This document shows positions 1 to 64,000 of a stretch of DNA of 64,000 nt, in pieces. Each line of letters begins with the position of its first letter. Within the stretch, counting starts at the first letter, position 1. The stretch covers positions 1 to 64,000 of the forward strand of contig JAIBEX010000004.1 in NCBI GenBank assembly GCA_019459455.1, given 5' to 3'. The position numbers and the translations under genes were made by a program. Origin of the DNA: Weeksellaceae bacterium (GTDB taxonomy: Bacteria; Bacteroidota; Bacteroidia; Flavobacteriales; Weeksellaceae). The notes under the pieces were generated by a model that saw nothing but the letters and a program-made list of their open reading frames with translations, did not search any database and was not told where the DNA came from.

Positions 1-114
1 CTAGATGTCTGGAAAGAGGATTATAACAGTTACAGACCCCATAGCTCATTGGGGAATTTAACGCCAAACGAGTTCATTGAAAACAGTCAAAACATGCAAA
101 TTTCTCTATTTTAG
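1..114 (+). CDS. IS3-family transposase, C-terminal 37 codons (5' end outside window)
   Basis: Frame 1 is open from the first base to the TAG at 112-114. It contains the stretch [19 protein letters not shown], the diagnostic tail of the integrase core of IS3 OrfB transposases (rve domain, usually W-x-x-x-YN-x-x-RPH-SSLG-x-x-TP-x-EF). It would cut and join element ends. Only the tail is visible, so neither catalytic Asp/Glu nor the OrfA frameshift can be examined. The second 50-bp copy downstream repeats the last seven codons and the stop. Confidence 0.85.
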
Positions 115-191
115 ATTGTTCCATATATCGGGGGGAGGTCAACATGCAAATTTCTCTATTTTAGATTGTTCCATATATCGGGGGGAGGTCA
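91..191 (+). repeat. 50-bp direct tandem repeat, two copies, of the IS right end
   Basis: Bases 91-140 and 141-190 are identical, and the identity extends one base to 191. The unit starts AACATGCAAATTTCTC and ends CGGGGGGAGGTC. It holds the last codons of the transposase and the presumed terminal inverted repeat. There is no spacer between copies. Confidence 0.95.
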
Positions 192-468
192 GGTGAACTT
201 AGCTAGTGGCTTATTATGATCATCTACTTTCATATAATAAATATAAATATGATACATAACCAATCTAAGAAATTTAATAATATTCATGTCGTGAATGAAC
301 TACGTGCCCCGGTCGGTCGAAGGCAGTGGTTTTTGATGTTAGTTTTTTGCGGAATAAAAAAATGTATTTCCTGCCACTTAATCACATAAGGGAAAATCCC
401 TAGTTTTGGATAAACCAAAATACTTTAAAGCTAAAACAGTACAATAAACGTAATTTTTTTGTTCGCTT
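192..468. other. AT-rich spacer after the IS, no gene recognised
   Basis: No open frame with family resemblance was found on either strand between the IS end and the small membrane ORF. A short inverted repeat (TTTTGG, five-base loop, CCAAAA) lies near 402-420 and could be a weak terminator for the minus-strand transcript of 469-717. The GC-richer patch at about 304-325 belongs to nothing I recognise. Confidence 0.5.
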
Positions 469-717
469 TTATTCCACAGTAATAATCACAATAAACACTG
501 ACCACAGAGATATTATAAATAGAAGAATATTATTTATCGCTAAGAACACATTTTGTTTTTTACTCAAATCTTCCTTTATAAAATAAAAATTAATTAGTGA
601 TAAACTAAATATGAGAGGAAAGATTATTATAGCATTTCCCGGTAATGTAAAGAACGATATCACATAAAGGATTTGAATAAGAAAAACAAGAATTGGCGCA
701 TATCTCAGTATTGGCAT
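469..717 (-). CDS. Small hydrophobic membrane protein, unknown function (82 aa)
   Basis: The 82 residues form about three hydrophobic segments (roughly 5-25, 28-46 and 58-80), separated by a short charged loop containing KEDLSKKQ at about 48-55. The ATG follows the stop of the TonB receptor gene at 723 with only five bases between, so it is probably co-transcribed as the last gene of that unit. I do not recognise the family. It is more AT-rich than the receptor gene, and its downstream side borders the IS, so it could be a recent arrival. A chance ORF cannot be excluded, but the tight spacing and consistent membrane topology favour a real gene. Confidence 0.5.
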   Translation of the reverse strand: MPILRYAPILVFLIQILYVISFFTLPGNAIIIFPLIFSLSLINFYFIKEDLSKKQNVFLAINNILLFIISLWSVFIVIITVE

Positions 718-722
718 AACTC

Positions 723-2942
723 CTATCTGATCCGGAACTCCAGTTTTGCGTTAAAGAACCGTCCAGTAAGATTCACAGGAACCGGGTATATATAGTTATT
801 GCTTACATCCGTAACCCATTGGTTTGCCACCGTGTTATAAATGTTGAAGGCATTGAATACCTGAACCCCGAGGGTCAGTTCCTCAAATTTCTCCCAAAAA
901 CCCCAGGCTTTGTTCTTCTCTTTCGGATCGATGAAGACATATGACAGTCCGATATCCACCCTTTTGTAGGACGGCAAGGTTTTCTGATATTCATAACGGG
1001 TTTCCAGGCTCGGTTGGCCGTTGCTGTCGAACATGATCGGAGCTCCTGTAGGCAGACCCATTGCAAATATTCCGGTCAGGTTCACGCGCATTTTGGGAAA
1101 CTTCGGCATATAATCCTGGTAAAAAATGGCGAAACGGAAACGTTGGTCGGTGGCTCTGGCAATGTCTCCCCTGCCGTCAATATTCTCGAAAGTTCTGGCA
1201 TAACTGGCCGAAAGCCACGAATCGATTCCCGGTACAAATTCGCCGAAAAGGCGCGTATCGATACCGTAGGCATACCCTTCTGCGTTGTTTTTCCCCGAAT
1301 ACCGGATCCGTACATTGTCCATAAAATAAGGAATCAAATGGTCCATTTTCTTATAATACAGTTCGGTTGTAAGCTTGAAGGGCCGGTCGTACATCGAAAA
1401 TTCATAGTCATTCCCCACAATCAGCTGCATGGAACGCTGGGACTTGATATCAGAATTGAAACTGCCGTCCAGGTCCTTTATTTCCTTATAAAATGGTTGC
1501 TGATAGTAGATTCCACCCGCTATACGGAATAACATATCCGTATCCCAGTCCGGTTTGATCGCAAACTGTGCCCGTGGCGAAAATATTGTTTCTTTGTTAA
1601 AGCTCCAGTTCGCTACACGTGCTCCCGCGTTCACGAAGGCACGGCTGCGGCCCCAGTAAAATTTGTTGGAATACTGTGCATAAGCCGACATCCTGGTGGG
1701 TTCAATGGCATTGTTACCGGCGATGTGGTAGTAGAGTTCCATTGAGCTCGGATCAAGTACACCGGGCAGCGTTTGGTCTGTTGGGACGCTGTATCCCAGG
1801 GAATCTACGAGTCTCCATTCGTTGGTGAAATCCCTCAGGTTTTCCTTCTCAAACTTAAATCCGACTTCAATATTGGAGTTTACATTAGGCGAAAACCGGG
1901 TTCGTAACTGGGTACCGTAGGTTTTCACCAATAAGTCGTTCCGCGCATGGTCTATCTGGCCACCAACATCGTAGGACGTTACAGGATCGCCGGTCACCGG
2001 ATCGAAAGTCTGCAGAACATATCCCGAAGCGATGCTGTAATATTCCCGTTCGCGGTTCTGATAGGCAAAAGTGTCCATCAGAAAACGCCATTTCTCATTC
2101 GGTCTGTAATTCAGGGAAAAAGTTCCCATCATGTTTTTGTACCGGTCATCTTCGCGGCCGTCATAGAAAACGGATACTTTGATGGGCTGGTTCACACTGC
2201 CAAACTCAACTTCCTTGGCTTTGGGAATCATTTCATAATCGTTTTTGGAATAATATCCTATAAACGACATTGAAAATTTCGGACTTATGTGATAGTTGAT
2301 ATAGGACTGAAAATCCATATATTTTGGATTGAAATCCGTCTCTTCATTAAGCGTATTCAGGATCAGATTGGTATTCCGGTATCTCCCCGAAATCAGTGCG
2401 GTGAGTTTTTTATTCTCCGTGGCATATCCCGTGGAGAGCCTCCCTCCTATCAGGCTTGCTTCCCCTGAAACCTCAAATTTTGTCGGCTCCCGATAGTAGA
2501 TATTAAGAGCTGAGGACATTTTATCGCCATATTTAGCCTCAAAACCACCAGCGGAGAAGTTCACCGTGGAAACCATATCGGGGTTGATGATGCTCATTCC
2601 TTCCTGCATGGAGTTCCGAATCAGGAAAGGCCGGTAAATTTCAATATCGTTTATATAAATAAGGTTTTCATCGTAATTCCCACCACGTACCATGTACTGT
2701 GAGGAGAGTTCCGTATTGGAGTTTACTGATGGGAGCGTCTTCAGAAGTCCTTCAATTCCACCGGAAACTGAAGCAATTTGGGCTGCTTCCCGTGCGCTTA
2801 TGCTCACATTGGTGAGGTCCTGGGAAGTCGTGCCTTTTTTCTGAAAAATTACTTCCTGGATGGTTTGTGTCCGTAATGTATCTTTTTGGGAAAAAAACAT
2901 GAGCGGCAAAAGGGCGGCGGCTAAAAAGGTCTGTTTTTTCAA
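723..2942 (-). CDS. TonB-dependent receptor (739 aa)
   Basis: An outer-membrane TonB-gated transporter. Residues 1-19 are a signal peptide (KK, then a hydrophobic run ending FFSQ). A plug domain follows at about 30-150, with EVIFQKKG near the start and the typical elements SQYMVRGG, ENLIYINDIEIYRP and GGFEAKYGDKMSS. The rest is a 22-strand-type barrel rich in aromatic and alternating residues, ending in FNAKLEFRIR. The N-terminal carboxypeptidase-regulatory-like domain of SusC-type receptors is absent, and no SusD partner is nearby, so the substrate is unknown; a siderophore, metal or small peptide is as likely as a glycan. It starts 41 bp before the kdsA stop on the same strand and is probably read with the small ORF downstream. 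Confidence 0.88.
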   Translation of the reverse strand: MKKQTFLAAALLPLMFFSQKDTLRTQTIQEVIFQKKGTTSQDLTNVSISAREAAQIASVSGGIEGLLKTLPSVNSNTELSSQYMVRGGNYDENLIYINDIEIYRPFLIRNSMQEGMSIINPDMVSTVNFSAGGFEAKYGDKMSSALNIYYREPTKFEVSGEASLIGGRLSTGYATENKKLTALISGRYRNTNLILNTLNEETDFNPKYMDFQSYINYHISPKFSMSFIGYYSKNDYEMIPKAKEVEFGSVNQPIKVSVFYDGREDDRYKNMMGTFSLNYRPNEKWRFLMDTFAYQNREREYYSIASGYVLQTFDPVTGDPVTSYDVGGQIDHARNDLLVKTYGTQLRTRFSPNVNSNIEVGFKFEKENLRDFTNEWRLVDSLGYSVPTDQTLPGVLDPSSMELYYHIAGNNAIEPTRMSAYAQYSNKFYWGRSRAFVNAGARVANWSFNKETIFSPRAQFAIKPDWDTDMLFRIAGGIYYQQPFYKEIKDLDGSFNSDIKSQRSMQLIVGNDYEFSMYDRPFKLTTELYYKKMDHLIPYFMDNVRIRYSGKNNAEGYAYGIDTRLFGEFVPGIDSWLSASYARTFENIDGRGDIARATDQRFRFAIFYQDYMPKFPKMRVNLTGIFAMGLPTGAPIMFDSNGQPSLETRYEYQKTLPSYKRVDIGLSYVFIDPKEKNKAWGFWEKFEELTLGVQVFNAFNIYNTVANQWVTDVSNNYIYPVPVNLTGRFFNAKLEFRIR

Positions 2943-2983
2943 ATCGGGAATTTTAGGAACTAAATGTATAAAAATTAACTGAA

Positions 2984-3793
2984 TTACAGGATGGCTTGTC
3001 GTACTCTTGTCAGTTTTTGCAGTAGATTTTCCAGCCGATCCAGTTTCAGCATATTGGCCCCGTCTGAAAGTGCACAGCTGGGGTCCGGATGGGTCTCAAT
3101 GAAAAGGCCGTCCGCCCCAACCGCGATACCTGCCTTAGCGATGGTTTCAATCAGTTCCGGTCTGCCTCCGGTAACCCCCGAACTTTGGTTGGGCTGCTGC
3201 AGGGAATGGGTTACATCCAGGATGACCGGCGCATACTGCTGCATCGTTGGGATTCCGCGGAAATCCACCACCAAATCGGTGTATCCGAAGGAGTTACCGC
3301 GTTCAATGATGGCCGTTTTACTGTTCCCGGAGTCCGTCACCTTCTCCACCGCAAATTTCATGGCTTCGGGTGAGAGGAACTGCCCTTTTTTCAGGGTAAC
3401 ACATTTGCCGGTTTTGGCCGCGGCAACGAGCAGGTCGGTCTGGCGCACCAGAAAAGCCGGAATCTGAAGTACATCCACATACTGGGCGGCCAGCGCCGCA
3501 TGGTCGTTTTCATGCATGTCGGTCGTTGTAGGAATGTTGAAGGTCTCCCCTACTTTTTTCAGGATTTCCAGTGATTTTTCCTCACCTATGGTCGTGAAAC
3601 TGTCTACCCGGCTGCGGTTGGCTTTTTTAAAACTGCCTTTGAAGATGTATGGGATTTCGTACTTATTCGTGATCTCCATTACTTTTTCGGCTATCCGTAA
3701 GGCCATATCCTCGCCTTCTATAATGCAGGGACCAGCGATAAGGAAAAAATTCCGTGAGTTTTTATGGTGGATGTTGTCTAAGTATTGGATCAT
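2984..3793 (-). CDS. kdsA: 3-deoxy-8-phosphooctulonate synthase (KdsA)
   Basis: Condenses phosphoenolpyruvate with arabinose 5-phosphate to Kdo 8-phosphate, a committed step toward the lipid A inner core, in the cytoplasm. The 269 residues fit the (beta/alpha)8 family length. Motifs visible are IAGPCIIEG (19-27), KGSFKKANRSR (about 52-62), TTTDMHE, GNSFGY and the C-terminal ETHPDP. Cys23 in GPC sits where metal-dependent KdsA enzymes carry their metal-binding Cys and the metal-free E. coli type has Asn, so this should be the metal-dependent class (inference from alignment by eye). kdsB lies 14 kb away at 17418, so the two Kdo genes are not one operon. Confidence 0.95.
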   Translation of the reverse strand: MIQYLDNIHHKNSRNFFLIAGPCIIEGEDMALRIAEKVMEITNKYEIPYIFKGSFKKANRSRVDSFTTIGEEKSLEILKKVGETFNIPTTTDMHENDHAALAAQYVDVLQIPAFLVRQTDLLVAAAKTGKCVTLKKGQFLSPEAMKFAVEKVTDSGNSKTAIIERGNSFGYTDLVVDFRGIPTMQQYAPVILDVTHSLQQPNQSSGVTGGRPELIETIAKAGIAVGADGLFIETHPDPSCALSDGANMLKLDRLENLLQKLTRVRQAIL

Positions 3794-3953
3794 TCGTTTA
3801 AAGTTTAGGATGGGATCTCAGAGGAACAAAAATAGGGATTTTTTTGCTGAGTTGCTTACTTAGACTGCGCTAAAAACCCATTGGCATCGCATAAAATAAA
3901 CCGATAATCCAAACAGCCGTCGGCAAACTCATTCCTGGTATGTCTCTGTTTCA

Positions 3954-4481
3954 CTACTGGATCTTTTTCAGAACTTTCTCGAAGGTGTTCAGGTTGCGGC
4001 TGGTCATTTTATCCTTCATGGATTTTTTACCCAAAATCTTCCCGAATGAAGAACCGAGGGTATCGCCCTTCGGAATCTGCCAATAAAAAGTCCGGCAAAC
4101 AATCCGGCCCTCCTCTCCTTCAGTGCTGTCGGAATTCTCAAAGGCTTCCAATAGCAATTTTTCGACATCATCAACACCGGTGAAAAGGTAAATGTGTTTT
4201 TCAGTTGATTTTTCAAAGGGATTGCTTTCCACCATTTCCTTTATTTCTTTATCATCACGTAGGAAGAGAAAAGCGTCGTAGTTAAAATAATCCGCCATCG
4301 CCTTTTCAAGGATAACCTTAAGTTCACCACGGCTTTTATCTGACGAAAAAAGGATGTTTCCACTCGCAAGAACCGAAGACACCTGCTCCATACCTGCTTC
4401 GGCAAACACCTGACCGACTTCGGCCATCTTCATGGAGGTCCCGTTTACATTCACTCCCCGCAGGAACGCGCAATATTTCAT
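3954..4481 (-). CDS. DUF1697 family protein (175 aa)
   Basis: The start MKYCAFLRGVNVNG and the later VLASGNILFSS match the DUF1697 family (YyaP/Mll-like proteins with a ferredoxin-like fold), whose biochemical role is not established. Length 175 is normal for the family. A TATATTTG element at about 4507-4514 gives it its own promoter, upstream of a 26-nt leader. It lies downstream of the DUF2723 gene but is separated from it by a terminator hairpin at 4525-4546, so it is likely monocistronic. Confidence 0.8.
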   Translation of the reverse strand: MKYCAFLRGVNVNGTSMKMAEVGQVFAEAGMEQVSSVLASGNILFSSDKSRGELKVILEKAMADYFNYDAFLFLRDDKEIKEMVESNPFEKSTEKHIYLFTGVDDVEKLLLEAFENSDSTEGEEGRIVCRTFYWQIPKGDTLGSSFGKILGKKSMKDKMTSRNLNTFEKVLKKIQ

Positions 4482-4524
4482 AAGCTGGAAATAGGATTAT
4501 CTGAAACAAATATAATGAAATAAA

Positions 4525-4546
4525 AAAGCGGACAAATGCCCGCTTT
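4525..4546. terminator. Intrinsic terminator downstream of the DUF2723 gene
   Basis: A hairpin of AAAGCGG and CCGCTTT with an eight-base loop is followed on the minus strand by a T-run (TTTTTTATTT). It ends transcription of the gene finishing at 4567. Confidence 0.75.
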
Positions 4547-4566
4547 ATCTGATTTATTCCTGTACT

Positions 4567-7500
4567 TTACTGTGCTACGCGCATAATTGCTTTCGTAATC
4601 TGATCTTCTTTCTCCTTTGCGTAAGTGGAGTCGTAAGGTTTCATTACATCAAACAAATAGCTGTAGAAGGGCGTGATGCGCTGAACTTTCTGTGACTCGC
4701 GGTAAGCTTTTTCTTTGCCCATCTGTTCCAGATTTTTAATGAATGCGTTGAAACGTTTGTCAACAGGCTCCAGTGAGGTCACCAGATAACTGTATCCTTT
4801 GTCTTTCTGGCCGATTTTATTATAGGCATCGCTTACCGCTGCGACTACCATCGAATATTCCATGGTATTGGTTCTCATCTGCCTGCCTACAAACTGTTGC
4901 TGGTCGGCAGTGAGACTGTTATAATAGTCGTATTCTTCAAAGATTCCTTTTTTCAGTTGTTCGGCCAGTTTCAGTCCCTTCTGTTCCTGCCCCGCAACGA
5001 TATAGGCATAGGCAATAGAACTCAGCGAACGTGGCTCATTGTATTTTGATACCGGAATTTCCCTGGATACAAGGTCCAGTATTTCCAGGGCTTTCTGTTT
5101 CTGACCCGCCAGCGCCAGTGCTTCCGCTGCCCTGCCGGCTGAATTTCTGTAACTGATGATGTTGGAGGTGGCAGTCTGCTCAAAATGAACGTTGGTATCT
5201 TTAAAATTACCCCATTTGAAATTCTTGACCACCTTGTATAATGCGTCAGCATCTACCCTGCCGAGTTCCCCGTCTTCCCTTGCAGGAGTTTTAATCGGAA
5301 CAAGGCGGTAACTGAAGCCGTCGTACTGAAGATAGTCATCCAGATAAAAGATGTTCTCACTATCATAAATACCGCCGTTAGAGAAGTTGATGGACCGTTT
5401 CCAGTCGAAATTGGCAAGGATATCCAACAGTAAAAGGTTGTTTTTAAACATCGTCCCCCGCTCATAGGAAACCGTAATATGATCCACTACATTGGGCAGA
5501 TCCGCTGCTTTTATAGTCCCGGATTTTATGGCATTGGCTTTATTGACCGGAATAACAAATTTTGATACGGGGATGAAATTAAATTTTTCATATTTATCCT
5601 GGCCGAAAAGCATTTTAAGCATCTCGTCCTTCTGCGGACTTTTTATTTTTACAAAATTAATGGCCTCCTTCACCGTCATTGAATCCTTGGTGATATACTT
5701 AGTGAACGGTTCAAAAATGCTTGCCGGTGCACCCTGCTGTACCTGATTCTTTATAAAACCATCCAGGCTCTCCGCATCAAATATCACAATCTGGTCATTG
5801 GTACCATCGCGGTATTCGTCGTGCGTAAGTGCACTTGGAACCGGCATGGCATTGTAAGTCCTTCGTTTCACCTGATCGATGTTCCACGGTGTGGAAAGAA
5901 GCGTGAAATTAACCACCTTCACATCATCCCGGAAACCCTCTGTTTCCTGAAGCCCCCAAACGGGATAGGTGTCATTGTCTCCGTACACGAAAAGGATGTT
6001 GTCCTTTGGTAATGACTTTAAGACAGAAACTGAATAGTCATAAGCTGCATAACGCTCGCTCCGGTCATGGGATCTGTAATTCTGGAACCCCATCATTAAA
6101 GGAATTCCCAGGATTACCAGACCCGCAATAACATTAACTGCATTTGATTTTATTTTTGACTGCAAAAACCACAAAATGGCCGCAGCACCAAATCCAATCC
6201 AGATGGCAAGAGCATAAAAGGAGCCGACCATCGCATAATCCCGTTCCCTGGGTTCAAAAGGTTTGACCCCCGTGTAGAAAATGATACCGACGCTGGTTAG
6301 GACAAAGAGGGAAAGCAGCGCATAAAATCTGCCGAAGTCACGGTTCAACTGGAAGAAAAACCCAATGATAGCCAGAATCAGTGGTAAAAAGAAGAATTTT
6401 ACCGTACTTGCATTCTTGAATTTGGCCGGTAACTTTGACTGGTCTCCCAGCCTCGCATCGTCTAAAAACGAGATGCCGGAAATCCAGTTGCCGTTTGTGT
6501 TTTCCATATTCCCTTCCAGGTCATTCTGCCGTCCGACAAAATTCCACATCAGGTAGCGCAGGAAGTAATATCCGTTCTGAAAAGTGAAGAAATAGTCCAG
6601 ATTTTGCGCAAGTGAGGGCTTCTGCACATTGATAAGGTTGTAAGGGCGGACCTCCAGATAGTCGGCCGCACGGATGGAACCGTCTTCATATTTCGCCCGG
6701 AGATCATCAAATATTTTTCTTGCTTCCGGGTTATCGGAGATTTCAGGATTGTCATAATTGAAGGTGAAGTCCGGTGCTCCGTACATGCTGATGTAATTGG
6801 CCATTACATTCTTATCCTCGTTGAACATCCTTGGCATAAAGCCGACATGTGCTTTGGAATAAATATAGTTAAACCTTTCGCCTACTTTTCTATAGGTTCC
6901 GGTTTTTTCATCCTTTTCATAGATGTCACCAGTCTTCTTGCTTTTGAAACTTCCATCCTCATTTTTCTCAATACCGTTTGCATCCAGATACGCGGTGTAA
7001 TTTTGTCCGTAAAAGGTAGGCCAGTCGCCATACTGTTCGCGGTTATAATAATCCAGCATCCCAATAGCAGTATCGGGATTGTTTAGGTTCATGGGCGGGT
7101 TGGCATTCGCACGGATGGGAATTACCATCCAGCATGAGAATCCGATAATCATATACACTACCGACAGCGCCGCTGTCTGAAATATCTTGTTTCCGGAGTT
7201 ACGGGAATATTTAAGCAGAAAATAACAGAGTGCGGCCATCAGGATAAATGCTGCTACAGTTCCTGAATGGAAAGGCAGGCCTATGCCATTCACGAAGAAA
7301 ATCTCCATCTTCCCGAAAATCGTCATTATCACAGGAAATATCAACTTGAAAACGAGTACAAGAATAACCAGGGTAATCAGGTTTGCCCAGGCGAAACTTT
7401 TCCAGCTAAATTCATAATTCCTTGCATAATAAATAAGGCATACAGCGGGTAGTGCCAGCATGGCCATCATATGCACCCCAACTGAAAGCCCAACTACAAA

Positions 7501-8052
7501 AAACACCAGGATGATCCAACGCTCATTGTCGTTCTGGTTATATTCATTCTCCCATTTGGTAATCAGCCAGACGATGAGTGCGATAAACATGGAAGCCATG
7601 GAGTACACCTCGCCCTCCACTGCCGAGAACCAAAAAGTGTCGGAAAAAGTGAAAGACAGGGCTCCGATTGCCCCTGCAAAGAGTATGGAAATCTCCTGAT
7701 GTATGCTGATGTCTTCGAACTCCTTATTTAACAGCCTTCGTACAAGATGAGTGATGGTCCAGAACAGAAAAAGAATGGTTAGTGCACTGAAAAGTGCGGA
7801 CATGGAATTGATGATTAGCGAATAGTTTCCGCCATCACCAAAAGCGAAGATACCTGCAACGGCACCTACGAGCTGAAAAAGGGCGGCCCCCGGAGCGTGG
7901 GTTACTTCCAGTTTTACCGCGGAGGATATATACTCACCTGCGTCCCAAAAGCTTAAACCCGGTTCAATTGTAGATAGATAGGTGATGAATGCGACAGCGA
8001 AAACTGCCCACCCAGTCACAGTGTTCCATTGTTTAAAAGTCCAGTTTCTCAT
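4567..8052 (-). CDS. DUF2723 polytopic membrane protein, probable GT-C type glycosyltransferase (1161 aa)
   Basis: A long inner-membrane protein: the first half has about a dozen hydrophobic helices, and the C-terminal part from roughly residue 650 is soluble with repeat-like helices (LALAGQKQKALEILDLVSREI, then AYIVAGQEQKGLKLAEQL) resembling TPR units. The first loop carries GLSFWDAGEYI near residue 35, the acidic motif expected where GT-C enzymes bind a lipid-linked sugar donor. DUF2723 proteins are universal in Bacteroidota and are related to protein O-mannosyltransferases; a role in O-glycosylation is plausible but not shown here. The gene stands alone with its own terminator and starts 211 bp from the divergent PLP gene. 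Confidence 0.82.
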   Translation of the reverse strand: MRNWTFKQWNTVTGWAVFAVAFITYLSTIEPGLSFWDAGEYISSAVKLEVTHAPGAALFQLVGAVAGIFAFGDGGNYSLIINSMSALFSALTILFLFWTITHLVRRLLNKEFEDISIHQEISILFAGAIGALSFTFSDTFWFSAVEGEVYSMASMFIALIVWLITKWENEYNQNDNERWIILVFFVVGLSVGVHMMAMLALPAVCLIYYARNYEFSWKSFAWANLITLVILVLVFKLIFPVIMTIFGKMEIFFVNGIGLPFHSGTVAAFILMAALCYFLLKYSRNSGNKIFQTAALSVVYMIIGFSCWMVIPIRANANPPMNLNNPDTAIGMLDYYNREQYGDWPTFYGQNYTAYLDANGIEKNEDGSFKSKKTGDIYEKDEKTGTYRKVGERFNYIYSKAHVGFMPRMFNEDKNVMANYISMYGAPDFTFNYDNPEISDNPEARKIFDDLRAKYEDGSIRAADYLEVRPYNLINVQKPSLAQNLDYFFTFQNGYYFLRYLMWNFVGRQNDLEGNMENTNGNWISGISFLDDARLGDQSKLPAKFKNASTVKFFFLPLILAIIGFFFQLNRDFGRFYALLSLFVLTSVGIIFYTGVKPFEPRERDYAMVGSFYALAIWIGFGAAAILWFLQSKIKSNAVNVIAGLVILGIPLMMGFQNYRSHDRSERYAAYDYSVSVLKSLPKDNILFVYGDNDTYPVWGLQETEGFRDDVKVVNFTLLSTPWNIDQVKRRTYNAMPVPSALTHDEYRDGTNDQIVIFDAESLDGFIKNQVQQGAPASIFEPFTKYITKDSMTVKEAINFVKIKSPQKDEMLKMLFGQDKYEKFNFIPVSKFVIPVNKANAIKSGTIKAADLPNVVDHITVSYERGTMFKNNLLLLDILANFDWKRSINFSNGGIYDSENIFYLDDYLQYDGFSYRLVPIKTPAREDGELGRVDADALYKVVKNFKWGNFKDTNVHFEQTATSNIISYRNSAGRAAEALALAGQKQKALEILDLVSREIPVSKYNEPRSLSSIAYAYIVAGQEQKGLKLAEQLKKGIFEEYDYYNSLTADQQQFVGRQMRTNTMEYSMVVAAVSDAYNKIGQKDKGYSYLVTSLEPVDKRFNAFIKNLEQMGKEKAYRESQKVQRITPFYSYLFDVMKPYDSTYAKEKEDQITKAIMRVAQ

Positions 8053-8223
8053 AATAATTTACAATCTTGCGAAAATAAGATTTTTCCTCCATTTTCGCCT
8101 TCTTTTAGGAAAATTTAAAACCTGTGGCTTGGTTTTTGTGAAACGTGCGGGGGCCACGGCACGAAATAGGACGACTGCAACCTAAAACAAATACATAAAT
8201 TATTACGTAATACTTTTTTTTCG

Positions 8224-8231
8224 TAATTTTG
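8224..8231 (+). promoter_or_regulatory. Promoter -7 element of the CBS-like gene
   Basis: TAATTTTG matches the Bacteroidota TAnnTTTG element and lies 32 bp before the ATG at 8264. No strong -33 TTG is present at the ideal distance, so strength is uncertain. Confidence 0.5.
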
Positions 8232-8263
8232 TCGATGGTTTTTTTAAGAGAAATAGAAATTAA

Positions 8264-9301
8264 ATGAGTAACGTTTACGATAATATTCTTGGCTTGATTG
8301 GTAACACCCCTATGGTTAGACTCAATACCGTTACCAAAGACATTCCGGCGAAGGTATACGCCAAACTGGAATCCTGTAATCCCGGTCACTCTACAAAAGA
8401 CAGGATTGCACTTCATATTATAGAAAAAGCCGAAGAAAAGGGAATCCTAACACCCGGATCGGTAATTGTGGAAACGACCTCGGGAAATACCGGTTTTTCC
8501 GTAGCCATGGTCTCCATTGTTAAAGGTTACAAATGTATTCTGGCAGTCAGCGACAAGACGAAGGCTGAAAAGATTGCTTACCTTAAGGCTCTTGGTGCTC
8601 AGGTATATGTTTGTCCGGCAAATGTAGCGGCAGAGGATCCCCGCTCCTACTACGAAGTGGCCAGGAGAATTGCTGAAGAAACCCCTAATTCGGTCTACAT
8701 CAACCAGTACTTCAACGAACTTAATATAGACGCCCATTACCAGACTACCGGTCCGGAATTATGGGAACAGACGGAGGGAAAGATCACACATCTTTTTGCC
8801 TGTACCGGAACCGGAGGCACCCTTTCTGGTTCAGCAAAATTTTTAAAGGAGAAAAACCCGGATATAAAGATCATAGGGGTAGATGCAGAGGGGTCTATTC
8901 TGAAGGGGTATCATGAGACCGGCAAAATCAATCATCTGGATATCAAACCCTACCAGATCGAAGGTATGGGAAAGAACTTACTGCCGTCCGCACTCCTCTT
9001 CGATAAAATTGACGAATTCGTGAAGGTGAATGATGAAATGTCGGCCTACCGCACGCGCGAAATCGCACTGAAAGAGGCTATCATGGGAGGTTATACCTGC
9101 GGGGCGGTTACCCAGGCCCTTATCCAGTATGCCAATTCTCACCCCTTCAAGGAAAGTGACCTGGTGGTCCTCATCTTTCCAGATCATGGTTCCAGATACA
9201 TTACGAAAGTATACAGCGACCAGTGGATGGCGCAGCAGGGATTTGTAAACAACTGCGTTCACAATTACGACGAAGTGTTTAAAACCGAATACATCAAATA
9301 A
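8264..9301 (+). CDS. PLP-dependent cysteine synthase / CBS-like enzyme, possible cysteate synthase (345 aa)
   Basis: A fold-type II PLP beta-replacement enzyme. Lys45 in HSTKDR is the Schiff-base lysine, TTSGNTG (71-77) binds the substrate carboxylate, and GTGGT (182-186) binds the PLP phosphate. It ends after the catalytic domain, with no regulatory CBS domains. By family it could be cysteine synthase or cystathionine beta-synthase. Its neighbour is an alpha-oxoamine-synthase-type acyltransferase 114 bp downstream on the same strand. In Bacteroidota that make sulfonolipids (capnine, sulfobacins), a PLP cysteate synthase and a cysteate fatty-acyltransferase carry out the first two steps, so cysteate synthesis from phosphoserine and sulfite is a good alternative. 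A terminator follows, so the two genes may be transcribed separately. Confidence 0.85.
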   Translation: MSNVYDNILGLIGNTPMVRLNTVTKDIPAKVYAKLESCNPGHSTKDRIALHIIEKAEEKGILTPGSVIVETTSGNTGFSVAMVSIVKGYKCILAVSDKTKAEKIAYLKALGAQVYVCPANVAAEDPRSYYEVARRIAEETPNSVYINQYFNELNIDAHYQTTGPELWEQTEGKITHLFACTGTGGTLSGSAKFLKEKNPDIKIIGVDAEGSILKGYHETGKINHLDIKPYQIEGMGKNLLPSALLFDKIDEFVKVNDEMSAYRTREIALKEAIMGGYTCGAVTQALIQYANSHPFKESDLVVLIFPDHGSRYITKVYSDQWMAQQGFVNNCVHNYDEVFKTEYIK

Positions 9302-9325
9302 TAATATACAAGACTTATAGTCAGG

Positions 9326-9348
9326 GCCTTTTGTAACAGTCAAAAGGC
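9326..9348 (+). terminator. Intrinsic terminator after the CBS-like gene
   Basis: GCCTTTTG and CAAAAGGC form an eight-base-pair stem with a seven-base loop, followed by TTTCTT. Confidence 0.75.
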
Positions 9349-9352
9349 TTTC

Positions 9353-9379
9353 TTGTTACTCCATTTTTCATTAACTTTG
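9353..9379 (+). promoter_or_regulatory. Promoter of the acyltransferase gene
   Basis: TTG at 9353-9355, 16 bp, then TAACTTTG at 9372-9379, close to the flavobacterial consensus. The ATG follows at 9416. With the terminator just before it, this indicates independent control of the acyltransferase gene. Confidence 0.65.
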
Positions 9380-9415
9380 CGCCTAATTACTTTTTACTAA
9401 AAACATTACATATAA

Positions 9416-10690
9416 ATGGTAGATATTTTTGAAAGAATCAAGCAAAATCCAGGTCCTTTAGGACAGTTTGCAGATTATGCTGAAGGATATTTTGTTTTTC
9501 CAAAGCTGGAAGGACCCATAGGACCCCGCATGAGATTCCAGGGAAGAGAAGTTATTTTCTGGAGTGCGAATGATTATCTGGGACTTTGCAATCACCCGGA
9601 AGTCCTGGAAGCGGATGCAAAAGCTGCGGCTGAATTCGGGATGTTTTATCCAATGGGTGCCCGGGCGATGTCCGGCGAAACCGACCAGCACCAGCAGCTT
9701 GAAAGAGAGCTTGCAGAATTTGTGGAGAAAGAAGCGGCATATCTGCTAAATTTCGGCTACCAGGGAATGGTCTCAACCATTGATGCCCTGGTTTCCAGAC
9801 ATGATGTGATTGTTTATGATGCCGATTCGCATGCCTGCATCGTTGATGGTGTTCGTCTTCACATGGGCAAAAGTTTTACCTACAAACACAACGATATGGC
9901 AAGCCTGGAGAAAAACCTGGCCCGTGCTACCAAAGTGGCCGAAGAAAACGGTGGCGGAATTTTGGTGGTCACTGAAGGTGTTTTCGGGATGCGCGGAATG
10001 CAGGGGAAAATTAAGGAAATCTGCGACCTCAAATCGAAATTTGACTTCCGTCTTTTGGTTGATGATGCACATGGTTTCGGTACTTTAGGTAAAACAGGTG
10101 CCGGTGCCGGCGAAGAGCAGGGCTGCCAGGACCAGATCGATATCTATTTTTCAACCTTCGCAAAATCGATGGCAGGTTTCGGGGCCTTCATTGCCGGAGA
10201 CAAGGAAATCATCAGAATTCTAAAATATAACCTGCGTTCTCAGGTATTTGCAAAGTCGCTCACGATGCCTATGGTCATCGGCGGTCTGAAGAGACTGGAT
10301 CTGCTTCGGTCCAGACCCGAAATAAAAGCCAAACTTTGGGAGAATGCCAATAAACTGCAAAACGGACTGCTGGAAAGAGGTTTCAATCTTGGAAACACGA
10401 ATACCTGTGTAACTCCCGTTATGATGCAGGGATCCACGGTAGAAGCCACGATGCTGGTTAAAGACCTGCGCGAAAACTATGGAATATTTACTTCGGTTGT
10501 TATTTACCCCGTTATTCCAAAAGGAATGATTTTATTGAGGCTAATTCCAACTGCATCACATACGGACTCAGAAATTAATGAAACGCTGGAGGCTTTTGAT
10601 GCCATTCACGATAAACTGCTGTCAGGATATTATAAAGAACAGGAGCAAAAATTTCTGGAGAAGGAAGGGTTATCCTTTAAAGCGGAATAA
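9416..10690 (+). CDS. Alpha-oxoamine synthase family acyltransferase: serine palmitoyltransferase or cysteate fatty-acyltransferase (424 aa)
   Basis: A cytoplasmic PLP enzyme that condenses an amino acid with a fatty acyl thioester to a 3-keto long-chain base. It has His139 in DADSHACIVDG (cofactor stacking), DDAHGFGTLG (216-225) and the Schiff-base Lys250 in STFAKSMAG. Length 424 is normal for bacterial serine palmitoyltransferase. With serine it would start sphingolipid synthesis; with cysteate it would form 3-ketocapnine, and the adjacent CBS-like gene points that way. Sequence alone does not settle the amino-acid substrate. It has its own promoter and a terminator right after the stop. 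The keto-reductase for the next step is not in the immediate neighbourhood. Confidence 0.88.
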   Translation: MVDIFERIKQNPGPLGQFADYAEGYFVFPKLEGPIGPRMRFQGREVIFWSANDYLGLCNHPEVLEADAKAAAEFGMFYPMGARAMSGETDQHQQLERELAEFVEKEAAYLLNFGYQGMVSTIDALVSRHDVIVYDADSHACIVDGVRLHMGKSFTYKHNDMASLEKNLARATKVAEENGGGILVVTEGVFGMRGMQGKIKEICDLKSKFDFRLLVDDAHGFGTLGKTGAGAGEEQGCQDQIDIYFSTFAKSMAGFGAFIAGDKEIIRILKYNLRSQVFAKSLTMPMVIGGLKRLDLLRSRPEIKAKLWENANKLQNGLLERGFNLGNTNTCVTPVMMQGSTVEATMLVKDLRENYGIFTSVVIYPVIPKGMILLRLIPTASHTDSEINETLEAFDAIHDKLLSGYYKEQEQKFLEKEGLSFKAE

Positions 10691-10716
10691 ATCCATTTCA
10701 ATATCATAGCCCATAT

Positions 10717-10740
10717 AGCCGTCTGATTTTTCTGACGGCT
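10717..10740 (+). terminator. Intrinsic terminator after the acyltransferase gene
   Basis: AGCCGTC and GACGGCT pair around a ten-base loop and are followed by TTTTCTTTG. Confidence 0.8.
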
Positions 10741-10828
10741 TTTTCTTTGAAAACTCACGCCGAAAATCATCCCAACGAAGTATTGCTGATCAATGTTTTT
10801 TGATTTAATTTAGATAAAAATTTTAACC

Positions 10829-12001
10829 ATGGCAGTCTTCATAATCAGTAACCGGGAAATTTCGCAGGTTAAATCAGAAAACAGCCCGCGTGTTATGTCT
10901 AAGTTTTGCTTTGAGAGTCAGACAGGGACCTCCAATTTCAGGATTGCAAAATTCCTGGGGTACAAGCCGCCTGAAAAAGACGGCCGGAGTAAGAAAGACT
11001 ACAAAAAGGCGCTGAAAGAAAAATCCGACAGTGCCCACGAAATCCTTTCTGACTATTTTGAATGTGATTATACCCCGGTTAAGGAACTGCTGCTGGAATT
11101 AAAAAGAACAACAAAGGTTAGTCAGGATAAACTGAACCGTCTGAGGGGCAGCCAAAAGATGTTCTTTGATTTTTACCGGTCGATGCTTGAAACAGAGCGT
11201 GGAAAGCGTGGAGACTTGCTGGTCTTCATTCACGGGTATTCCTACACCTTCTCCGATGAGCTGGAGGCAATGGAAACGCTGAAAAAACAGTATGTGGATA
11301 ATCCTGACTCGCCGGTAAGCAATCTGCTACTGCTAAGCTGGCCCGGATCAAAATCGGTTTTTCCCTACACGTATATTGATGACAAACGAAATTCAATTGA
11401 CGCAGGAATGGTGTTCTATAAAATGATGCTGAAGTATAACGAATTCCTGAAACAGGTCCTGGCCGATCCCGAACTTAGTTTCTGCGGACAAAGAATCCAT
11501 CTGATGGCACATTCCATGGGAAACCGCCTGCTGAGAAGCGCGCTGATCTGTATGAAGAGCAGTAACATTATGAAAGTCATTGACCAGGTGCTGCTCCTGA
11601 ATTCGGATATTTCCGTAGATTCCTTTGAGAAGGAGGATGAGTCTATGTATAAACTGACGAAATTAGCAAACAGGATTACCGTTTACATCAACAAAAGCGA
11701 CGATATACTTTCAATTTCTACCCTATCAAAGAATATCCTTTCGCCAAGGTTGGGGAAATATGGGCCGATGAACATTAATTCACTACCGGAAAATGTAAAT
11801 GTAATTGACTGCACAAAAGCGGAAAACGATCTGGGAACAGGGCTCCAGAAATTTGGAGATCACTGGGGGTATCTGTCCAGTACACAGGTACAGCGCGATA
11901 TCATAGAAACCCTGAAAGGGGAGCACGAGGAGCTTATTGCACACCGGTTTGCCCACAGGAAATATGATCACTACTATGAACTCCGCAGCAGGACGGTTTA
12001 G
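10829..12001 (+). CDS. Alpha/beta hydrolase, DUF900-like (390 aa)
   Basis: Residues 130-390 form an alpha/beta hydrolase: LLVFIHGYSYTF (130-141) carries the HG oxyanion motif, LLLLSWPGS (166-174) is typical of DUF900 hydrolases, and HLMAHSMGNRLL (224-235) holds the nucleophile Ser229. The first 120 residues are charged and helical, with a lysine-rich stretch at 46-65, and match nothing I know. There is no signal peptide, so it is probably cytoplasmic. The substrate is unknown. It is flanked by terminators and looks monocistronic. Confidence 0.75.
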   Translation: MAVFIISNREISQVKSENSPRVMSKFCFESQTGTSNFRIAKFLGYKPPEKDGRSKKDYKKALKEKSDSAHEILSDYFECDYTPVKELLLELKRTTKVSQDKLNRLRGSQKMFFDFYRSMLETERGKRGDLLVFIHGYSYTFSDELEAMETLKKQYVDNPDSPVSNLLLLSWPGSKSVFPYTYIDDKRNSIDAGMVFYKMMLKYNEFLKQVLADPELSFCGQRIHLMAHSMGNRLLRSALICMKSSNIMKVIDQVLLLNSDISVDSFEKEDESMYKLTKLANRITVYINKSDDILSISTLSKNILSPRLGKYGPMNINSLPENVNVIDCTKAENDLGTGLQKFGDHWGYLSSTQVQRDIIETLKGEHEELIAHRFAHRKYDHYYELRSRTV

Positions 12002-12009
12002 AATAAAAA

Positions 12010-12030
12010 AAGCCCCTTATTTAGGGGCTT
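12010..12030. terminator. Bidirectional terminator between the hydrolase and atpC
   Basis: AAGCCCCT and AGGGGCTT pair around a five-base loop. There is an A-run on the left and a T-rich sequence on the right, so it can serve the hydrolase gene (plus) and the atpD-atpC transcript (minus). Confidence 0.85.
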
Positions 12031-12058
12031 TCATAAAATCTTCTTCTTCAGGGCTCAG

Positions 12059-12340
12059 TCACTCCGCCAGGATAATTCCCTGGTTGTTGTTGAACTCGAT
12101 AACCCCGCTCTTCACTTTGAATGAGTAGACATTTTCCTTTTCATTCTCACGAATAAATTTATCTGCATATTTTTCCGAAATGGTATCGGTGAAAATCTTG
12201 ATCTTTCCGTTAATCAGGGAGGCTACAATGGCAGCGTGGTCTCTCATGATATGAAAATCACCATTCTTTCCGGGAAGCAAAACGGATTTTACATCGCCTT
12301 CAAAAACTACAAATTCGGGAGTTAAAATTTTTATATTCAT
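12059..12340 (-). CDS. atpC: ATP synthase F1 epsilon subunit (AtpC)
   Basis: A central-stalk subunit that couples rotation to the catalytic head. The 93 residues cover only the N-terminal beta-sandwich (MNIKILTPEFVVFEGDVKSVLLPGKNGDFHI in outline, with the LPG and G-x-F motifs); the C-terminal helical hairpin found in many epsilons is missing, as is usual in Bacteroidota. It follows atpD after a 55-bp spacer made almost wholly of seven-base repeats. The remaining F1Fo genes are not in the window. Confidence 0.93.
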   Translation of the reverse strand: MNIKILTPEFVVFEGDVKSVLLPGKNGDFHIMRDHAAIVASLINGKIKIFTDTISEKYADKFIRENEKENVYSFKVKSGVIEFNNNQGIILAE

Positions 12341-12348
12341 TATAAATT

Positions 12349-12392
12349 GCTTTTGGCTTTTGGCTAATCGCTATTGGCAATAAACCATAAGC
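12349..12392. repeat. Degenerate heptameric tandem repeat between atpD and atpC
   Basis: Read on the plus strand, six consecutive seven-base units run from 12351 to 12392: TTTTGGC twice, then TAATCGC, TATTGGC, AATAAAC and CATAAGC. They fill almost all of the spacer between the atpD stop and the atpC start. A related tract in the opposite orientation occurs at 33466-33499. Confidence 0.8.
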
Positions 12393-12395
12393 AGT

Positions 12396-13985
<1,590 letters not shown>

Positions 13986-14005
13986 CACCACCAAAATTTC
14001 TTCTT

Positions 14006-14926
14006 TTGAAAACCGTCCGGAACTTAGCTGAATATCACGAAAAAACTCCCCTTGCGCTGTCCATTGGAATGTTCGACGGGGTGCACAAAGGCCACCAAAC
14101 CATTGTGAATCAGCTGAATGAAATTTCCGAAAAGAAGAATTTACAGTCGGCCATCCTTACGTTCTGGCCACACCCACGCACCGTTTTTAATCCCGGCGAT
14201 GACCTCAAACTGCTCAATACCATTGACGAAAAAATCTATCTAATCGCTAAAAACGGGATTCAGCATCTTTTTCTGAAGGAATTCGATGCGCAATTCCGGA
14301 ACCTGACCGGCGCAGAATTCGTAAGGCAGATCCTGGTTGAAAAACTAAATGTAAAATACCTGATTATAGGTCACGACCACACCTTTGGAAAGAATAAGAG
14401 CGGGGACTTCAACCTTTTAAAAGAAATGTCGGCCGAATGTGGTTTTGAAGTGCAGCAGGTGGAAGCCGTGAACTACCACGACAGAAACATCAGCTCCACC
14501 CAGATCAGAAATGCGCTGGCCGCAGGAAATGTGAAAGAGGCCAATGAAATGCTTGGCTATGTATTTTCGGTTTCGGGAACCGTTGTTGGCGGGAAAAAGA
14601 TAGGCCGGACCATTGGCTACCCAACCGCAAACATACAGACGGATCCCTTAAAACTGTTGCCAAAGAAAGGCGCCTATATCGTAGAGGCCTTCGTAAAAGG
14701 TCAAAAATACAAAGGAATGCTGAGCATTGGCACCAACCCTACTGTAAACGGTACTTCCCTATCCACGGAAGTCTATATCCTGGATTTTGATGCCGATATC
14801 TATGGTGAAGAAATTTCGGTGAACTTTCGCGAATTTCTGCATGATGAAATTAAGTTTGAGTCGCTGGAAAAGCTTATTGAAAGACTCGAGGAGGATAAAA
14901 GGATTACTGAAATGTTCAGATTCTAA
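14006..14926 (+). CDS. ribF: Bifunctional riboflavin kinase / FAD synthetase (RibF)
   Basis: Makes FMN from riboflavin and ATP, then FAD. The N-terminal nucleotidyltransferase domain shows SIGMFDGVHKGHQ at about 19-31 and IGHDHTFGKNKSG; the C-terminal kinase domain begins near residue 175 with GKKIGRTIGYPTANI. The open frame extends upstream to 13955, but that start lies in the -33 box of the promoter, so the TTG at 14006-14008 (giving KTVRNLAEYHEK) is chosen; 306 aa is the usual length. It is divergent from atpD. Its last four bases overlap the stop of the convergent MmcQ-like gene. Confidence 0.92.
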   Translation: MKTVRNLAEYHEKTPLALSIGMFDGVHKGHQTIVNQLNEISEKKNLQSAILTFWPHPRTVFNPGDDLKLLNTIDEKIYLIAKNGIQHLFLKEFDAQFRNLTGAEFVRQILVEKLNVKYLIIGHDHTFGKNKSGDFNLLKEMSAECGFEVQQVEAVNYHDRNISSTQIRNALAAGNVKEANEMLGYVFSVSGTVVGGKKIGRTIGYPTANIQTDPLKLLPKKGAYIVEAFVKGQKYKGMLSIGTNPTVNGTSLSTEVYILDFDADIYGEEISVNFREFLHDEIKFESLEKLIERLEEDKRITEMFRF

Positions 14927-15276
14927 GACCCTAAAACTTCCGTCTGCTTTTTCTTTGTCAATGATTTAAAGATAAGTTCATACGACTGATCGATCAGCTT
15001 TAGGATCAATTCCTTTTTCAGGCCTTCGCAGCGTACCGAATTCCAGTGGGTTTTGTTCATGTGGTACGCGCCGGTAATCTGTGGATGCTGCGCACGCAGG
15101 TCGGCGCTCCATTCCGGGTCGGTCTTTACGGCAATGGTTAAAGGCTGCTGCTCCAGCGGGATAAGCAGGAACATTTTGCCGCCCACTTTAAGCACGAGGG
15201 TTTCCTGATCGAAGGGAAAGGTCTCTTCCACTCCTTTTTTTGCATTACAATAGACTAAAATTTCATTGATTTCCAT
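14923..15276 (-). CDS. MmcQ/YjbR family protein (117 aa)
   Basis: A small protein of the MmcQ/YjbR fold, often annotated as a DNA-binding protein, though its function is unproven. It has the typical N-terminus MEINEILVYCNAKKGVEETFPF and the central motif NKTHWNSVRCEG (about 80-91). The ATG at 15276 fits family proteins; an upstream ATG at 15297 adds seven residues and remains possible. The gene is convergent with ribF, overlapping it by four bases, so neither can have an internal terminator between them. Confidence 0.82.
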   Translation of the reverse strand: MEINEILVYCNAKKGVEETFPFDQETLVLKVGGKMFLLIPLEQQPLTIAVKTDPEWSADLRAQHPQITGAYHMNKTHWNSVRCEGLKKELILKLIDQSYELIFKSLTKKKQTEVLGS

Positions 15277-15369
15277 GGTGATGATTCTCTCATTCAATAT
15301 TAATAAAAATCCGTAAATTTAAGTCATGGTAAATATACTTTTCTCAACTAAAGAACATTCAGTAAGCAT

Positions 15370-16026
15370 ATGAAAGCGCTCGTCATAGGCGCCACAGGCG
15401 CCACCGGAAAAGACTTGGTAAACCAGTTGCTGCAGGACAAAGACTTTGAAAAAGTGGAAGTTTTTGTAAGAAAACCATTGACTGTGGAGCATCCCAAACT
15501 GCAGGCTCATATCGTAGACTTTGAAAAACCAGAGGAATGGAAAGACCTCGTGAAAGGCGATGTGGCCTTTTCCTGCCTTGGTACAACGCTGAAGGCGGCG
15601 GGCAGCAAAGAAGCACAGCGCAAAGTGGATTTTGATTATCAGTATCAGTTTGCGAAAACAGCAAAGGAAAATGAGGTTGATGATTTCGTGCTCGTTTCGT
15701 CGTACGGTGCCAGCCCAACATCAAAGGTCTTCTATTCCCGGATGAAGGGCGAACTTGAACAGGAGGTAAAGAACCTCCATTTCAATAAACTCACCATCTT
15801 CAGTCCGGGAATGCTGGAACGGAAAGATTCCGACCGGACCGGTGAAGTCCTGGGTGGGAAAATCATAAAGTTTGTAAATAAACTGGGCGTATGTGAGCAG
15901 CAGAAACCTTTACCCACGGAAGTGCTTGCCAAAGCCATGGTGAATTCATCTAAGATAAAATCCAACGGTTACTCCAAAATCAAGCTCGGGAATATCTTCA
16001 GTTTTGCCGGTAAAAGCAACAGCTAG
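15370..16026 (+). CDS. NAD(P)-binding atypical short-chain dehydrogenase (218 aa)
   Basis: A Rossmann protein with the N-terminal dinucleotide motif ALVIGATGATGKDL (3-16). The later DVAFSCLGTTLKAAGS and DDFVLVSSYGAS resemble the TIP30/HTATIP2-like atypical SDRs. The classical YxxxK is not obvious; there is SKVFYSRMKGELE, which supplies a Tyr and Lys four apart. The substrate is unknown. It stands alone between convergent or divergent neighbours. Confidence 0.8.
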   Translation: MKALVIGATGATGKDLVNQLLQDKDFEKVEVFVRKPLTVEHPKLQAHIVDFEKPEEWKDLVKGDVAFSCLGTTLKAAGSKEAQRKVDFDYQYQFAKTAKENEVDDFVLVSSYGASPTSKVFYSRMKGELEQEVKNLHFNKLTIFSPGMLERKDSDRTGEVLGGKIIKFVNKLGVCEQQKPLPTEVLAKAMVNSSKIKSNGYSKIKLGNIFSFAGKSNS

Positions 16027-16078
16027 GAAGTTTGCGGGCGTTAATTACCCTTTTTTTAAGCTAAAACAGAATCCCTTA

Positions 16079-16648
16079 CTACTTAAGATGCTTTGTTATG
16101 GCTTCGTCGGTCGGTTTGGTGGTGCTTATAAATGAATCGACGAGCTTTCCGTTTTCATCAACCAGAAACTTGGTGAAATTCCACAGTATGGTGGTATTCT
16201 TCACGCCATTCAGTTCCTTTTTGGAAAGATACTCGAAAACCGGTGCTGCATCTTCACCCTTTACTGATACCTTTGCGGCCATGGGAAACGTAACTCCATA
16301 ATTTTTCTGGCAGAACGCTCCGATGTCCTCATTGCTTCCCGGTTCCTGACCGCCAAAATTATTGGCCGGAAAACCGATGACCACCAGTTTATCCTTATAC
16401 GTCTGCGAAAGTTCTTCCAGATCTGCGTACTGCGGCGTAAAACCACATTCCGAAGCTGTGTTCACAATAAGGATTTTCTTTCCTTTAAAATCAGCAAAAT
16501 TGATTTCTTTGCCTTCAAGGCTTTCCACCTTATAATCGTATATACTTTTCATAGCATTTGATGTTTCCTGTGACTGTTCCTTTTTCATATTGGTGCAGCT
16601 CTGCAAAAATGCACCTGCGGCAAGAAGGAAGATGAATATTTTTTTCAT
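16079..16648 (-). CDS. Glutathione peroxidase-family lipoprotein (189 aa)
   Basis: Reduces peroxides using a Cys active site, probably with thioredoxin as donor. The signal peptide ends in the lipobox FLQSC (Cys18), so it should be a periplasmic or outer-membrane lipoprotein. The catalytic Cys is in NTASECGFTPQY (about 59-70), FPANNFGGQEPG carries the active-site Gln, and ILWNFTKFLV carries the Trp and Asn. A second Cys at AFCQKN suggests the thioredoxin-dependent subtype. The next gene upstream, a LolA-like protein, ends 25 bp before its start on the same strand. Confidence 0.9.
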   Translation of the reverse strand: MKKIFIFLLAAGAFLQSCTNMKKEQSQETSNAMKSIYDYKVESLEGKEINFADFKGKKILIVNTASECGFTPQYADLEELSQTYKDKLVVIGFPANNFGGQEPGSNEDIGAFCQKNYGVTFPMAAKVSVKGEDAAPVFEYLSKKELNGVKNTTILWNFTKFLVDENGKLVDSFISTTKPTDEAITKHLK

Positions 16649-16672
16649 GGTTTAAATGATTGATTAAGGTCG

Positions 16673-17335
16673 TTAAAATTTGAATGTGTTTGCCGGCAGC
16701 ACTTTGTTGGTTTCAATTTTATTGATCAGCATTACAAAATCGCTGTCTTTTTTCGCAGATGAAGATTCAATCCGGAAAGGCATCATGAGGCTTCCGATCT
16801 TCTTATAATCAGTGTAAAGCAAGGTTTCGTCTTTCTTGATTTCCTTCAAAAGCATGTAGTTCTTTGTATCAAAATAGTACAGCGACTTGTTTACATTCTT
16901 GGTAAGCTCCACCTTGTGGCAGTAGGTCTCCCCCACTTTTTCCTTTCCGAGATATTTGGCTTCAAACCCCTTGCTCTCCCAGTCAATAAAATCATTATCA
17001 AAACTTTCCGCGGGATAATCTGCGTATGCCTGTAACTTATTGTCGGCGTAATTCATCGCATATCCCTTTTTGCCGTCGTAGCCTTCTGTGGCGACTTCTT
17101 TCTTACCGATGGTGATGGTGGTTTTGGTCAGATTCGGTCTTTGCTGATAGATTTTTATCGGATATTCATCATTGATGCCAAGAATGACCCTTCCCTGGAG
17201 CATTACCGTGTTCAGCAGTTTCCAGTTGGTCAGTCCGCCACTGTTTTCTATGTTCCTGTCAATGATCTCCTTTGCGGTCTGAGCCGTTACCATTCCATAA
17301 ACTGCCAACATCAGCACTAAAAATATCTTTCTCAT
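16673..17335 (-). CDS. Exported LolA-like outer-membrane lipoprotein-sorting protein (220 aa)
   Basis: Residues 1-18 form a signal peptide ending VTAQ. The mature part shows the half-barrel pattern of LolA/LppX-like proteins: DRNIENSGGLTNWKLLNTVMLQG near the start, a TTITIGKK strand, then LYYFDTKNYMLLKEIKKDETLLY. It probably binds a lipid or lipoprotein in the periplasm; the exact role is unknown. A clearer LolA candidate lies at 60842. It is probably co-transcribed with the peroxidase gene. Confidence 0.65.
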   Translation of the reverse strand: MRKIFLVLMLAVYGMVTAQTAKEIIDRNIENSGGLTNWKLLNTVMLQGRVILGINDEYPIKIYQQRPNLTKTTITIGKKEVATEGYDGKKGYAMNYADNKLQAYADYPAESFDNDFIDWESKGFEAKYLGKEKVGETYCHKVELTKNVNKSLYYFDTKNYMLLKEIKKDETLLYTDYKKIGSLMMPFRIESSSAKKDSDFVMLINKIETNKVLPANTFKF

Positions 17336-17417
17336 TCAGTCTTTTAATAATTATTCAAATATATACTATTATTCCTTCAGGAAATACCGTCTGTGGAATT
17401 TTACCGCTGATTCAGTT

Positions 17418-18152
17418 TCAGGAACCCCTGTTCAGGATTTCCCTTGCCTTCACCAGATCAGACGGGACATCAATTCCCACGCCTACGAAATCCGTCTCAA
17501 TCATTTTGATCTTCATGCCGTACTCCAGATACCGGATGCACTCAATCTTTTCCGCAATTTCGAGAGGTCTCATGTCCAAACGTGCAAAATCAAGTAATGC
17601 ACTTTTCCTGAATGCATAAACGCCGATATGTTTAAAATATTCTGTGTATACCGCTGTTTCCCGCGGATACGGGATCACCGAGCGGCTGAAGTAGAGGGCA
17701 AAACCTTCTTTGTCGGTAATGACCTTTACATTGTTCGGGTTTTCAATCTCTATTTTTTCTGTTAATGGGATCTTCAGGGAAGCGAGTGATATGTTCCCGT
17801 TGGGATCATCATTGAAGACGGAAATCAGTTGCTGCAGCGGTTCCTTTTTCAGAAAAGGCTCATCGCCCTGCACATTAACCACGATATCACATTCAATTTT
17901 TCCGACAGCCTCGGCGATGCGGTCGCTGCCGGTCTCATGTGCCCCGGTCATGACGGCGTTTCCTCCTCTGGCTGCAATCTCTTTATAAATGACTTCCGAA
18001 TCTGTTGCTACGAATACAGCGTCAAAGAGTCCTGTTTCCACAACATTATCGTAGGTGGTGGCAATGACGGTTTTATCGCCCAGAATCTGCATGAGCTTCC
18101 CCGGAAAACGGCTTGCTTCATAACGTGCGGGAATGACGGCGATGATTTTCAT
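17418..18152 (-). CDS. kdsB: CMP-Kdo synthetase (KdsB)
   Basis: Activates Kdo with CTP for transfer to lipid A. The N-terminal nucleotide-binding motif is [15 protein letters not shown] (5-19), then the family motifs [11 protein letters not shown] and NVQGDEPF, and the C-terminal [11 protein letters not shown]. 244 residues is the family norm. It begins four bases after the stop of the aminotransferase gene, so the two are one transcription unit. With kdsA at 2984, the window supplies two steps of Kdo supply. Confidence 0.96.
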
Positions 18153-18156
18153 AACT

Positions 18157-19410
18157 TTATTTTAACCCGGACAGTGCCTTTTCAAGCCTTGGCACCATGT
18201 TTTTTATTTCTTCTGCCGACAAACCGCCGGCCGATGCACGGAACCAGGGCATATTCCGGGAATTTCCAAAGGCGGAAAAAGGAACCAGTGCCACGCCGGC
18301 TTCGTTAATGAGGTAAAAGACCAAATCGGAGGAATCTATAATCTGACTGCCGTCCGGCTTGATTTTTCCCAAATAGTCGAGTTCAATGGTCAGGTAAAGC
18401 GCACCCATAGGTTTGATACTGTCGACCAGGAAACCACGGGATTTCATGTCCTGAATTCCGCTGTGCAGGACGTTCAGACTTGCCGCGATCTTACCTTTAT
18501 AATCCTTTACGAAAGTATTGACCTTTTTGGATTCATTTAAAAATACGGACACCGCCTGCTGTTCCGGTTTGGGCGCCCAGGCACCGATATGTCCAAGCAG
18601 CGCTTTCATCTTATCCATTATTTCCACAGGTCCGAAGCTCCAGCCAACCCTGATTCCAGTCGCTGCGAAACATTTTGATGACCCATCGATAAACACGGTA
18701 TACTCCTTCATTTCCGGAAAGAGGGAGACGGGGTTGAAATGCTCTTCATCAAAGGTCAGCATCGCGTAGATCTGGTCGTACATCAGGTACAGCGGCTTCT
18801 CGTTTTCGCCGCGTCTGAAGTTTTCCTCTAAAACCAGTTCGCAGATTTCCGTCAGTTGCTCTCTGGTAAACATGGTTCCCGTAGGATTCAGAGGTGAACA
18901 GAGGGCGAGCAGCACCGCGCCTTCCAGATGCGGCTTTAACTCCTCAGCAGTGGGCAGGAAATTATTGGACTGCGCCGTTTCCACCTCAATTTTCTCTGCG
19001 TGGGTCAGGTAAGAATAGTGGTTGTTGTTCCAGGAAGGTATCGGATACACCACGCGGTCGCCTTCATCTACAATCGTCCGGAAAGTCGCGTAGATCAGGG
19101 GTCTGGAACCGCCTGCGACAAGGATCTCATCGGCAGAATAGTCCAGGTTCCAGCGCTCCTTAAGGTCTTTGGAAACGGCCGTTCGCAAAGAAAGCAGGCC
19201 GTTTGCCGGCGGATAATTGGTGAGGTTGTTCTGATATGCTTTCTGGATTTCTTCTTTTAAAAGATCAGGAATTGGGTACAGGTTGGAATCCAGGTCACCT
19301 ATGGTCAGGTTGGCGATTTCAGCTCCCTGCGATTTCATGTCATTGACCTGATTTCCTATTTTTATTATTTCTGAACCAATGAGGTTGTGGGCAAGTTTGG
19401 ATACTTTCAC
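18157..19410 (-). CDS. Class I/II PLP-dependent aminotransferase (417 aa)
   Basis: A fold-type I aminotransferase. The Schiff-base lysine lies in [20 protein letters not shown] at about residue 235, and [13 protein letters not shown] supplies the conserved Asn-Pro-Thr-Gly. Substrate specificity cannot be read off; the length and motifs fit aspartate/aromatic-type enzymes. It is followed after four bases by kdsB on the same strand. Confidence 0.9.
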
Positions 19411-19493
19411 GGGGTGGTATTTAAATTAGCATTACGAGGTTTTAAATTTAAAGAATCCATATCTCTTAAATTTTTGATTTTAAGTGGTATGTT

Positions 19494-21215
19494 TCAGTCT
19501 AACTTAAGATCAGCTTTAACCTGATTGATTTTCTTATCCAGGATCACAAGTTTTTCTTTGAAGTCTTCTTCTGAAGCAACTGAATCCTTTACCGAAACAT
19601 AAAATTTTATCTTCGGCTCTGTTCCGGAAGGCCTTACGCAAACCTTGGTACCGTCTTCCGTATAATAAATCAAAACATTTGATTTTGGGATGTCATCCAT
19701 GACCGATTTTTTATTTTCGGATAGATTTAAAGAAGTCTGCTCCTGGAAATCCTTTACTTCGGCCACTTTTGAACCTGCGATCTGCTGTGGCGGATTTTCG
19801 CGGAAGTCTTTCATCATCTGCTGAATCTCCGCTGCGCCTTCCCTGCCTTTTTTGGTCACGTTGATGAGGCCTTCATAATACATCCCGATTTCTTTATAAA
19901 TATCAATCAGGTACTGGTACATGGTTCTGTTATTGGCTTTGCACCAGGCCGCTATTTCGCAGGCCAGGAGTATGGATCCGCAGGAATCCTTGTCCCGAAC
20001 GAAATCTCCGGTCATAAAGCCAAAACTCTCTTCGCCGCCACAAATGAATTTTTCACGGCCTTCGAAGTCACGGATCATCTTACCAATCCATTTGAAACCC
20101 GTGAGGCCGACTTTACAGTCTACGTCAAATTTATCGGCAATATCAAAGAAGACATCAGACGTCACAATCGTGGAGCCGATGAATTCTTTTCCGGTAATCC
20201 GTCCGGCTTTTTGCCACTGGCCCAGGATATAATAGGTTAATATGGTGTTGCACTGATTACCGTTCAGCAGCTGCATTTCGCCTTCCAGATTGCGGACGGC
20301 AATACCAAGCCGGTCGCCATCAGGATCTGTTCCGATAACGATGTCGCCATTTGTAATTCTCGCCAGGTCAATCGCCATTTCGAGGGCTGCCGGTTCCTCG
20401 GGATTTGGTGAAACGACCGTTGGGAAATTCCCACTGGGGATCATCTGCTCGCGCACCAAATCTATTTTTGTAAAGCCAGCTTTTTTTAAGGCCTGAGGGA
20501 CGGTGGTATAAGTCGTTCCGTGGATGGAGGTAAAGACGATGTTCAGGTTGTCGTATCCGGTCTTATCTTTCTGATATAGTGAATTTTCCATACACGCATC
20601 AATATAGACTTCGTCCTGCTCATCGCCAATCCATTCAATGAGGGCATCATTTCCTTCAAATTTGATTTCCTCAAACTTCACAGAATACACCTCTTTGATA
20701 ATGGCCTCGTCATGCGGCGGGACAATCTGTGCACCGTCGTCCCAATATACTTTATAACCGTTGTATTCCGGTGGATTGTGGGAGGCGGTGAGCACGATCC
20801 CGGCGTTGCATTTTTTGTCGCGCACGGTGAAGGAAAGTTCCGGCGTCGGGCGGTGCTCTTTGAAAAGCAGGACCCCGATCCCGTTTGCGGTAAGCACGTC
20901 GGCACACATTTTCCCAAACTCTTTGGAATTATTCCGCACATCATAGGCGATGGCAACCTTAATATTTCCCTCCGGAAACTGGGTATGTAAATAATTGGCC
21001 AGACCCTGGGTAGCCTGCCCGAGTGTATATTTGTTCAGGCGGTTGGTCCCCACGCCCATGATTCCGCGCATTCCGCCGGTTCCGAACTCCAATTCGCGGT
21101 AAAAGGAGTCTTCCAATTCATCAGAACCGGTATCAATCCAGGTTTGGATGGTGTTTTTCGTTTCTTCGTCGAAGGTATCGGTAAGCCAGAGTTTTGCTTT
21201 TTCTAAAGTGGTCAT
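19494..21215 (-). CDS. Phosphohexomutase (phosphoglucomutase/phosphomannomutase), 573 aa
   Basis: Interconverts hexose 1- and 6-phosphates. All four landmark motifs of the alpha-D-phosphohexomutase superfamily are present in order: the phosphoserine loop TASHNPPEYNGYK (about 147-159), the Mg loop GTDPDGDRLG, the sugar-binding GGEESFGF and the phosphate-binding RPSGTEPKIKFY near the C-terminus. The PGM2-like length and the GFKWIG element suggest glucose phosphate as main substrate, but mannose is possible. Confidence 0.93.
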   Translation of the reverse strand: MTTLEKAKLWLTDTFDEETKNTIQTWIDTGSDELEDSFYRELEFGTGGMRGIMGVGTNRLNKYTLGQATQGLANYLHTQFPEGNIKVAIAYDVRNNSKEFGKMCADVLTANGIGVLLFKEHRPTPELSFTVRDKKCNAGIVLTASHNPPEYNGYKVYWDDGAQIVPPHDEAIIKEVYSVKFEEIKFEGNDALIEWIGDEQDEVYIDACMENSLYQKDKTGYDNLNIVFTSIHGTTYTTVPQALKKAGFTKIDLVREQMIPSGNFPTVVSPNPEEPAALEMAIDLARITNGDIVIGTDPDGDRLGIAVRNLEGEMQLLNGNQCNTILTYYILGQWQKAGRITGKEFIGSTIVTSDVFFDIADKFDVDCKVGLTGFKWIGKMIRDFEGREKFICGGEESFGFMTGDFVRDKDSCGSILLACEIAAWCKANNRTMYQYLIDIYKEIGMYYEGLINVTKKGREGAAEIQQMMKDFRENPPQQIAGSKVAEVKDFQEQTSLNLSENKKSVMDDIPKSNVLIYYTEDGTKVCVRPSGTEPKIKFYVSVKDSVASEEDFKEKLVILDKKINQVKADLKLD

Positions 21216-21238
21216 TATTTCTGTGTATTAGTTAGGTT

Positions 21239-21259
21239 GGAAGACGGAAGCTGGAAGTT
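21239..21259. repeat. Short heptameric tandem repeat upstream of the phosphohexomutase gene
   Basis: Three consecutive seven-base units, GGAAGAC, GGAAGCT and GGAAGTT. The same GGAAGNN unit recurs in inverse orientation at 24636-24663 and again at about 33302-33323. Confidence 0.65.
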
Positions 21260-21321
21260 TGGTGAGGGTTTCATTAATTCCGCTCTGTCTATTAATATTG
21301 TTTTTATTCCCCCGTTTTCCT

Positions 21322-22023
21322 CTATTCAAGCATCTTGTTCTGCACATTGGCAGTCTTGTCAATCCGGAAAGCGCGGATCGGGTCGTTGTAATAAAGGAAT
21401 TTGGCCGTGTTCTTAATGCTTCCTTTCAGGGTGTCCTTCACATTCACCTCTGCATAATTTCCATTTCGGGAATCAATGTCCAGGTTCGTAATCATCCAGT
21501 AAGGTGCGATTAAATTGGCGGTATCCGCTATTTTAATTGTTGCCACCCCGGTTTTTCCCAAAAAGTTTGCGCGGCTCGTATTCAGGAGTTCCACTTCTGC
21601 CCTCCGGGAATTCACCGAGCCAATAAATTTAGCATTATCCTTTAGATTAAGACGGAAATTGTCGGTCTTTATTTCGCTGGATACATTCATTTCCACAGAG
21701 TCGGCAATGGAAATCTTCTCCATATTGTATTTGGAATAGATGGTGATGTTATAGAAATCGACCCCCGTTGTTTCGCGTTTTTCCTCAATCGTAAGCGTTT
21801 TATCTTTTACCGCTATCCTCAGATTGTCCATGATATTGGGATAGGTTTCCACATTCACAAAGTTGCCCGGAGCGCGGAGGTAAAATATCCGGAACTTACC
21901 TTTGAGGTCCAGACTGGTGAACTCTTCCAATTTAATGTCTTTGCTTTCTATAGCTCCTTTGGGAGCTATTTTGCCACAGGAAACTGCACTACAAACAAGG
22001 AAAAGATAAAATACATTCTTCAT
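21322..22023 (-). CDS. DUF2807 (putative auto-transporter adhesin head GIN domain) exported protein (233 aa)
   Basis: The N-terminal hydrophobic stretch ends VCSAVSCG, which resembles a lipobox around Cys16, so it is probably a lipoprotein. The rest is a right-handed beta-helix-like repeat pattern typical of DUF2807: LDLKGKFRIFYLRAP, then repeated short strands (KISIADSVEMNVSSEIKTDN, AKFIGSVNSRRAEVELLN). The role of the family is unknown. It is monocistronic between the mutase and the glycosyltransferase. Confidence 0.8.
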   Translation of the reverse strand: MKNVFYLFLVCSAVSCGKIAPKGAIESKDIKLEEFTSLDLKGKFRIFYLRAPGNFVNVETYPNIMDNLRIAVKDKTLTIEEKRETTGVDFYNITIYSKYNMEKISIADSVEMNVSSEIKTDNFRLNLKDNAKFIGSVNSRRAEVELLNTSRANFLGKTGVATIKIADTANLIAPYWMITNLDIDSRNGNYAEVNVKDTLKGSIKNTAKFLYYNDPIRAFRIDKTANVQNKMLE

Positions 22024-22106
22024 TTCATAATTTTAAGCTAAAGCCGCTGGCAAAGTCCTGTTATCACGTATCTTCAGCGCAGGCTCACCTGGGCTGTTCT
22101 AACCCG

Positions 22107-23057
22107 TTAGATCACTTCATCAATATTATAATTCTTGTGTTCCCGGTTCGTCCGTATAAGCATTTCGCCCAGGAAACCGGCGATGAAAAGCAGGGTTCCT
22201 AAAATCATCATGGTAAGCGCGATGAAAAACCAGGCGTTGTTGGTGAGTAAATGTCCATAAATCCCACGGGAAACATCAATCAGTTTTGAGATTCCCAGCC
22301 AGAGGGCAGAGAGAAAGCCGATGATGAACATTACGGTCCCGACGGCTCCAAAAAAGTGCATGGGTCTTCCGCCGAAACGGCTCACAAACCAGAGCGTGAC
22401 CAAATCCAAAAATCCGCGTACAAAACGCTCGGTCCCGAATTTCGAGGTTCCGTAAGGCCGCGCCTGGTGCTGGACCTCTTTCTCAGTAATTCTTCTGAAA
22501 CCAGCATTGGCAGCCAGAACCGGAATATACCGGTGCATATCTCCATATACATCTATGGACTTTACGACCTGTTTCTTATAGGCTTTGAGCCCGCAGTTGA
22601 AATCGTGCAGTTCCACCCCGGAAACTTTCCGTGCTGCGGAATTGAAGAGTTTTGAAGGCAGGTTTTTCGTCATCACATTGTCATAGCGCTTCTTTTTCCA
22701 ACCGGAAACAATGTCATAATTCTCTTCCTTCACCATCTGGTACAGCTCCGGAATCTCTTCAGGAAAATCCTGTAGATCCGCATCCATAGTGATTATCACC
22801 TCGCCGTTTGCACGTTCGAAGGCCGCATGAAGTGCCTGCGATTTTCCGTAATTGCGGGAGAAGCGGATCGCATGGATCTGGGGGTGCTGTACTTTCATGT
22901 TTTCTATGATGCTCCACGAAAGATCGGTGCTGCCGTCGTCCACAAACCATATTTCGTAAGACAGGTTTGCGCTGTTGCACACGGTGTTTATTCTGGAGAA
23001 AAGTTCTTCAAGTGATTCCTCTTCGTTCAGTAAAGGAATGATGATTGATAAGTTCAT
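22107..23057 (-). CDS. Glycosyltransferase family 2, GtrB/DPM1-like, membrane-anchored (316 aa)
   Basis: The N-terminal GT-A domain shows SIIIPLLNEEESL (4-16), FVDDGSTD (about 39-46), FSRNYGKSQAL and the metal-binding MDADLQDFPE (about 90-99). About residues 230-300 hold two transmembrane helices. This layout matches polyprenyl-phosphate sugar transferases (dolichol-phosphate mannosyltransferase/GtrB type) that charge undecaprenyl phosphate on the cytoplasmic face. Sugar and pathway are unknown. DUF4199 lies directly upstream, 23 bp away, and may be co-transcribed. Confidence 0.92.
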   Translation of the reverse strand: MNLSIIIPLLNEEESLEELFSRINTVCNSANLSYEIWFVDDGSTDLSWSIIENMKVQHPQIHAIRFSRNYGKSQALHAAFERANGEVIITMDADLQDFPEEIPELYQMVKEENYDIVSGWKKKRYDNVMTKNLPSKLFNSAARKVSGVELHDFNCGLKAYKKQVVKSIDVYGDMHRYIPVLAANAGFRRITEKEVQHQARPYGTSKFGTERFVRGFLDLVTLWFVSRFGGRPMHFFGAVGTVMFIIGFLSALWLGISKLIDVSRGIYGHLLTNNAWFFIALTMMILGTLLFIAGFLGEMLIRTNREHKNYNIDEVI

Positions 23058-23080
23058 TTATGTGGATAAAAGGGTAAAAA

Positions 23081-23656
23081 TTATTTTGTGGTACGCCCCC
23101 GGAAAAATGCTCCGAAAAACACCGATAAAATTAAGTAAAAAATCAGGATTGCAGCAAAGTAGGCCGAAAAAAGTCGGGGCGTAAGCATGTCCTTGTCTTT
23201 CACCCGTTCAGGTTCGAAACTCTGAATCCTCTCCTTGTATTTTCTTTCGAGTTCCTGTATATCTTCTTTATTGGCAAGAATTTTTTTTGATGATTCGTAC
23301 TCCTTGTTCAACTCTGACTTCTGCCTTTCCACGTACTGATAATTGAGCAGGTCTTTGGCATCGGGATCAATGAAGTTCAGGAACACAAACATGCTGAGAA
23401 CCGAGAGCAAACCGCCGATGAACATGGGGGTGAACGCTTTGCTGAAGGCCTCTTTAAATGAAATAATTCCTTTTTCCTTCCAGTAACTCCGGACCGAAAT
23501 ATAGGCGAAAACACAGTACAGAACCGGCAGTGCAAATGCATTTACAAGAAGGGACGTATTAAAATAATCAACACCGCTGATGTAATACACGGTGAAAAAA
23601 ATTAACATCGTGATAATGAATAAGATGATACCCAATGTGATCGGATTTTTAGCCAT
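23081..23656 (-). CDS. DUF4199 membrane protein (191 aa)
   Basis: Four hydrophobic helices (about 8-30, 36-53, 75-95 and 160-185) with a charged coiled-coil-like insert between the third and fourth (KSELNKEYESSKKILANKE and following). This is the layout of DUF4199, a Bacteroidota family of unknown function usually encoded next to a GT2 transferase, as here. It starts 40 bp from the oppositely directed SRP RNA promoter. Confidence 0.8.
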   Translation of the reverse strand: MAKNPITLGIILFIITMLIFFTVYYISGVDYFNTSLLVNAFALPVLYCVFAYISVRSYWKEKGIISFKEAFSKAFTPMFIGGLLSVLSMFVFLNFIDPDAKDLLNYQYVERQKSELNKEYESSKKILANKEDIQELERKYKERIQSFEPERVKDKDMLTPRLFSAYFAAILIFYLILSVFFGAFFRGRTTK

Positions 23657-23667
23657 AAATTAAATTA

Positions 23668-23700
23668 TTGTTTTAAATTTTATAAAATTTTGTATATTTG
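23668..23700 (+). promoter_or_regulatory. Promoter of the SRP RNA
   Basis: TTG at 23668-23670, 22 bp, then TATATTTG at 23693-23700, matching the Bacteroidota consensus. The RNA begins about four bases later. Confidence 0.75.
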
Positions 23701-23703
23701 CAC

Positions 23704-23798
23704 CGGCAAGTCCTACACAACCAGCTCCTGTGACTCCTCCAGGGTGGGAACGCAGCAAAGGTAAACGGTTGTAGCGGTGTGATGTAGATCGCTTGCCA
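23704..23798 (+). ncRNA. ffs: Signal recognition particle RNA, small bacterial type
   Basis: GGCAAG (23705-23710) pairs with CTTGCC (23792-23797) to close a long hairpin of about 95 nt. At the tip, CTCCAGGGTGGGAACGCAG followed by CAAAGG forms the conserved domain IV, with the symmetric internal loop bound by Ffh. Strong promoter before, T-run (ATTTTTTTATTT) directly after. This is the usual small SRP RNA of flavobacteria, needed for co-translational membrane targeting. Confidence 0.88.
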
Positions 23799-23809
23799 TT
23801 TTTTTATTT

Positions 23810-24490
23810 CTATATTTCAAAGATTTCGCCCAGTTGCGGCAATACCAGTTCAACTCCTTTTTTGTCAAAAATGCTTTTGGCCACTTCGTGGTCTATTTTT
23901 ATTGGTTCAAAGGTGTCAAAATGACATCCAATCACTTTCCCTGTTTTCAGCAGTTCCGAAGCCGCAAAACCTGCTTTAGTTGCGCACATGGTATAATGTG
24001 AACCAACAGGCAGTATCGCCAGGTCTATAGGTCCATACAAATGTGGGAAGAGTTCCATATCCGCCATAACGCCGGTATCGCCTGCGAAATACACATTCCT
24101 GCCGGGCAGTCTGAACATATAACCGCAGGGCTGGCCGCCGTAGGTGCCGTCCGGAAAAGAACTTGTATGACTTGCCGGGACCATTGAAATCTTCAGGTCA
24201 TCCACCTTTGCCGACCCTCCAAAATTAAGGTCAATGGAGTTTGGATGCGCATAGTATCCGCAAATCTCAGGCTGTGCAATGATCTTTGCGTTGGGATGGT
24301 GCTGTAAGACTTCTTTCACATCAGCCGTGTGGTCGCCGTGTGCATGCGTGATGAGCACGTAATCAATTTGCTGTGCTGTGATATCAAACCCAGACTGCTC
24401 CTTCCCGAAATTATAAAAAGGGTCCGATAAAATATTTTTTCCTTTGTAGGTGAACAAAAAACAGTTTTGTCCGAGGTACCGTATCTTCAT
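23810..24490 (-). CDS. Metallo-beta-lactamase-fold metal-dependent hydrolase, UPF0173-like (226 aa)
   Basis: The zinc motif THAHGDHTAD (HxHxDH) lies at about 47-56, with ILSDPF before it, FAGDTGVM in the middle and a terminal CHFDTFEP. These match UPF0173 (YtkL-like) hydrolases of unknown substrate. The ATG at 24488-24490 (MKIRYLGQNC) is preferred over the frame start at 24529, which adds 13 unconserved residues. It lies downstream of menA, 177 bp away, separated by a seven-base repeat tract, so shared transcription is uncertain. Confidence 0.85.
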   Translation of the reverse strand: MKIRYLGQNCFLFTYKGKNILSDPFYNFGKEQSGFDITAQQIDYVLITHAHGDHTADVKEVLQHHPNAKIIAQPEICGYYAHPNSIDLNFGGSAKVDDLKISMVPASHTSSFPDGTYGGQPCGYMFRLPGRNVYFAGDTGVMADMELFPHLYGPIDLAILPVGSHYTMCATKAGFAASELLKTGKVIGCHFDTFEPIKIDHEVAKSIFDKKGVELVLPQLGEIFEI

Positions 24491-24635
24491 TTTTAAAACT
24501 ATATTAAATTTACAACTATCAGCGTTCAAGCTCCTTCATCAGATAAGGTTACTACGGAACGTATCTGAAGATTACTTCTTTTATCTCCACAGCTCCTGTT
24601 CCTAAAGAACAAAAACTTCTTCCGTTCACTTTCCG

Positions 24636-24663
24636 AACTTCCATCTTCCAACTTCCATCTCCC
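24636..24663. repeat. Heptameric tandem repeat between menA and the metallo-hydrolase gene
   Basis: Four consecutive units on the plus strand: AACTTCC, ATCTTCC, AACTTCC and ATCTCCC. On the other strand these read GGAAGNN, the same unit as at 21239-21259. Confidence 0.75.
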
Positions 24664-24667
24664 CCTC

Positions 24668-25600
24668 TTAAAAGTAATTCAGCCCAAAAGCCACCATCAG
24701 ACTCATGACCAAAGTCAGAACACCGATCTGCTTCAGGAAGGGGTCCAGTTCCTTCGGGTCCTTCACCTGCATGATCCTCCTGCGTACCGCCATCAAGGGG
24801 AACATCAGAATAAAGAAGATAAAGGCATAGTAATTACCCTTCGTATGTAGTCCGTTCATCATCATAAAAACCAGGATCAACAGTAAAGGAAGCTGGAGCA
24901 GGATGATTTCGTAGACCATGGCTTTTTTGAATCCCAGACGGAGGGCCAGTGTTTTCTTTCCGCTGAGTGCATCGCTCTCGATATCGCGCATGTTGTTAAG
25001 ATTCAGCACGGAGGCACTCAACATCCCGATGGCGGTTGCCGGCAGCAGCATGTCCCAGTGAAAGGTTTTGGTAAATAGGAAATAACTCCCGCAAACCGAC
25101 ACGAGACCGAAAAAGATGAAAACGAAGACATCACCCAAACCAAGATACCCGTAAGGTTTCTTTCCCACAGTATACCCTACTGCGGCAAGGATACAGGCGA
25201 TTCCGAGACCTACAAAGATGTAGAATTCGTTCATGAGGTTTTCCCGGAAAAAGGCAAGGTACAGGAGTGCGACAGTCGCGATAAGTGACAGCACCACAAA
25301 AAGGATCACTGCATTCCGCATCTGCAAAGCCGTAATCCTGCCGGAAGCCACGGCCCGCTGTTCCGCTTCGTTTGCCCTGAGCTTATCCGTGCCTTTGATT
25401 CCGTCGCCGTAATCATTCGCAAAATTGGACAGGATCTGGTAAAGCAGCGTTACCAGAAGGGCAACTAAAAAGATCCTCCAGTCCCAGGTTCCACCCTCTT
25501 CCAGAATCCGCCATCTTGCAATGAAGGAACCTACAATAATTCCGCTCATTGAGAGTGGTAAAGTGCGCAGCCTTGCGGCCTTAATCCAATCGTTCATCAA
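24668..25600 (-). CDS. menA: 1,4-dihydroxy-2-naphthoate polyprenyltransferase (MenA)
   Basis: An inner-membrane UbiA-family enzyme that prenylates DHNA to demethylmenaquinone. The two Asp-rich motifs are present: NFANDYGDGIKGTD (about 61-74) and NNMRDIESDALSGKKT (about 198-213). Eight to nine hydrophobic helices fill the 310 residues. It is last in a minus-strand cluster, menB, two bPH2 proteins, menA; methylation to menaquinone must be encoded elsewhere. Confidence 0.95.
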   Translation of the reverse strand: MMNDWIKAARLRTLPLSMSGIIVGSFIARWRILEEGGTWDWRIFLVALLVTLLYQILSNFANDYGDGIKGTDKLRANEAEQRAVASGRITALQMRNAVILFVVLSLIATVALLYLAFFRENLMNEFYIFVGLGIACILAAVGYTVGKKPYGYLGLGDVFVFIFFGLVSVCGSYFLFTKTFHWDMLLPATAIGMLSASVLNLNNMRDIESDALSGKKTLALRLGFKKAMVYEIILLQLPLLLILVFMMMNGLHTKGNYYAFIFFILMFPLMAVRRRIMQVKDPKELDPFLKQIGVLTLVMSLMVAFGLNYF

Positions 25601-25664
25601 TACTTTTTTTTAATTTTTACTTCAATCCCGGCTACTGCCACTGCGGCGAGCCGGTTTGCATATC

Positions 25665-27170
25665 CTACATCCAGCCTTTTTGTGAACTTTCCACCCTGTA
25701 AAGACTGTAGTTTACCAGCGCCTTCAGTTTTTCATAACCCGTGCTTTTGAAGGAAATCCTTCCGCCGGCGGTATAAAAATGTACCGCTCCCAGGTCGCTC
25801 CTTTTCTGCCAGAAATACTGCGAAAGTCTCACGGCCTGTATTTTTTCGGTCTCTATGGTCTTCTTCCCGATATCCCAGATTCCCGACTGCACCGCAAGGA
25901 AATCTTCATTATAAAACAAACGGCTGTTCCGGAAGGAAAAGATCAGCATCACTTCTGCAGAAACAAAATACAGGAGTATCAGCCAGAAATAATTTCCCAT
26001 AAACGGCCTGGCAAAAATACTGATGATCACCGGAATAATGATGAAGATCATATGACCGATCACCAGTTTCCGCAGGTTGGGTTTCAGCGAATGTTCGAAA
26101 CGGGGTATGCATTTCCAGATAAACATGACCAGCTCATTTTTCTCCTCTGTGCTGCATCCGGGTATGGTATTGTAGCTGTCTTTATGATGTTCGTCGCCCG
26201 AAATCTGGCTGATCCGGAGCTGCATGACATTCACTTTTTTCTGAAGGAAATTCTGTATTTCCGTAATCATCTGAACCTTACGTCTGCCGATGATGGCATT
26301 TTTTGAATTCAGTAAGCCATATTCCAGGGAAAGCCGGTCTTCCCGCTTCAGAATTTTCATTCCGAAATAAATGAAGAGGTTCAATATCAGGTTCACGATT
26401 ATCGCGAGGACAAATAAAGCGCAAACCATGACGAAAATGGGGATCAACGGCAGGGCCTGCATAAGACCCGTATCAATGACTTCTTCCCTGTCGAAGATGA
26501 AGTCCTCCAGGGTCTGCCCACGGAGAAATTCTATGGCATTGTGCCCTATATAGAAAGCAAATCCGACCAGTGCGGCAAAACTTTTCAGGTAATTTGCCGT
26601 AAGACCATATTTTACGAGGGAAGCCACTGAAATTCTGATCTCTTCTCCCCTTTCCTGAGGCACACCGGAGGGTAAACCGTTCAAATCAACATCGGCTGTG
26701 GTTCTGTTTTCAAGCAGATAATTCTTTAAATCCACCGCATTCCCGTAAGAGATTGCATTTACGGTCACTTCCTTCTTATCGCTTCCCGGGGTGTCAATTT
26801 CCAGTTTGTAGATCTTAAGCAATTTGTGAATGAAGGGTTGGTTGATGTTAACCTCCTGAATTTTGTTTTTTTCAATGCTGACCTTCTTTCTGTTGATGAT
26901 CCCGCTGCTGATGATGAGCTCACCGGTCTGCGCATTAATGAAATAGGAGAAGTTGCGGTACTGCAACCAGGAAATGACGGCCATGAAAACGAAAACAACC
27001 GCCGTACCCAGAATAAAAAGGAGATAGCCCTGGGTATCCCTTCCTTTGATGAAGAAAAGAACATACATGGGCCAGGCCGCTTTCAGGAACTTTCCGAAAT
27101 TGATCAGCGTAAGCAGCAGTATCCCGATTTCAGACTGGCGTTGTGGTGTTGTAAAGGGACTACTCTTCAT
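25665..27170 (-). CDS. Membrane-flanked bacterial PH (bPH2/DUF304) domain protein, YdbT-like (501 aa)
   Basis: Three bPH2-type units embedded among about six to eight transmembrane helices. Each unit shows a SGIINRKKVSIEKNKIQEV-like strand pair (near 70), a later LLNSKNAIIGRRKVQMITEIQN and a C-terminal QSGIWDIGKKTIETEKIQAV. Such proteins (YdbT type) reside in the inner membrane; the role is unknown, and in some bacteria they protect against antimicrobial peptides. The ATG at 27168-27170 (MKSSPFTTPQ) overlaps the stop of the upstream YdbS-like gene by 11 bases. An in-frame extension to 27374 runs antiphase through that gene and is rejected. Confidence 0.82.
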   Translation of the reverse strand: MKSSPFTTPQRQSEIGILLLTLINFGKFLKAAWPMYVLFFIKGRDTQGYLLFILGTAVVFVFMAVISWLQYRNFSYFINAQTGELIISSGIINRKKVSIEKNKIQEVNINQPFIHKLLKIYKLEIDTPGSDKKEVTVNAISYGNAVDLKNYLLENRTTADVDLNGLPSGVPQERGEEIRISVASLVKYGLTANYLKSFAALVGFAFYIGHNAIEFLRGQTLEDFIFDREEVIDTGLMQALPLIPIFVMVCALFVLAIIVNLILNLFIYFGMKILKREDRLSLEYGLLNSKNAIIGRRKVQMITEIQNFLQKKVNVMQLRISQISGDEHHKDSYNTIPGCSTEEKNELVMFIWKCIPRFEHSLKPNLRKLVIGHMIFIIIPVIISIFARPFMGNYFWLILLYFVSAEVMLIFSFRNSRLFYNEDFLAVQSGIWDIGKKTIETEKIQAVRLSQYFWQKRSDLGAVHFYTAGGRISFKSTGYEKLKALVNYSLYRVESSQKGWM

Positions 27171-27780
27171 CAGCAGCAGATGGTTTAGCGGGTTCCACTT
27201 CCGCAGCAGCAGGACTGGCAGGTTGGGCAGTTCTTTCGGGTGGCAGCGTGTTGTCATCTTCCAACTTTTCCTCATCAATTTTGGTGAGGATGAGTTGGTT
27301 GAAGTTCTCGGCAACCTCCTTTGGCAGGCCATTGATCGTAAGGTCCGAACCTCCGGCCCCGGCTGTGAATACACTTACGGACTTCAGGCCCAGGGAGCGG
27401 GACAGCCAGCCTTCCTCCAGCGCAGTGTGCTGGATTCTGTTGAACGGAATGATGATGATGTTTCTCCGCATCAGACCGAATTGGTAAATGATGTCCTTTT
27501 CCCGAATGGCATATTTGCGCTGGAAAAAGGCCGCATACTGATAAGCAGCATTGAATACCATTAAAAGGACCACCACTCCAGGCAGCGCCCATGCACTTTC
27601 ACCTAAGAACCCGCGAAGGAAGTAATACCCAACTCCGGCAGCCGTAAAAAGAATGACGGCGAATACCGCGATGTTCAGGAAAACAACCTGCAGATATTTT
27701 CGGGAAACGGAACGCAGTTCGATCTCCTCAAATCTTGGGAGATCATGCTCCAGTATCGGGTCATTTTGAAAATCCGGCAT
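27160..27780 (-). CDS. Membrane-flanked bacterial PH (bPH2/DUF304) domain protein, YdbS-like (206 aa)
   Basis: Two hydrophobic helices (about 32-52 and 57-77) followed by one bPH2 domain with IREKDIIYQFGLMRRNIIIIPFNRIQH in outline and LKSVSVFTAGAGGSDLTI. The tail is acidic, proline- and alanine-rich. It is the short partner of the YdbT-like protein with which it overlaps, so the two very likely act as a pair. It starts 18 bp downstream of the menB stop. Confidence 0.82.
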   Translation of the reverse strand: MPDFQNDPILEHDLPRFEEIELRSVSRKYLQVVFLNIAVFAVILFTAAGVGYYFLRGFLGESAWALPGVVVLLMVFNAAYQYAAFFQRKYAIREKDIIYQFGLMRRNIIIIPFNRIQHTALEEGWLSRSLGLKSVSVFTAGAGGSDLTINGLPKEVAENFNQLILTKIDEEKLEDDNTLPPERTAQPASPAAAEVEPAKPSAADEE

Positions 27781-27798
27781 TCCTTATCTGTTTTTTTG

Positions 27799-28638
27799 TT
27801 ATGAAATCCACTGGTTTTCACCAAAATCAGGTTTTCTTTTTTCCAGAAAGGCGTTCCTGCCCTCTTTGGCTTCATCGGTCATATAGGCAAGACGGGTGGC
27901 TTCGCCCGCAAAAACCTGCTGGCCTACCATTCCGTCGTCGGTAAGGTTCATTGCAAATTTGAGCATGCGGATGGACATCGGGGATTTCCCCAATATTTCC
28001 TGCGCCCACTCATAGGATGTTGCTTCAAGTTCAGCATGGGGGATTACCGCATTTACCATTCCCATGGCTTCTGCTTCCTTAGCAGAGTAATTCCTTCCGA
28101 GGAAGAATATTTCACGTGCTTTTTTCTGTCCGACCATCTTTGCGAGGTAAGCGGAACCATAGCCTCCGTCAAAACTCGTCACGTCGGCATCGGTCTGTTT
28201 GAAGATGGCATGCTCCCCGCTGGCCAGAGTCAGGTCGCAAACCACGTGCAGGGAATGGCCGCCGCCTACGGCCCAACCGTTTACCACGGCGATCACTACT
28301 TTGGGCATAAAGCGGATCAGCCGCTGGACTTCCAGGATGTTCAGCCGGTGCCTGCCATCGTCGCCAACGTATCCTTTTTCGCCACGGGCTTTCTGGTCAC
28401 CGCCGCTGCAGAAGGCATGACCTCCGTCCTTCGGGCTCGGACCTTCGCCGGTGAGCAAAACAACCCCTACTGAAGCATCTTCGGAAACGTGATAAAAGGC
28501 ATCATACAATTCAGAAGTGGTTTTGGGTCTGAACGCATTCCGCACTTCAGGTCTGTTGAAGGCAATTCGTGCTACCCCACCGGATTTTTGGTAGGTGATA
28601 TCTTCGTATTCTTTTACAGTTTTCCAGTCTGGCTTCAT
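27799..28638 (-). CDS. menB: 1,4-dihydroxy-2-naphthoyl-CoA synthase (MenB)
   Basis: A crotonase-fold enzyme that closes the naphthoate ring from o-succinylbenzoyl-CoA. Visible are RPEVRNAFRP (29-38), the oxyanion-loop GGHAFCSGGDQKARG (about 72-86), VNGWAVGGGHSLHVVCDLTLAS and TSFDGGYGSAYLA, which carries the MenB-specific Tyr. 279 aa is typical. It leads the cluster ending in menA. Upstream is the decayed island at 28639-29706. Confidence 0.96.
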   Translation of the reverse strand: MKPDWKTVKEYEDITYQKSGGVARIAFNRPEVRNAFRPKTTSELYDAFYHVSEDASVGVVLLTGEGPSPKDGGHAFCSGGDQKARGEKGYVGDDGRHRLNILEVQRLIRFMPKVVIAVVNGWAVGGGHSLHVVCDLTLASGEHAIFKQTDADVTSFDGGYGSAYLAKMVGQKKAREIFFLGRNYSAKEAEAMGMVNAVIPHAELEATSYEWAQEILGKSPMSIRMLKFAMNLTDDGMVGQQVFAGEATRLAYMTDEAKEGRNAFLEKRKPDFGENQWIS

Positions 28639-28805
28639 TGATAAAAATTTTGCGGTAAAGATAACGATTTTACCGCCCTAAGCAAACCGTTCTACGGCGA
28701 ATTCAGTAGCAGCCACCTTACTTCCGCCAATAATAGTATGAATATCGGTGGGAGCGTTTTTAGGGGCCAAAGAAAGGCCACTACCGTTCACTATATAATT
28801 AAAAA
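28639..28805. other. Spacer with an unassigned coding-like stretch
   Basis: On the minus strand a frame from about 28804 to 28679 reads NGSGLSLAPKNAPTD, HTIIGGSKVAATEFAVERF and a stop. It looks coding-like but has no ATG and lies beyond a terminator; the plus strand is open over the same stretch. It may be the tail of a decayed gene. No family was recognised. Confidence 0.3.
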
Positions 28806-28830
28806 GCCTTATAACTTGGTATTATAAGGC
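28806..28830 (-). terminator. Intrinsic terminator of the two-gene small-ORF unit
   Basis: GCCTTATAA and TTATAAGGC form a perfect nine-base-pair stem around a seven-base loop. On the minus strand it is followed by TTTTTAATTATA. It overlaps the last codons of the 57-aa gene, so transcription ends right at its stop. Confidence 0.75.
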
Positions 28831-28982
28831 ATATAACTGATAAAAGCCTGGCATCCGGTAGGTTTACCGCAATAGGGTTGGTCCTTTACCGCCACCGGAA
28901 TTCGGTTGTGCATTTGCACACCTGAGGCATTAATAGAGATAGAATTCGGTTTTGAACATTCGACGGCAACGTGCGAACTATG
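28809..28982 (-). CDS. Tiny conserved-looking protein, unknown function (57 aa)
   Basis: The sequence from ATG at 28982-28980 is MHSSHVAVECSKPN, then ISINASGVQMHNRIPVAVKD, then QPYCGKPTGCQAFISYMPYN and TKL. It has three Cys (two as CGKPTGC), which could bind metal or form a disulfide. Its ATG lies inside the end of the upstream 49-aa gene (shared GATGCATAG), so the two are translationally coupled. A strong terminator overlaps its stop. No family was recognised; the strand-turn-strand character with INASG and VAVKD faintly recalls PAAR-like tips but is not convincing. Confidence 0.45.
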   Translation of the reverse strand, partial: HSSHVAVECSKPNSISINASGVQMHNRIPVAVKDQPYCGKPTGCQAFISYMPYNTKL

Positions 28983-29127
28983 CATCCTCAATCACGCGGA
29001 TTTCGTCTTTGATTGTTTTCCGGCTGACTTTGAACCTGTCGGCAAGCTCTTTATTGCAAAGCAGATTTACCTGATCAACGGTGGAAATATTCGCCTGCAG
29101 GAATTTTCTTAAGGTGTTTGGAGACAT
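28978..29127 (-). CDS. Small helix-turn-helix protein (49 aa)
   Basis: From the ATG at 29127-29125 (MSPNTLRKFLQANIST) the protein ends with NKELADRFKVSRKTIKDEIR, a good helix-turn-helix of the DeoR/HTH_11 kind (ELADRF, turn, SRKTIKDEI). It could regulate its own transcript. A longer frame to 29229 adds a hydrophobic N-terminus of doubtful reality. It overlaps the next gene and stands beside a restriction-gene remnant and a tRNA, so it is probably part of an integrated island. Confidence 0.5.
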   Translation of the reverse strand: MSPNTLRKFLQANISTVDQVNLLCNKELADRFKVSRKTIKDEIRVIEDA

Positions 29128-29269
29128 AATTAAAAATTTACTATTAGAAGGATAATATAATGAAAATAAAACTATTATGCAAATTACCTGAAGTAAAGTC
29201 GAGATACTGGCTGATATTTTCGAGCTCATTTGATGAGCAACACCATAACTGTTCAGGTGTTAAAAACGC

Positions 29270-29630
29270 TGTCTTTCTTCTTTACAAACCCTGTGTGTTT
29301 CTACCGTTTATCTGGACAAACTAAATAAAAGGCCATACGCTGATGCAGACCATCGCACGTGCCAACCGGGGTGTATGATGATGAAAAGGAAACCAGCCTA
29401 ATCGTGGATTATGGTAACGTATACCAGCAGCTGGAGAAAGCCTATTCGGTCTACGGGAAGGCGACAACGGACAAAAAGACAGAGGTAAGCCAAACGACAA
29501 ACCTTTTGAACAGCTCGAGGCCATGTCCGGAGAAATTAAAACCGCCATTGCTGAGGTCACTGCAATGCCACAGGAACTTCAGTTTGAAAATGATAAGAAC
29601 GGTTTTCATCTACTATTAACCTTGTGCTGA
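29270..29630 (+). pseudogene. hsdR: Fragment of a type I restriction enzyme R subunit (HsdR), multiply frameshifted
   Basis: About 115 codons from the helicase C-terminal part of HsdR can be pieced together across frames: PCV then STVYLDKLNK (frame of 29291), GHTLMQTIARANRG (from 29331), VYDDEKETSLIVDYG, NVYQQLEKAYSVYGKA (from 29371), and KPFEQLEAMSGEIKTAIAEV to the TGA at 29628-29630. At least three frameshifts are needed: one extra A near 29330, one extra G in the GGGG run near 29367-29370, and another near 29485. Both the ATPase motifs and the nuclease domain are missing. No hsdM or hsdS is in the window. It cannot make a working enzyme. Confidence 0.88.
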
Positions 29631-29672
29631 TAAGTTCGCAGTAACTCGCGTTGTATGCCTTAAACAAAAAAA

Positions 29673-29694
29673 CACCTACAGTTTCCTGTAAGTG
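29673..29694 (-). terminator. Intrinsic terminator of tRNA-Ala
   Basis: CACCTACAG and CTGTAAGTG pair (one G-T pair) around a four-base loop. On the minus strand the stem is followed by TTTTTTTGTTT. Confidence 0.85.
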
Positions 29695-29706
29695 CTTGTT
29701 TTCCAG

Positions 29707-29780
29707 TGGAGGATATCGGGATCGAACCGACCACCTTTAGACTGCCAGTCTAACGCTCTAGCCAGATGAGCTAATCCCCC
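29707..29780 (-). tRNA. tRNA-Ala (anticodon GGC)
   Basis: The 74-nt cloverleaf is complete: acceptor GGGGGAT pairs with ATCCTCC, D-arm GCTC/GAGC, anticodon stem TTAGA/TCTAA with loop CTGGCAG, and T-arm around TTCGATC. The third acceptor pair is G3-U70, the alanine identity element, agreeing with anticodon GGC. Discriminator base A; CCA is not encoded. It flanks the decayed island at 28639-29630 and may have served as an integration site, though no duplicated tRNA 3' end was found. Confidence 0.96.
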
Positions 29781-29819
29781 GTTTTGGTTTTGCAATGATA
29801 ATAATTTTTTTTGAAATTT

Positions 29820-30200
29820 CTACACCAAATCCACAGAAATACTTTGATGCGACGCATCTTTTATGGCTTTCCCGTTTTCCAGAACAATGAGCTGCGGACT
29901 TTGATGCTCTATATCAAACTGTTCCGCAATTCTGTTGGACAGCCCGCGGTGCGCCAATAGATCAAGGAAGTAAAAATCTGCCTTGCGGTCCGAATTCCTG
30001 ACCTCTTTCTCAAAATTCCGCAGGACGGTCTTACTGATGAAACAGCGGGTGGAATGCTTGAAAATGACCACCCGGTTCTTATGCGAATTCGTAACGGCCT
30101 CATTCAGCTGGTCTTCACTGTGCAGTGGTTTCCAAAAGGAGTTGTCTCCACCGCTATCCTCTGTTTCCTTATCTCCGAATATTTTATTAAAGAAGCTCAT
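29820..30200 (-). CDS. YtxJ-like bacillithiol-system redox protein (126 aa)
   Basis: A thioredoxin-like fold of the YtxJ family. The active-site region reads VVIFKHSTRCFISKTVL (about 44-60), with one Cys where family members have a monothiol RCxxS site, and DLLAHRGLSNRIAEQF and QSPQLIVLENGK follow. Family members are thought to act as bacilliredoxin-like proteins. It overlaps the DUF1569 gene by four bases, and that gene follows a bacillithiol transferase-type gene, so the three form one operon. Confidence 0.85.
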   Translation of the reverse strand: MSFFNKIFGDKETEDSGGDNSFWKPLHSEDQLNEAVTNSHKNRVVIFKHSTRCFISKTVLRNFEKEVRNSDRKADFYFLDLLAHRGLSNRIAEQFDIEHQSPQLIVLENGKAIKDASHQSISVDLV

Positions 30201-30655
30201 ATTCCAAATTGTATTAAGTGATGGTTTAAATGTTTGTACTCCAGGAAGCCCCAGTCTTTGGGTTCCATTTTGCCGAAAAGGGCATGTTCCGCCGGTAGCT
30301 TTCCGCTGTCCGCCAACTCACAATATCTGTCTATGGTGTGCAGAAGTTCCTGCTTGGCCACAAGAAAATCACAGGGCGGCCCGGGTTTTAGGGCTGTAAA
30401 AGTAGGCATATTGGGCGGAATGCCGTTATTGAAGAGTTCCATTTCTTTTTTCGTGATGATCCCTATGAACCTTATCAAACGGGGAGTTTTGGGTAAAACG
30501 GTAGTGCCTAGCGGAACCTCCAGCACTAAACGGCAGTGAGTGAGCATTTGGGACGCATCCATGCACCCCCATTTAGGCCTGAAATCTTCTTGCAGGTTTA
30601 AAATACGGAGCTTCAACTCCTCCAAATCCTTTTCCCGGTGAAGACTCCTCAGCAT
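30197..30655 (-). CDS. DUF1569 protein, DinB-like (152 aa)
   Basis: A DinB-superfamily-like four-helix protein: LNLQEDFRPKWGCMDASQMLTHCRLVLEV in outline near 20-48, and the C-terminal DWGFLEYKHLNHHLIQFGI carrying the final HH pair. Histidines at MLTHC and HLNHH could bind a metal, as in DinB-like thiol transferases. Function unknown. It shares a base with the upstream transferase gene (30655) and overlaps the downstream YtxJ gene, so translation of all three is coupled. Confidence 0.8.
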   Translation of the reverse strand: MLRSLHREKDLEELKLRILNLQEDFRPKWGCMDASQMLTHCRLVLEVPLGTTVLPKTPRLIRFIGIITKKEMELFNNGIPPNMPTFTALKPGPPCDFLVAKQELLHTIDRYCELADSGKLPAEHALFGKMEPKDWGFLEYKHLNHHLIQFGI

Positions 30656-31191
30656 TACCAGTTCTTCTCCTTTTTAAGATTTTCAATATGTGCCAGATGA
30701 TGGTTGCAGTGCCAGGAATAAAAGGCAAGACTTTCCCTGAGCGGAATGCTCCTGTTCTGTTCGGGATGAAAAAAGGTACTTTCAAATTCCTTGTTGGTAA
30801 GGGATTTCAGTTCGTATACCCAACGCTTATGAAGCCCTTTCAGGATTTGCAGGGCGGGTTTTATTTCGATCGTGAAGCTGTCCTGCAGTTCGGCCCATTT
30901 GGCTTCATCGTACGGTTTTATGACGGGGTTTTCCTCAGTTAATGCCAGTTTAAACCTGATAAAACTATTCATATGACTGTCTGCCAGATGATTCACCAAT
31001 TGCCGGACCGTCCAACCGCCCTGCCTGTACGGGGTATCCAACTGGACGTCGGACCAGTTTTCCACCAGGCTTTTGAGGCGCGCCGGAAACTCCTTCAGGA
31101 TCCTGATGTGCTCATCAAGGTCGGCATCGGTGACTTTCTCCGGTGTCTCAAATTTCCCAAGGGGATAGCGTTCCTGTTCCGAATGTTCCAT
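30655..31191 (-). CDS. YfiT/BstA-type bacillithiol transferase-like metal-dependent protein (178 aa)
   Basis: A DinB-fold protein close to YfiT, which resembles bacillithiol S-transferases. The motif WTVRQLVNHLADSHMNSFIR (about 60-79) and the terminal SWHCNHHLAHIENL supply the three-His metal site. Residues ERYPLGKFETPE near the N-terminus are characteristic of YfiT. It is the first gene of the three-gene operon with DUF1569 and YtxJ. Whether this organism makes bacillithiol cannot be told from the window, as no bsh genes are present. Confidence 0.88.
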   Translation of the reverse strand: MEHSEQERYPLGKFETPEKVTDADLDEHIRILKEFPARLKSLVENWSDVQLDTPYRQGGWTVRQLVNHLADSHMNSFIRFKLALTEENPVIKPYDEAKWAELQDSFTIEIKPALQILKGLHKRWVYELKSLTNKEFESTFFHPEQNRSIPLRESLAFYSWHCNHHLAHIENLKKEKNW

Positions 31192-31315
31192 AAATTAAGA
31201 CGTTTTGGCATTGATAAATGCTTTGGCTGACATTTTGAGTTTTGTCCTGTAAATTTACAGTTTCCTGCTGTACATTTGGTTTACAGAATAAACAAAATTA
31301 TTTATACTTTAAAGA

Positions 31316-31921
31316 ATGAAAAAAGCCCTTATTATCGTAGATATACAGAATGATTTTTGTGAAGGCGGTGCGCTGGCGGTGCCGGGAGCGAACGAGGTGA
31401 TTCCCTACATCAATTTACTGATGAAGGAGAATGACTACGAGCAAATTGTACTTACCCAGGACTGGCATCCTGCAGACCATAAGAGTTTTGCATCCACCAA
31501 CGGTAAAAAGGTTGGGGAAACCATTAACCTGAACGGGATCCCGCAGTTTATGTGGCCGGACCACTGTGTACAGGGAACTCCAGGGGCAGAATTTCACCCC
31601 GATCTGGACCGGACTAAGGTAACCCACATCATTCAAAAAGGAAAGAATGCCGAATTTGACAGCTACAGCGCTTTCCAGGACAACAACCATTTTATGAAAA
31701 CCGGTCTGGACGATTTCCTTAAATACCACGACATTCAGCTGGTCGAAATCGTAGGTCTTGCGCTGGACTACTGCGTAAAGGCGACCTGCCTGGATGCGGT
31801 GCAGAACGGTTATATTACCTGCCTGCATTTTAACGGAACCAAAGCTGTAAACGTAAAACCCGAAAATGGCCGTGACGCGGTTTACGAAATGCTGCAGCAT
31901 TCGGTAACCATTTTGGGATAA
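31316..31921 (+). CDS. pncA: Nicotinamidase (PncA)
   Basis: Deamidates nicotinamide to nicotinate for NAD salvage. The catalytic triad is visible: Asp10 in IVDIQNDFCEGG, Lys in IIQKGKNAEFDSYSAF and Cys in GLALDYCVKATCLDAV. The metal site is DWHPADHKSF (about 52-61). 201 aa is normal. It stands alone, divergent from the YfiT operon. Confidence 0.95.
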   Translation: MKKALIIVDIQNDFCEGGALAVPGANEVIPYINLLMKENDYEQIVLTQDWHPADHKSFASTNGKKVGETINLNGIPQFMWPDHCVQGTPGAEFHPDLDRTKVTHIIQKGKNAEFDSYSAFQDNNHFMKTGLDDFLKYHDIQLVEIVGLALDYCVKATCLDAVQNGYITCLHFNGTKAVNVKPENGRDAVYEMLQHSVTILG

Positions 31922-32043
31922 CTATCTTACATGTTTGCCGACAAAATTCGGAGCCGGTTAAATTTAAACACACACGCAGCCGGGAAAAACATGTTCTCTT
32001 TAGTATTGCGTTTCCGTTGAATGACCAACTTCTCCTTAAAAAC

Positions 32044-32076
32044 AAAAAAGCAACCCGTCCGGATTGCTTTTTTTTA
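32044..32076. terminator. Bidirectional terminator between pncA and the pseudouridine synthase gene
   Basis: AAAAAGCAAC and ATTGCTTTTTT pair imperfectly around CCGTCCGG. Both strands end in a T-run. Confidence 0.7.
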
Positions 32077-32090
32077 TCATAAGGTATAGA

Positions 32091-33206
32091 TTACAACATT
32101 TTCAGGTTGTTCACCTCGAGTTCCGTAAGAATCCGCCAGTGTCCGCGCTTGATGTTTTTCTTCGTCAGACCTGCAAACATCACCCGGTCCAGGGCTTCCA
32201 CTTCATAGCCTAATTTGTGGAAGAGTCTGCGCACTACCCTGTTCCAGCCAATGTGGAGCTCGATTCCGATTTCGTTTTTCGGCTTCCCTTCTATATAGGA
32301 AATGCTGTCCACCTCGGCAACACCTTCTTCCAGTCGCACTCCGTCAGCAATCGCGTTCAGGTCGGCCCGGTCCAGTTTCCTGTCAAGCGTAACGTGGTAG
32401 ATCTTCTTTGTGTTGAATGAAGGATGCGTTAGCTTCTTCGTCATGTGTCCGTCATTGGTGAGCAGGATTACGCCCGTAGTGGACCGGTCCAGTCTGCCCA
32501 CAGGGTGCACCCGGTACGGAGAAGCGTTGGCCACGAGGTCCATGACAGTTTTCCTCGCTTTTTCGTCTTTCGTGGTGGAAATATAGCCTTTTGGCTTGTT
32601 CAATAGGACATACACGGGCTTTTCCGGAGTGATACCCTGTCCGTCGAAAATCACCTTGTCCGTTTTCTGAACCTTGTACCCCATTTCCGTAACCACTTTA
32701 CCGTTCACTTCCACCAGTCCCTGCTCAATAAGCTCGTCGGCTTCCCTCCTGCTGCAGATTCCTGAATTGGCGATGAATTTATTGAGACGCATTGTCTCCT
32801 TCGGTACTTCCTTGGTTATTTTCTCCAGCCTTCTTTTCTGTACAAAGGTGCGGGTACGTTCCGCATCATCATTCCTGTTGATGATTTTCCTGCCCAACTC
32901 TTTGCCGGCAGTGTTTCCACCCCGCTTGGCAGCAGGCTGTCTCTCAAAGTTCCGTACTTCACCCTGGGTATAAAGCCTTGCTTCTCTGGGCTCTTCAAGT
33001 TTGGAGGTGCTGGACTTTCCTGCCCGTGGCTGGGATTTGGCTCCAAGCCGGTCGGTTTTCGGGGTGCGGGGTTTCCCGGCACCGGATGAAGGTTTTGATG
33101 TTCTTGGTTTATCTGACTGGGGCGCGCGAGATTTTCCTGCACCAGGTGATGTTTTGGAAACCCTTGGTCTTTGCGGTTTTCCTGAATTGCTGTTATCGCG
33201 GCTCAT
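32091..33206 (-). CDS. rRNA pseudouridine synthase, RsuA/RluB/RluE/RluF family, with long basic N-terminal extension (371 aa)
   Basis: Isomerises specific uridines in rRNA. An S4 domain (RLNKFIANSGICSRREADEL, about 137-156) precedes the catalytic domain with HPVGRLDRSTTGVILLTNDG, carrying the catalytic Asp of GRLD. The first 130 residues are a low-complexity Lys/Arg/Pro/Ser/Gly tract with degenerate repeats of the type SGAGKPRTPK, absent from the E. coli proteins. The ATG at 33204-33206 (MSRDNSNSGK) is chosen; the in-frame TTG at 33227 lies within the TATCTTTG promoter element. RluB-like target is likely but unproven. Confidence 0.88.
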   Translation of the reverse strand: MSRDNSNSGKPQRPRVSKTSPGAGKSRAPQSDKPRTSKPSSGAGKPRTPKTDRLGAKSQPRAGKSSTSKLEEPREARLYTQGEVRNFERQPAAKRGGNTAGKELGRKIINRNDDAERTRTFVQKRRLEKITKEVPKETMRLNKFIANSGICSRREADELIEQGLVEVNGKVVTEMGYKVQKTDKVIFDGQGITPEKPVYVLLNKPKGYISTTKDEKARKTVMDLVANASPYRVHPVGRLDRSTTGVILLTNDGHMTKKLTHPSFNTKKIYHVTLDRKLDRADLNAIADGVRLEEGVAEVDSISYIEGKPKNEIGIELHIGWNRVVRRLFHKLGYEVEALDRVMFAGLTKKNIKRGHWRILTELEVNNLKML

Positions 33207-33267
33207 ATTACTAAAAAATTTATGCAAAGATAAGGTTTTTTGGGCTGAATGGCGAAAGGTGTGGTAA

Positions 33268-33303
33268 GGTTGAGGATAAGGATAAGGATAAGGTTGAGGA
33301 TGG
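33268..33303. repeat. Hexameric tandem repeat tract
   Basis: GGTTGA, three GGATAA units (33274-33291), GGTTGA and GGATGG, in perfect six-base phase, run directly into a seven-base repeat tract. Confidence 0.85.
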
Positions 33304-33386
33304 AAGTGGGAAGATTGAAGACAAAGTGCCGATTACGATTTGCGAATTACAAAGTACGAAGTGCGAATTACGAAGTGCGACTACGA
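33303..33386. repeat. Long degenerate heptameric repeat tract upstream of aroB
   Basis: Twelve consecutive seven-base units in phase: GAAGTGG, GAAGATT and GAAGACA (33303-33323), AAGTGCC, then GATTACG, ATTTGCG, AATTACA, AAGTACG, AAGTGCG, AATTACG, AAGTGCG and ACTACGA. The first three resemble the GGAAGNN units at 21239 and 24636; the rest follow AANTNCG. The tract is non-coding and fills the gap between two head-to-head genes. Confidence 0.85.
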
Positions 33387-33572
33387 AATAGTAAAGAGTA
33401 TAATGGTTTAACCGACTGCCGTTGCCTTCACCCAGTTGTCTCACGTTTCTTAACTACCGCATGAAGCCGAACGCCATAAGCCAAAGCGATAAGCCTGATG
33501 TCGTTTTCATCCCGTCGCAAATACTCCTGGTAAAAATCAGGTTTAAAGTTTTAAATTTGTAAAAAAATAAAT
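33387..33572. other. Spacer between the repeat tract and aroB
   Basis: It contains a second short repeat block at 33466-33499 (listed separately) and a TTTGTAAAAAAATAA leader before aroB. No gene was seen. Confidence 0.5.
33466..33499. repeat. Heptameric GCC-type repeat, related to the atpD-atpC spacer repeat
   Basis: Units GCCGAAC, GCCATAA, GCCAAA (one base short), GCGATAA and GCCTGAT. The reverse complement of the tract at 12349-12392 contains GCCAATA, GCGATTA and GCCAAAA, the same unit type. Confidence 0.7.
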
Positions 33573-34613
33573 ATGGTTTCGTTTCCCGATGAGGACTTTT
33601 TTCAACTCAACACCTACCTGGATGAACTGAAACCCAGCAAACTCTTCATCCTGGTGGATGAGAACACCCACGGGCACTGTTTGCCGACCCTCCTGGGGAA
33701 TCTGGAAACCAGCCTACCCTTTGAAATCCTGGAAATTGAATCGGGAGAGGAAATGAAAACCCTGACTACGGCTGCGCACCTGTGGGAAATACTCGCCGAA
33801 TTTGAAGCTGACCGTAAAGCGTTGCTTATTAACCTGGGCGGCGGCGTAATAACCGACCTGGGTGGATTTGTAGCGTCCACCTATAAAAGGGGCATTAAAT
33901 TCATCAATATACCAACTACCCTGCTGGCGATGTGCGATGCGTCCATTGGCGGCAAGACGGGCATTGACCACCAGTTTATCAAGAACATCATCGGGACCTT
34001 TGCAGCGGCTGATCACGTATTCGTGTATCCTGACTTTCTAAAATCGCTGCCCTTTGCGGAATTAAGAAGCGGCTTTGCGGAAATGCTGAAACACGGCCTG
34101 ATTGCCGATGAAAAGCACTGGGAAGACCTTATTGCGCTCCCGGATTTAGAAGCGGAACAGGTCTTTCCCCATATAAAACGGTCTATGGACATTAAACTGG
34201 AGATCGTGGAACAGGATTTCCGTGAACAGAATATCAGGAAAACCCTCAACTTCGGACATACCGTAGGCCACGCCATTGAAAGTATTCATCTGGAAAGCGG
34301 CAAACCGATCCTTCACGGTGAGGCGGTGGCAGCCGGCATGATTTGCGAAGCGTGGCTATCAGCAAATGAAAAGATAATTGCACCCGAAGAGGCTAACCGT
34401 ATCATTGAAAACATCAGGCGGTTCTTTCCGCCAATCGACCTGTCGGCATTCCCCGGGGAAGATCTTGTAGACCTTATGAGAAAGGATAAAAAAAATTCCC
34501 GCAACCGGATTAATTTCTCGCTTCCTGAAAAAATAGGAAGAGCGCGGTATGATGTCCATATTCCAGAGGAAAACATTTACCATGCATTACATTATTATCA
34601 AAATTTGACCTGA
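33573..34613 (+). CDS. aroB: 3-dehydroquinate synthase (AroB)
   Basis: Second step of the shikimate pathway. The NAD-binding motif LINLGGGVITDLGGFVAS (about 85-102) and the metal-site region (GFAEMLKHGLIAD, NFGHTVGHAIES, LHGEAVAAGM) are all present. 346 aa is normal. It is monocistronic, with the repeat-filled spacer upstream. I see no terminator directly after the stop. Confidence 0.96.
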   Translation: MVSFPDEDFFQLNTYLDELKPSKLFILVDENTHGHCLPTLLGNLETSLPFEILEIESGEEMKTLTTAAHLWEILAEFEADRKALLINLGGGVITDLGGFVASTYKRGIKFINIPTTLLAMCDASIGGKTGIDHQFIKNIIGTFAAADHVFVYPDFLKSLPFAELRSGFAEMLKHGLIADEKHWEDLIALPDLEAEQVFPHIKRSMDIKLEIVEQDFREQNIRKTLNFGHTVGHAIESIHLESGKPILHGEAVAAGMICEAWLSANEKIIAPEEANRIIENIRRFFPPIDLSAFPGEDLVDLMRKDKKNSRNRINFSLPEKIGRARYDVHIPEENIYHALHYYQNLT

Positions 34614-34679
34614 TTTTCTTTTATTTGACCGATTTACTGCCACCATAATCCCATTTCATAAAAAAAATTGTTTTATTTA

Positions 34680-34704
34680 TATATAATTGATTTACAATTA
34701 TATA
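34680..34704. promoter_or_regulatory. Perfect AT-rich inverted repeat, possible operator
   Basis: TATATAATTG and CAATTATATA flank a five-base ATTTA centre. It lies just upstream of the TTG element of the predicted promoter, a usual place for an activator or repressor site. Confidence 0.45.
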
Positions 34705-34706
34705 CA

Positions 34707-34738
34707 TTGCTTCTTTTTTAAACTGTTGTTTAGTTTTG
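34707..34738 (+). promoter_or_regulatory. Predicted promoter of the OmpX-like gene
   Basis: TTG at 34707-34709, 21 bp, then TAGTTTTG at 34731-34738. It implies a 5' leader of about 200 nt; a nearer, weaker promoter cannot be excluded. Confidence 0.45.
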
Positions 34739-34944
34739 TGTTGCAATTCCTTCCTTTGGCACAGCATTTGTGTACTACTCTCACGTAAACGAAATTTGAA
34801 AGTCCTATTGTGACGCGGGTTTATGGAAATTGTGTAAGTTAAAAAGGTAATTATATAACTAAATACATATTAAGTAAACATCGGTTATTAAATAGACAAA
34901 ATTTTAAGAAAAATTAAGAAAGTAGAATTTAAAATTAAAACATT

Positions 34945-35556
34945 ATGAAAAAGTTATTTTTAGGTGCAGCAGTTGCAATGAGTTCATTGGCGTTCGCACA
35001 ACAGTTTGGTGTTAAAGGTGGATTGAATGTATCTTCTTTATCAAAAGATGCTAACCTAAGTGAGCAGGGTTCTAAAATCGGCTTCAACGCCGGTGTATTC
35101 ATGAACGCTCCGATCGCGGAAAGTTTCTCTATTCAACCGGAATTACTTTATTCCCAGTATGGAGAAAAGTATGACTACATTATGCCAATCACTGGAGACA
35201 GGATTTCAGGGTCAAGTCATTTGGATTATGTGACCGTGCCGGTAATGTTACAATATAATGTAACTCCATCATTTTACATGGAAGCGGGACCAGAATTGGG
35301 ACTGTTGGTATCTGCGAAAGACAAAGCTAAAAACGAGACTACAGGACAAACTATCGCTGAGTCCGGTAACTATAAAGATGACCTTAACGGATTCAACGTT
35401 GGTGTAGGTCTTGGAGCTGGTTATTATTTCACTCCTAACATCGGAATTACTGCAAGATATGTAGCCGGATTTACTGACATCTACAAAGATGGTATGAATT
35501 CAGGAGACGCTGTTAAAAACAACGTATTCCAGGCTGGTTTAGCTTACAAATTCTAA
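34945..35556 (+). CDS. Outer-membrane beta-barrel protein, OmpX/PorT-like (203 aa)
   Basis: A signal peptide (MKKLFLGAAVAMSSLAFAQQ, cleavage after AQ) is followed by an eight-strand-type barrel: FGVKGGLNVSSLSKD, FNAGVFMNAPIAESFSIQPELLYSQYG, DYVTVPVMLQYNV, and the C-terminal NVFQAGLAYKF ending in Phe, the signal for Bam insertion. This is porin-family PF13568-like. No ligand can be inferred. Monocistronic, with a long leader and a terminator after the stop. Confidence 0.9.
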   Translation: MKKLFLGAAVAMSSLAFAQQFGVKGGLNVSSLSKDANLSEQGSKIGFNAGVFMNAPIAESFSIQPELLYSQYGEKYDYIMPITGDRISGSSHLDYVTVPVMLQYNVTPSFYMEAGPELGLLVSAKDKAKNETTGQTIAESGNYKDDLNGFNVGVGLGAGYYFTPNIGITARYVAGFTDIYKDGMNSGDAVKNNVFQAGLAYKF

Positions 35557-35579
35557 GCACTCAATTAATAAACAAAAAA

Positions 35580-35603
35580 AGAGTCAGTTTAATTACTGGC
35601 TCT
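35580..35603. terminator. Bidirectional terminator between the OmpX-like gene and purF
   Basis: AGAGTCAGT and ACTGGCTCT pair with one G-T pair, preceded by an A-run and followed by TTTTTTT, so it can stop both converging transcripts. Confidence 0.85.
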
Positions 35604-35630
35604 TTTTTTATGTTTAAAATTTTAATATTC

Positions 35631-37118
35631 TTACTGAAACAGCACGGCTTCCTCTCCCTTTGGTACCGGATACTGTTCGGTAAAACAGCCAAAGCAGTGG
35701 TTGGAGCTTCCAAGGATGATCTTCAGGTTATCCATGCTCAGGAACTCCAGGGAATCCACACCCAAATAATCCCTCAGTTCGTCCTTGGTCATGTTGGCTG
35801 AAATAAGGTCATCTTTCGTGGGAGTGTCTATCCCCAGATAGCAGGGCGCGATGATGGGCGGCGACACACTTCTGAAGTGGATCTCCTTCACACCGGCATC
35901 TTTCATGATTTTCACCAACCTTTTAGATGTGGTTCCCCGTACGATGGAATCGTCAATGATGACGACTCTTTTTCCTTTGATCTCAGAAATGATGGGATTC
36001 AGTTTCAGATTGACAATCCGCTCGCGCATTTCCTGCGTAGGAACGATAAAACTACGGCCGATGTACCGGTTCTTAATAAGCACCGGGCGGAACGGAATAC
36101 CGGACGCCTTGGAAAAACCAATCGCGGCAGGGACGCCTGAATCCGGAACTCCAATGACGATATCTGCGTCCACAGGTGCCTGTTCCCAAATCTTTTCCCC
36201 GGACTTTTCCCGGATTTCATGAACATTAATGTTCTCCAGAACCGAATCGGGTCTTGCAAAATAAATATATTCGAACGCACAAATCCTCCGCTCACAGTTT
36301 TCCCTTACAAGAAAGGACTTAAGCCCTGTTTCGTTTTCGCTGGTGTACACAATTTCACCTGGCAGGATGTCCCGCACGTATTGCGCACCTACCGCGTCCA
36401 AAGCTACTGATTCAGAGGCGGCGACGAAGGTTTTTTCATCAATCGCACCCAAGACCAACGGACGGATGCCGTGAAAATCGCGGAAGGCAAAGAATTTATT
36501 CCTTGTCATACCGACAACAGAATAGGCGCCTTCAATCTTCTCCATGGTTGCCTTAATAGCGCCGCGCAGGCCTAAATCCAGGTTTTTCTGGATCAGTCTC
36601 AGGATGACTTCCGAATCGGAAGTTGCACGGAACACCACCCCCTCTGCCTCCAGTTCCCTTTTGAGTTCATGCGCGTTCGTGAGGTTACCGTTATGTGCGA
36701 TGGAAAGTACGATCTGGTCATATTCATTCTTTGCAAAGAAGGGCTGGAAATTATACTTTTTCTTGTCCCCTGCCGTGGTATAACGGGTATGTCCGATAGC
36801 GGAATTCCCCATGAAGGTTTCCGGCTCTCGGATGTCCTTGTACACATCCAGCACGAGTCCCTCGTCCTTGATGTTCACAATTTTTCCCTTCTTCATCACC
36901 GAAATCCCGCAGGCTTCCTGCCCCCTGTGCTGCAGGGCGAAAAGGCCGAACTGCGAAAGGGAAAAGGTGTCCAGGTCGGTATCGGAATAGATTCCGAAAA
37001 TTCCGCATTCTTCGGAAGGTGCGTCAAAGGGATCCCCGGATTTCAAAAGATTTCTGCCGTAAGCGCGGTCTTTAAACTGGTTTAAATAATCTTGTGTATG
37101 TTGTTGTAATTCAGTCAT
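35631..37118 (-). CDS. purF: Amidophosphoribosyltransferase (PurF)
   Basis: First committed step of purine synthesis: PRPP plus glutamine to phosphoribosylamine. The N-terminal nucleophile is Cys38 in EECGIFGIYS, so a 37-residue propeptide must be removed. SIAHNGNLTNA is in the glutaminase domain, and the PRTase domain has the PRPP-binding VVIIDDSIVRGTTS. Cysteines in the C-terminal CFGCF and elsewhere suggest the Fe-S type, as in Bacillus, which also has a propeptide. It follows purC by 17 bp on the same strand. Confidence 0.96.
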   Translation of the reverse strand: MTELQQHTQDYLNQFKDRAYGRNLLKSGDPFDAPSEECGIFGIYSDTDLDTFSLSQFGLFALQHRGQEACGISVMKKGKIVNIKDEGLVLDVYKDIREPETFMGNSAIGHTRYTTAGDKKKYNFQPFFAKNEYDQIVLSIAHNGNLTNAHELKRELEAEGVVFRATSDSEVILRLIQKNLDLGLRGAIKATMEKIEGAYSVVGMTRNKFFAFRDFHGIRPLVLGAIDEKTFVAASESVALDAVGAQYVRDILPGEIVYTSENETGLKSFLVRENCERRICAFEYIYFARPDSVLENINVHEIREKSGEKIWEQAPVDADIVIGVPDSGVPAAIGFSKASGIPFRPVLIKNRYIGRSFIVPTQEMRERIVNLKLNPIISEIKGKRVVIIDDSIVRGTTSKRLVKIMKDAGVKEIHFRSVSPPIIAPCYLGIDTPTKDDLISANMTKDELRDYLGVDSLEFLSMDNLKIILGSSNHCFGCFTEQYPVPKGEEAVLFQ

Positions 37119-37135
37119 TATATTTTCCTGAACAC

Positions 37136-37855
37136 TTATTTGTTCAGCACTTTTTTCAGTCTTTCATAAATTTCTACATAAGCTTCGGTCACTTCTCCCA
37201 GGTCACGGCGAAAACGGTCTTTGTCCAGCTTCTTCATAGTGTCCTTGTCCCATAGTCTGCAGGTGTCTGGTGAGATCTCATCAGCCAGGACAATCTGTCC
37301 ATCTGCGGTTTTACCCAATTCAATCTTGAAATCTACTAGAATAATGTTCATTCTGTCGAAAAGTTCAATCAGAATATCATTGATATCAGAAGTCAGGTCG
37401 TACATCTCGTCCAGTTCCCCATAGGTCGCTGCACCAAGAAATACAGCGTGGTGATCGTTGATTAAAGGATCTCCAAGGTCATCTCTTTTGTAACAGATAT
37501 CGAAAATGGTTACCGGAGACTTGATGCCCTCGTCCACACCCAGGCGCTGAGCCATGCTTCCTGCTGAGTAATTGCGGACCACCATTTCCAAAGGAATGAT
37601 ACTGACTTTTTTAACAAGCTGCTCCCTTTCGTCCAGTTTTTTGATAAAATGGGTAGGGATTCCTTTGTCGTTCAGATATTCAAAGATCAGGGTGGTGATG
37701 GCATTGTTCATCTCTCCCTTCAAATCTACGTTTCCGCGTTTCTGCGCATTGAAAGCGGTAGCATCGTCCTTGAACCGCACGATCACTTCACCCGGACGGT
37801 CAGTTTCAAAAACCTGTTTTGCTTTTCCTTCATAAAGCATTGCTCCTTTTGTCAT
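37136..37855 (-). CDS. purC: SAICAR synthase (PurC)
   Basis: Joins CAIR and aspartate in purine synthesis. It has [12 protein letters not shown] (7-18), [11 protein letters not shown] (about 26-36), [14 protein letters not shown] and the signature DFKIELGK plus [13 protein letters not shown] near the C-terminus. 239 aa is normal. The start could be at MTKG or five codons later at MLYE. It forms an operon with purF. Confidence 0.95.
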
Positions 37856-37860
37856 TTCTC

Positions 37861-37894
37861 TTTTACTTTTTACTGTTTTATTTCTATTTTCACT
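37861..37894. repeat. Seven-base phased T-rich repeat between DUF3307 and purC genes
   Basis: TTTTACT (twice), GTTTTAT, TTCTATT and TTCACTT run in phase from 37861. Low complexity, so confidence is lower than for the other heptameric tracts. Confidence 0.45.
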
Positions 37895-38593
37895 TTAAAT
37901 CCTGACTAATATTCCGGTCAAAACTGCAATTCCAAAACTTAACAAAGTCCCTATCAGTACATACTCGGTAAGTTTTCTCTGCTTAGCCTCGGCCAGATCG
38001 CTGAACCGGAACACCGATTTTGCCGCAATCATAAATCCTACTCCTTCCCAGTGATTCACCACGATGAAGGTAAAGACTAATAAACGTTCCAGTATGCCAA
38101 TATATTTTCCTGCATTTGTAAGGCTGTCCGTCTGCATCTTGCCGTGCTCCATTGTAACAGGAGTCCACGAAGAAAGCAGGATCTTAATCAGCACAGAAAC
38201 CGGCATGGTAAGGAACAGTGCTCCCGTTATGTAGATGAGCACTTCCGGCCGTGACAGGAGTTGCATATCAATCTGATCAGTATAGCATGCGATCATGAGT
38301 ATTACCGACACATGAAGAGCCTGGTCCGCAAAGAACCATATTCTTTTCGTTTTGGGTTTCTGAAGATGAAGTTTCAGCGCGTCGATGATGAAATGGGAGA
38401 TTCCGACGAGGGTAGCTATCCACCATAAGTCCAGATCCCACAGAAACAGGAAGCATAATGCGGTATGCACAAGGGTGTGCAGGTAAAGGTAGGGGCTCGC
38501 GGTTTTCTTCTCTTCCTTGTGCGCAACCCATTTGTTCGGCTGTAAGATGAAATCTCCGATTAAGTGCGCCAGTATGAGTTTTGTGAGGATCAT
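37895..38593 (-). CDS. DUF3307 polytopic membrane protein (232 aa)
   Basis: About six hydrophobic helices. Polar residues lie within or next to the membrane in a conserved-looking arrangement: LAHLIGDFILQP (8-19), LYLHTLVHTAL (about 37-47), ISHFIIDALKLH (about 65-76) and FFADQALHVSV (about 88-98). This HxxGDFxxQ / HFxIDxxK / DQxxH pattern is the DUF3307 signature. Function unknown; the buried His and Asp residues would suit an enzyme, ion conductor or ligand sensor. It starts two bases after the stop of the SatD-like gene and is certainly co-transcribed with it. Confidence 0.85.
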   Translation of the reverse strand: MILTKLILAHLIGDFILQPNKWVAHKEEKKTASPYLYLHTLVHTALCFLFLWDLDLWWIATLVGISHFIIDALKLHLQKPKTKRIWFFADQALHVSVILMIACYTDQIDMQLLSRPEVLIYITGALFLTMPVSVLIKILLSSWTPVTMEHGKMQTDSLTNAGKYIGILERLLVFTFIVVNHWEGVGFMIAAKSVFRFSDLAEAKQRKLTEYVLIGTLLSFGIAVLTGILVRI

Positions 38594-38595
38594 CT

Positions 38596-39198
38596 TTACA
38601 GTTGAGAGATTCGTTTCCGGAAAAATTTGTCTGTTTCGGCAATCAGGTCATAGTTGGCCCTCTTCAGGCGCTGGCTTACGGATGACTGCGAGATGTTGAG
38701 CTGCTGTGCCACCTGTTCCTGGTTCTGCGCGGAATCCCTGATAAAAATATTGACTATTTCCGCCGATACGACAGACCAGCTGTCCAGGCTCACACTCATC
38801 CATTTAAAGGTAAGGTTCATCATTTCATCAAAATCCTGATGGTCTGAGCTTATACTCAGGTTCAGTTTTTCTGCTTTTATCCGCTCGAAATTCCTGCCGG
38901 AGTTCACAAAGGCGCTTCCGTTGGACTGCGTTACTTTTGCGGCCTGAAAATCCTGCGCGCCCAGTCCTATGGAAAGACGTACATCCAGTCCCTGAATATT
39001 CCTGATTCTTGATTTGATTTCGATTGCCTTGCTGAAGGAGTCTTCTGCACGCTGAATCAGTAACTGGAATTCATCGCCGCGGTATATTTCCCAGACCTGC
39101 TCGTTTTCTTCGCCAAACACCTCACGCAATGCGTGATGCCAAATTTCCGGCTGGATGCTTTGAGAGTTGATGATGTCTCCGGTGATGACCGCTTTCAT
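38596..39198 (-). CDS. SatD-like protein: cyclase-like N-terminal domain plus C-terminal helix-turn-helix (200 aa)
   Basis: The match is to the SatD family (named from a streptococcal secretion and acid-tolerance locus), whose biochemistry I do not know to be established. Seen in the sequence: a first strand AVITGDIINSQ with Asp8, then EIYRGDEFQLLIQ (37-49) resembling the GGDEF turn, DVRLSIGLGAQ like the VSIG strand of GGDEF and cyclase domains, and GSAFVNSGRNFERIK recalling the GxAVNxAxRLE helix of class III cyclases. The last 40 residues (NQEQVAQQLNISQSSVSQRL) form a helix-turn-helix. The cyclase reading is inference by eye. It heads a two-gene unit with DUF3307. Confidence 0.82.
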   Translation of the reverse strand: MKAVITGDIINSQSIQPEIWHHALREVFGEENEQVWEIYRGDEFQLLIQRAEDSFSKAIEIKSRIRNIQGLDVRLSIGLGAQDFQAAKVTQSNGSAFVNSGRNFERIKAEKLNLSISSDHQDFDEMMNLTFKWMSVSLDSWSVVSAEIVNIFIRDSAQNQEQVAQQLNISQSSVSQRLKRANYDLIAETDKFFRKRISQL

Positions 39199-39203
39199 AG
39201 GTG

Positions 39204-39211
39204 CAAATATA
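39204..39211 (-). promoter_or_regulatory. Promoter -7 element almost touching the satD-like start codon
   Basis: TATATTTG on the minus strand ends five bases before the ATG at 39198. Transcription would begin at or within a base or two of the start codon, giving a leaderless mRNA. A second, weaker element (TATATTTTC) lies about 27 bp further upstream and could give a normal leader. Confidence 0.55.
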
Positions 39212-39307
39212 ATAAATTTAGCTCAGGGGCGAAAATATAAATTAAATCGCTTATAAAATTGAATATTAGTAAAAAAGCTTATAAATGCTACAAACTCAAA
39301 AAAAAAT

Positions 39308-39328
39308 GCACCTTCATTTATCAGGTGC
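39308..39328 (-). terminator. Intrinsic terminator of the DoxX-family gene
   Basis: GCACCT and AGGTGC pair around a nine-base loop. On the minus strand the stem is followed by ATTTTTTTTT. Confidence 0.75.
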
Positions 39329-39344
39329 GTTTACGTTTTTTTGT

Positions 39345-39779
39345 TTACCAGGAGCTTTCCCTTCTCCGGGCAATCATATTGTCTATTGAATATTTGCCGG
39401 GACCAAATGCAAAAAGCATAAGATATACCGAAAGGTACAGAAGGCTGGCCTCCCGCTTCGGGAACGGGTCTCCGCTGTGCACAAATAACCCTGCCACGGC
39501 CATGGTAATAATCAGAAAGAAAACCGCCGGACGGGTAAAAAGTCCCAGTATAATGAAAATAGAACAGACAAATTCAGCAAAAACAGCCAGAAACAATGAA
39601 AATCTGGGACCTAAACCAAGGAAATTGAAGAACTGAATTTCTTCACCCGATGTCAGTTCCATCAGCTTGGGAAAACCGTGTGAAATCATCGCAAATCCTA
39701 CAAAAATCCGGACTACTAAAAGAACAATATCCACAATCATCGGGTTGACCCTGGTTGAAGTAAAGTAATTCATAGACAT
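39345..39779 (-). CDS. DoxX-family membrane protein (144 aa)
   Basis: Four transmembrane helices, with VRIFVGFAMISHGFPKLMEL near the N-terminus and the characteristic GLGPRFSLFLAVFAEFVCSIFIILGLFTRPA in outline in the middle. DoxX-type proteins are linked to quinone or thiol redox balance, but the function here is unknown. It has its own terminator. The ATG at 39779 has alternatives two codons later at MNYF. Confidence 0.88.
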   Translation of the reverse strand: MSMNYFTSTRVNPMIVDIVLLVVRIFVGFAMISHGFPKLMELTSGEEIQFFNFLGLGPRFSLFLAVFAEFVCSIFIILGLFTRPAVFFLIITMAVAGLFVHSGDPFPKREASLLYLSVYLMLFAFGPGKYSIDNMIARRRESSW

Positions 39780-39839
39780 AATTTTCAGTCAAATTTAACG
39801 AAAAAACCTTTACATCACAGCATAAAAATGATACACCCC

Positions 39840-40715
39840 CTAACGGTAACCGAAATTCTTCAAATCGCGGTCGTTTTTACGCCAGTCTTTTTTCACTTTT
39901 ACGAAGAGATTCAGATGTATTTTTTTTGAGAAGAATTTCTCCAGATCAATTCTTGCCTCCGTACCTACTTTCTTAATTGCGTCTCCCTTATGACCGATGA
40001 TGATGCCCTTCTGCGTATCCCGTTCCACATAAATAATGGAATCGATGAAAATGATGCCCTCTTTTTCCTTGAACATTTCGGTAACGACTTCAACGGAATA
40101 AGGAATTTCCTTTTCATAGTTCATGAGGATCTTTTCCCGGATGGCTTCATTAACAAAGAAACGTTCGGGTTTGTCTGTATACTGGTCCTTGTCGTAGTAG
40201 GGCGGGTTTTCCGGAAGCAAAGACTTCAGTTTCGGCAGAATGATATCGGTGTTAAAGCCTTTAAGCGCAGATATTGGAAGGATTTCCGCTTTTGGGATGC
40301 GTTCGTGCCACAGTTCCATCACTTTTTCCAGGTCTTCCTGATTGGACTCATCGATCTTGTTCACCAGAATCAGGACGGGAACAGGAATCTTATTCAGTTT
40401 TTCAACAAGGTATTCAAATGGTTCGGTTCTGTCGAGAATGTCCACGATAAAAAGGAATACATCAGCATCCTGCAGCGAATCCTTTACAAAATCCATCATC
40501 CTTTCCTGCAAACCATACTTTGGGTCCAGAACACCGGGAGTGTCTGAAAAAACGATCTGTAAATCCTCCTCATTATAAATTCCAAAGATCCGGTGACGCG
40601 TGGTCTGGGCCTTTTGGGTAACAATAGCCAGCTTCTCCCCCATCAGTTGGTTAAGAAGAGTTGATTTACCCGCATTGGGCTTCCCTACTATATTTACAAA
40701 TCCTGCCTTATGCAT
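39840..40715 (-). CDS. era: Ribosome-assembly GTPase Era
   Basis: A GTPase that binds the 3' end of 16S rRNA during small-subunit assembly. G1 GKPNAGKS (11-18), the switch region QKAQTTRHRI (about 36-45), G3 DTPG and G4 NKID are all present. The C-terminal KH domain has the GHKG loop in GIIIGHKGDAIKKVG. 291 aa is normal. It is separated from the methyltransferase gene by 68 bp. Confidence 0.96.
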   Translation of the reverse strand: MHKAGFVNIVGKPNAGKSTLLNQLMGEKLAIVTQKAQTTRHRIFGIYNEEDLQIVFSDTPGVLDPKYGLQERMMDFVKDSLQDADVFLFIVDILDRTEPFEYLVEKLNKIPVPVLILVNKIDESNQEDLEKVMELWHERIPKAEILPISALKGFNTDIILPKLKSLLPENPPYYDKDQYTDKPERFFVNEAIREKILMNYEKEIPYSVEVVTEMFKEKEGIIFIDSIIYVERDTQKGIIIGHKGDAIKKVGTEARIDLEKFFSKKIHLNLFVKVKKDWRKNDRDLKNFGYR

Positions 40716-40783
40716 TCAAAAAAAATTAAAAATTAAACTGGAAACGGTAATTCCAGCTGCAAAGATAACAATAAAAGAATTGC

Positions 40784-41551
40784 CTATTTTTTAAAGACGA
40801 GCGGTAAAATCTCATTCTCCATAAGGCCGAACCGCTGTCTTTCGTGCACCGGGAATTTCCTTGAATAGAAATTAGCATCGGTTTGGAAGCCAACACTTTG
40901 AAGCCTGTCAAAATAATCCATTCCATACCAGCGTACGTGATCGTACTGACCGAAGTGCTTCTGTCTTTCCTTAGGATCTTTAATGGAAAAATCCTCGTAG
41001 GTTTTTTCCAGGGAATTCTTCATCGGAACCTGAAAAATGCCCCAACCCCCTTTTTTCATCACGCGGTAGAGTTCGCTCATTGCTTTCCGGTCATCAACAA
41101 TATGTTCCAGCACATGGTTGCAGAAAATGACATCGTAACTTTCATCTTCAAACGGCAAATCAAGGATATCCGCCTTTACATCGACAATCGGGGAAAAGAG
41201 ATCGGCAGACGTGTAATCCAGATTCTTCATCTTCCTGAATTTTCTTAAAAATTCCTGCTCGGGTGCAATGTGAAGCACCTTATAATTTTTCGTAAAGAAA
41301 TCGGTTTCGTTCTGAAGATAAAGCCACATCTGACGGTGCCGCTCCAGGCTCAGGGTTCCAGGCGAAAGTGCATTATCGCGCTGTTTGCCGTACCCGTAAG
41401 GGAGAAATTTCCGGTAGGACCTCCCGTCAATTGGGTCGGTAAAGTTATTGCCTTTGAAAAACTGGTAAATGAGGGGCCTCAGGACAATGCTTAAATTGAT
41501 AAGCATGGGCCTCGGAATGCTGTTCAGCAAAAATTTAAGGAGCTTTTTCAT
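40784..41551 (-). CDS. Class I SAM-dependent methyltransferase (255 aa)
   Basis: A methyltransferase_11-like domain. An altered motif I is VLHIAPEQEFLRKF (about 92-105) in place of GxGxG, with SADLFSPIVDVKADILDLPF, then FCNHVLEHIVDDRKAM (about 147-162). The N-terminus is basic and hydrophobic. The lack of a GxG loop resembles SAM enzymes that act on glycolipids or polysaccharides, but the substrate is unknown. Its ATG directly abuts the map stop codon (41551/41552), so the genes are tightly packed. Confidence 0.85.
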   Translation of the reverse strand: MKKLLKFLLNSIPRPMLINLSIVLRPLIYQFFKGNNFTDPIDGRSYRKFLPYGYGKQRDNALSPGTLSLERHRQMWLYLQNETDFFTKNYKVLHIAPEQEFLRKFRKMKNLDYTSADLFSPIVDVKADILDLPFEDESYDVIFCNHVLEHIVDDRKAMSELYRVMKKGGWGIFQVPMKNSLEKTYEDFSIKDPKERQKHFGQYDHVRWYGMDYFDRLQSVGFQTDANFYSRKFPVHERQRFGLMENEILPLVFKK

Positions 41552-42361
41552 TTAAAAATCCATGGTGAACGGGTCTTCCTCATCGCTTACAATCCCCAGC
41601 GATTCATAGATAAATTTATAGGTGGAAAGCAGCACCGGTTTGCCGCCGATTACGCAAACGTCGTGTTCAAAATGGGCAGAGGGCTTCATATCCAGCGTGG
41701 TAACCGTCCAGCCGTCACTGTGAAACTTCACTTTTTCGGTTCCCATATTAATCATGGGTTCAATCGCCAGTACAATGCCGTCCTTAATCACTTTACCACT
41801 TCCTTTCCTTCCATAGTTAGGTACCTGCGGATCTTCATGCATCTTGCGGCCAAGACCGTGTCCCACCAGCTCGCGAACGACGCCATATCCGTGCTTTTCA
41901 CAGTACTCCTGAATGGCATAGGAAATATCTCCTATCCTTTTGCCACGGACACACTGTTCTATGCCCTTGTAAAGGGATTCTTTGGTTATTTTAAGCAGTT
42001 TCTTTGTTTCCGGAGCTACTTCGCCCACTTCAAATGAATAGGCATGGTCGCCATAGAAGCCGTTCATATAGACGCCACAGTCAACGGAAAGGACATCCCC
42101 TTCAACCAGTGGTGTATCGTTTGGAATCCCATGAACGACCTCGGCATTTGGAGAGATACAGAGGTTTTTTGGAAACCCATACATGCCCAGGAATGCCGGT
42201 TCTCCACCGTTATCGCGGATAAATTCTCCACCCAACCGGTCCAGATGGTTGGTGGTAACACCCGGTTTTATTTCCTTTGCGAGCAGACCCAGGGTTCTGG
42301 AGACCAGCTGTGCGCTTTCGCGCATGAGTTTCAGCTCCGGAAGTGTTTTTAAATGAATCAT
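41552..42361 (-). CDS. map: Type I methionine aminopeptidase (Map)
   Basis: Removes initiator methionine from new proteins. The metal ligands are in place: DCGVYMNGFYGDHAYSF (two Asp), GHGLGRKMHEDPQVPN (His), AIEPMINMG (Glu) and the final Glu/Asp near FEHDVCV. The EVVHGIPND loop carries the conserved His. 269 aa is slightly longer than the E. coli enzyme. Four bases separate its start from the stop of the HAD-like gene upstream, so they form one transcription unit with the methyltransferase. Confidence 0.95.
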   Translation of the reverse strand: MIHLKTLPELKLMRESAQLVSRTLGLLAKEIKPGVTTNHLDRLGGEFIRDNGGEPAFLGMYGFPKNLCISPNAEVVHGIPNDTPLVEGDVLSVDCGVYMNGFYGDHAYSFEVGEVAPETKKLLKITKESLYKGIEQCVRGKRIGDISYAIQEYCEKHGYGVVRELVGHGLGRKMHEDPQVPNYGRKGSGKVIKDGIVLAIEPMINMGTEKVKFHSDGWTVTTLDMKPSAHFEHDVCVIGGKPVLLSTYKFIYESLGIVSDEEDPFTMDF

Positions 42362-42365
42362 ATGC

Positions 42366-42797
42366 TTACCAAAACAGGCCCTTTTTCTTGTCTTTCTTTA
42401 TCCTGGAATACGCCAGGACTTCACCACCGTCCACACGGAACTCAATGCGCTCGTTGATGATGTTGTAGATTTCACCCCAGCCCGGGAAACCACCAAGATT
42501 ACGGTCATCGATAAACAGATCGGCATCAATTTTACGCGAAGCACCTTCCTGGTCGAAGACCTCCCCTTCAAAACTTGAATTAACAGCATAAAATTCCACG
42601 CCATTTTTCCGGCAGAATTCCACTGCTTCGTCCAACGTCTTTCCGTGTCTGTAAGTCCATAAAATCAACCGGTAGCCTTCGGACTGCAGTTTCTTCAGCG
42701 TCTCGAAAGCAAAGGTTTTTGGCTTTCCAATACCGGGAAAGGCATCATCGACAACAGTGCCGTCGAAATCAATTGCCAGTTTTTTATTACTTTTCAT
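42366..42797 (-). CDS. BT0820-family HAD-like phosphatase (143 aa)
   Basis: A small HAD-superfamily protein. The nucleophile loop is LAIDFDGTVVDDAFPG (7-22), then LILWTYRHGKTLDEAV (about 39-54) with the motif II Thr and VLADLF-like DADLFIDDRNLGGFPG (about 92-107) with motif IV acidic residues. This matches the BT0820 family, whose substrate is unknown. A TATCTTTG element upstream (about 42826-42833) drives the transcript that continues into map. Confidence 0.88.
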   Translation of the reverse strand: MKSNKKLAIDFDGTVVDDAFPGIGKPKTFAFETLKKLQSEGYRLILWTYRHGKTLDEAVEFCRKNGVEFYAVNSSFEGEVFDQEGASRKIDADLFIDDRNLGGFPGWGEIYNIINERIEFRVDGGEVLAYSRIKKDKKKGLFW

Positions 42798-42842
42798 CGT
42801 AATCGTATTATTATTTTTTCAATTTGCAAAGATACAAAAAGA

Positions 42843-42859
42843 GCCGGAAAAATTCCGGC
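42843..42859 (-). terminator. Intrinsic terminator of the desaturase gene
   Basis: GCCGGAA and TTCCGGC pair around a three-base loop. On the minus strand it is followed by TCTTTTTG. Confidence 0.8.
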
Positions 42860-42881
42860 CCCGCTAATATATGTTACCATT

Positions 42882-43859
42882 CTAACTTTTCACCCACTTG
42901 AACTGGTATTCCTGATCAGGAGTAGCCAGGCGGTCTGTAATCCGCTGCAGTCTGCCCGGAAGTTTCATCAGGTATTCCTGTGCTTTTTCGGCCTGTTCAT
43001 TCAGTCCTGTAATGTGCTCGATTTTCCAGTCTTGCAGAAGTTCACTTAAAATATTGATATAATCCTGACCGGTATAGACCATTGCCCGTTGTGCGGCATC
43101 GGAGAAATGCCCCCAAAGTTCACCGGCCTTCTGACCGGATTCCCGCATCAGGTGTGCGGGCATTACAATTTTCTTGCGCATCATATCTTCAAAAGCCAGC
43201 ATCATTTCGGATGCGTCGAGTTCAAAAATCCTCGTCACGAAATGTTTGTATGCTTTTGCGTGGCGGGCTTCATCGGCCGCAATTACGCCGCACATCCGGG
43301 ACAATTTGGTGTTGCCTGACTGTTTCGCCAGAGAACCCACCCTTCTGTGAGAAACATTGGTTGCTGTTTCCTGAAAACTGGTATACACAAAATTCCTGTA
43401 CGGGTCTAAAGTAGTTCCTAAGTCAAATCCGTCCTGAATTAAATACTGTGTCGTGATTTCAACTTCACGCATGTTAACCCGGCCACACAGATAAAGGTAT
43501 TTGTTAAGCAAATCGCCATGACGGTTCTCTTCAGCGGTCCAGCTTCTTACCCACTGAGACCAGCCCGTTTTATCTTCCTGATCAACCCCGTCGATTCCCA
43601 TAATCCAGGATTCGTAACTTGGCAGGGCTTCCTCCGTAATACAGTCTCCAATAAGGGTTACAAATAAATCATAGCCCATTTCCCTTGCATAGGTCTGGAG
43701 TTCTTCCACATCATATTTAAAACTGTCGGCAGACGGATCCGGAAGGAAATCAGTAGGCTGCCATATTTTTTCAACCGGGGTCAAATAAGAAGCAATGAAG
43801 TCGTCAACTTCCTTACCCAAATTCTTCATGACCTCAATTCTTACTAATTTATTGTACAT
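42882..43859 (-). CDS. Acyl-ACP desaturase (ferritin-like diiron), 325 aa
   Basis: Introduces a double bond into acyl-ACP. The diiron ligand motifs are SWTAEENRHGDLL (about 108-120) and AADEARHAKAYKHF (about 195-208). QDGFDLGTTLDPY and NFVYTSFQETATNVSH between them are typical of the plant-type stearoyl-ACP family. Cytoplasmic. It has a TATATTTG promoter at about 43881-43888. An alternative start at MKNLGKEVDD (10 codons in) also exists. Confidence 0.92.
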   Translation of the reverse strand: MYNKLVRIEVMKNLGKEVDDFIASYLTPVEKIWQPTDFLPDPSADSFKYDVEELQTYAREMGYDLFVTLIGDCITEEALPSYESWIMGIDGVDQEDKTGWSQWVRSWTAEENRHGDLLNKYLYLCGRVNMREVEITTQYLIQDGFDLGTTLDPYRNFVYTSFQETATNVSHRRVGSLAKQSGNTKLSRMCGVIAADEARHAKAYKHFVTRIFELDASEMMLAFEDMMRKKIVMPAHLMRESGQKAGELWGHFSDAAQRAMVYTGQDYINILSELLQDWKIEHITGLNEQAEKAQEYLMKLPGRLQRITDRLATPDQEYQFKWVKS

Positions 43860-44043
43860 TTTTACTATTTTATAGGGTGCAAATATATGTTAAAATATTA
43901 TTATTTAATGCATAAGTAATTAAATCTAAGCGCCATGAATCCGAATTAAATGCCGCTGAATGATGAATCAACTTCGATAAAAAACTTAATTTATATCTGG
44001 GTAATGGTTGTGATTGGAAAGATTAGGGCTGTTGCCGCAAAAA
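43860..44043. other. AT-rich spacer between the desaturase and gpmI
   Basis: It holds the desaturase promoter (TATATTTG on the minus strand near 43881-43888) and the 3' flank of gpmI. No gene or strong hairpin was seen. Confidence 0.5.
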
Positions 44044-45573
44044 TTATTCCACTAAAATCTCGCCGGTCATTTTCTCAGGGATTTCAACCCCCATGACCTT
44101 CAGTATGGATGGCGCAATATCCCCAAGTTTACCTGGTTTCAGATCCCAGGTTTTCTCGCGGTCCATCACAATAAGCGGAACGGGATTCGTGGAATGCTGG
44201 GTATTGGGAGAACCATCCGGATTAATCATGAAATCGGAGTTTCCGTGATCTGCAAGAATGAATACCGCATAATTGTGCTCATAAGCCAATGTAGCGACTT
44301 TTTCAATACACTGGTCCACGGTTTCCGCTGCTTTTACAGCTGCTGAAAATACGCCGGTATGCCCAACCATATCGGTGTTGGCAAAATTAAGGCAAATGAA
44401 ATCTGCGGTTTCGTTTTCTATCTCAGGAAGAATGTTTGCGGTAATGTCAAAAGCAGACATTTCCGGTTTGAAGTCGTAGGTTGGAACATCTTTAGGACTG
44501 GGACAAAGGATGCGTCTTTCATTCTCAAACATTTCTTCGCGGCCCCCGGAAAAGAAAAACGTGACATGGGGGTATTTCTCCGTCTCTGCGACGCGGATCT
44601 GGGATTTTCCGTTTCTCTCCAGAACTTCACCCATGGTGTCAGTCAGCACCTCTTCATTAAAAACCACCTTTACATTGCGGAAATCCTTGTCGTAGTTGGT
44701 GAGGGTTACGTAATAAAGATCCAGTTTATGCATCCCAAAATCGGGGTAATCGTGCTGAGAAAGGACTTCCGTGATCTCCCTGCCCCTGTCCGTACGGAAA
44801 TTGAAGCAGAAGACGACATCTCCGGTCTCAATCTTGGTCATCGCCAGGTTGCTTTCCTTAAGACACACAATCGGCTTTAAGAATTCATCGGTGATTCCTG
44901 CGGCATAGGATGCATTTATGGAATGCAGGACGTCACGTGTCGGCTCACCAACTCCCTTAACCATCGCATCATAGGCCAGCTTAACCCTTTCCCAACGCTT
45001 GTCACGGTCCATTGCATAGTACCTTCCTGTAACCGTGGCCAAATGTCCGCCGGTAATTTTCATGTGATTCAGAAGTTCCTCAATGAAGCCAATTCCGGAA
45101 TGCGGGTCACAGTCGCGACCGTCGGTAAAAGCATGTACAAAGGTTTTATCTGCTACTCCGTTTTCATAAGCGGCGGTTAGCAGCCCTTTCAGGTGATTGA
45201 TATGCGAGTGGACTCCTCCGTCTGAACAAAGTCCGATAAAGTGCACTCTTTTGTTGTTTTGATTTGCATAATCAAAAGCTTCCGTTATTACATTTTCCTT
45301 TCCCAGACTGGCATTTTCAACAGCCATGTTAAGCTTAACCAGGTTCTGATACACCACCCTTCCCGCGCCCAGATTCATATGCCCCACTTCGGAATTTCCC
45401 ATCTGCCCGAAGGGTAAACCAACAGCGATTCCACTTGCCTCCAAAGTCGTATTGGGGAATTTCTGAAAACAACTGTCGATAAAGGGGGTATTTGCCTGAG
45501 CGATGGCAGAAACTGCCGGGTCTGTACCCAAACCCCAACCGTCAAGTATGGCTAACAATGCTTTTTTAGACAT
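44044..45573 (-). CDS. gpmI: 2,3-bisphosphoglycerate-independent phosphoglycerate mutase (GpmI)
   Basis: Glycolytic mutase of the alkaline-phosphatase superfamily. The N-terminal metal site is AILDGWGLG (8-16); the nucleophile Ser is in GQMGNSEVGHMNLGAG (about 56-71); HAFTDGRDCDPHSG, NFRTDRGREI and the C-terminal LADHGNSDFM complete the set. 509 aa is normal. A TAAATTTG promoter lies just upstream of the ATG, back to back with the SUI1 gene. Confidence 0.96.
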   Translation of the reverse strand: MSKKALLAILDGWGLGTDPAVSAIAQANTPFIDSCFQKFPNTTLEASGIAVGLPFGQMGNSEVGHMNLGAGRVVYQNLVKLNMAVENASLGKENVITEAFDYANQNNKRVHFIGLCSDGGVHSHINHLKGLLTAAYENGVADKTFVHAFTDGRDCDPHSGIGFIEELLNHMKITGGHLATVTGRYYAMDRDKRWERVKLAYDAMVKGVGEPTRDVLHSINASYAAGITDEFLKPIVCLKESNLAMTKIETGDVVFCFNFRTDRGREITEVLSQHDYPDFGMHKLDLYYVTLTNYDKDFRNVKVVFNEEVLTDTMGEVLERNGKSQIRVAETEKYPHVTFFFSGGREEMFENERRILCPSPKDVPTYDFKPEMSAFDITANILPEIENETADFICLNFANTDMVGHTGVFSAAVKAAETVDQCIEKVATLAYEHNYAVFILADHGNSDFMINPDGSPNTQHSTNPVPLIVMDREKTWDLKPGKLGDIAPSILKVMGVEIPEKMTGEILVE

Positions 45574-45672
45574 TTTTAAGATTTTAATATCTTACAAATT
45601 TACTTATTTTATGTAGATTTGACATTCAAAAAGCAGCTATTTATCGCTTTGAATAATAAACGAAGTATCAAA

Positions 45673-45996
45673 ATGGATATACGAGATCAACTAAAAAATC
45701 TTTTTCCCGGGCATGATGAGCAGGAATTTGAAATGCCACAGGAAAAATTTGTCCAGAAGGAGCCCTTAATCTGCAAGTTTGAAAAGAAAGGCAGAAATGG
45801 GAAACCCGTCACCTTAATTGAGGGTTTTGAGGGCAGTGATGAAGATCTGAAAACAATTTCAAAGAAAATAAAGACCACCCTTGGAATAGGAGGCTCGGCC
45901 AAAGACGGCATTATCGTAATACAGGGAGATAACCGCGACAAGATTATGAAGATGCTGCAGGAAATGGGCTACAAAACAAGGCGTGTAGGTGGATAA
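45673..45996 (+). CDS. SUI1/YciH-like translation initiation factor (107 aa)
   Basis: A bacterial eIF1-like protein that may monitor initiation fidelity. The SUI1 core is KFEKKGRNGKPVTLIEG (about 36-52), then LKTISKKIKTTLGIGGSAKDG and IIVIQGDNRDKI. The start is set at ATG 45673 (MDIRDQLKNL): the longer frame from the TTG at 45619 lies inside the TAGATTTG promoter element (45614-45621). It is divergent from gpmI. Confidence 0.88.
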   Translation: MDIRDQLKNLFPGHDEQEFEMPQEKFVQKEPLICKFEKKGRNGKPVTLIEGFEGSDEDLKTISKKIKTTLGIGGSAKDGIIVIQGDNRDKIMKMLQEMGYKTRRVGG

Positions 45997-46083
45997 TGAA
46001 GTGAACCATTTAACAGACCCAGAAAATTTCCGTATCTTTAAGTTCCTTTTTCAAAGGATTCTTTAATCTAAAATTTTACAGTT

Positions 46084-46938
46084 ATGCTCAATAAATTAGC
46101 GGCTTCCGAACTCGTACTGAATTCAGACGGAAGTGTGTATCACCTGAACCTGTTGCCCGGAGATCTTGCACCTAAGGTGATTCTGGTGGGTGACCCCGAC
46201 CGGGTTCCGAAGGTTTCAAAATATTTTGACAGAATCGAAATCAAAAAGAACAAACGGGAATTCTATACGCATACCGGCACACTGCGCGGCGAACGGATTA
46301 CGGTGATGTCCACGGGGATCGGCACAGAAAACATCGACATTGTAATGAACGAACTCGATGCGCTCGTTAATATCGACCTGAAAGAGAAGGAATTTAAAAC
46401 GAATCATGAGTCACTGGAACTTTTCCGGCTTGGTACCTGCGGAAGTGTAAATCCTGATGTGCAGGTAGATCAAATGCTGGTTACGCAAAATGTGGTCGGT
46501 CTGGACGGGCTGCTGCATTTTTACCCGGATTATGAGTTTGAGAACGATTTCTCACGGAACTTTATGACCAAGTTCCCCTATGACAAAATAAAGCCTATGC
46601 TTTATTTTTCTGATTGGGCAGCAGATATCTCTCATTACTATAAGGATGCGAAATACCACGGGAACACCGCAACATTCCCGGGCTTTTACGCTCCTCAAGG
46701 GCGTCAGCTGCGTTTGAAAGCGCTGGACGACCAGTTTCTGGAAACGCTGAACGGGTTGGGGGTTACCAATTTTGAGATGGAAACGTCGGCTATTTATGGA
46801 CTGGCTAAACTCCTCGGGCATAAGGCTCTTACCGTAAACAGCGTCATAGCAAACAGAAGGCGTGGCGAATTCTCTGCCGACCACCAAAAATCGGAGGCCA
46901 ACATGATTGAGTGGGTTCTGGAGCGGATTATCAAATAA
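46084..46938 (+). CDS. Nucleoside phosphorylase, uridine phosphorylase-like (284 aa)
   Basis: Splits a nucleoside with phosphate in pyrimidine or purine salvage. The N-terminal phosphate-binding VILVGDPDRVPKVSKYF (about 33-49), the catalytic-site STGIGTENIDIV and the family-I signature FRLGTCGSVNPDVQV (about 117-131) are seen, with GVTNFEMETSAIYGLA supplying the Glu and Met ribose contacts. Substrate (uridine or another) is undecided. A strong terminator follows. Confidence 0.9.
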   Translation: MLNKLAASELVLNSDGSVYHLNLLPGDLAPKVILVGDPDRVPKVSKYFDRIEIKKNKREFYTHTGTLRGERITVMSTGIGTENIDIVMNELDALVNIDLKEKEFKTNHESLELFRLGTCGSVNPDVQVDQMLVTQNVVGLDGLLHFYPDYEFENDFSRNFMTKFPYDKIKPMLYFSDWAADISHYYKDAKYHGNTATFPGFYAPQGRQLRLKALDDQFLETLNGLGVTNFEMETSAIYGLAKLLGHKALTVNSVIANRRRGEFSADHQKSEANMIEWVLERIIK

Positions 46939-46975
46939 GCAAAAGAGGATTTCACGACATGAAATCCTCTTTTGC
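46939..46975. terminator. Strong terminator after the nucleoside phosphorylase gene
   Basis: A perfect 16-bp stem (GCAAAAGAGGATTTCA with its complement) around a five-base loop, ending in TTTAC. It also faces the converging gene ending at 46994. Confidence 0.85.
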
Positions 46976-46993
46976 TTTACGGACTGGCTTTAT

Positions 46994-47803
46994 TTATGGA
47001 CAGGCTTTCTCGTACTCGCCGATGATTCCTACAAAAACCTCCATCTGGTGGGACTGTATCCGTCCCGCCACTTCATCAAACAGCCTTCGGCTGGCTTTTT
47101 TTGCAGCCAGTTCACGCATGGTCTCCTTAAATATTTCCTGGTAGTCCTTCTGCAGTTTCTTATCGAGTTGCTGCTCTTTTATCATGGTCTTATCGAAAAA
47201 ATTCAGATAGTCATTGAAGGCCGGACATTTACCGCCAACCGCCCGAAACGCATCCACCGTATTTTCGATGGATGACCCCAGCTTAAAACTCATCTGTCCT
47301 TTCGGTTTTACAGCCAGCACCGCATACGGGTCCGCATCTTTCTTTATATAGAAGTTGGTGTGCGTGTAATAGCATCCCATGTTTTCGCAGAAAAAAACAT
47401 TGGAACCGTAGAGTTTGATCTTGCCGTCATAAAGCAGATACTCAAATTCCTCATCGGTGTCACTGCTAAGCTTTCCGTTTTTAATTACCGTTTTCACCTG
47501 AATCTTTTCCTGAATCTTTGCGACATCATCCCCATTATAGTAAACAATTTTCTTTACATCGCGCGCGCTTAGTTTCTTTCTCTTGTCTTCGCCCAATGGC
47601 GTATACTGAAACGAGGCAATTCTGTTGCTGACAACGAATGCTCCTACGGAACTGCTATGGGTAATTTCGCCGAAATAATGCCCCTTAAGCGTGCTTCCGT
47701 CCTCCATAGAGAACTCTGCGATATAATCTGTTTTATCGCTATATTGTGATAGAAGGCTGCAGGAAAAAAGAAGCAGTGAACTTAAAAGTAAAATTTTCTT
47801 CAT
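46994..47803 (-). CDS. Exported protein of unknown function, paralogue A (269 aa)
   Basis: Signal peptide with a possible lipobox (LLLFSCSLLS). The mature region shares its whole layout with the protein at 47988-48809: an N-terminal strand region (TDYIAEFSMEDGSTLKGHYFG), KKLSARDVKKIVYYN, a central YLLYDGKIKLYGSNVFFCENMGC and a C-terminal CPAFNDYLNFFDK and GEYEKACP. Sequence identity is moderate, so the pair arose by an old tandem duplication. Function unknown; the family resembles Bacteroidota exported proteins of unassigned role. Confidence 0.75.
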   Translation of the reverse strand: MKKILLLSSLLLFSCSLLSQYSDKTDYIAEFSMEDGSTLKGHYFGEITHSSSVGAFVVSNRIASFQYTPLGEDKRKKLSARDVKKIVYYNGDDVAKIQEKIQVKTVIKNGKLSSDTDEEFEYLLYDGKIKLYGSNVFFCENMGCYYTHTNFYIKKDADPYAVLAVKPKGQMSFKLGSSIENTVDAFRAVGGKCPAFNDYLNFFDKTMIKEQQLDKKLQKDYQEIFKETMRELAAKKASRRLFDEVAGRIQSHQMEVFVGIIGEYEKACP

Positions 47804-47987
47804 ATTTTTTTAGTTAATTGAACAAATCTAATCAATATTTTTAATGCGGAATAATATTTCTTACCGGCACACCTACCGATGCTCGAACTACCAGACTCAC
47901 CATTGAAAATCTGAGGCAAGCATGATTGTTTTGGGGGTGAGAGGATTATTCCATAATCAGAAAAAATTGCCGGTTGGCGATTTTTTA
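47804..47987. other. Spacer between the two paralogous exported-protein genes
   Basis: About 180 bp with no gene. A fragment near 47862-47925 is less AT-rich than the flanks but shows no frame or hairpin of note. Confidence 0.45.
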
Positions 47988-48809
47988 TTAATGTTTGCAG
48001 TTTTTTTCGTATTCTAAAACAATGCCTGTGTACAATTTCATGTAGAACTCCATCATATATGTACCGATCAATTTCTGGGTGCCGGCAAAGCCAAGTCTTT
48101 GTTCGCGACCGTCCTTCATGGCTTTTTTACGCACGGCCATCCAATCCTGACTAAACTGTTTACGAAACACTTTATCCTGCATTTTGCTGTATAAAGAATC
48201 AAGGTAAACATTGAAGTCGGAGCAGCCACTACCTACCATTCGGAAGGCTTCCACCATTTTTTCATCTATCCTGCCTATGTTTAGGAGGTTAAGGCGGTCG
48301 TAGTCAATGGGCATTATAGCAAATTCATCTTTTGCATTTCTTAAATAGATTTTAGTGTTGCCATAAGAACATACATTATTAGTACAGGAATACATGGTGG
48401 AGCCGTAGATTTTAATTTTACCATCATATAACAATGGCTGCCAGGAATCATAAGCTTTATCCGTCACTTCACCCTTAGCGTTAATTGCTTTCAGTTTCAG
48501 GCGCTCCAATCCCAGTTTTTCGTCTTCATACTCATCCAGGAATTTCACTTTTTTCACCTCTTTAGCATCCACTTTCAACAATTTGCTTTCTGGATCCAGT
48601 TTATATTCAAAATGGTAGATATCAGAACCTTTCATAAAAGCGTAAAAACTTTCCGTTGGATAAGTATATCCATAAAACAAGATAGGTTTTTCAGACCCAT
48701 CGTTCATCGTGAAAACTGCGCGGGAGTAATTATCTTTTGCTTTCTTCTTTTGGGCAGATATTCCCGAAAGGGTTCCGACAAGCAGGAAACACAGTAAAAT
48801 TCTCTTCAT
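47988..48809 (-). CDS. Exported protein of unknown function, paralogue B (273 aa)
   Basis: Signal peptide MKRILLCFLLVGTLSGISAQ. It parallels its neighbour: AVFTMNDGSEKPILFYGYTYP, VDAKEVKKVKFLDEYED, the shared LLYDGKIKIYGSTMYSCTN, CSDFNVYLDSLYSK and the C-terminal LEYEKNCKH. Four to five conserved Cys, including one at the C-terminal end of each, may form disulfides. The two lie in the same orientation, each probably with its own promoter given the 184-bp gap. Confidence 0.75.
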   Translation of the reverse strand: MKRILLCFLLVGTLSGISAQKKKAKDNYSRAVFTMNDGSEKPILFYGYTYPTESFYAFMKGSDIYHFEYKLDPESKLLKVDAKEVKKVKFLDEYEDEKLGLERLKLKAINAKGEVTDKAYDSWQPLLYDGKIKIYGSTMYSCTNNVCSYGNTKIYLRNAKDEFAIMPIDYDRLNLLNIGRIDEKMVEAFRMVGSGCSDFNVYLDSLYSKMQDKVFRKQFSQDWMAVRKKAMKDGREQRLGFAGTQKLIGTYMMEFYMKLYTGIVLEYEKNCKH

Positions 48810-48857
48810 ATGGTTTTTGTTATTATCAAATCTAATAATAAATATTGATGTAGAAGC

Positions 48858-49415
48858 TTATTTCTTACAGTGACAGTCCACGATATGATCATCCACCATT
48901 CCTGTTGCCTGCATATGGGCATAAACCACGGTAGAACCTAAGAATTTAAAGCCGCGTTTCTTTAAATCTTTCGAGAGGGCGTCAGAAATCTCACTGGTCG
49001 CAGGGATGTCCTTCAGCACAATGGGTCTGTTAACTATGGGTTTATGGCCTACAAAGTTCCATATGTATTCAGAAAAACTGCCGAACTCCTCCTGAACCTC
49101 CATAAACCGGCGGGCATTATTCACGGTAGCGAGGATTTTCAGCCTGTTCCGTATAATGCCGGCATCCTGCATCAGGTCATCTATTTTGGAAGCGTCATAA
49201 GCGGCTATTTTTGTGTAATCAAAACGGTCGAAGGCTTTCCTGAAATTTTCTCTTTTCCTTAGGATGGTGTACCACGAAAGCCCCGCCTGAAAACTTTCCA
49301 GCACGAGGAATTCAAATATGGTCTCATCATCATACACCGGTGTTCCCCATTCTTCATCGTGATACGATCTGTACAGGTCGTCCTTCTCGCACCAGCCACA
49401 TCTGATTTTATCCAT
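48858..49415 (-). CDS. tag: DNA-3-methyladenine glycosylase I (Tag)
   Basis: Excises 3-methyladenine from DNA. The N-terminal MDKIRCGWCEKDDLYRSYHDEEWG carries the zinc-binding Cys and His, and the C-terminal ATGMVDDHIVDCHCKK supplies the remaining ligands. SFQAGLSWYTILRKRENFR and VGHKPIVNRP match the Tag fold. 185 aa is typical. It is monocistronic. Confidence 0.95.
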   Translation of the reverse strand: MDKIRCGWCEKDDLYRSYHDEEWGTPVYDDETIFEFLVLESFQAGLSWYTILRKRENFRKAFDRFDYTKIAAYDASKIDDLMQDAGIIRNRLKILATVNNARRFMEVQEEFGSFSEYIWNFVGHKPIVNRPIVLKDIPATSEISDALSKDLKKRGFKFLGSTVVYAHMQATGMVDDHIVDCHCKK

Positions 49416-49654
49416 GAGTTTTCTTTTAATGTAAAGATAAATAAACTTGCTCAGCGCCTATTTTACTTTATTTGTCTAATTACGATAATATAGAAACGAT
49501 TTTGTTAACATTTGTTTATTTTTTTTCTTAATTAATCATAAAACCGATAAGTTAAATGAGTTTAACATAACCTTAACTAAATTCGGAATGTTAATTGTTG
49601 TACTTGAATCCACAACACAAAATCACAAAATATTAATTTTTAAAATTCGAAAAA
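49416..49654. other. AT-rich promoter region upstream of the repeat-protein gene
   Basis: No gene. Imperfect repeats of the type TTTAACATAACCTTAACTAAA occur near 49560-49580, suggesting a regulatory site, but no clear TAnnTTTG was found. It also holds the start of the divergent tag transcript. Confidence 0.4.
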
Positions 49655-49966
49655 ATGGACAATCAAGATTACAACAAAGCAGAAAACGCGTTAGACAAAG
49701 CCAAATGGACAGCTAATGACTATGCTGACCGAGCCAAAGATTACATCCGCGAGCAAAGAAACAATAACGAAGAACCTACAGCAGAAGGATGGATGGAGAG
49801 AGCAAAACATAACATTTCTGATGCGTGGGAAGACACAAAGGATGCTGTTTCCGATGCATGGGAAAAAACAAAAGACTGGACCGACGACGCTTGGGACGAC
49901 ACAAAAGACGCAGCAGATGATGTTGCTGATAAAACAAAAGATACCTGGAAGGACTCCACCAACTAA
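49655..49966 (+). CDS. Small acidic 11-mer-repeat protein (103 aa), stress/LEA-like
   Basis: Four consecutive 11-residue units fill residues 55-98: SDAWEDTKDAV, SDAWEKTKDWT, DDAWDDTKDAA and DDVADKTKDTW. This is the pattern of amphipathic helices seen in group 3 LEA proteins and apolipoproteins, often induced by drying, heat or salt. The N-terminal 50 residues are also helical and charged (KAENALDKAKWTAND). No signal peptide; cytoplasmic and very likely disordered until bound. A strong terminator follows. Function is inferred from repeat type only. Confidence 0.8.
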   Translation: MDNQDYNKAENALDKAKWTANDYADRAKDYIREQRNNNEEPTAEGWMERAKHNISDAWEDTKDAVSDAWEKTKDWTDDAWDDTKDAADDVADKTKDTWKDSTN

Positions 49967-49986
49967 TAATAATTTATTCATACGAG

Positions 49987-50010
49987 GAGAACCGAAGCAA
50001 TTCGGTTCTC
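49987..50010 (+). terminator. Intrinsic terminator after the 11-mer-repeat protein gene
   Basis: GAGAACCGAA and TTCGGTTCTC form a perfect ten-base-pair stem with a four-base loop, followed by TTTTTTT. Confidence 0.92.
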
Positions 50011-50065
50011 TTTTTTTATGGGCTAAAACAAGAATTTTCATACATTTGTTTTCAAATTAAATATT

Positions 50066-50887
50066 ATGTCATACGGATTACTAAAAGGAAAAAAAGGAAT
50101 TATTTTTGGCGCATTGAACAGCCAATCCATTGCCTGGAAAGTGGCAGAAAAATGTCATGAGGAAGGTGCGGAATTCATTCTGTCCAACGCTCCGATTGCA
50201 TTGAGGATGGGTGAACTGAACGGTCTGGCCGAGAAAACCGGATCCGAGGTGATAGGTGCTGATGCAACTTCGGTAGAGGATTTGGAAAAGCTTTTTGATA
50301 CCGCCATCGCCAACTTCGGTAAAATCGATTTTATCCTTCATTCCATAGGCATGTCCGTTAACGTAAGAAAAGGAAAACACTATACCGAAATGAACTACGA
50401 CTGGCTGGAAAAGGGTTGGGACATTTCGGCGGTATCCTTCCATAAAGTAATGCGTGTTGCATGGGAAAAAGACTGTATGAATGACTGGGGTTCTATTTTG
50501 GCCTTAACCTATATCGCTGCCCAAAGGACTTTCCCTGATTATAATGACATGTCCGACAACAAGGCTTATCTGGAAAGTATTGCGAGAACTTTTGGATACT
50601 ACTGGGGCGAGAAAGCAAAGGTTAGGGTAAACACCATCTCACAATCCCCTACCATGACTACTGCCGGAAGCGGTGTAAAAGGGTTTGGTGGATTTTTCGG
50701 TTATGCAGATGATATGTCGCCGCTTGGAAATGCTTCTGCGGAAGACTGCGCAAATTACTGTGTAACCATGTTCAGTGACCTCACGAAAATGGTAACCATG
50801 CAGAACCTTTTCCATGACGGAGGTTTCAGCAATACCGGTGTATCCCAGAAGGTGGTTAATAAGTATGACACCAACGCGCCTGAATAA
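50066..50887 (+). CDS. fabI: Enoyl-ACP reductase (FabI)
   Basis: The last reduction in each fatty-acid elongation cycle. SDR motifs: GLLKGKKGIIFGALNSQSIAW (4-24) with the FabI-specific SIAW, HSIGM at the NAD edge, and the catalytic Tyr and Lys six residues apart (YNDMSDNK at about 169-176). NTISQSPTMT and a closing loop follow. 273 aa. It is monocistronic, with terminators on both sides. Confidence 0.95.
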   Translation: MSYGLLKGKKGIIFGALNSQSIAWKVAEKCHEEGAEFILSNAPIALRMGELNGLAEKTGSEVIGADATSVEDLEKLFDTAIANFGKIDFILHSIGMSVNVRKGKHYTEMNYDWLEKGWDISAVSFHKVMRVAWEKDCMNDWGSILALTYIAAQRTFPDYNDMSDNKAYLESIARTFGYYWGEKAKVRVNTISQSPTMTTAGSGVKGFGGFFGYADDMSPLGNASAEDCANYCVTMFSDLTKMVTMQNLFHDGGFSNTGVSQKVVNKYDTNAPE

Positions 50888-50909
50888 TTTTAACTAAAAA
50901 TGATAAAAG

Positions 50910-50933
50910 AATCCGTTCCTGACCGAACGGATT
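50910..50933 (+). terminator. Terminator after fabI, also facing the M28 peptidase gene
   Basis: AATCCGTTC and GAACGGATT pair around a six-base loop and are followed by TTTTTTTT. Confidence 0.88.
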
Positions 50934-50938
50934 TTTTT

Positions 50939-52282
50939 TTATCTGGAAACTTTCGGAATTACCGGCAAACTTACATTTCCGGATTCTGAAATGCTCTGGA
51001 CCGCGAACAGGAAATTATCCTTAGACATTGGGATGGTTGCAGAGGTCTCTTTTATGAATATCTTTTGAGTCCAGACAGAACTGTCGGTTTCCCGAACCAA
51101 CACATAATATCCTTTGACCTTTCCTGAAACTGGCTGTTCCCAACTGAGTCTGGTGGAATTGGAAAGTTCCTTTACATCCATCCTCACGTTTTGAGGCCGT
51201 GCCGGAGCTTTTGCCAGATTTGCGAGAACTGCTATGTTCACTGCTGTATTTGTTTTAAGGTAGTCGAAATCCATGAACTCAATCAAATCGCCATAGTTTT
51301 TTCCTTTTTCAGACCGTACATCCTGGTGCTGATGATCATAATTTTCATAATAATCGGTTAACCGGACCGCAGTAAATCCCTGGCCGACAAACGGGGTGTG
51401 ATCGCCACCGCGTAAAAAACGGTCGTTGCGGTAGATGAGTTTAATATCTATATTGGTAACGTACTTTTCTCCAATTTCTTTTACATATCTGGCGAGCTGC
51501 CTCGCATTGCCATCGTTTTCCAATCCAAGGTTTCTAATACCGGCGGCAGATTTGTCAGTTTCAAAAGCCGCCAAGCCTTCGCTGAACACCCTGAGTTTGG
51601 GAATGCCTGAGTTTTTGGGAGCATCAAAACTGTTGTTTCCAATCATGTCATTATTCAGCACCGCTTCTATTTCCCAGTTTTCGGCTTTTGCTTTATCGGC
51701 CATCATTTTGGCTCCCAGCAGTCCCTGTTCTTCGCCGCTGAATGCGACAAACAGAATAGAGGCGGGAAATTTTGAAACACTCAGTATCCTTGCACTTTCA
51801 ATCACTGCAGCCACTCCACTCCCATCGTCGTTTGCTCCCGGTGCAGAAATTTTTGCATCCATCACCTCTGACGACCTGGAATCCAGATGCGCTGATATTA
51901 TAAAAAGTCTTTTGTCCTTTGGATCTGTTCCTTTTAAATGTGCTACCGGATTTCCGAGACTGGTAACCCGACTTATCCGTTTACCGTCAGGCTGTAATTC
52001 CCCGCTCTGCAGATAAACCTCCATTCGTCCACCGGATTTTCTAGCATACGTATTGAATTTGGAAAGCACCCAGTTTCTGGCGGCACCGATCCCTGCCGCT
52101 TTATCTGTGGTAGAACTCATCGTGTGTCGGGTTCCGAAACTAACCAGTTTTTCAACATGGGCTTTAAGAGAGTCTTTGCTGACCTTTTTCACCAGCGTTG
52201 AAATTTCCTGGTCTCTGTCTGCTTCCTGAGCACTTAAATTGACTGCCAACAGTAAAAACATGATAAAAAGGGTGCGTTTCAT
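50939..52282 (-). CDS. M28-family aminopeptidase with a C-terminal fibronectin III-like domain (447 aa)
   Basis: An exported zinc peptidase. Residues 1-18 are a signal peptide (FLLLAVNLSAQ). The metal and catalytic motifs are FIISAHLDSRSSE (about 129-141), SAPGANDDGSGVA, FSGEEQGLLGA and the late LRGGDHTPFVGQGF. After about residue 350 a fibronectin III-like domain follows (ARPQNVRMDVKELSNSTRLSW, VSGKVKGYYVLVRETD). There is no obvious type IX secretion signal at the end. Substrate unknown. Confidence 0.9.
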   Translation of the reverse strand: MKRTLFIMFLLLAVNLSAQEADRDQEISTLVKKVSKDSLKAHVEKLVSFGTRHTMSSTTDKAAGIGAARNWVLSKFNTYARKSGGRMEVYLQSGELQPDGKRISRVTSLGNPVAHLKGTDPKDKRLFIISAHLDSRSSEVMDAKISAPGANDDGSGVAAVIESARILSVSKFPASILFVAFSGEEQGLLGAKMMADKAKAENWEIEAVLNNDMIGNNSFDAPKNSGIPKLRVFSEGLAAFETDKSAAGIRNLGLENDGNARQLARYVKEIGEKYVTNIDIKLIYRNDRFLRGGDHTPFVGQGFTAVRLTDYYENYDHQHQDVRSEKGKNYGDLIEFMDFDYLKTNTAVNIAVLANLAKAPARPQNVRMDVKELSNSTRLSWEQPVSGKVKGYYVLVRETDSSVWTQKIFIKETSATIPMSKDNFLFAVQSISESGNVSLPVIPKVSR

Positions 52283-52521
52283 AAAGATGATAATTTTGTT
52301 GATGGATAAAGAGCCTCTGAATTAACATCATAAAAGTATGAAAAATAAAAGTGAAATTAACTGTTCTCTGAAAACCCGAAGCGCAGCGTTGAAAGCCTGG
52401 AAAAGCATCAACATCAGCAGCTGCAATTCGGGGGGTCCAAGAGCATTTATTGTTCATATTTAGCCAGAAAAAATTTCGTCACCTTTCCGAAAAATCTTAA
52501 TTTTAACCAAAACAAAAAATT
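52283..52521. other. Divergent promoter region, peptidase and acyl-CoA dehydrogenase
   Basis: No gene. The last 40 bases before the dehydrogenase ATG (52522) are A-rich. No clear TAnnTTTG was found, so neither start of transcription is placed. Confidence 0.4.
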
Positions 52522-53703
52522 ATGTCATATTACCCGCTCACCACTATTCCGGACTACTTTTTAATGGATGATCTTTTAACCGATGAACACAAATTAATAA
52601 GGCAGTCGGTACGGGATTGGGTGGAGAGTTTCGTTATGCCGAAGATCGATGACGCGGCACAGAACCATACCGATATTCCTGACCTAATGAAAGAGCTGGG
52701 AGCCATTGGAGCCCTGGGACCTTACATACCGGAAGAATACGGGGGATCAGGCCTGGACCAGATTTCCTACGGAATAATCATGCAGGAACTTGAAAGGGGC
52801 GATTCGGCAGTTCGGTCTGCTGCTTCTGTGCAAAGTTCCCTAGTCATGTTTCCCATAAACGAATACGGTTCAGAAGAGCAGAAAAAGAAATTTTTACCAA
52901 AACTCGCAACAGGCGAAATGATTGGTGCTTTCGGACTTACGGAACCCAATCACGGTTCTGATCCGGGATCAATGGAGACTTATTTTAAGGACAACGGCGA
53001 CCATTATCTTTTGACCGGTGCTAAAATGTGGATTACAAACGCACCGCTTTGCGATATTGCCGTTGTTTGGGCAAAGAATGAAGAGGGAAAAGTTCAGGGA
53101 CTTATCGTAGAACGCGGATTTGAAGGCTTCACTACGCCGGAAACCCATAACAAATGGAGTCTGCGCGCTTCCAAGACCGGGGAACTGGTCTTTAATAACG
53201 TTAAGGTTCCGAAAGAGAATCTTCTGCCAAACGTTTCCGGGCTGAAAGGACCACTCTCCTGCCTTAATTCTGCCCGTTACGGGATTTCCTGGGGGGTGAT
53301 CGGTGCGGCAATAGACTGTTACTGCACGGCCTTACAATATGCGAAGGAAAGAAAACAGTTTGGAAAACCGATTGCAGGGTTTCAGCTTCAGCAGAAAAAA
53401 CTGGCTGAGTTCCTGACCGAAATCACGAAGGCACAGTTGCTATGCATGCAGTTGGGAACGCTTAAAAATAACCATAAGGCCACGCCGGCGCAGATTTCAA
53501 TGGCCAAAAGGAATAATGTAAAGATGGCGATCGATATCGCCAGGGAAAGCCGACAGATCCTCGGTGGAATGGGTATTATGGGGGAATTCCCGATGATGCG
53601 TCACGCCGCCAACCTGGAATCGGTAATCACCTACGAAGGAACGCACGATGTGCACCTGCTCATTACCGGAATGGATGTTACGGGGATTAACGCGTTTTCT
53701 TAA
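52522..53703 (+). CDS. Acyl-CoA dehydrogenase, glutaryl-CoA dehydrogenase-like (393 aa)
   Basis: An FAD flavoprotein. GAFGLTEPNHGSDPGSMET (about 135-153), MWITNAPLCDIAVVWAK and SARYGISWGVIGAAIDCY are typical of the family. The C-terminal VITYEGTHDVHLLITG carries the catalytic Glu in the position used by glutaryl-CoA dehydrogenase. Lysine and tryptophan catabolism is the usual role, but no partner genes are near. Confidence 0.92.
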   Translation: MSYYPLTTIPDYFLMDDLLTDEHKLIRQSVRDWVESFVMPKIDDAAQNHTDIPDLMKELGAIGALGPYIPEEYGGSGLDQISYGIIMQELERGDSAVRSAASVQSSLVMFPINEYGSEEQKKKFLPKLATGEMIGAFGLTEPNHGSDPGSMETYFKDNGDHYLLTGAKMWITNAPLCDIAVVWAKNEEGKVQGLIVERGFEGFTTPETHNKWSLRASKTGELVFNNVKVPKENLLPNVSGLKGPLSCLNSARYGISWGVIGAAIDCYCTALQYAKERKQFGKPIAGFQLQQKKLAEFLTEITKAQLLCMQLGTLKNNHKATPAQISMAKRNNVKMAIDIARESRQILGGMGIMGEFPMMRHAANLESVITYEGTHDVHLLITGMDVTGINAFS

Positions 53704-53819
53704 TGGGGCGTTATTCCAACTGTTGACTTTGACGTATTCAGGAACTGAGCCAAAAGCTCTTTTCGGAACTAGGAAGATGCCGGGCGATTACTGTACATAA
53801 GCTGAAAAACGAACTAAAA
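53704..53819. other. Short spacer before the AT-rich small-gene group
   Basis: A transition from the dehydrogenase gene to AT-rich DNA. No terminator stem with a T-run was found directly after the dehydrogenase stop. Confidence 0.4.
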
Positions 53820-54232
53820 GTGATAAAAAAGTTACTAATTGGAATTTTATTACTCGGAATAATATCCATAATCGGATATTTCGTTTTTATGGCAAACTTT
53901 GATATTTTTGACGAACCAACTGAAACGGAATTAAAAGCGGAATACGATTACGAAGGTTTGCGGAAGTAATAATGACCGAAACGACTGGAAATGCTACTGC
54001 GAATAAGTCCATTCATACTTACGCAACTGAATGTAATAACGAAGGAATAATTGAGCATGAACCAATCTTTTTAGCAAGTGCTGGCTTTATTAAATCAAAA
54101 GATGTGAGTTTTGAGTGGAAAAATTTTAATACTTTGACAATTAGGTACAATAAAAAGTTAGTGGTTTTCAAAGAAAAATCAGAATCAGAATGTGTAAACC
54201 CGAAAATAATATTTGAATATATAAAAGAATAA
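53820..54232 (+). pseudogene. Small membrane-anchored protein, probably one gene with a -1 frameshift
   Basis: From the GTG at 53820 the frame reads IKKLLIGILLLGIISIIGYF (one membrane anchor) to DYEGLRK and stops at 53967-53969. A second frame from 53972 (MTETTGNATANK) continues to FEYIKE at 54232. Adding one base near 53966 joins them as GLRKVIMTETTGN in one 138-residue protein with an N-terminal anchor and a soluble beta-rich domain (ECVNPKIIF). Two separate short genes are the alternative. The pair is much more AT-rich than its neighbours, suggesting foreign origin. Family not identified. Confidence 0.55.
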
Positions 54233-54460
54233 ATGACAACGTTTTTGAAAACATTTCGATTCCTATTAATTGTAATGCTATCAATAATAATACTGCTATC
54301 AACTTATTTTATAATTGATAGATATGTATTTACCCCAAATATGAAAGGAATTAGTCCTGTTGATATTAAAAACATTTTGATTTATTTAGTAACGCCTTTA
54401 ACCATTGTAATATTAGTTGTTTGGTTTGTTGAGAAATGGACAAAAACAATAAAAAAGTAA
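54233..54460 (+). CDS. Small membrane protein with two transmembrane segments (75 aa)
   Basis: Two hydrophobic helices, about 8-28 (FRFLLIVMLSIIILLSTYF) and 47-66 (ILIYLVTPLTIVILVVWFV), with a basic C-terminus (EKWTKTIKK). Its ATG directly abuts the stop of the preceding gene (54230-54232), so it is translated with it. AT-rich codon use as in that gene. Function unknown. Confidence 0.6.
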   Translation: MTTFLKTFRFLLIVMLSIIILLSTYFIIDRYVFTPNMKGISPVDIKNILIYLVTPLTIVILVVWFVEKWTKTIKK

Positions 54461-54600
54461 AAGCCAGTGTACAAAGCTAAATTGACTCACTTTAATTTCC
54501 AGCCGGTTGAGAAGACAAGTTTTGAGATTTACAATTGGAGCACCGATCCGATGAATGCACAAAAAAAAGGATCCGAAACCGAACCCTTTTTAAAAGCGTA
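54461..54600. other. Spacer with ccsA terminator
   Basis: Near 54563-54595, AAAAAAAAGGATCC and GAACCCTTTTT can pair imperfectly. On the minus strand a T-run follows the stem, so this is a likely ccsA terminator. Confidence 0.5.
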
Positions 54601-57600
54601 CTATATTATTTTTTTCTTATTGTAAAAACTTTTGAACTTTATATAGGAAACTACGGAGAGCAGAAGCATCCCGCCTGCACCGATATACACCCACATCGGC
54701 ACCGGAATCGGATCACCCGCTGCATAAGAGTGAAGTCCACTCAGGTAGTAATTCACACCGAAATAGGTCATCACAATGCTGGAAATAGCGACCATTGCAG
54801 CTACGTGGAAGGCCCAGCGGCTCCTAAGTCCAGGAACCAGACGCATGTGCAGAACAAAAGCGTACACCAGGACCGACACGAAAGCCCAGGTCTCTTTTGG
54901 GTCCCAGCTCCAGTAGCGTCCCCAGCTTTCATTTGCCCAGATCCCGCCCATAAAGGTTCCGATGGTCAGTGCGTACAGGCCAATGGTCATAGACATCTCC
55001 GAAACAATGGTAAGTTCTTTCAAACTCCGGTCGTTGTGTGCTCTGAAATCTTTTTTTCTTGCAATGATATAGAAGATCAGACAGATAATCCCGATTACAA
55101 ACGAGAGTCCGAAGAAACCATAACTGGAGGTAATGATGGCCACGTGAATGATGAGCCAGTAGGATTTAAGTACAGGCACCAGAGGCGTGATCTGCGGATC
55201 TAAAGCAGATCCCCCGTGTGCAAACCCCATCATAATTACGGCAACGGTAAACCCTGCCGCAGGGATCAAAGCATTTGAGTTACGGTAAAGTAAAAGGCCC
55301 GCAGTTATTCCAACCCATGAAATGAAGACAATCGCTTCATAACCATTACTCCAGGGCGCATGACCGGAAATATACCACCGTCCGATAAGTCCCAGTAACT
55401 GGGTAAACCAGCCTATAAGTCCTATGATGAGTACCGTTTTTATGACCTTATCCAGTAACCTTCCCGGGCGGAAAAGATGTACAAACCCTAAAACCACCAG
55501 AAGCATCCCGATAAGGGTATAAAAAATCAGCAACCTGAAATTAACGTCCACCTTAGTCATCAGGACTTCAAGGTCCACTTTGGATTTTGCCGGAACAACG
55601 TTCTTACCCCAATTCTGCTGATAGTCTGAAAGTTTTTTAAGTTGCGCATCGGCTTCAGACCAGTTTCCGCTTTGCTGTGCTGATACGACCGCTGAAAAGT
55701 ATGGTCCCATTACCTTCTGGCTTTCCATGTCCGGTTCAAAATTCTGGTCCAGCCAGGAATGCCAGGTAGAATTCGGGTCATTCTTTACCGGTACAATCCG
55801 CATGAACTGCCCGCTGAAAAATTCATTGAAAATCTGCACCCGTTCATTTACTGCAATCACCTCTTTGTCATAGTTGCTCTGTTCAGCCGGTTTTTTACGG
55901 AAGGCGGTGCTATAATCATCTTCCAGAACGTATTTCAGGTTTCCCGTTGCGTCAGATGGGAACAGGTTCATAAGACTGGCATATCCCTCGTCATTGGCCT
56001 TGGTTTTTCTTTTCAGTTCGTCCCCACCTTTGGTTCCCACTTTAATGAGCGGAACCATGGTCCAGCTTGGTGTATCCGTGTTTATAGAAAGAAACCACTG
56101 TTCGGCAGTAAGATAGTTATCGCCCGTTCCTTTAAATTTATCCCTCTTATAAAGTTTTCTTAAGACATCTGTTGCCTGCGTACTCATCGGCACAATCCGT
56201 CCTTCATAGTTCTGCACCAAAAGGTAAGCGAACTTCTCTGCATGCTCTCTGGAGATTCGTGTCTTCGAAATGGCTTCGTCTGCACTCACGGTCTTCATGG
56301 TGCTGAAAGACCTTGCGACTGAGTTTTGGGAAGTCTGTGGTGCTTTATCAGGAACCTGCACTTGGGCCGTGCCATCAGCTGCCCCATGGTTATGTCCGTC
56401 ATCAGCACTGTGAGTCTCCACCTTAACTTTATCCCGGCTGCCGTCGGATGTTCCGTGTGTCTCAATTTTCTGTGCGTTGAGCCCCAAACCAACAAGGATT
56501 GCAATAACCGTTGCGGCTCTGGTTTTATTGATATTTTTCAGCATTTTATTCATCTTCCAGAAATGAGTACCCTTCCAGAAGAAAATGATGAACATTGCGG
56601 TGAAAAGGAAAAAATATCCGATATAGGTAATCAGTGTTCCCCAGAAATCGTGATTAACGGAGAGTACAGTTCCCTGCCTGTCCTCATCAAAACTGGCCTG
56701 GAAAAAGCGGTAACCTCCGTGGTTCAGCACGTGATTCATATAAATTTTATAGGGTGTCTGCTTGCCTTGGTCAATAATCTGTACATGGCTTTCATAGGCA
56801 CTCGGCGAAGAGCTACCCGGATAGGTTTCCATTACAAAATCCTTCAGTTTCAGTGCGAACGGAGTAGTATATACTTTAGGTCCAAACCCCAGCATAATGT
56901 TAAGCCCGTCGATGGATACCTGTTTGAACAGATTAGGGTTCCCCTTTTCCACAACCAGTTCTACGGTTTTTTTTGTCTTAGGCCCCTGCACTTCCATGGT
57001 CAGCGCGTCAGGTAGCCTTTGGTCTTTCTTCCGGTCGCCTTCAAATGCACGAAGGTTGCCCTTCTTCAGTCCTTCCGGCACCACAATCCGGGTTTCGTTT
57101 ATGGTATATAAACTTCTTAGTGCGAGCGGTTCATAAACGTTTTGTTTCACACTGCCGCTGTCCTGGGTAGCCATTACCATAAAACTGGCATCCACCGGGG
57201 TTTTTATGAACAGTTTTCCGTTCTCACTTTTGAACTCAATGGCACCGTCGATAGGCCTGTTATAGCTCACCAAAGTTCCACCCAGGGATTTACTTTCTCC
57301 CGGTTTCAGGTAGTAATTGACCCGGCCGCTCTCTCCTGCCGTTACAAAATGAAGGTATTCGGTTCCGTTTTGATCTGCAACAAGGCTGTCCTTCTTTCTC
57401 TGAACGAAATCAAGCGCCTTTACAGAAATTTTCCTGTCATGATAATTATATGATGCGCGCAGATTCTTATGAAGGGGCGACATTAAATACGGGATGTCTT
57501 TGTAACGGAGTACGTCACCTTTTTCCTCAATCTGGATTTTAAGGAAATTCTTGTCGGTCACGATTTCATTTGAAGTTTCGCCCTCGCGAATGTGCATAAT

Positions 57601-57906
57601 CCCCTCGTAACTAACGTAACGGGTAATGGCTCCGCCTATAAAAAGCAAAATAAAAGAGAGGTGAAAAACAAGCACCGGCCATTTTTCCCTGCGCCAAAGC
57701 CTGTAGCGCGCAATGTTTCCGATAAAGTTCAAAATCAAAAGGAACATCACCAGTTCGAACCATTTTGCCTCGTAAATCAGTGCTTTTGCAGTTGGGGTTC
57801 CGTAATCGTTTTCAAGGAAGGTGGCATAACCCATTGAGCCTGCATAAACCACCATAAGGACCGCCATGGTTCGGGTTGATATCAGAATGTTCTGGAGTTT
57901 TTTCAT
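54601..57906 (-). CDS. ccsA: Cytochrome c biogenesis protein CcsA, ResB-ResC fusion (1101 aa)
   Basis: System II haem export and attachment in the periplasm. The N-terminal third is ResB-like, with several helices then a periplasmic region. The C-terminal third is CcsA-like: the haem-handling WWD motif is ESWGRYWSWDPKETWAF at about residue 1000, and a conserved His lies in WLIIHVAIITSSYG. The fusion of ResB and ResC parts in one protein is normal in Bacteroidota. It stands alone, with a TATTTTTG element on the minus strand at about 57968-57975. Confidence 0.9.
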   Translation of the reverse strand: MKKLQNILISTRTMAVLMVVYAGSMGYATFLENDYGTPTAKALIYEAKWFELVMFLLILNFIGNIARYRLWRREKWPVLVFHLSFILLFIGGAITRYVSYEGIMHIREGETSNEIVTDKNFLKIQIEEKGDVLRYKDIPYLMSPLHKNLRASYNYHDRKISVKALDFVQRKKDSLVADQNGTEYLHFVTAGESGRVNYYLKPGESKSLGGTLVSYNRPIDGAIEFKSENGKLFIKTPVDASFMVMATQDSGSVKQNVYEPLALRSLYTINETRIVVPEGLKKGNLRAFEGDRKKDQRLPDALTMEVQGPKTKKTVELVVEKGNPNLFKQVSIDGLNIMLGFGPKVYTTPFALKLKDFVMETYPGSSSPSAYESHVQIIDQGKQTPYKIYMNHVLNHGGYRFFQASFDEDRQGTVLSVNHDFWGTLITYIGYFFLFTAMFIIFFWKGTHFWKMNKMLKNINKTRAATVIAILVGLGLNAQKIETHGTSDGSRDKVKVETHSADDGHNHGAADGTAQVQVPDKAPQTSQNSVARSFSTMKTVSADEAISKTRISREHAEKFAYLLVQNYEGRIVPMSTQATDVLRKLYKRDKFKGTGDNYLTAEQWFLSINTDTPSWTMVPLIKVGTKGGDELKRKTKANDEGYASLMNLFPSDATGNLKYVLEDDYSTAFRKKPAEQSNYDKEVIAVNERVQIFNEFFSGQFMRIVPVKNDPNSTWHSWLDQNFEPDMESQKVMGPYFSAVVSAQQSGNWSEADAQLKKLSDYQQNWGKNVVPAKSKVDLEVLMTKVDVNFRLLIFYTLIGMLLVVLGFVHLFRPGRLLDKVIKTVLIIGLIGWFTQLLGLIGRWYISGHAPWSNGYEAIVFISWVGITAGLLLYRNSNALIPAAGFTVAVIMMGFAHGGSALDPQITPLVPVLKSYWLIIHVAIITSSYGFFGLSFVIGIICLIFYIIARKKDFRAHNDRSLKELTIVSEMSMTIGLYALTIGTFMGGIWANESWGRYWSWDPKETWAFVSVLVYAFVLHMRLVPGLRSRWAFHVAAMVAISSIVMTYFGVNYYLSGLHSYAAGDPIPVPMWVYIGAGGMLLLSVVSYIKFKSFYNKKKII

Positions 57907-58220
57907 GTCAATTCTGTTGAAATCCAGCTTTAAGATGACTGAATTTATTTGTTATTCGGTTGATCTGCAAAAATACATTCTATAAATTAAAAAAGCGAAT
58001 GTGATAGGTGATTTTTATCAAGAGAAAAACGCAAAAGTAAAATATCTCACTTGAAATTTTGCAGACAAGACCTCGGCATGTTGCAAAATAAAAGTTGCTA
58101 CATTTTAGGGCGCTCCTACCGCATACAGGCAACCCATTTGAAATCAGTAAAAGTCTGAAATCGGTCCATACAAAAGTAAAATTTATCACATTTTTTACTA
58201 AATTTGCCAGCACTCAACCT
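57907..58220. other. Divergent regulatory region between ccsA and ftsK
   Basis: About 314 bp with no gene. It holds the ccsA promoter (TATTTTTG on the minus strand, about 57968-57975) and the ftsK promoter (TAAATTTG at 58199-58206). The stretch 58040-58140 is otherwise unassigned. Confidence 0.5.
58199..58206 (+). promoter_or_regulatory. Promoter -7 element of ftsK
   Basis: TAAATTTG lies 14 bases before the ATG at 58221. It lies within the longer open frame beginning at 58095, so that start is not used. Confidence 0.65.
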
Positions 58221-60722
58221 ATGGAAAAGAACACAAAGACCAACCCGCCACAGACTTCGGAAACCAGCAAAACACTTTCCAAGCCACGCATATTTTTCGG
58301 AATTCTTTTCATTGTTATCGCTCTCGTGATGGCATTCTCCTTTGCATCGTATCTGATGAACTGGAAAGCAGATCAAAGTCAGGCAGGAACGATGCTGGAC
58401 CAAACCGTTAAATCTTCCAACATTTTCGGAAAAGTAGGCGATTGGTTCGGTAAAATCTTTATTTTCGACAGCATTGGAGTAGCTGCTTTCATTGTGGCAT
58501 TCCTCTTTCTTGTAGTTGGGATGCTGATCCTGAAGAAAAAATATTTCAAAACCTGGAAAACCATCGGTCATTCCCTGTTCTTTATTTGCTGGTTGCCCAT
58601 CTTCTTCGGTGCCGTCACCAGGGGCGAGGGAACCCTGAGCGGAGTTTACGGATTTCAGGTTGTTGACTTTTTGTCTTCGGTAATCGGACCCCTGGGACTT
58701 TGGGCCGTTATTGTCGTAAGTATTGCAATGTATTTTATCCTGGAATTTAATATGCGTCCGAGTGCCATTAAATCCCGCTTCACTGAACTCAACGAGCAGA
58801 CTGTTGGCCGCGTAAAAAGCATGATGCCGAAATCTGCAGCTGATTTTGAGGCGGATGCGGAGCTGGAGGAACTGACTGCCGATGGCAATGAGATTCCAAA
58901 AGTAAAGGTGACCGAGCAGCCTAAGAGCAGGACACAAACCTTAAGCAAAACACCGAAAGGTTTTCCTGAAGTGGAAGTTTCCAATGACCTTGAAACCATA
59001 GCAACTCCTAATCAAACCTCTTTTGAAGAAGACAGACAGGAAGAGGAGTCAAAAACCATCAGTCTTTCACCCGCGGGTGCCGCACCATCTTCTGTGCAGA
59101 ATCTTAAATCAGAAGCCGACAGTTTCGAATTTAAAGTTGAAGTCGCCCGCGAGATAGATGAGCTGGATGATGTGGATAAAAAGTCGGCTGACCTGGTTAA
59201 AGAGCACGGACTGTATGACCATACCCTTGATCTGGCAAAATTTCAGATGCCCACCATTAACCTGCTGAAGGATTACGGACCGGAAGAGATTTCAATCAAT
59301 AAAGAGGAACTGGAGGAAAACAAGAACAAGATTGTGGGCCTTCTGAAGAACTTCAATGTAGGTATAGCAGAGATCAAGGCGACCATTGGACCCACGGTGA
59401 CCCTTTACGAGATCGTACCCGAAGCAGGAATACGTGTTGCCGCCATCAAGAAACTTCAGGATGATATCGCACTTAACCTTTCTGCACTGGGAATCAGAAT
59501 CATCGCACCCATGCCTGGCAAAGGAACGATTGGAATTGAAGTCCCCCGGAAAAACCCTACCATGGTCTCCATGCGAAGCGTTTTGGCGTCCCATAAATTC
59601 CAGAATACGGATATGGATCTTCCGGTGGTCTTCGGAAAGACGATATCCAATGAGATCTTCATGGCCGATTTGGCCAAAATGCCCCATCTGTTAATGGCAG
59701 GTGCCACCGGTCAGGGAAAATCGGTCGGCATCAATGCCATACTCACTTCACTGCTATACAAAAAACACCCCAGCGAACTGAAATTTGTGATGGTGGATCC
59801 TAAAAAGGTCGAACTCACCCTCTATTCAAAGATTGAAAGACACTATCTGGCCAAATTACCGGATTCCGATGATGCCATCATCACGGATACACATAAAGTG
59901 ATTAATACTTTGAACTCACTTTGTGTGGAGATGGATATGCGGTATGAACTGTTGAAAAACGCCTTCTGCCGAACCATCAAGGAGTACAATAAAAAATTCA
60001 GCGAAAGAAAGCTGAACCCTGAAAACGGGCACCGGTACTTACCATACATTGTTTTGGTGGTGGATGAGTTTGCTGATCTTATCATGACCGCAGGCAAGGA
60101 GGTGGAACATCCTATCGCCCGGCTTGCGCAGCTCTCCAGAGCAGTTGGAATTCACCTGATTGTAGCAACTCAGAGACCTTCCGTAAATGTAATCACGGGG
60201 ATGATAAAGGCCAATTTTCCTGCAAGGGCGGCTTTTCGGGTAATCTCCAGCATTGACTCGCGCACGATTCTGGATGCCACAGGAGCGGACCAGCTTATTG
60301 GGAAAGGAGATATGCTTTACTTCAACGGAAATGAAATCCTGAGGCTGCAGTGCGCATTTGTAGACACCCCTGAAGTGGAGAGGATTGTGGAATATATTGG
60401 TGCACAAAAAGGATATCCATCTGCATTCATACTCCCGGAAGTACCTTCCGACGAACCTCAGAACGGTGCCGCGGGATTTGATCCGAATGAAAAAGATGCC
60501 CTGTTTGAAGACGCAGCACGCATTGTGGTATCAACTCAACAGGGTTCGACTTCCATGCTGCAGCGACAGCTTAAGCTGGGCTACAACCGGGCCGGACGTA
60601 TAATGGATCAGCTGGAAGCTTCCGGCATCGTGGGTGGTTTTAACGGTGCGAAAGCAAGGGAAGTCCAGATTTCGGACCTTCATTCACTTGAGCAGTTTCT
60701 TCAGGAACTGAAAAACAACTGA
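58221..60722 (+). CDS. ftsK: DNA translocase FtsK
   Basis: Segregates chromosome ends at the septum. Four transmembrane helices lie in residues 25-195. An acidic/polar linker (about 195-390) is followed by the motor: ATGQGKSVGINAILTSL (Walker A, about 495-511) and YIVLVVDEFADLI (Walker B), with ATQRPSVNVITG after it. The C-terminal gamma winged helix is QGSTSMLQRQLKLGYNRAGR in outline, binding KOPS-like DNA. The ATG at 58221 (MEKNTKTN) gives 833 aa. LolA-like and LptF-like genes follow in the same direction. Confidence 0.94.
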   Translation: MEKNTKTNPPQTSETSKTLSKPRIFFGILFIVIALVMAFSFASYLMNWKADQSQAGTMLDQTVKSSNIFGKVGDWFGKIFIFDSIGVAAFIVAFLFLVVGMLILKKKYFKTWKTIGHSLFFICWLPIFFGAVTRGEGTLSGVYGFQVVDFLSSVIGPLGLWAVIVVSIAMYFILEFNMRPSAIKSRFTELNEQTVGRVKSMMPKSAADFEADAELEELTADGNEIPKVKVTEQPKSRTQTLSKTPKGFPEVEVSNDLETIATPNQTSFEEDRQEEESKTISLSPAGAAPSSVQNLKSEADSFEFKVEVAREIDELDDVDKKSADLVKEHGLYDHTLDLAKFQMPTINLLKDYGPEEISINKEELEENKNKIVGLLKNFNVGIAEIKATIGPTVTLYEIVPEAGIRVAAIKKLQDDIALNLSALGIRIIAPMPGKGTIGIEVPRKNPTMVSMRSVLASHKFQNTDMDLPVVFGKTISNEIFMADLAKMPHLLMAGATGQGKSVGINAILTSLLYKKHPSELKFVMVDPKKVELTLYSKIERHYLAKLPDSDDAIITDTHKVINTLNSLCVEMDMRYELLKNAFCRTIKEYNKKFSERKLNPENGHRYLPYIVLVVDEFADLIMTAGKEVEHPIARLAQLSRAVGIHLIVATQRPSVNVITGMIKANFPARAAFRVISSIDSRTILDATGADQLIGKGDMLYFNGNEILRLQCAFVDTPEVERIVEYIGAQKGYPSAFILPEVPSDEPQNGAAGFDPNEKDALFEDAARIVVSTQQGSTSMLQRQLKLGYNRAGRIMDQLEASGIVGGFNGAKAREVQISDLHSLEQFLQELKNN

Positions 60723-60841
60723 TTTGCAGTTACTTAGTTCCTATACATAAATATTGGAATGCTTTTTGAGTTTAAACCTATAAATCAAACAAAAGTTTAA
60801 TTTTAAACAAGATTAATTCATCAAGCAAATAAAAAAGAAAA

Positions 60842-61489
60842 ATGAAAAAGTTACTTTCTAAAATAGCACTAAGCGTCTTTGTTTTGGGTGCAGCAGGTTT
60901 CTCCCAGGCACAGAAAGCAGATGCAAAATCCAAAAAGATCCTGGATGCCATTACTGAAAATTATAAGGCCAAGAAAAATTCCTATTTCAAATTTACCTTT
61001 GGTTCGGGCGTAAACGGGCAGGTTACCAAAACGGAAACCGGCATTTATTATGCAGAAGGTCCAAAGTACAAACTGAACATTATGGGTACCCAACAGATTT
61101 TTGATGGGAATAAGATTTACAACATCAATGCGGAAGACATGGAGGTTACCATTGCAAAACCAAACGGAAGTGATGTCATGTTCTCCCCCATCAACTACCT
61201 GACTTCCTACAAAAAGGACTTCAACGTATCCTACGGAGGAAAAAGGATGGTAAATGGCGTTAATGCTGACTTTATTAAACTTACTCCTGTGAAAAACAAC
61301 GGGCTCAAGCATGTTTATCTTTTTGTGGATTCCGCAAAAAAACAGATGGTGAAACTGGAACAGCACGGGACCAATAAAGATGTTTCTGTGATCGCCATTA
61401 AGGAGTATAAGGACAACCAGGTACTTGCACCGGACATGTTCAGTTTCAGCAAGTCAAAATATCAGAACTACATAGTTACTGAACTTTAA
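60842..61489 (+). CDS. Outer-membrane lipoprotein carrier LolA-like (215 aa)
   Basis: A periplasmic chaperone for lipoproteins. A signal peptide (LLSKIALSVFVLGAAGFSQAQ) precedes a LolA half-barrel: ITENYKAKKNSYFKFTFGSG in outline near 38, ETGIYYAEGPKYKLNIMGTQQIFDGNKIYNI, and the late KHVYLFVDSAKKQMVKLEQHG. Compared with the LolA-like gene at 16673 it matches LolA better. It lies between ftsK and the LptF-like gene, as in many Bacteroidota. It has its own terminator. Confidence 0.88.
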   Translation: MKKLLSKIALSVFVLGAAGFSQAQKADAKSKKILDAITENYKAKKNSYFKFTFGSGVNGQVTKTETGIYYAEGPKYKLNIMGTQQIFDGNKIYNINAEDMEVTIAKPNGSDVMFSPINYLTSYKKDFNVSYGGKRMVNGVNADFIKLTPVKNNGLKHVYLFVDSAKKQMVKLEQHGTNKDVSVIAIKEYKDNQVLAPDMFSFSKSKYQNYIVTEL

Positions 61490-61512
61490 TTGACAAAAAG
61501 CAATAAATATGA

Positions 61513-61539
61513 AAGTCACAAAGCAGAACTTTGTGGCTT
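61513..61539 (+). terminator. Terminator after the LolA-like gene
   Basis: AAGTCACAAAG and CTTTGTGGCTT pair (one G-T) around CAGAA, followed by TTTCTT. Confidence 0.85.
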
Positions 61540-61544
61540 TTTCT

Positions 61545-61552
61545 TAATTTTG
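61545..61552 (+). promoter_or_regulatory. Promoter -7 element abutting the LptF-like start codon
   Basis: TAATTTTG ends four bases before the ATG at 61557, which would again give a leaderless or nearly leaderless transcript. Confidence 0.45.
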
Positions 61553-61556
61553 GAGC

Positions 61557-63017
61557 ATGTTTAAATTATTAGACCGGTATATTGTAAAAACTTTTTTCGG
61601 TCCCTTTCTTTTTATCTTCAGTGTACTCTTCTTCATATTCATCGTAAATATTGTATGGATACAGCTGGGACAGTTCATGGGCAAAGGTCTCAGTTACTGG
61701 GAAATATTAAAACTGCTGTTTTATTTTGGGGTAGGTGTCATTAACCTGGTGTTACCGCTTACCATTTTACTTTCTTCCATTATGACCTTCGGTGAATTGG
61801 GTGAAAGATATGAACTTGCGGCCATGAAAGCCGCCGGTATATCACTCACAAGAGTTATGTTGCCGCTTTTCTTCGTTTCCGTTCTCCTTTCTTTTATCCT
61901 TTTCCTTTTTCAAAACAACATCACCCCGGATTTCCAGAGGAAAGCCAAGAACATGCTTTATAATATCGCACAGTCGAGGCCGGCGCTTAATTTCACGCCT
62001 GGCCAGTTCATTGACCAAATACCAGGCTACCTGGTGAAATTTGACAGGATTGAAGGTGAGAAAGGGGAAAACCTGGAGGGAATTTACATCCACCGTAAAG
62101 CGAACGCTTACGAAAATCAGCAATCCATCCGCGCCCAGAAGGGGAAATTGGTCCCTTCTACAGAAAATAAAAACTACCTGAAACTCATTTTATTTGACGG
62201 TTACGTATTTGAGGACAATATTGCGAATAAAGATTTCGCGTCGCGAAACAGACAGCCGGACCAGGCCATAAGATTTGATACCCTCACCTCGCATTTTGAC
62301 ATCAGCGAAATCATTAACAAGGCCATAGAAGAGGAAAAAATAACCGAAGACTACCGGTTCAAGACCTACACCGAACTTACCGGCACCATTCAGAATGTCA
62401 AAAAGGAAAACACCAAGACCTTCAACAGTATGAATATCGATCTTATAAGTCAGGTGAATCCTTATGTAAGTTATATTGATAAGGCTCCCGCCTATAAAAA
62501 GCCGGTGGTTCCCCAGATAAAACTGGATACCGTGAAAAAAGACAGGCAGCTGCGCTTACTGTCGGGAGCATATCATAAAATCGAAGCTTTAAAAATATCC
62601 GTAAAAAACCGCGAAGCGCAGATTAATCCCGCCATCAAAGGCTTCAGCCGGATCGTGCTGTATCAGCAACGAATCATCGCCTATTCTGTGACCTGCATCA
62701 TTTTCTTCCTGATTGGAGCCAGTTTGGGATCCATTATACGGAAAGGAGGGATGGGACTTCCCGTGGTCATTGCCATCGTCATCTTCATTATTTTCTATGT
62801 GATGAACCTGTCGGTGGAAAACCTGGCCTGGAACGGCACCCTGAATCCCTATCTTGCGGCCTGGCTACCAAACCTTATCCTTTTTCCGTTCGGTGTTTGG
62901 CTTACGTATAAGGCATTGACGGATTCGCAGCTTTTTGATGTGGAGAAGTACAGAACCCTTATAAAGCCCATTACCCGCAGGTTTGCAAAGCAGAAAGAAC
63001 ATCAACGCTATCAATAA
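61557..63017 (+). CDS. LptF/LptG-family LPS export permease (486 aa)
   Basis: An inner-membrane half of the LPS transporter that works with LptB. The N-terminal helices (about 12-32, 52-78 and 97-125) and three C-terminal helices (about 375-460) flank a large periplasmic beta-jellyroll region. The motifs FGELGERYELAAMKAAGISLTRV (about 80-102) and YSVTCIIFFLIGASLGSIIRKGG (about 374-396) match the family. LptF and LptG cannot be told apart here; the second permease is not in the window. The ATG has no strong Shine-Dalgarno. Confidence 0.92.
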   Translation: MFKLLDRYIVKTFFGPFLFIFSVLFFIFIVNIVWIQLGQFMGKGLSYWEILKLLFYFGVGVINLVLPLTILLSSIMTFGELGERYELAAMKAAGISLTRVMLPLFFVSVLLSFILFLFQNNITPDFQRKAKNMLYNIAQSRPALNFTPGQFIDQIPGYLVKFDRIEGEKGENLEGIYIHRKANAYENQQSIRAQKGKLVPSTENKNYLKLILFDGYVFEDNIANKDFASRNRQPDQAIRFDTLTSHFDISEIINKAIEEEKITEDYRFKTYTELTGTIQNVKKENTKTFNSMNIDLISQVNPYVSYIDKAPAYKKPVVPQIKLDTVKKDRQLRLLSGAYHKIEALKISVKNREAQINPAIKGFSRIVLYQQRIIAYSVTCIIFFLIGASLGSIIRKGGMGLPVVIAIVIFIIFYVMNLSVENLAWNGTLNPYLAAWLPNLILFPFGVWLTYKALTDSQLFDVEKYRTLIKPITRRFAKQKEHQRYQ

Positions 63018-63020
63018 AAA

Positions 63021-63045
63021 AACTTCGGAGTTTAGCTCCGAAGTT
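63021..63045. terminator. Bidirectional terminator between the LptF-like gene and frr
   Basis: AACTTCGGAG and CTCCGAAGTT form a perfect ten-base-pair stem with a five-base loop, with an A-run before and a T-run after. Confidence 0.92.
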
Positions 63046-63072
63046 TTTTTTAATCTTTTTTTGATAGCTCCC

Positions 63073-63627
63073 TTAAACCTTCATAATGTCGGCTTCCTTG
63101 AATTTCAAATGCTCATCGCAAAGTTTCACATATTTATCGGTCATGTCCTGAACCTGAGCTTCCATATCCTTGATCAGGTCTTCGGAAACACCTTCCAGTT
63201 TTCTCAGCTCCTTCATCCCGTCCTGACGTGCATTTCTTACGGTCACCTTCGTTTGATCGGTTTCAGATTTTGCCTGCTTTGCAAGATCACGGCGTCTTTC
63301 CTCTGTTAAGGGGGGTACGTTCAGGATTACCGTGTCACCATTGTTTGATGGAGCAAAACCAAGGTTGGAGTTTACGATTGCTTTTTCTATGGCATTTACC
63401 GCGCTCCTGTCCCAGGGCTGAATTGAAATCGTCATTGCATCCGGAACGGAAACATTTGCCACTTGGTTCAGTGGGGTCATGGCTCCGTAATAATCAACCA
63501 TCACGTCTTGTACCATCGACGTGGAAGCCCTGCCGGCACGGATTTTCTGGAAGGCATGATCAAGATGCTTCATAGCCGCATCCATTTCCTGCTTTACCAT
63601 ATCCTTAATCATATCTAATTCTTCCAT
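63073..63627 (-). CDS. frr: Ribosome recycling factor (Frr)
   Basis: Splits post-termination ribosomes with EF-G. It has KIRAGRASTSMVQDVMVDYYG (about 28-48) and NPWD-like SIQPWDRSAVNAIEKAIVNSNLG, and the three-helix domain with PPLTEERRRDLAKQAKSETDQTKVTVRNAR in outline. 184 aa is normal. It is downstream of pyrH with a 31-bp gap, the usual pyrH-frr order. Confidence 0.97.
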   Translation of the reverse strand: MEELDMIKDMVKQEMDAAMKHLDHAFQKIRAGRASTSMVQDVMVDYYGAMTPLNQVANVSVPDAMTISIQPWDRSAVNAIEKAIVNSNLGFAPSNNGDTVILNVPPLTEERRRDLAKQAKSETDQTKVTVRNARQDGMKELRKLEGVSEDLIKDMEAQVQDMTDKYVKLCDEHLKFKEADIMKV

Positions 63628-63658
63628 AATTAAAATATATTAGTTTATAACTGATGTT

Positions 63659-64000
63659 TTACAAATCTACCAAAGTTCCCACTCTTTCTCCCTCTACAAT
63701 TTTCAGCAGGTTTCCTGCCCTGTTCATATCGAAAACAATGATGGGTAATTTATTCTCATGACTGAGCGTGAAGGCGGTCATGTCCATTACCTTCAGGTTT
63801 TTATCAAATACTTCATCAAAAGTAAGTGAGTTGAATTTCTTTGCATCGGCATTCTTTTCCGGATCGCTGTCATAAATTCCATCCACTCTGGTTCCTTTAA
63901 GTATGACATCTGCTCCTATTTCTATAGCCCGTAGTGTAGCGGCGGTATCGGTGGTAAAATACGGATTACCCGTGCCTGCACCAAAAATGACGACTCTGCC
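63659..64000 (-). CDS. pyrH: UMP kinase (PyrH), C-terminal 113 residues; N-terminus outside the window
   Basis: Phosphorylates UMP. The visible part starts [19 protein letters not shown] and contains the UMP-binding region [27 protein letters not shown] (in outline) and [20 protein letters not shown]. It is frame-open to the window edge, so the first half is cut off. An internal ATG at 63886 should not be taken as the start. It is followed by frr. Confidence 0.95.

What the first reader, a model, noticed from the sequence alone, without database searches (positions are those of the whole stretch)
37895..39198. SatD-like cyclase-fold protein coupled to a DUF3307 membrane protein: possible nucleotide-signalling unit
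Two genes, two bases apart, share one transcript. The first product carries, in the right order, elements that by eye resemble nucleotidyl-cyclase/GGDEF palm domains: an acidic first strand (AVITGDIINSQ, Asp8), IYRGDEFQLLIQ (38-49) at the GGDEF turn, an LSIGLG strand, and GSAFVNSGRNFERIK like the GxAVNxAxR helix of class III cyclases. It is fused to a helix-turn-helix. The partner is a multi-helix membrane protein with buried His, Asp and Gln. A soluble cyclase-like enzyme next to a membrane protein recalls cyclase/membrane-effector defence or stress systems (Pycsar, Panoptes), but the order and fusion here are different. The family is known by name only (SatD, DUF3307); a catalytic or sensory role for the pair is, as far as I know, not described. 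The Asp8 to GDEF spacing (34 residues) is shorter than in typical GGDEF domains.
Basis: partly seen in the sequence, partly recalled or inferred. Interest (0 to 1): 0.72.

Follow-up and report, generated by a model that had tools for sequence, protein, structure and literature searches.

The report
Self-regulated cyclase-fold and membrane protein pair
Two neighbouring genes, found together across bacteria and archaea, encode a DNA-binding protein with the fold of enzymes that make nucleotide signals and a membrane partner; the pair controls its own switch and behaves like a toxin with its restraint, but what it does has never been tested.

Summary
SatD (38596-39198, minus strand) is modelled at pLDDT 96 as a GGDEF/class III cyclase/Cas10-type palm plus a helix-turn-helix. 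The two metal-site aspartates D8 and D42 are kept in 97 and 99 of 100 non-redundant relatives, but E43 and the class III Asn/Arg are not. SatD and the membrane protein form an obligate pair: 31 of 31 relatives, and odds ratio 356 across 395 Bacteroidota. The pair also occurs on proteobacterial and haloarchaeal plasmids. (1) The constant part of the partner is an unnamed C-terminal membrane domain; DUF3307 is optional. (2) satD promoters carry tandem palindromes with a 28-29 bp period (75/100 against 8/375 control promoters). Half-sites differ between lineages and covary with recognition-helix residue 176 (z 14.6), so SatD very probably regulates its own operon. (3) Partnerless SatDs tend to lose the aspartates or carry a deleted partner, and S. 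pyogenes satD is published as the only essential accessory gene. Best reading: SatD, through a bound or synthesised nucleotide, restrains a growth-toxic membrane partner (Panoptes-like or antitoxin-like logic). Catalysis, toxicity and any defence role are inferred; defence-island enrichment was not seen on Bacteroidota chromosomes.

The parts
38596..39198 (-). satD: 200-aa palm-fold + HTH protein
   Evidence: Pfam SatD E 3.1e-8; AlphaFold2 pLDDT 95.9
38785..39198 (-). palm domain of SatD (residues 1-138); D8 codon 39175-39177, D42 codon 39073-39075
   Evidence: b-a-b-b-a-b-a-b topology; GGDEF, class III, Cas10 and GTP cyclohydrolase III matches; D8 97/100 and D42 99/100; RGDEF aligned with GGEEF
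38602..38772 (-). helix-turn-helix of SatD (residues 143-199), recognition helix 171-180
   Evidence: residue 176 is the position that covaries most with the operator half-site (z 14.6)
37895..38593 (-). membrane partner, 232 aa
   Evidence: Pfam DUF3307 E 1.4e-27 on residues 2-105; about 7 hydrophobic segments; model pLDDT 87, no PDB match
37895..38131 (-). constant C-terminal membrane domain of the partner (residues 155-232; GxxIGxxER, K(S/T)xxR, EYxxxG)
   Evidence: exists alone as a 138-155 aa SatD partner in Agrobacterium, Sphingomonas and Natronosalvus; key residues 88-90 of 91; no Pfam family
38261..38593 (-). optional N-terminal DUF3307 region of the partner (residues 1-111)
39208..39283 (-). 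operator array upstream of satD: 20-bp palindromes (6-8-6) at 39264-39283, 39236-39255 and a degenerate one at 39208-39227, period 28 bp, half-site TATAAG
   Evidence: family-wide statistics
39204..39211 (-). TATATTTG, promoter -7-like element overlapping the proximal palindrome
   Evidence: strongly conserved in 69 Weeksellaceae upstream regions; element recognised from general knowledge of Bacteroidota promoters

Best explanation
satD and its downstream membrane gene form a self-contained, self-regulating two-gene unit. SatD is a nucleotidyl-cyclase-type palm domain, expected to bind Mg-NTP through D8 and D42, fused to a helix-turn-helix. The HTH binds two or more tandem palindromes over the satD promoter and represses the operon. 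The partner sits in the membrane; its constant part is a C-terminal helical domain with conserved E-R, K, R and E-Y residues, often preceded by DUF3307. In the resting cell SatD, through a nucleotide it makes or holds, keeps the partner inactive. When SatD or its nucleotide is lost, the partner is released and also overproduced, and it harms the membrane. This is antitoxin-like or Panoptes-like inhibitory logic. Shown here: fold model, conserved metal positions, obligate pairing, the constant partner domain, and the operator array with its protein-DNA covariation. Inferred: nucleotide chemistry, toxicity, direction of control, and the trigger.
For: Fold: pLDDT 95.9; Foldseek hits GGDEF (8.5e-4), class III cyclases, Pycsar cUMP synthase and Cas10; second-look Z 9.2 for GTP cyclohydrolase III, 8.7 for Cmr2, about 8.2 for GGDEF and class III. 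Profile comparison with GGDEF P 74.9, E 2.6e-5, with RGDEF on GGEEF; negative control P 0.2. Active site: D8 97/100, D42 99/100; two of the exceptions (L160, L166) are among only three partnerless SatDs. The third (L158) keeps its site but has an internally deleted partner. Pairing. Constant partner domain. Autoregulation: operator array 75/100 against 8/375, p 1e-55, period 28-29 bp only; residue 176 against half-site z 14.6, next best 7.8, four of the top five positions in or next to the recognition helix. Antitoxin-like signature: satD is the single accessory gene (178/249 genomes) essential in all S. pyogenes transposon studies (PMC11323703). Partners without SatD occur in 6 of 395 genomes and are truncated or altered at otherwise conserved residues. 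A MAG keeps the operators, a 42-codon satD relic and no partner. The pair is nearly the only cargo of a 3.77-kb mobilizable plasmid.
Against: No enzyme activity, toxicity or DNA binding has been measured. E43 and R102 are not conserved, so any chemistry is not that of a standard diguanylate or adenylate cyclase. From memory, not checkable here, nonpolar satD and satE mutants of S. mutans were reported viable (Kremer et al. 2001), which argues against strict essentiality. I could not check that S. pyogenes satD is followed by this partner. In Weeksellaceae the pair sits at one fixed site beside purC, more like a resident gene than a defence cassette. Three related Bacteroidota genomes keep a nearly full-length partner without SatD.
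Confidence: 0.42

Rival explanations
1. Nucleotide-sensing regulator of a housekeeping membrane protein: SatD does no catalysis; its palm binds a nucleotide (for example Mg-NTP), and this switches HTH repression of an operon whose membrane product is a transporter or envelope enzyme used in stress such as acid.
For: HTH fusion and operator covariation; fixed chromosomal locus beside purC-purF in Weeksellaceae; no defence enrichment on Bacteroidota chromosomes; family named after an acid-tolerance operon.
Against: A pure regulator need not stay paired with one membrane domain from Bacteroidota to haloarchaea, nor travel as nearly the sole cargo of a 3.77-kb plasmid. satD being essential yet accessory (PMC11323703) is easier to explain with a toxic partner.
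Confidence: 0.3
2. Activating signalling, Pycsar- or CBASS-like: SatD is dormant, makes a nucleotide signal on infection or stress, and the signal turns on the membrane partner to kill or arrest the cell.
For: Palm fold including matches to Pycsar cUMP synthase; membrane partner; a copy next to a Pycsar system and a TIR gene in Sphingomonas insulae.
Against: It predicts that loss of satD is harmless, against the S. pyogenes essentiality report (PMC11323703); autorepression by the synthase itself is unusual for these systems; no defence-island enrichment.
Confidence: 0.14
3. Protein-protein toxin-antitoxin unit: SatD neutralises the partner by direct contact and autorepresses, as type II antitoxins do; the palm is only a scaffold.
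For: Two-gene operon, HTH autoregulation, mobile copies.
Against: A scaffold would not keep D8 and D42 at 97-99 of 100 and lose them when the partner is absent.
Confidence: 0.1

Closest known systems
SatD family (Pfam PF16264) and DUF3307 (PF11750)
   Same: Both window genes pass the Pfam cut-offs.
   Different: Family names only; fold, operator array and the constant C-terminal partner domain were not in the entries or papers I could reach. Many true members fall below the SatD cut-off.
Panoptes (OptS/mCpol + OptE)
   Same: Two-gene operon of a small palm-fold protein and a membrane protein; inhibitory logic would match (PMC12657218, PMC12657230).
   Different: No mCpol match; SatD carries an HTH and an operator array; the partner has no S-2TM-beta barrel but an all-helical domain.
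Pycsar (PycC + PycTM)
   Same: Cyclase-fold protein beside a membrane protein; fold match to a cUMP synthase.
   Different: No class III cyclase or PADLOC Pycsar match; class III Asn/Arg not conserved.
GGDEF diguanylate cyclases
   Same: Closest palm by sequence profile; RGDEF in register with GGEEF.
   Different: RGD[ES]F instead of GG[DE]EF; fourth residue not conserved; no Pfam GGDEF match; HTH fusion.
Autoregulated type II toxin-antitoxin operons and restriction-modification controller proteins
   Same: HTH protein encoded first, palindromic operators at its own promoter, second gene presumably harmful.
   Different: The regulator carries a palm domain with conserved metal site; the operators form arrays of fixed 28-29 bp period.

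Membership tests
Pfam SatD PF16264 | HMM score over the curated cut-off | tested here: met
   34 bits against 29, E 3.1e-8
Pfam DUF3307 PF11750 | HMM score over the curated cut-off | tested here: met
   96.6 bits against 23
GGDEF diguanylate cyclase | palm fold with metal Asp on b1 and in the b2-b3 turn | tested here: met
GGDEF diguanylate cyclase | GG[DE]EF motif / Pfam PF00990 match | tested here: not met
   motif is RGD[ES]F, E43 only 37/100; no PF00990 match; no PF00990 match in the own genome
GGDEF diguanylate cyclase | synthesis of c-di-GMP | not testable with these tools
   needs purified protein
Class III nucleotidyl cyclase (including Pycsar PycC) | Pfam PF00211 match and conserved transition-state Asn and Arg | tested here: not met
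   no PF00211 match; N99 33/100, R102 52/100
Panoptes | mCpol domain (PF18182) in the synthase | tested here: not met
   no mCpol match in the Pfam scan
Panoptes | S-2TM-beta effector | tested here: not met
   partner modelled as all helical
Panoptes | synthase product restrains a toxic membrane effector | not testable with these tools
   only indirect support (PMC11323703)
Type II toxin-antitoxin operon | two adjacent genes, autoregulated by the HTH partner through operators at their promoter | tested here: met
   computational only:
Type II toxin-antitoxin operon | toxicity of the second product, neutralised by the first | not testable with these tools
   needs expression
Anti-phage defence system | enrichment beside known defence genes | tested here: inconclusive
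   most-hit PADLOC family 4 of 131 neighbours against 3 of 113 control genes on Bacteroidota chromosomes; some plasmid copies lie among defence or TA genes

The most novel reading that the evidence does not exclude
A widespread inhibitory nucleotide-signalling module, unrelated in parts to Panoptes: a GGDEF-like palm fused to its own operator-reading HTH makes a nucleotide that holds a new kind of membrane toxin inactive, guarding the cell against phage or plasmid interference with nucleotides.
Probability: 0.25. Interest if true: 0.88.

Novelty: new variant of a known kind. Interest (0 to 1): 0.72.

Why it matters
satD was reported as the one accessory gene that S. pyogenes strains cannot lose when they have it (PMC11323703), without an explanation. 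A cyclase-fold regulator that restrains a toxic membrane partner would explain it. It would also give a function to two unnamed families in bacteria and archaea and add a second, HTH-coupled form of inhibitory nucleotide signalling. The operator code gives a direct handle: SatD regulates itself through sites that can be read from the genome and tested with a simple reporter.

Tried and rejected
Single-sequence comparison of SatD with one GGDEF and one Pycsar cyclase gave nothing; profile against profile did. DUF3307 as the defining partner domain was rejected, because minimal partners lack it. A phage origin was looked for: no SatD or DUF3307 relatives in phage records or viral contigs at the sensitivity used. 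E. coli chromosomal copies: none found by DNA similarity. No solved fold was found for the partner, which does not show that the fold is new. A first mutual-information run without fixing the orientation of the half-site was uninformative; orienting sites as TATNNN gave a clear signal (57 of 75 sites could be oriented). The free scan for any palindrome pair did not separate well from shuffled DNA; fixing the 8-bp spacer and 28-29 bp period did. The tandem-operator-like pattern at window 28794-28842 is not linked to SatD as far as seen. Firmicutes genomes could not be reached with the tools, so the streptococcal operon was not inspected.

Full report
What is there. On the minus strand of a Weeksellaceae chromosome (the nearest named record found is Chryseobacterium sp. 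MFBS3-17, 83% identity in SatD), a 200-aa ORF (38596-39198) is followed after 2 bp by a 232-aa ORF (37895-38593). They match Pfam SatD (E 3.1e-8) and DUF3307 (E 1.4e-27). The pair lies between a DoxX-like gene, which ends in a hairpin and T run just upstream of satD (sequence), and purC-purF.

Obligate pairing. Among 99 related genomes, 31 have a full-length SatD and the same 31 have DUF3307, always the next gene; no genome has only one. Among 395 genomes spread over the phylum, 101 have SatD and 95 DUF3307: 89 have both, 12 SatD only, 6 DUF3307 only, 288 neither (odds ratio 356, p 5e-67). Several of the 12 SatD-only genomes have a diverged partner below the Pfam model. All 80 loci of the genome scan have the partner. 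Of 193 loci examined (some fetched twice), six lacked a detected partner; for three of these (L046, L156, L176) this came from the start codon chosen or a contig edge, leaving three orphans, L158, L160 and L166.

Distribution and mobility. In Weeksellaceae the pair sits at a fixed place beside purC-purF, so it is inherited vertically there. Elsewhere contexts vary. Copies lie on plasmids of Segatella, Vibrio, Salinivibrio, Pseudoalteromonas, Sphingomonas, Agrobacterium, Pseudomonas, Enterobacter, Klebsiella and E. coli and of haloarchaea, and on a Fusobacterium record of chromosome size. In E. coli pEC34A, a 3.77-kb mobilizable plasmid, the pair is nearly the only cargo. Some copies sit among defence or toxin-antitoxin genes: beside a Pycsar system and a TIR gene, between integrases with a RelE/ParE toxin, near an AAA ATPase plus helicase and DUF4365, and near DUF4365, MNT-HEPN and HipA genes. 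A scan of nearest neighbours on Bacteroidota chromosomes showed no clear excess of defence families over random regions of the same genomes, so a defence-island association is not established.

SatD fold and active site. The AlphaFold2 model has mean pLDDT 95.9, with a palm (b 2-10, a 17-28, b 36-39, b 43-48, a 51-66, b 72-80, a 95-110, b 114-117) and a C-terminal HTH. Foldseek ranks GGDEF domains first (E 8.5e-4), with class III cyclases, GTP cyclohydrolase III, a Pycsar cUMP synthase and Cas10/Cmr2 in the list. The second look gives Z 9.2 (3.3 A over 107 residues) for GTP cyclohydrolase III, 8.7 for Cmr2 and about 8.2 for GGDEF and class III cyclases. These rows are tied or nearly so; they place the fold, not the function. 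A profile of 100 SatD palms against 24 GGDEF domains gives P 74.9, E 2.6e-5, with RGDEF on GGEEF; against class III cyclases P 31, E 5e-4, with GD on GD; a negative control gives P 0.2. In 100 non-redundant SatDs D8 is kept in 97, D42 in 99, S12 in 97, Q45 in 95, R74 in 94; E43 is S in 51 and E in 37; N99 in 33; R102 in 52. The two metal positions are therefore under strong constraint, but the rest of the site is neither GGDEF nor class III. The window genome has no other match to either cyclase family.

The partner. The window protein has about seven hydrophobic segments; its model (pLDDT 87) has no useful PDB match. In Agrobacterium and Sphingomonas parapaucimobilis, SatD is followed by a small membrane protein (138 aa in Sphingomonas) that matches only the last 75 residues of the window partner. 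The haloarchaeon Natronosalvus and some Bacteroidota also have short partners. This C-terminal domain is the constant part: G166, E169 and K192 in 90 of 91, R170 in 89, R196, Y211, G215 and S219 in 88, while DUF3307 residues are present in about 78. It has no Pfam family. Six genomes carry a partner without SatD; one lacks the domain altogether (L220), one is truncated in front (L222), and the rest differ at otherwise conserved positions such as S193 or K192.

Natural experiments. Of the three partnerless SatDs, two have lost the metal aspartates (L160 D8 to H; L166 D8 to K and D42 to N) and the third (L158) is intact but followed by a partner with an internal deletion of roughly 160 residues. 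One further exception, L187 (V at position 8), has a partner; it may be a start or alignment artefact. A MAG keeps the operators at the purC locus with a 42-codon relic that begins like SatD and ends like SatD, and no partner. This fits joint decay, though the MAG is 80% complete and 7% contaminated.

Operator array. Upstream of satD there are tandem 20-bp palindromes (6-8-6). In the window they are at 39264-39283, 39236-39255 and, degenerate, 39208-39227; the proximal one overlaps the conserved TATATTTG promoter element in Weeksellaceae. Over 100 non-redundant satD genes, 75 have two tandem palindromes with the same half-site within 3 of 24 mismatches, against 8 of 375 other promoters from the same loci (p 1e-55). 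The period is 28 or 29 bp and nothing else. Counts of 2 to 4 copies are usual. Half-sites differ between lineages (39 forms), including haloarchaea and Agrobacterium. In relatives, hits to the tandem pattern lie almost only at satD promoters. Among 179 variable SatD positions, residue 176 in the recognition helix covaries most with the half-site (z 14.6; next 7.8 at 172; 170 and 173 are also in the top five): Q with TATAAG or TATTAG, R with TATTAC, K with TATTCC, E/D/G mostly with TATCG or TATCTG. Shared ancestry inflates such z-scores for all positions, but would not single out this helix. The array is therefore very probably SatD's own operator, and SatD an autoregulator.

How it most likely works. 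A metal-binding palm, a membrane partner and autorepression, with the pair gained and lost together, fit a restraint relation. The strongest outside evidence is the S. pyogenes analysis in which satD is the only accessory gene (178 of 249 genomes) essential in all transposon studies (PMC11323703): essential when present and absent elsewhere is what an antitoxin-like gene gives. The nearest worked-out parallel is Panoptes, where a palm enzyme's product restrains a toxic membrane effector (PMC12657218, PMC12657230). Against this stand my unverified recollection that S. mutans sat mutants are viable, the fixed locus in Weeksellaceae, three related genomes with a nearly intact partner and no SatD, and the lack of any measured activity. 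A nucleotide-sensing repressor of a housekeeping membrane protein is the main rival.

Verdict. The families are known by name; the palm fold with its conserved metal positions, the constant C-terminal partner domain, and the operator array with its covariation code are, as far as the papers searched show, not described.

Noticed in passing
window 28794-28842: Perfect 9-bp inverted repeat GCCTTATAA-N7-TTATAAGGC upstream of a menB-like ORF (27799-28638, minus strand); it matches the tandem-operator pattern with 2 mismatches but is not near satD.
   Followed up: partly
whole genome G000: No match to GGDEF (PF00990) or class III cyclase (PF00211) at E 1e-3, so SatD is the only cyclase-fold candidate found there by these searches.
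   Followed up: no
L158:9422-9661: Second satD copy in a genome that also has an intact pair (L157); its partner has an internal deletion of about 160 residues, and both promoters share the half-site ATCAAC/GTTGAT.
   Followed up: partly
L193:5902-6309: The annotated start of the Agrobacterium pAt partner is too far downstream; homology to Sphingomonas covers 137 residues.
   Followed up: yes
window 39304-39332: Hairpin followed by a T run on the minus strand, probably the terminator of the DoxX-like gene, separating it from satD.
   Followed up: no
L227 and L228: Very diverged SatD with a 106-aa partner that only weakly matches the C-terminal domain; the minimal form may be wider than sampled.
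   Followed up: no
L160 and L166: Solitary SatD relatives that lost metal aspartates; L160 keeps a palindrome array, so a purely regulatory derivative may exist.
   Followed up: partly
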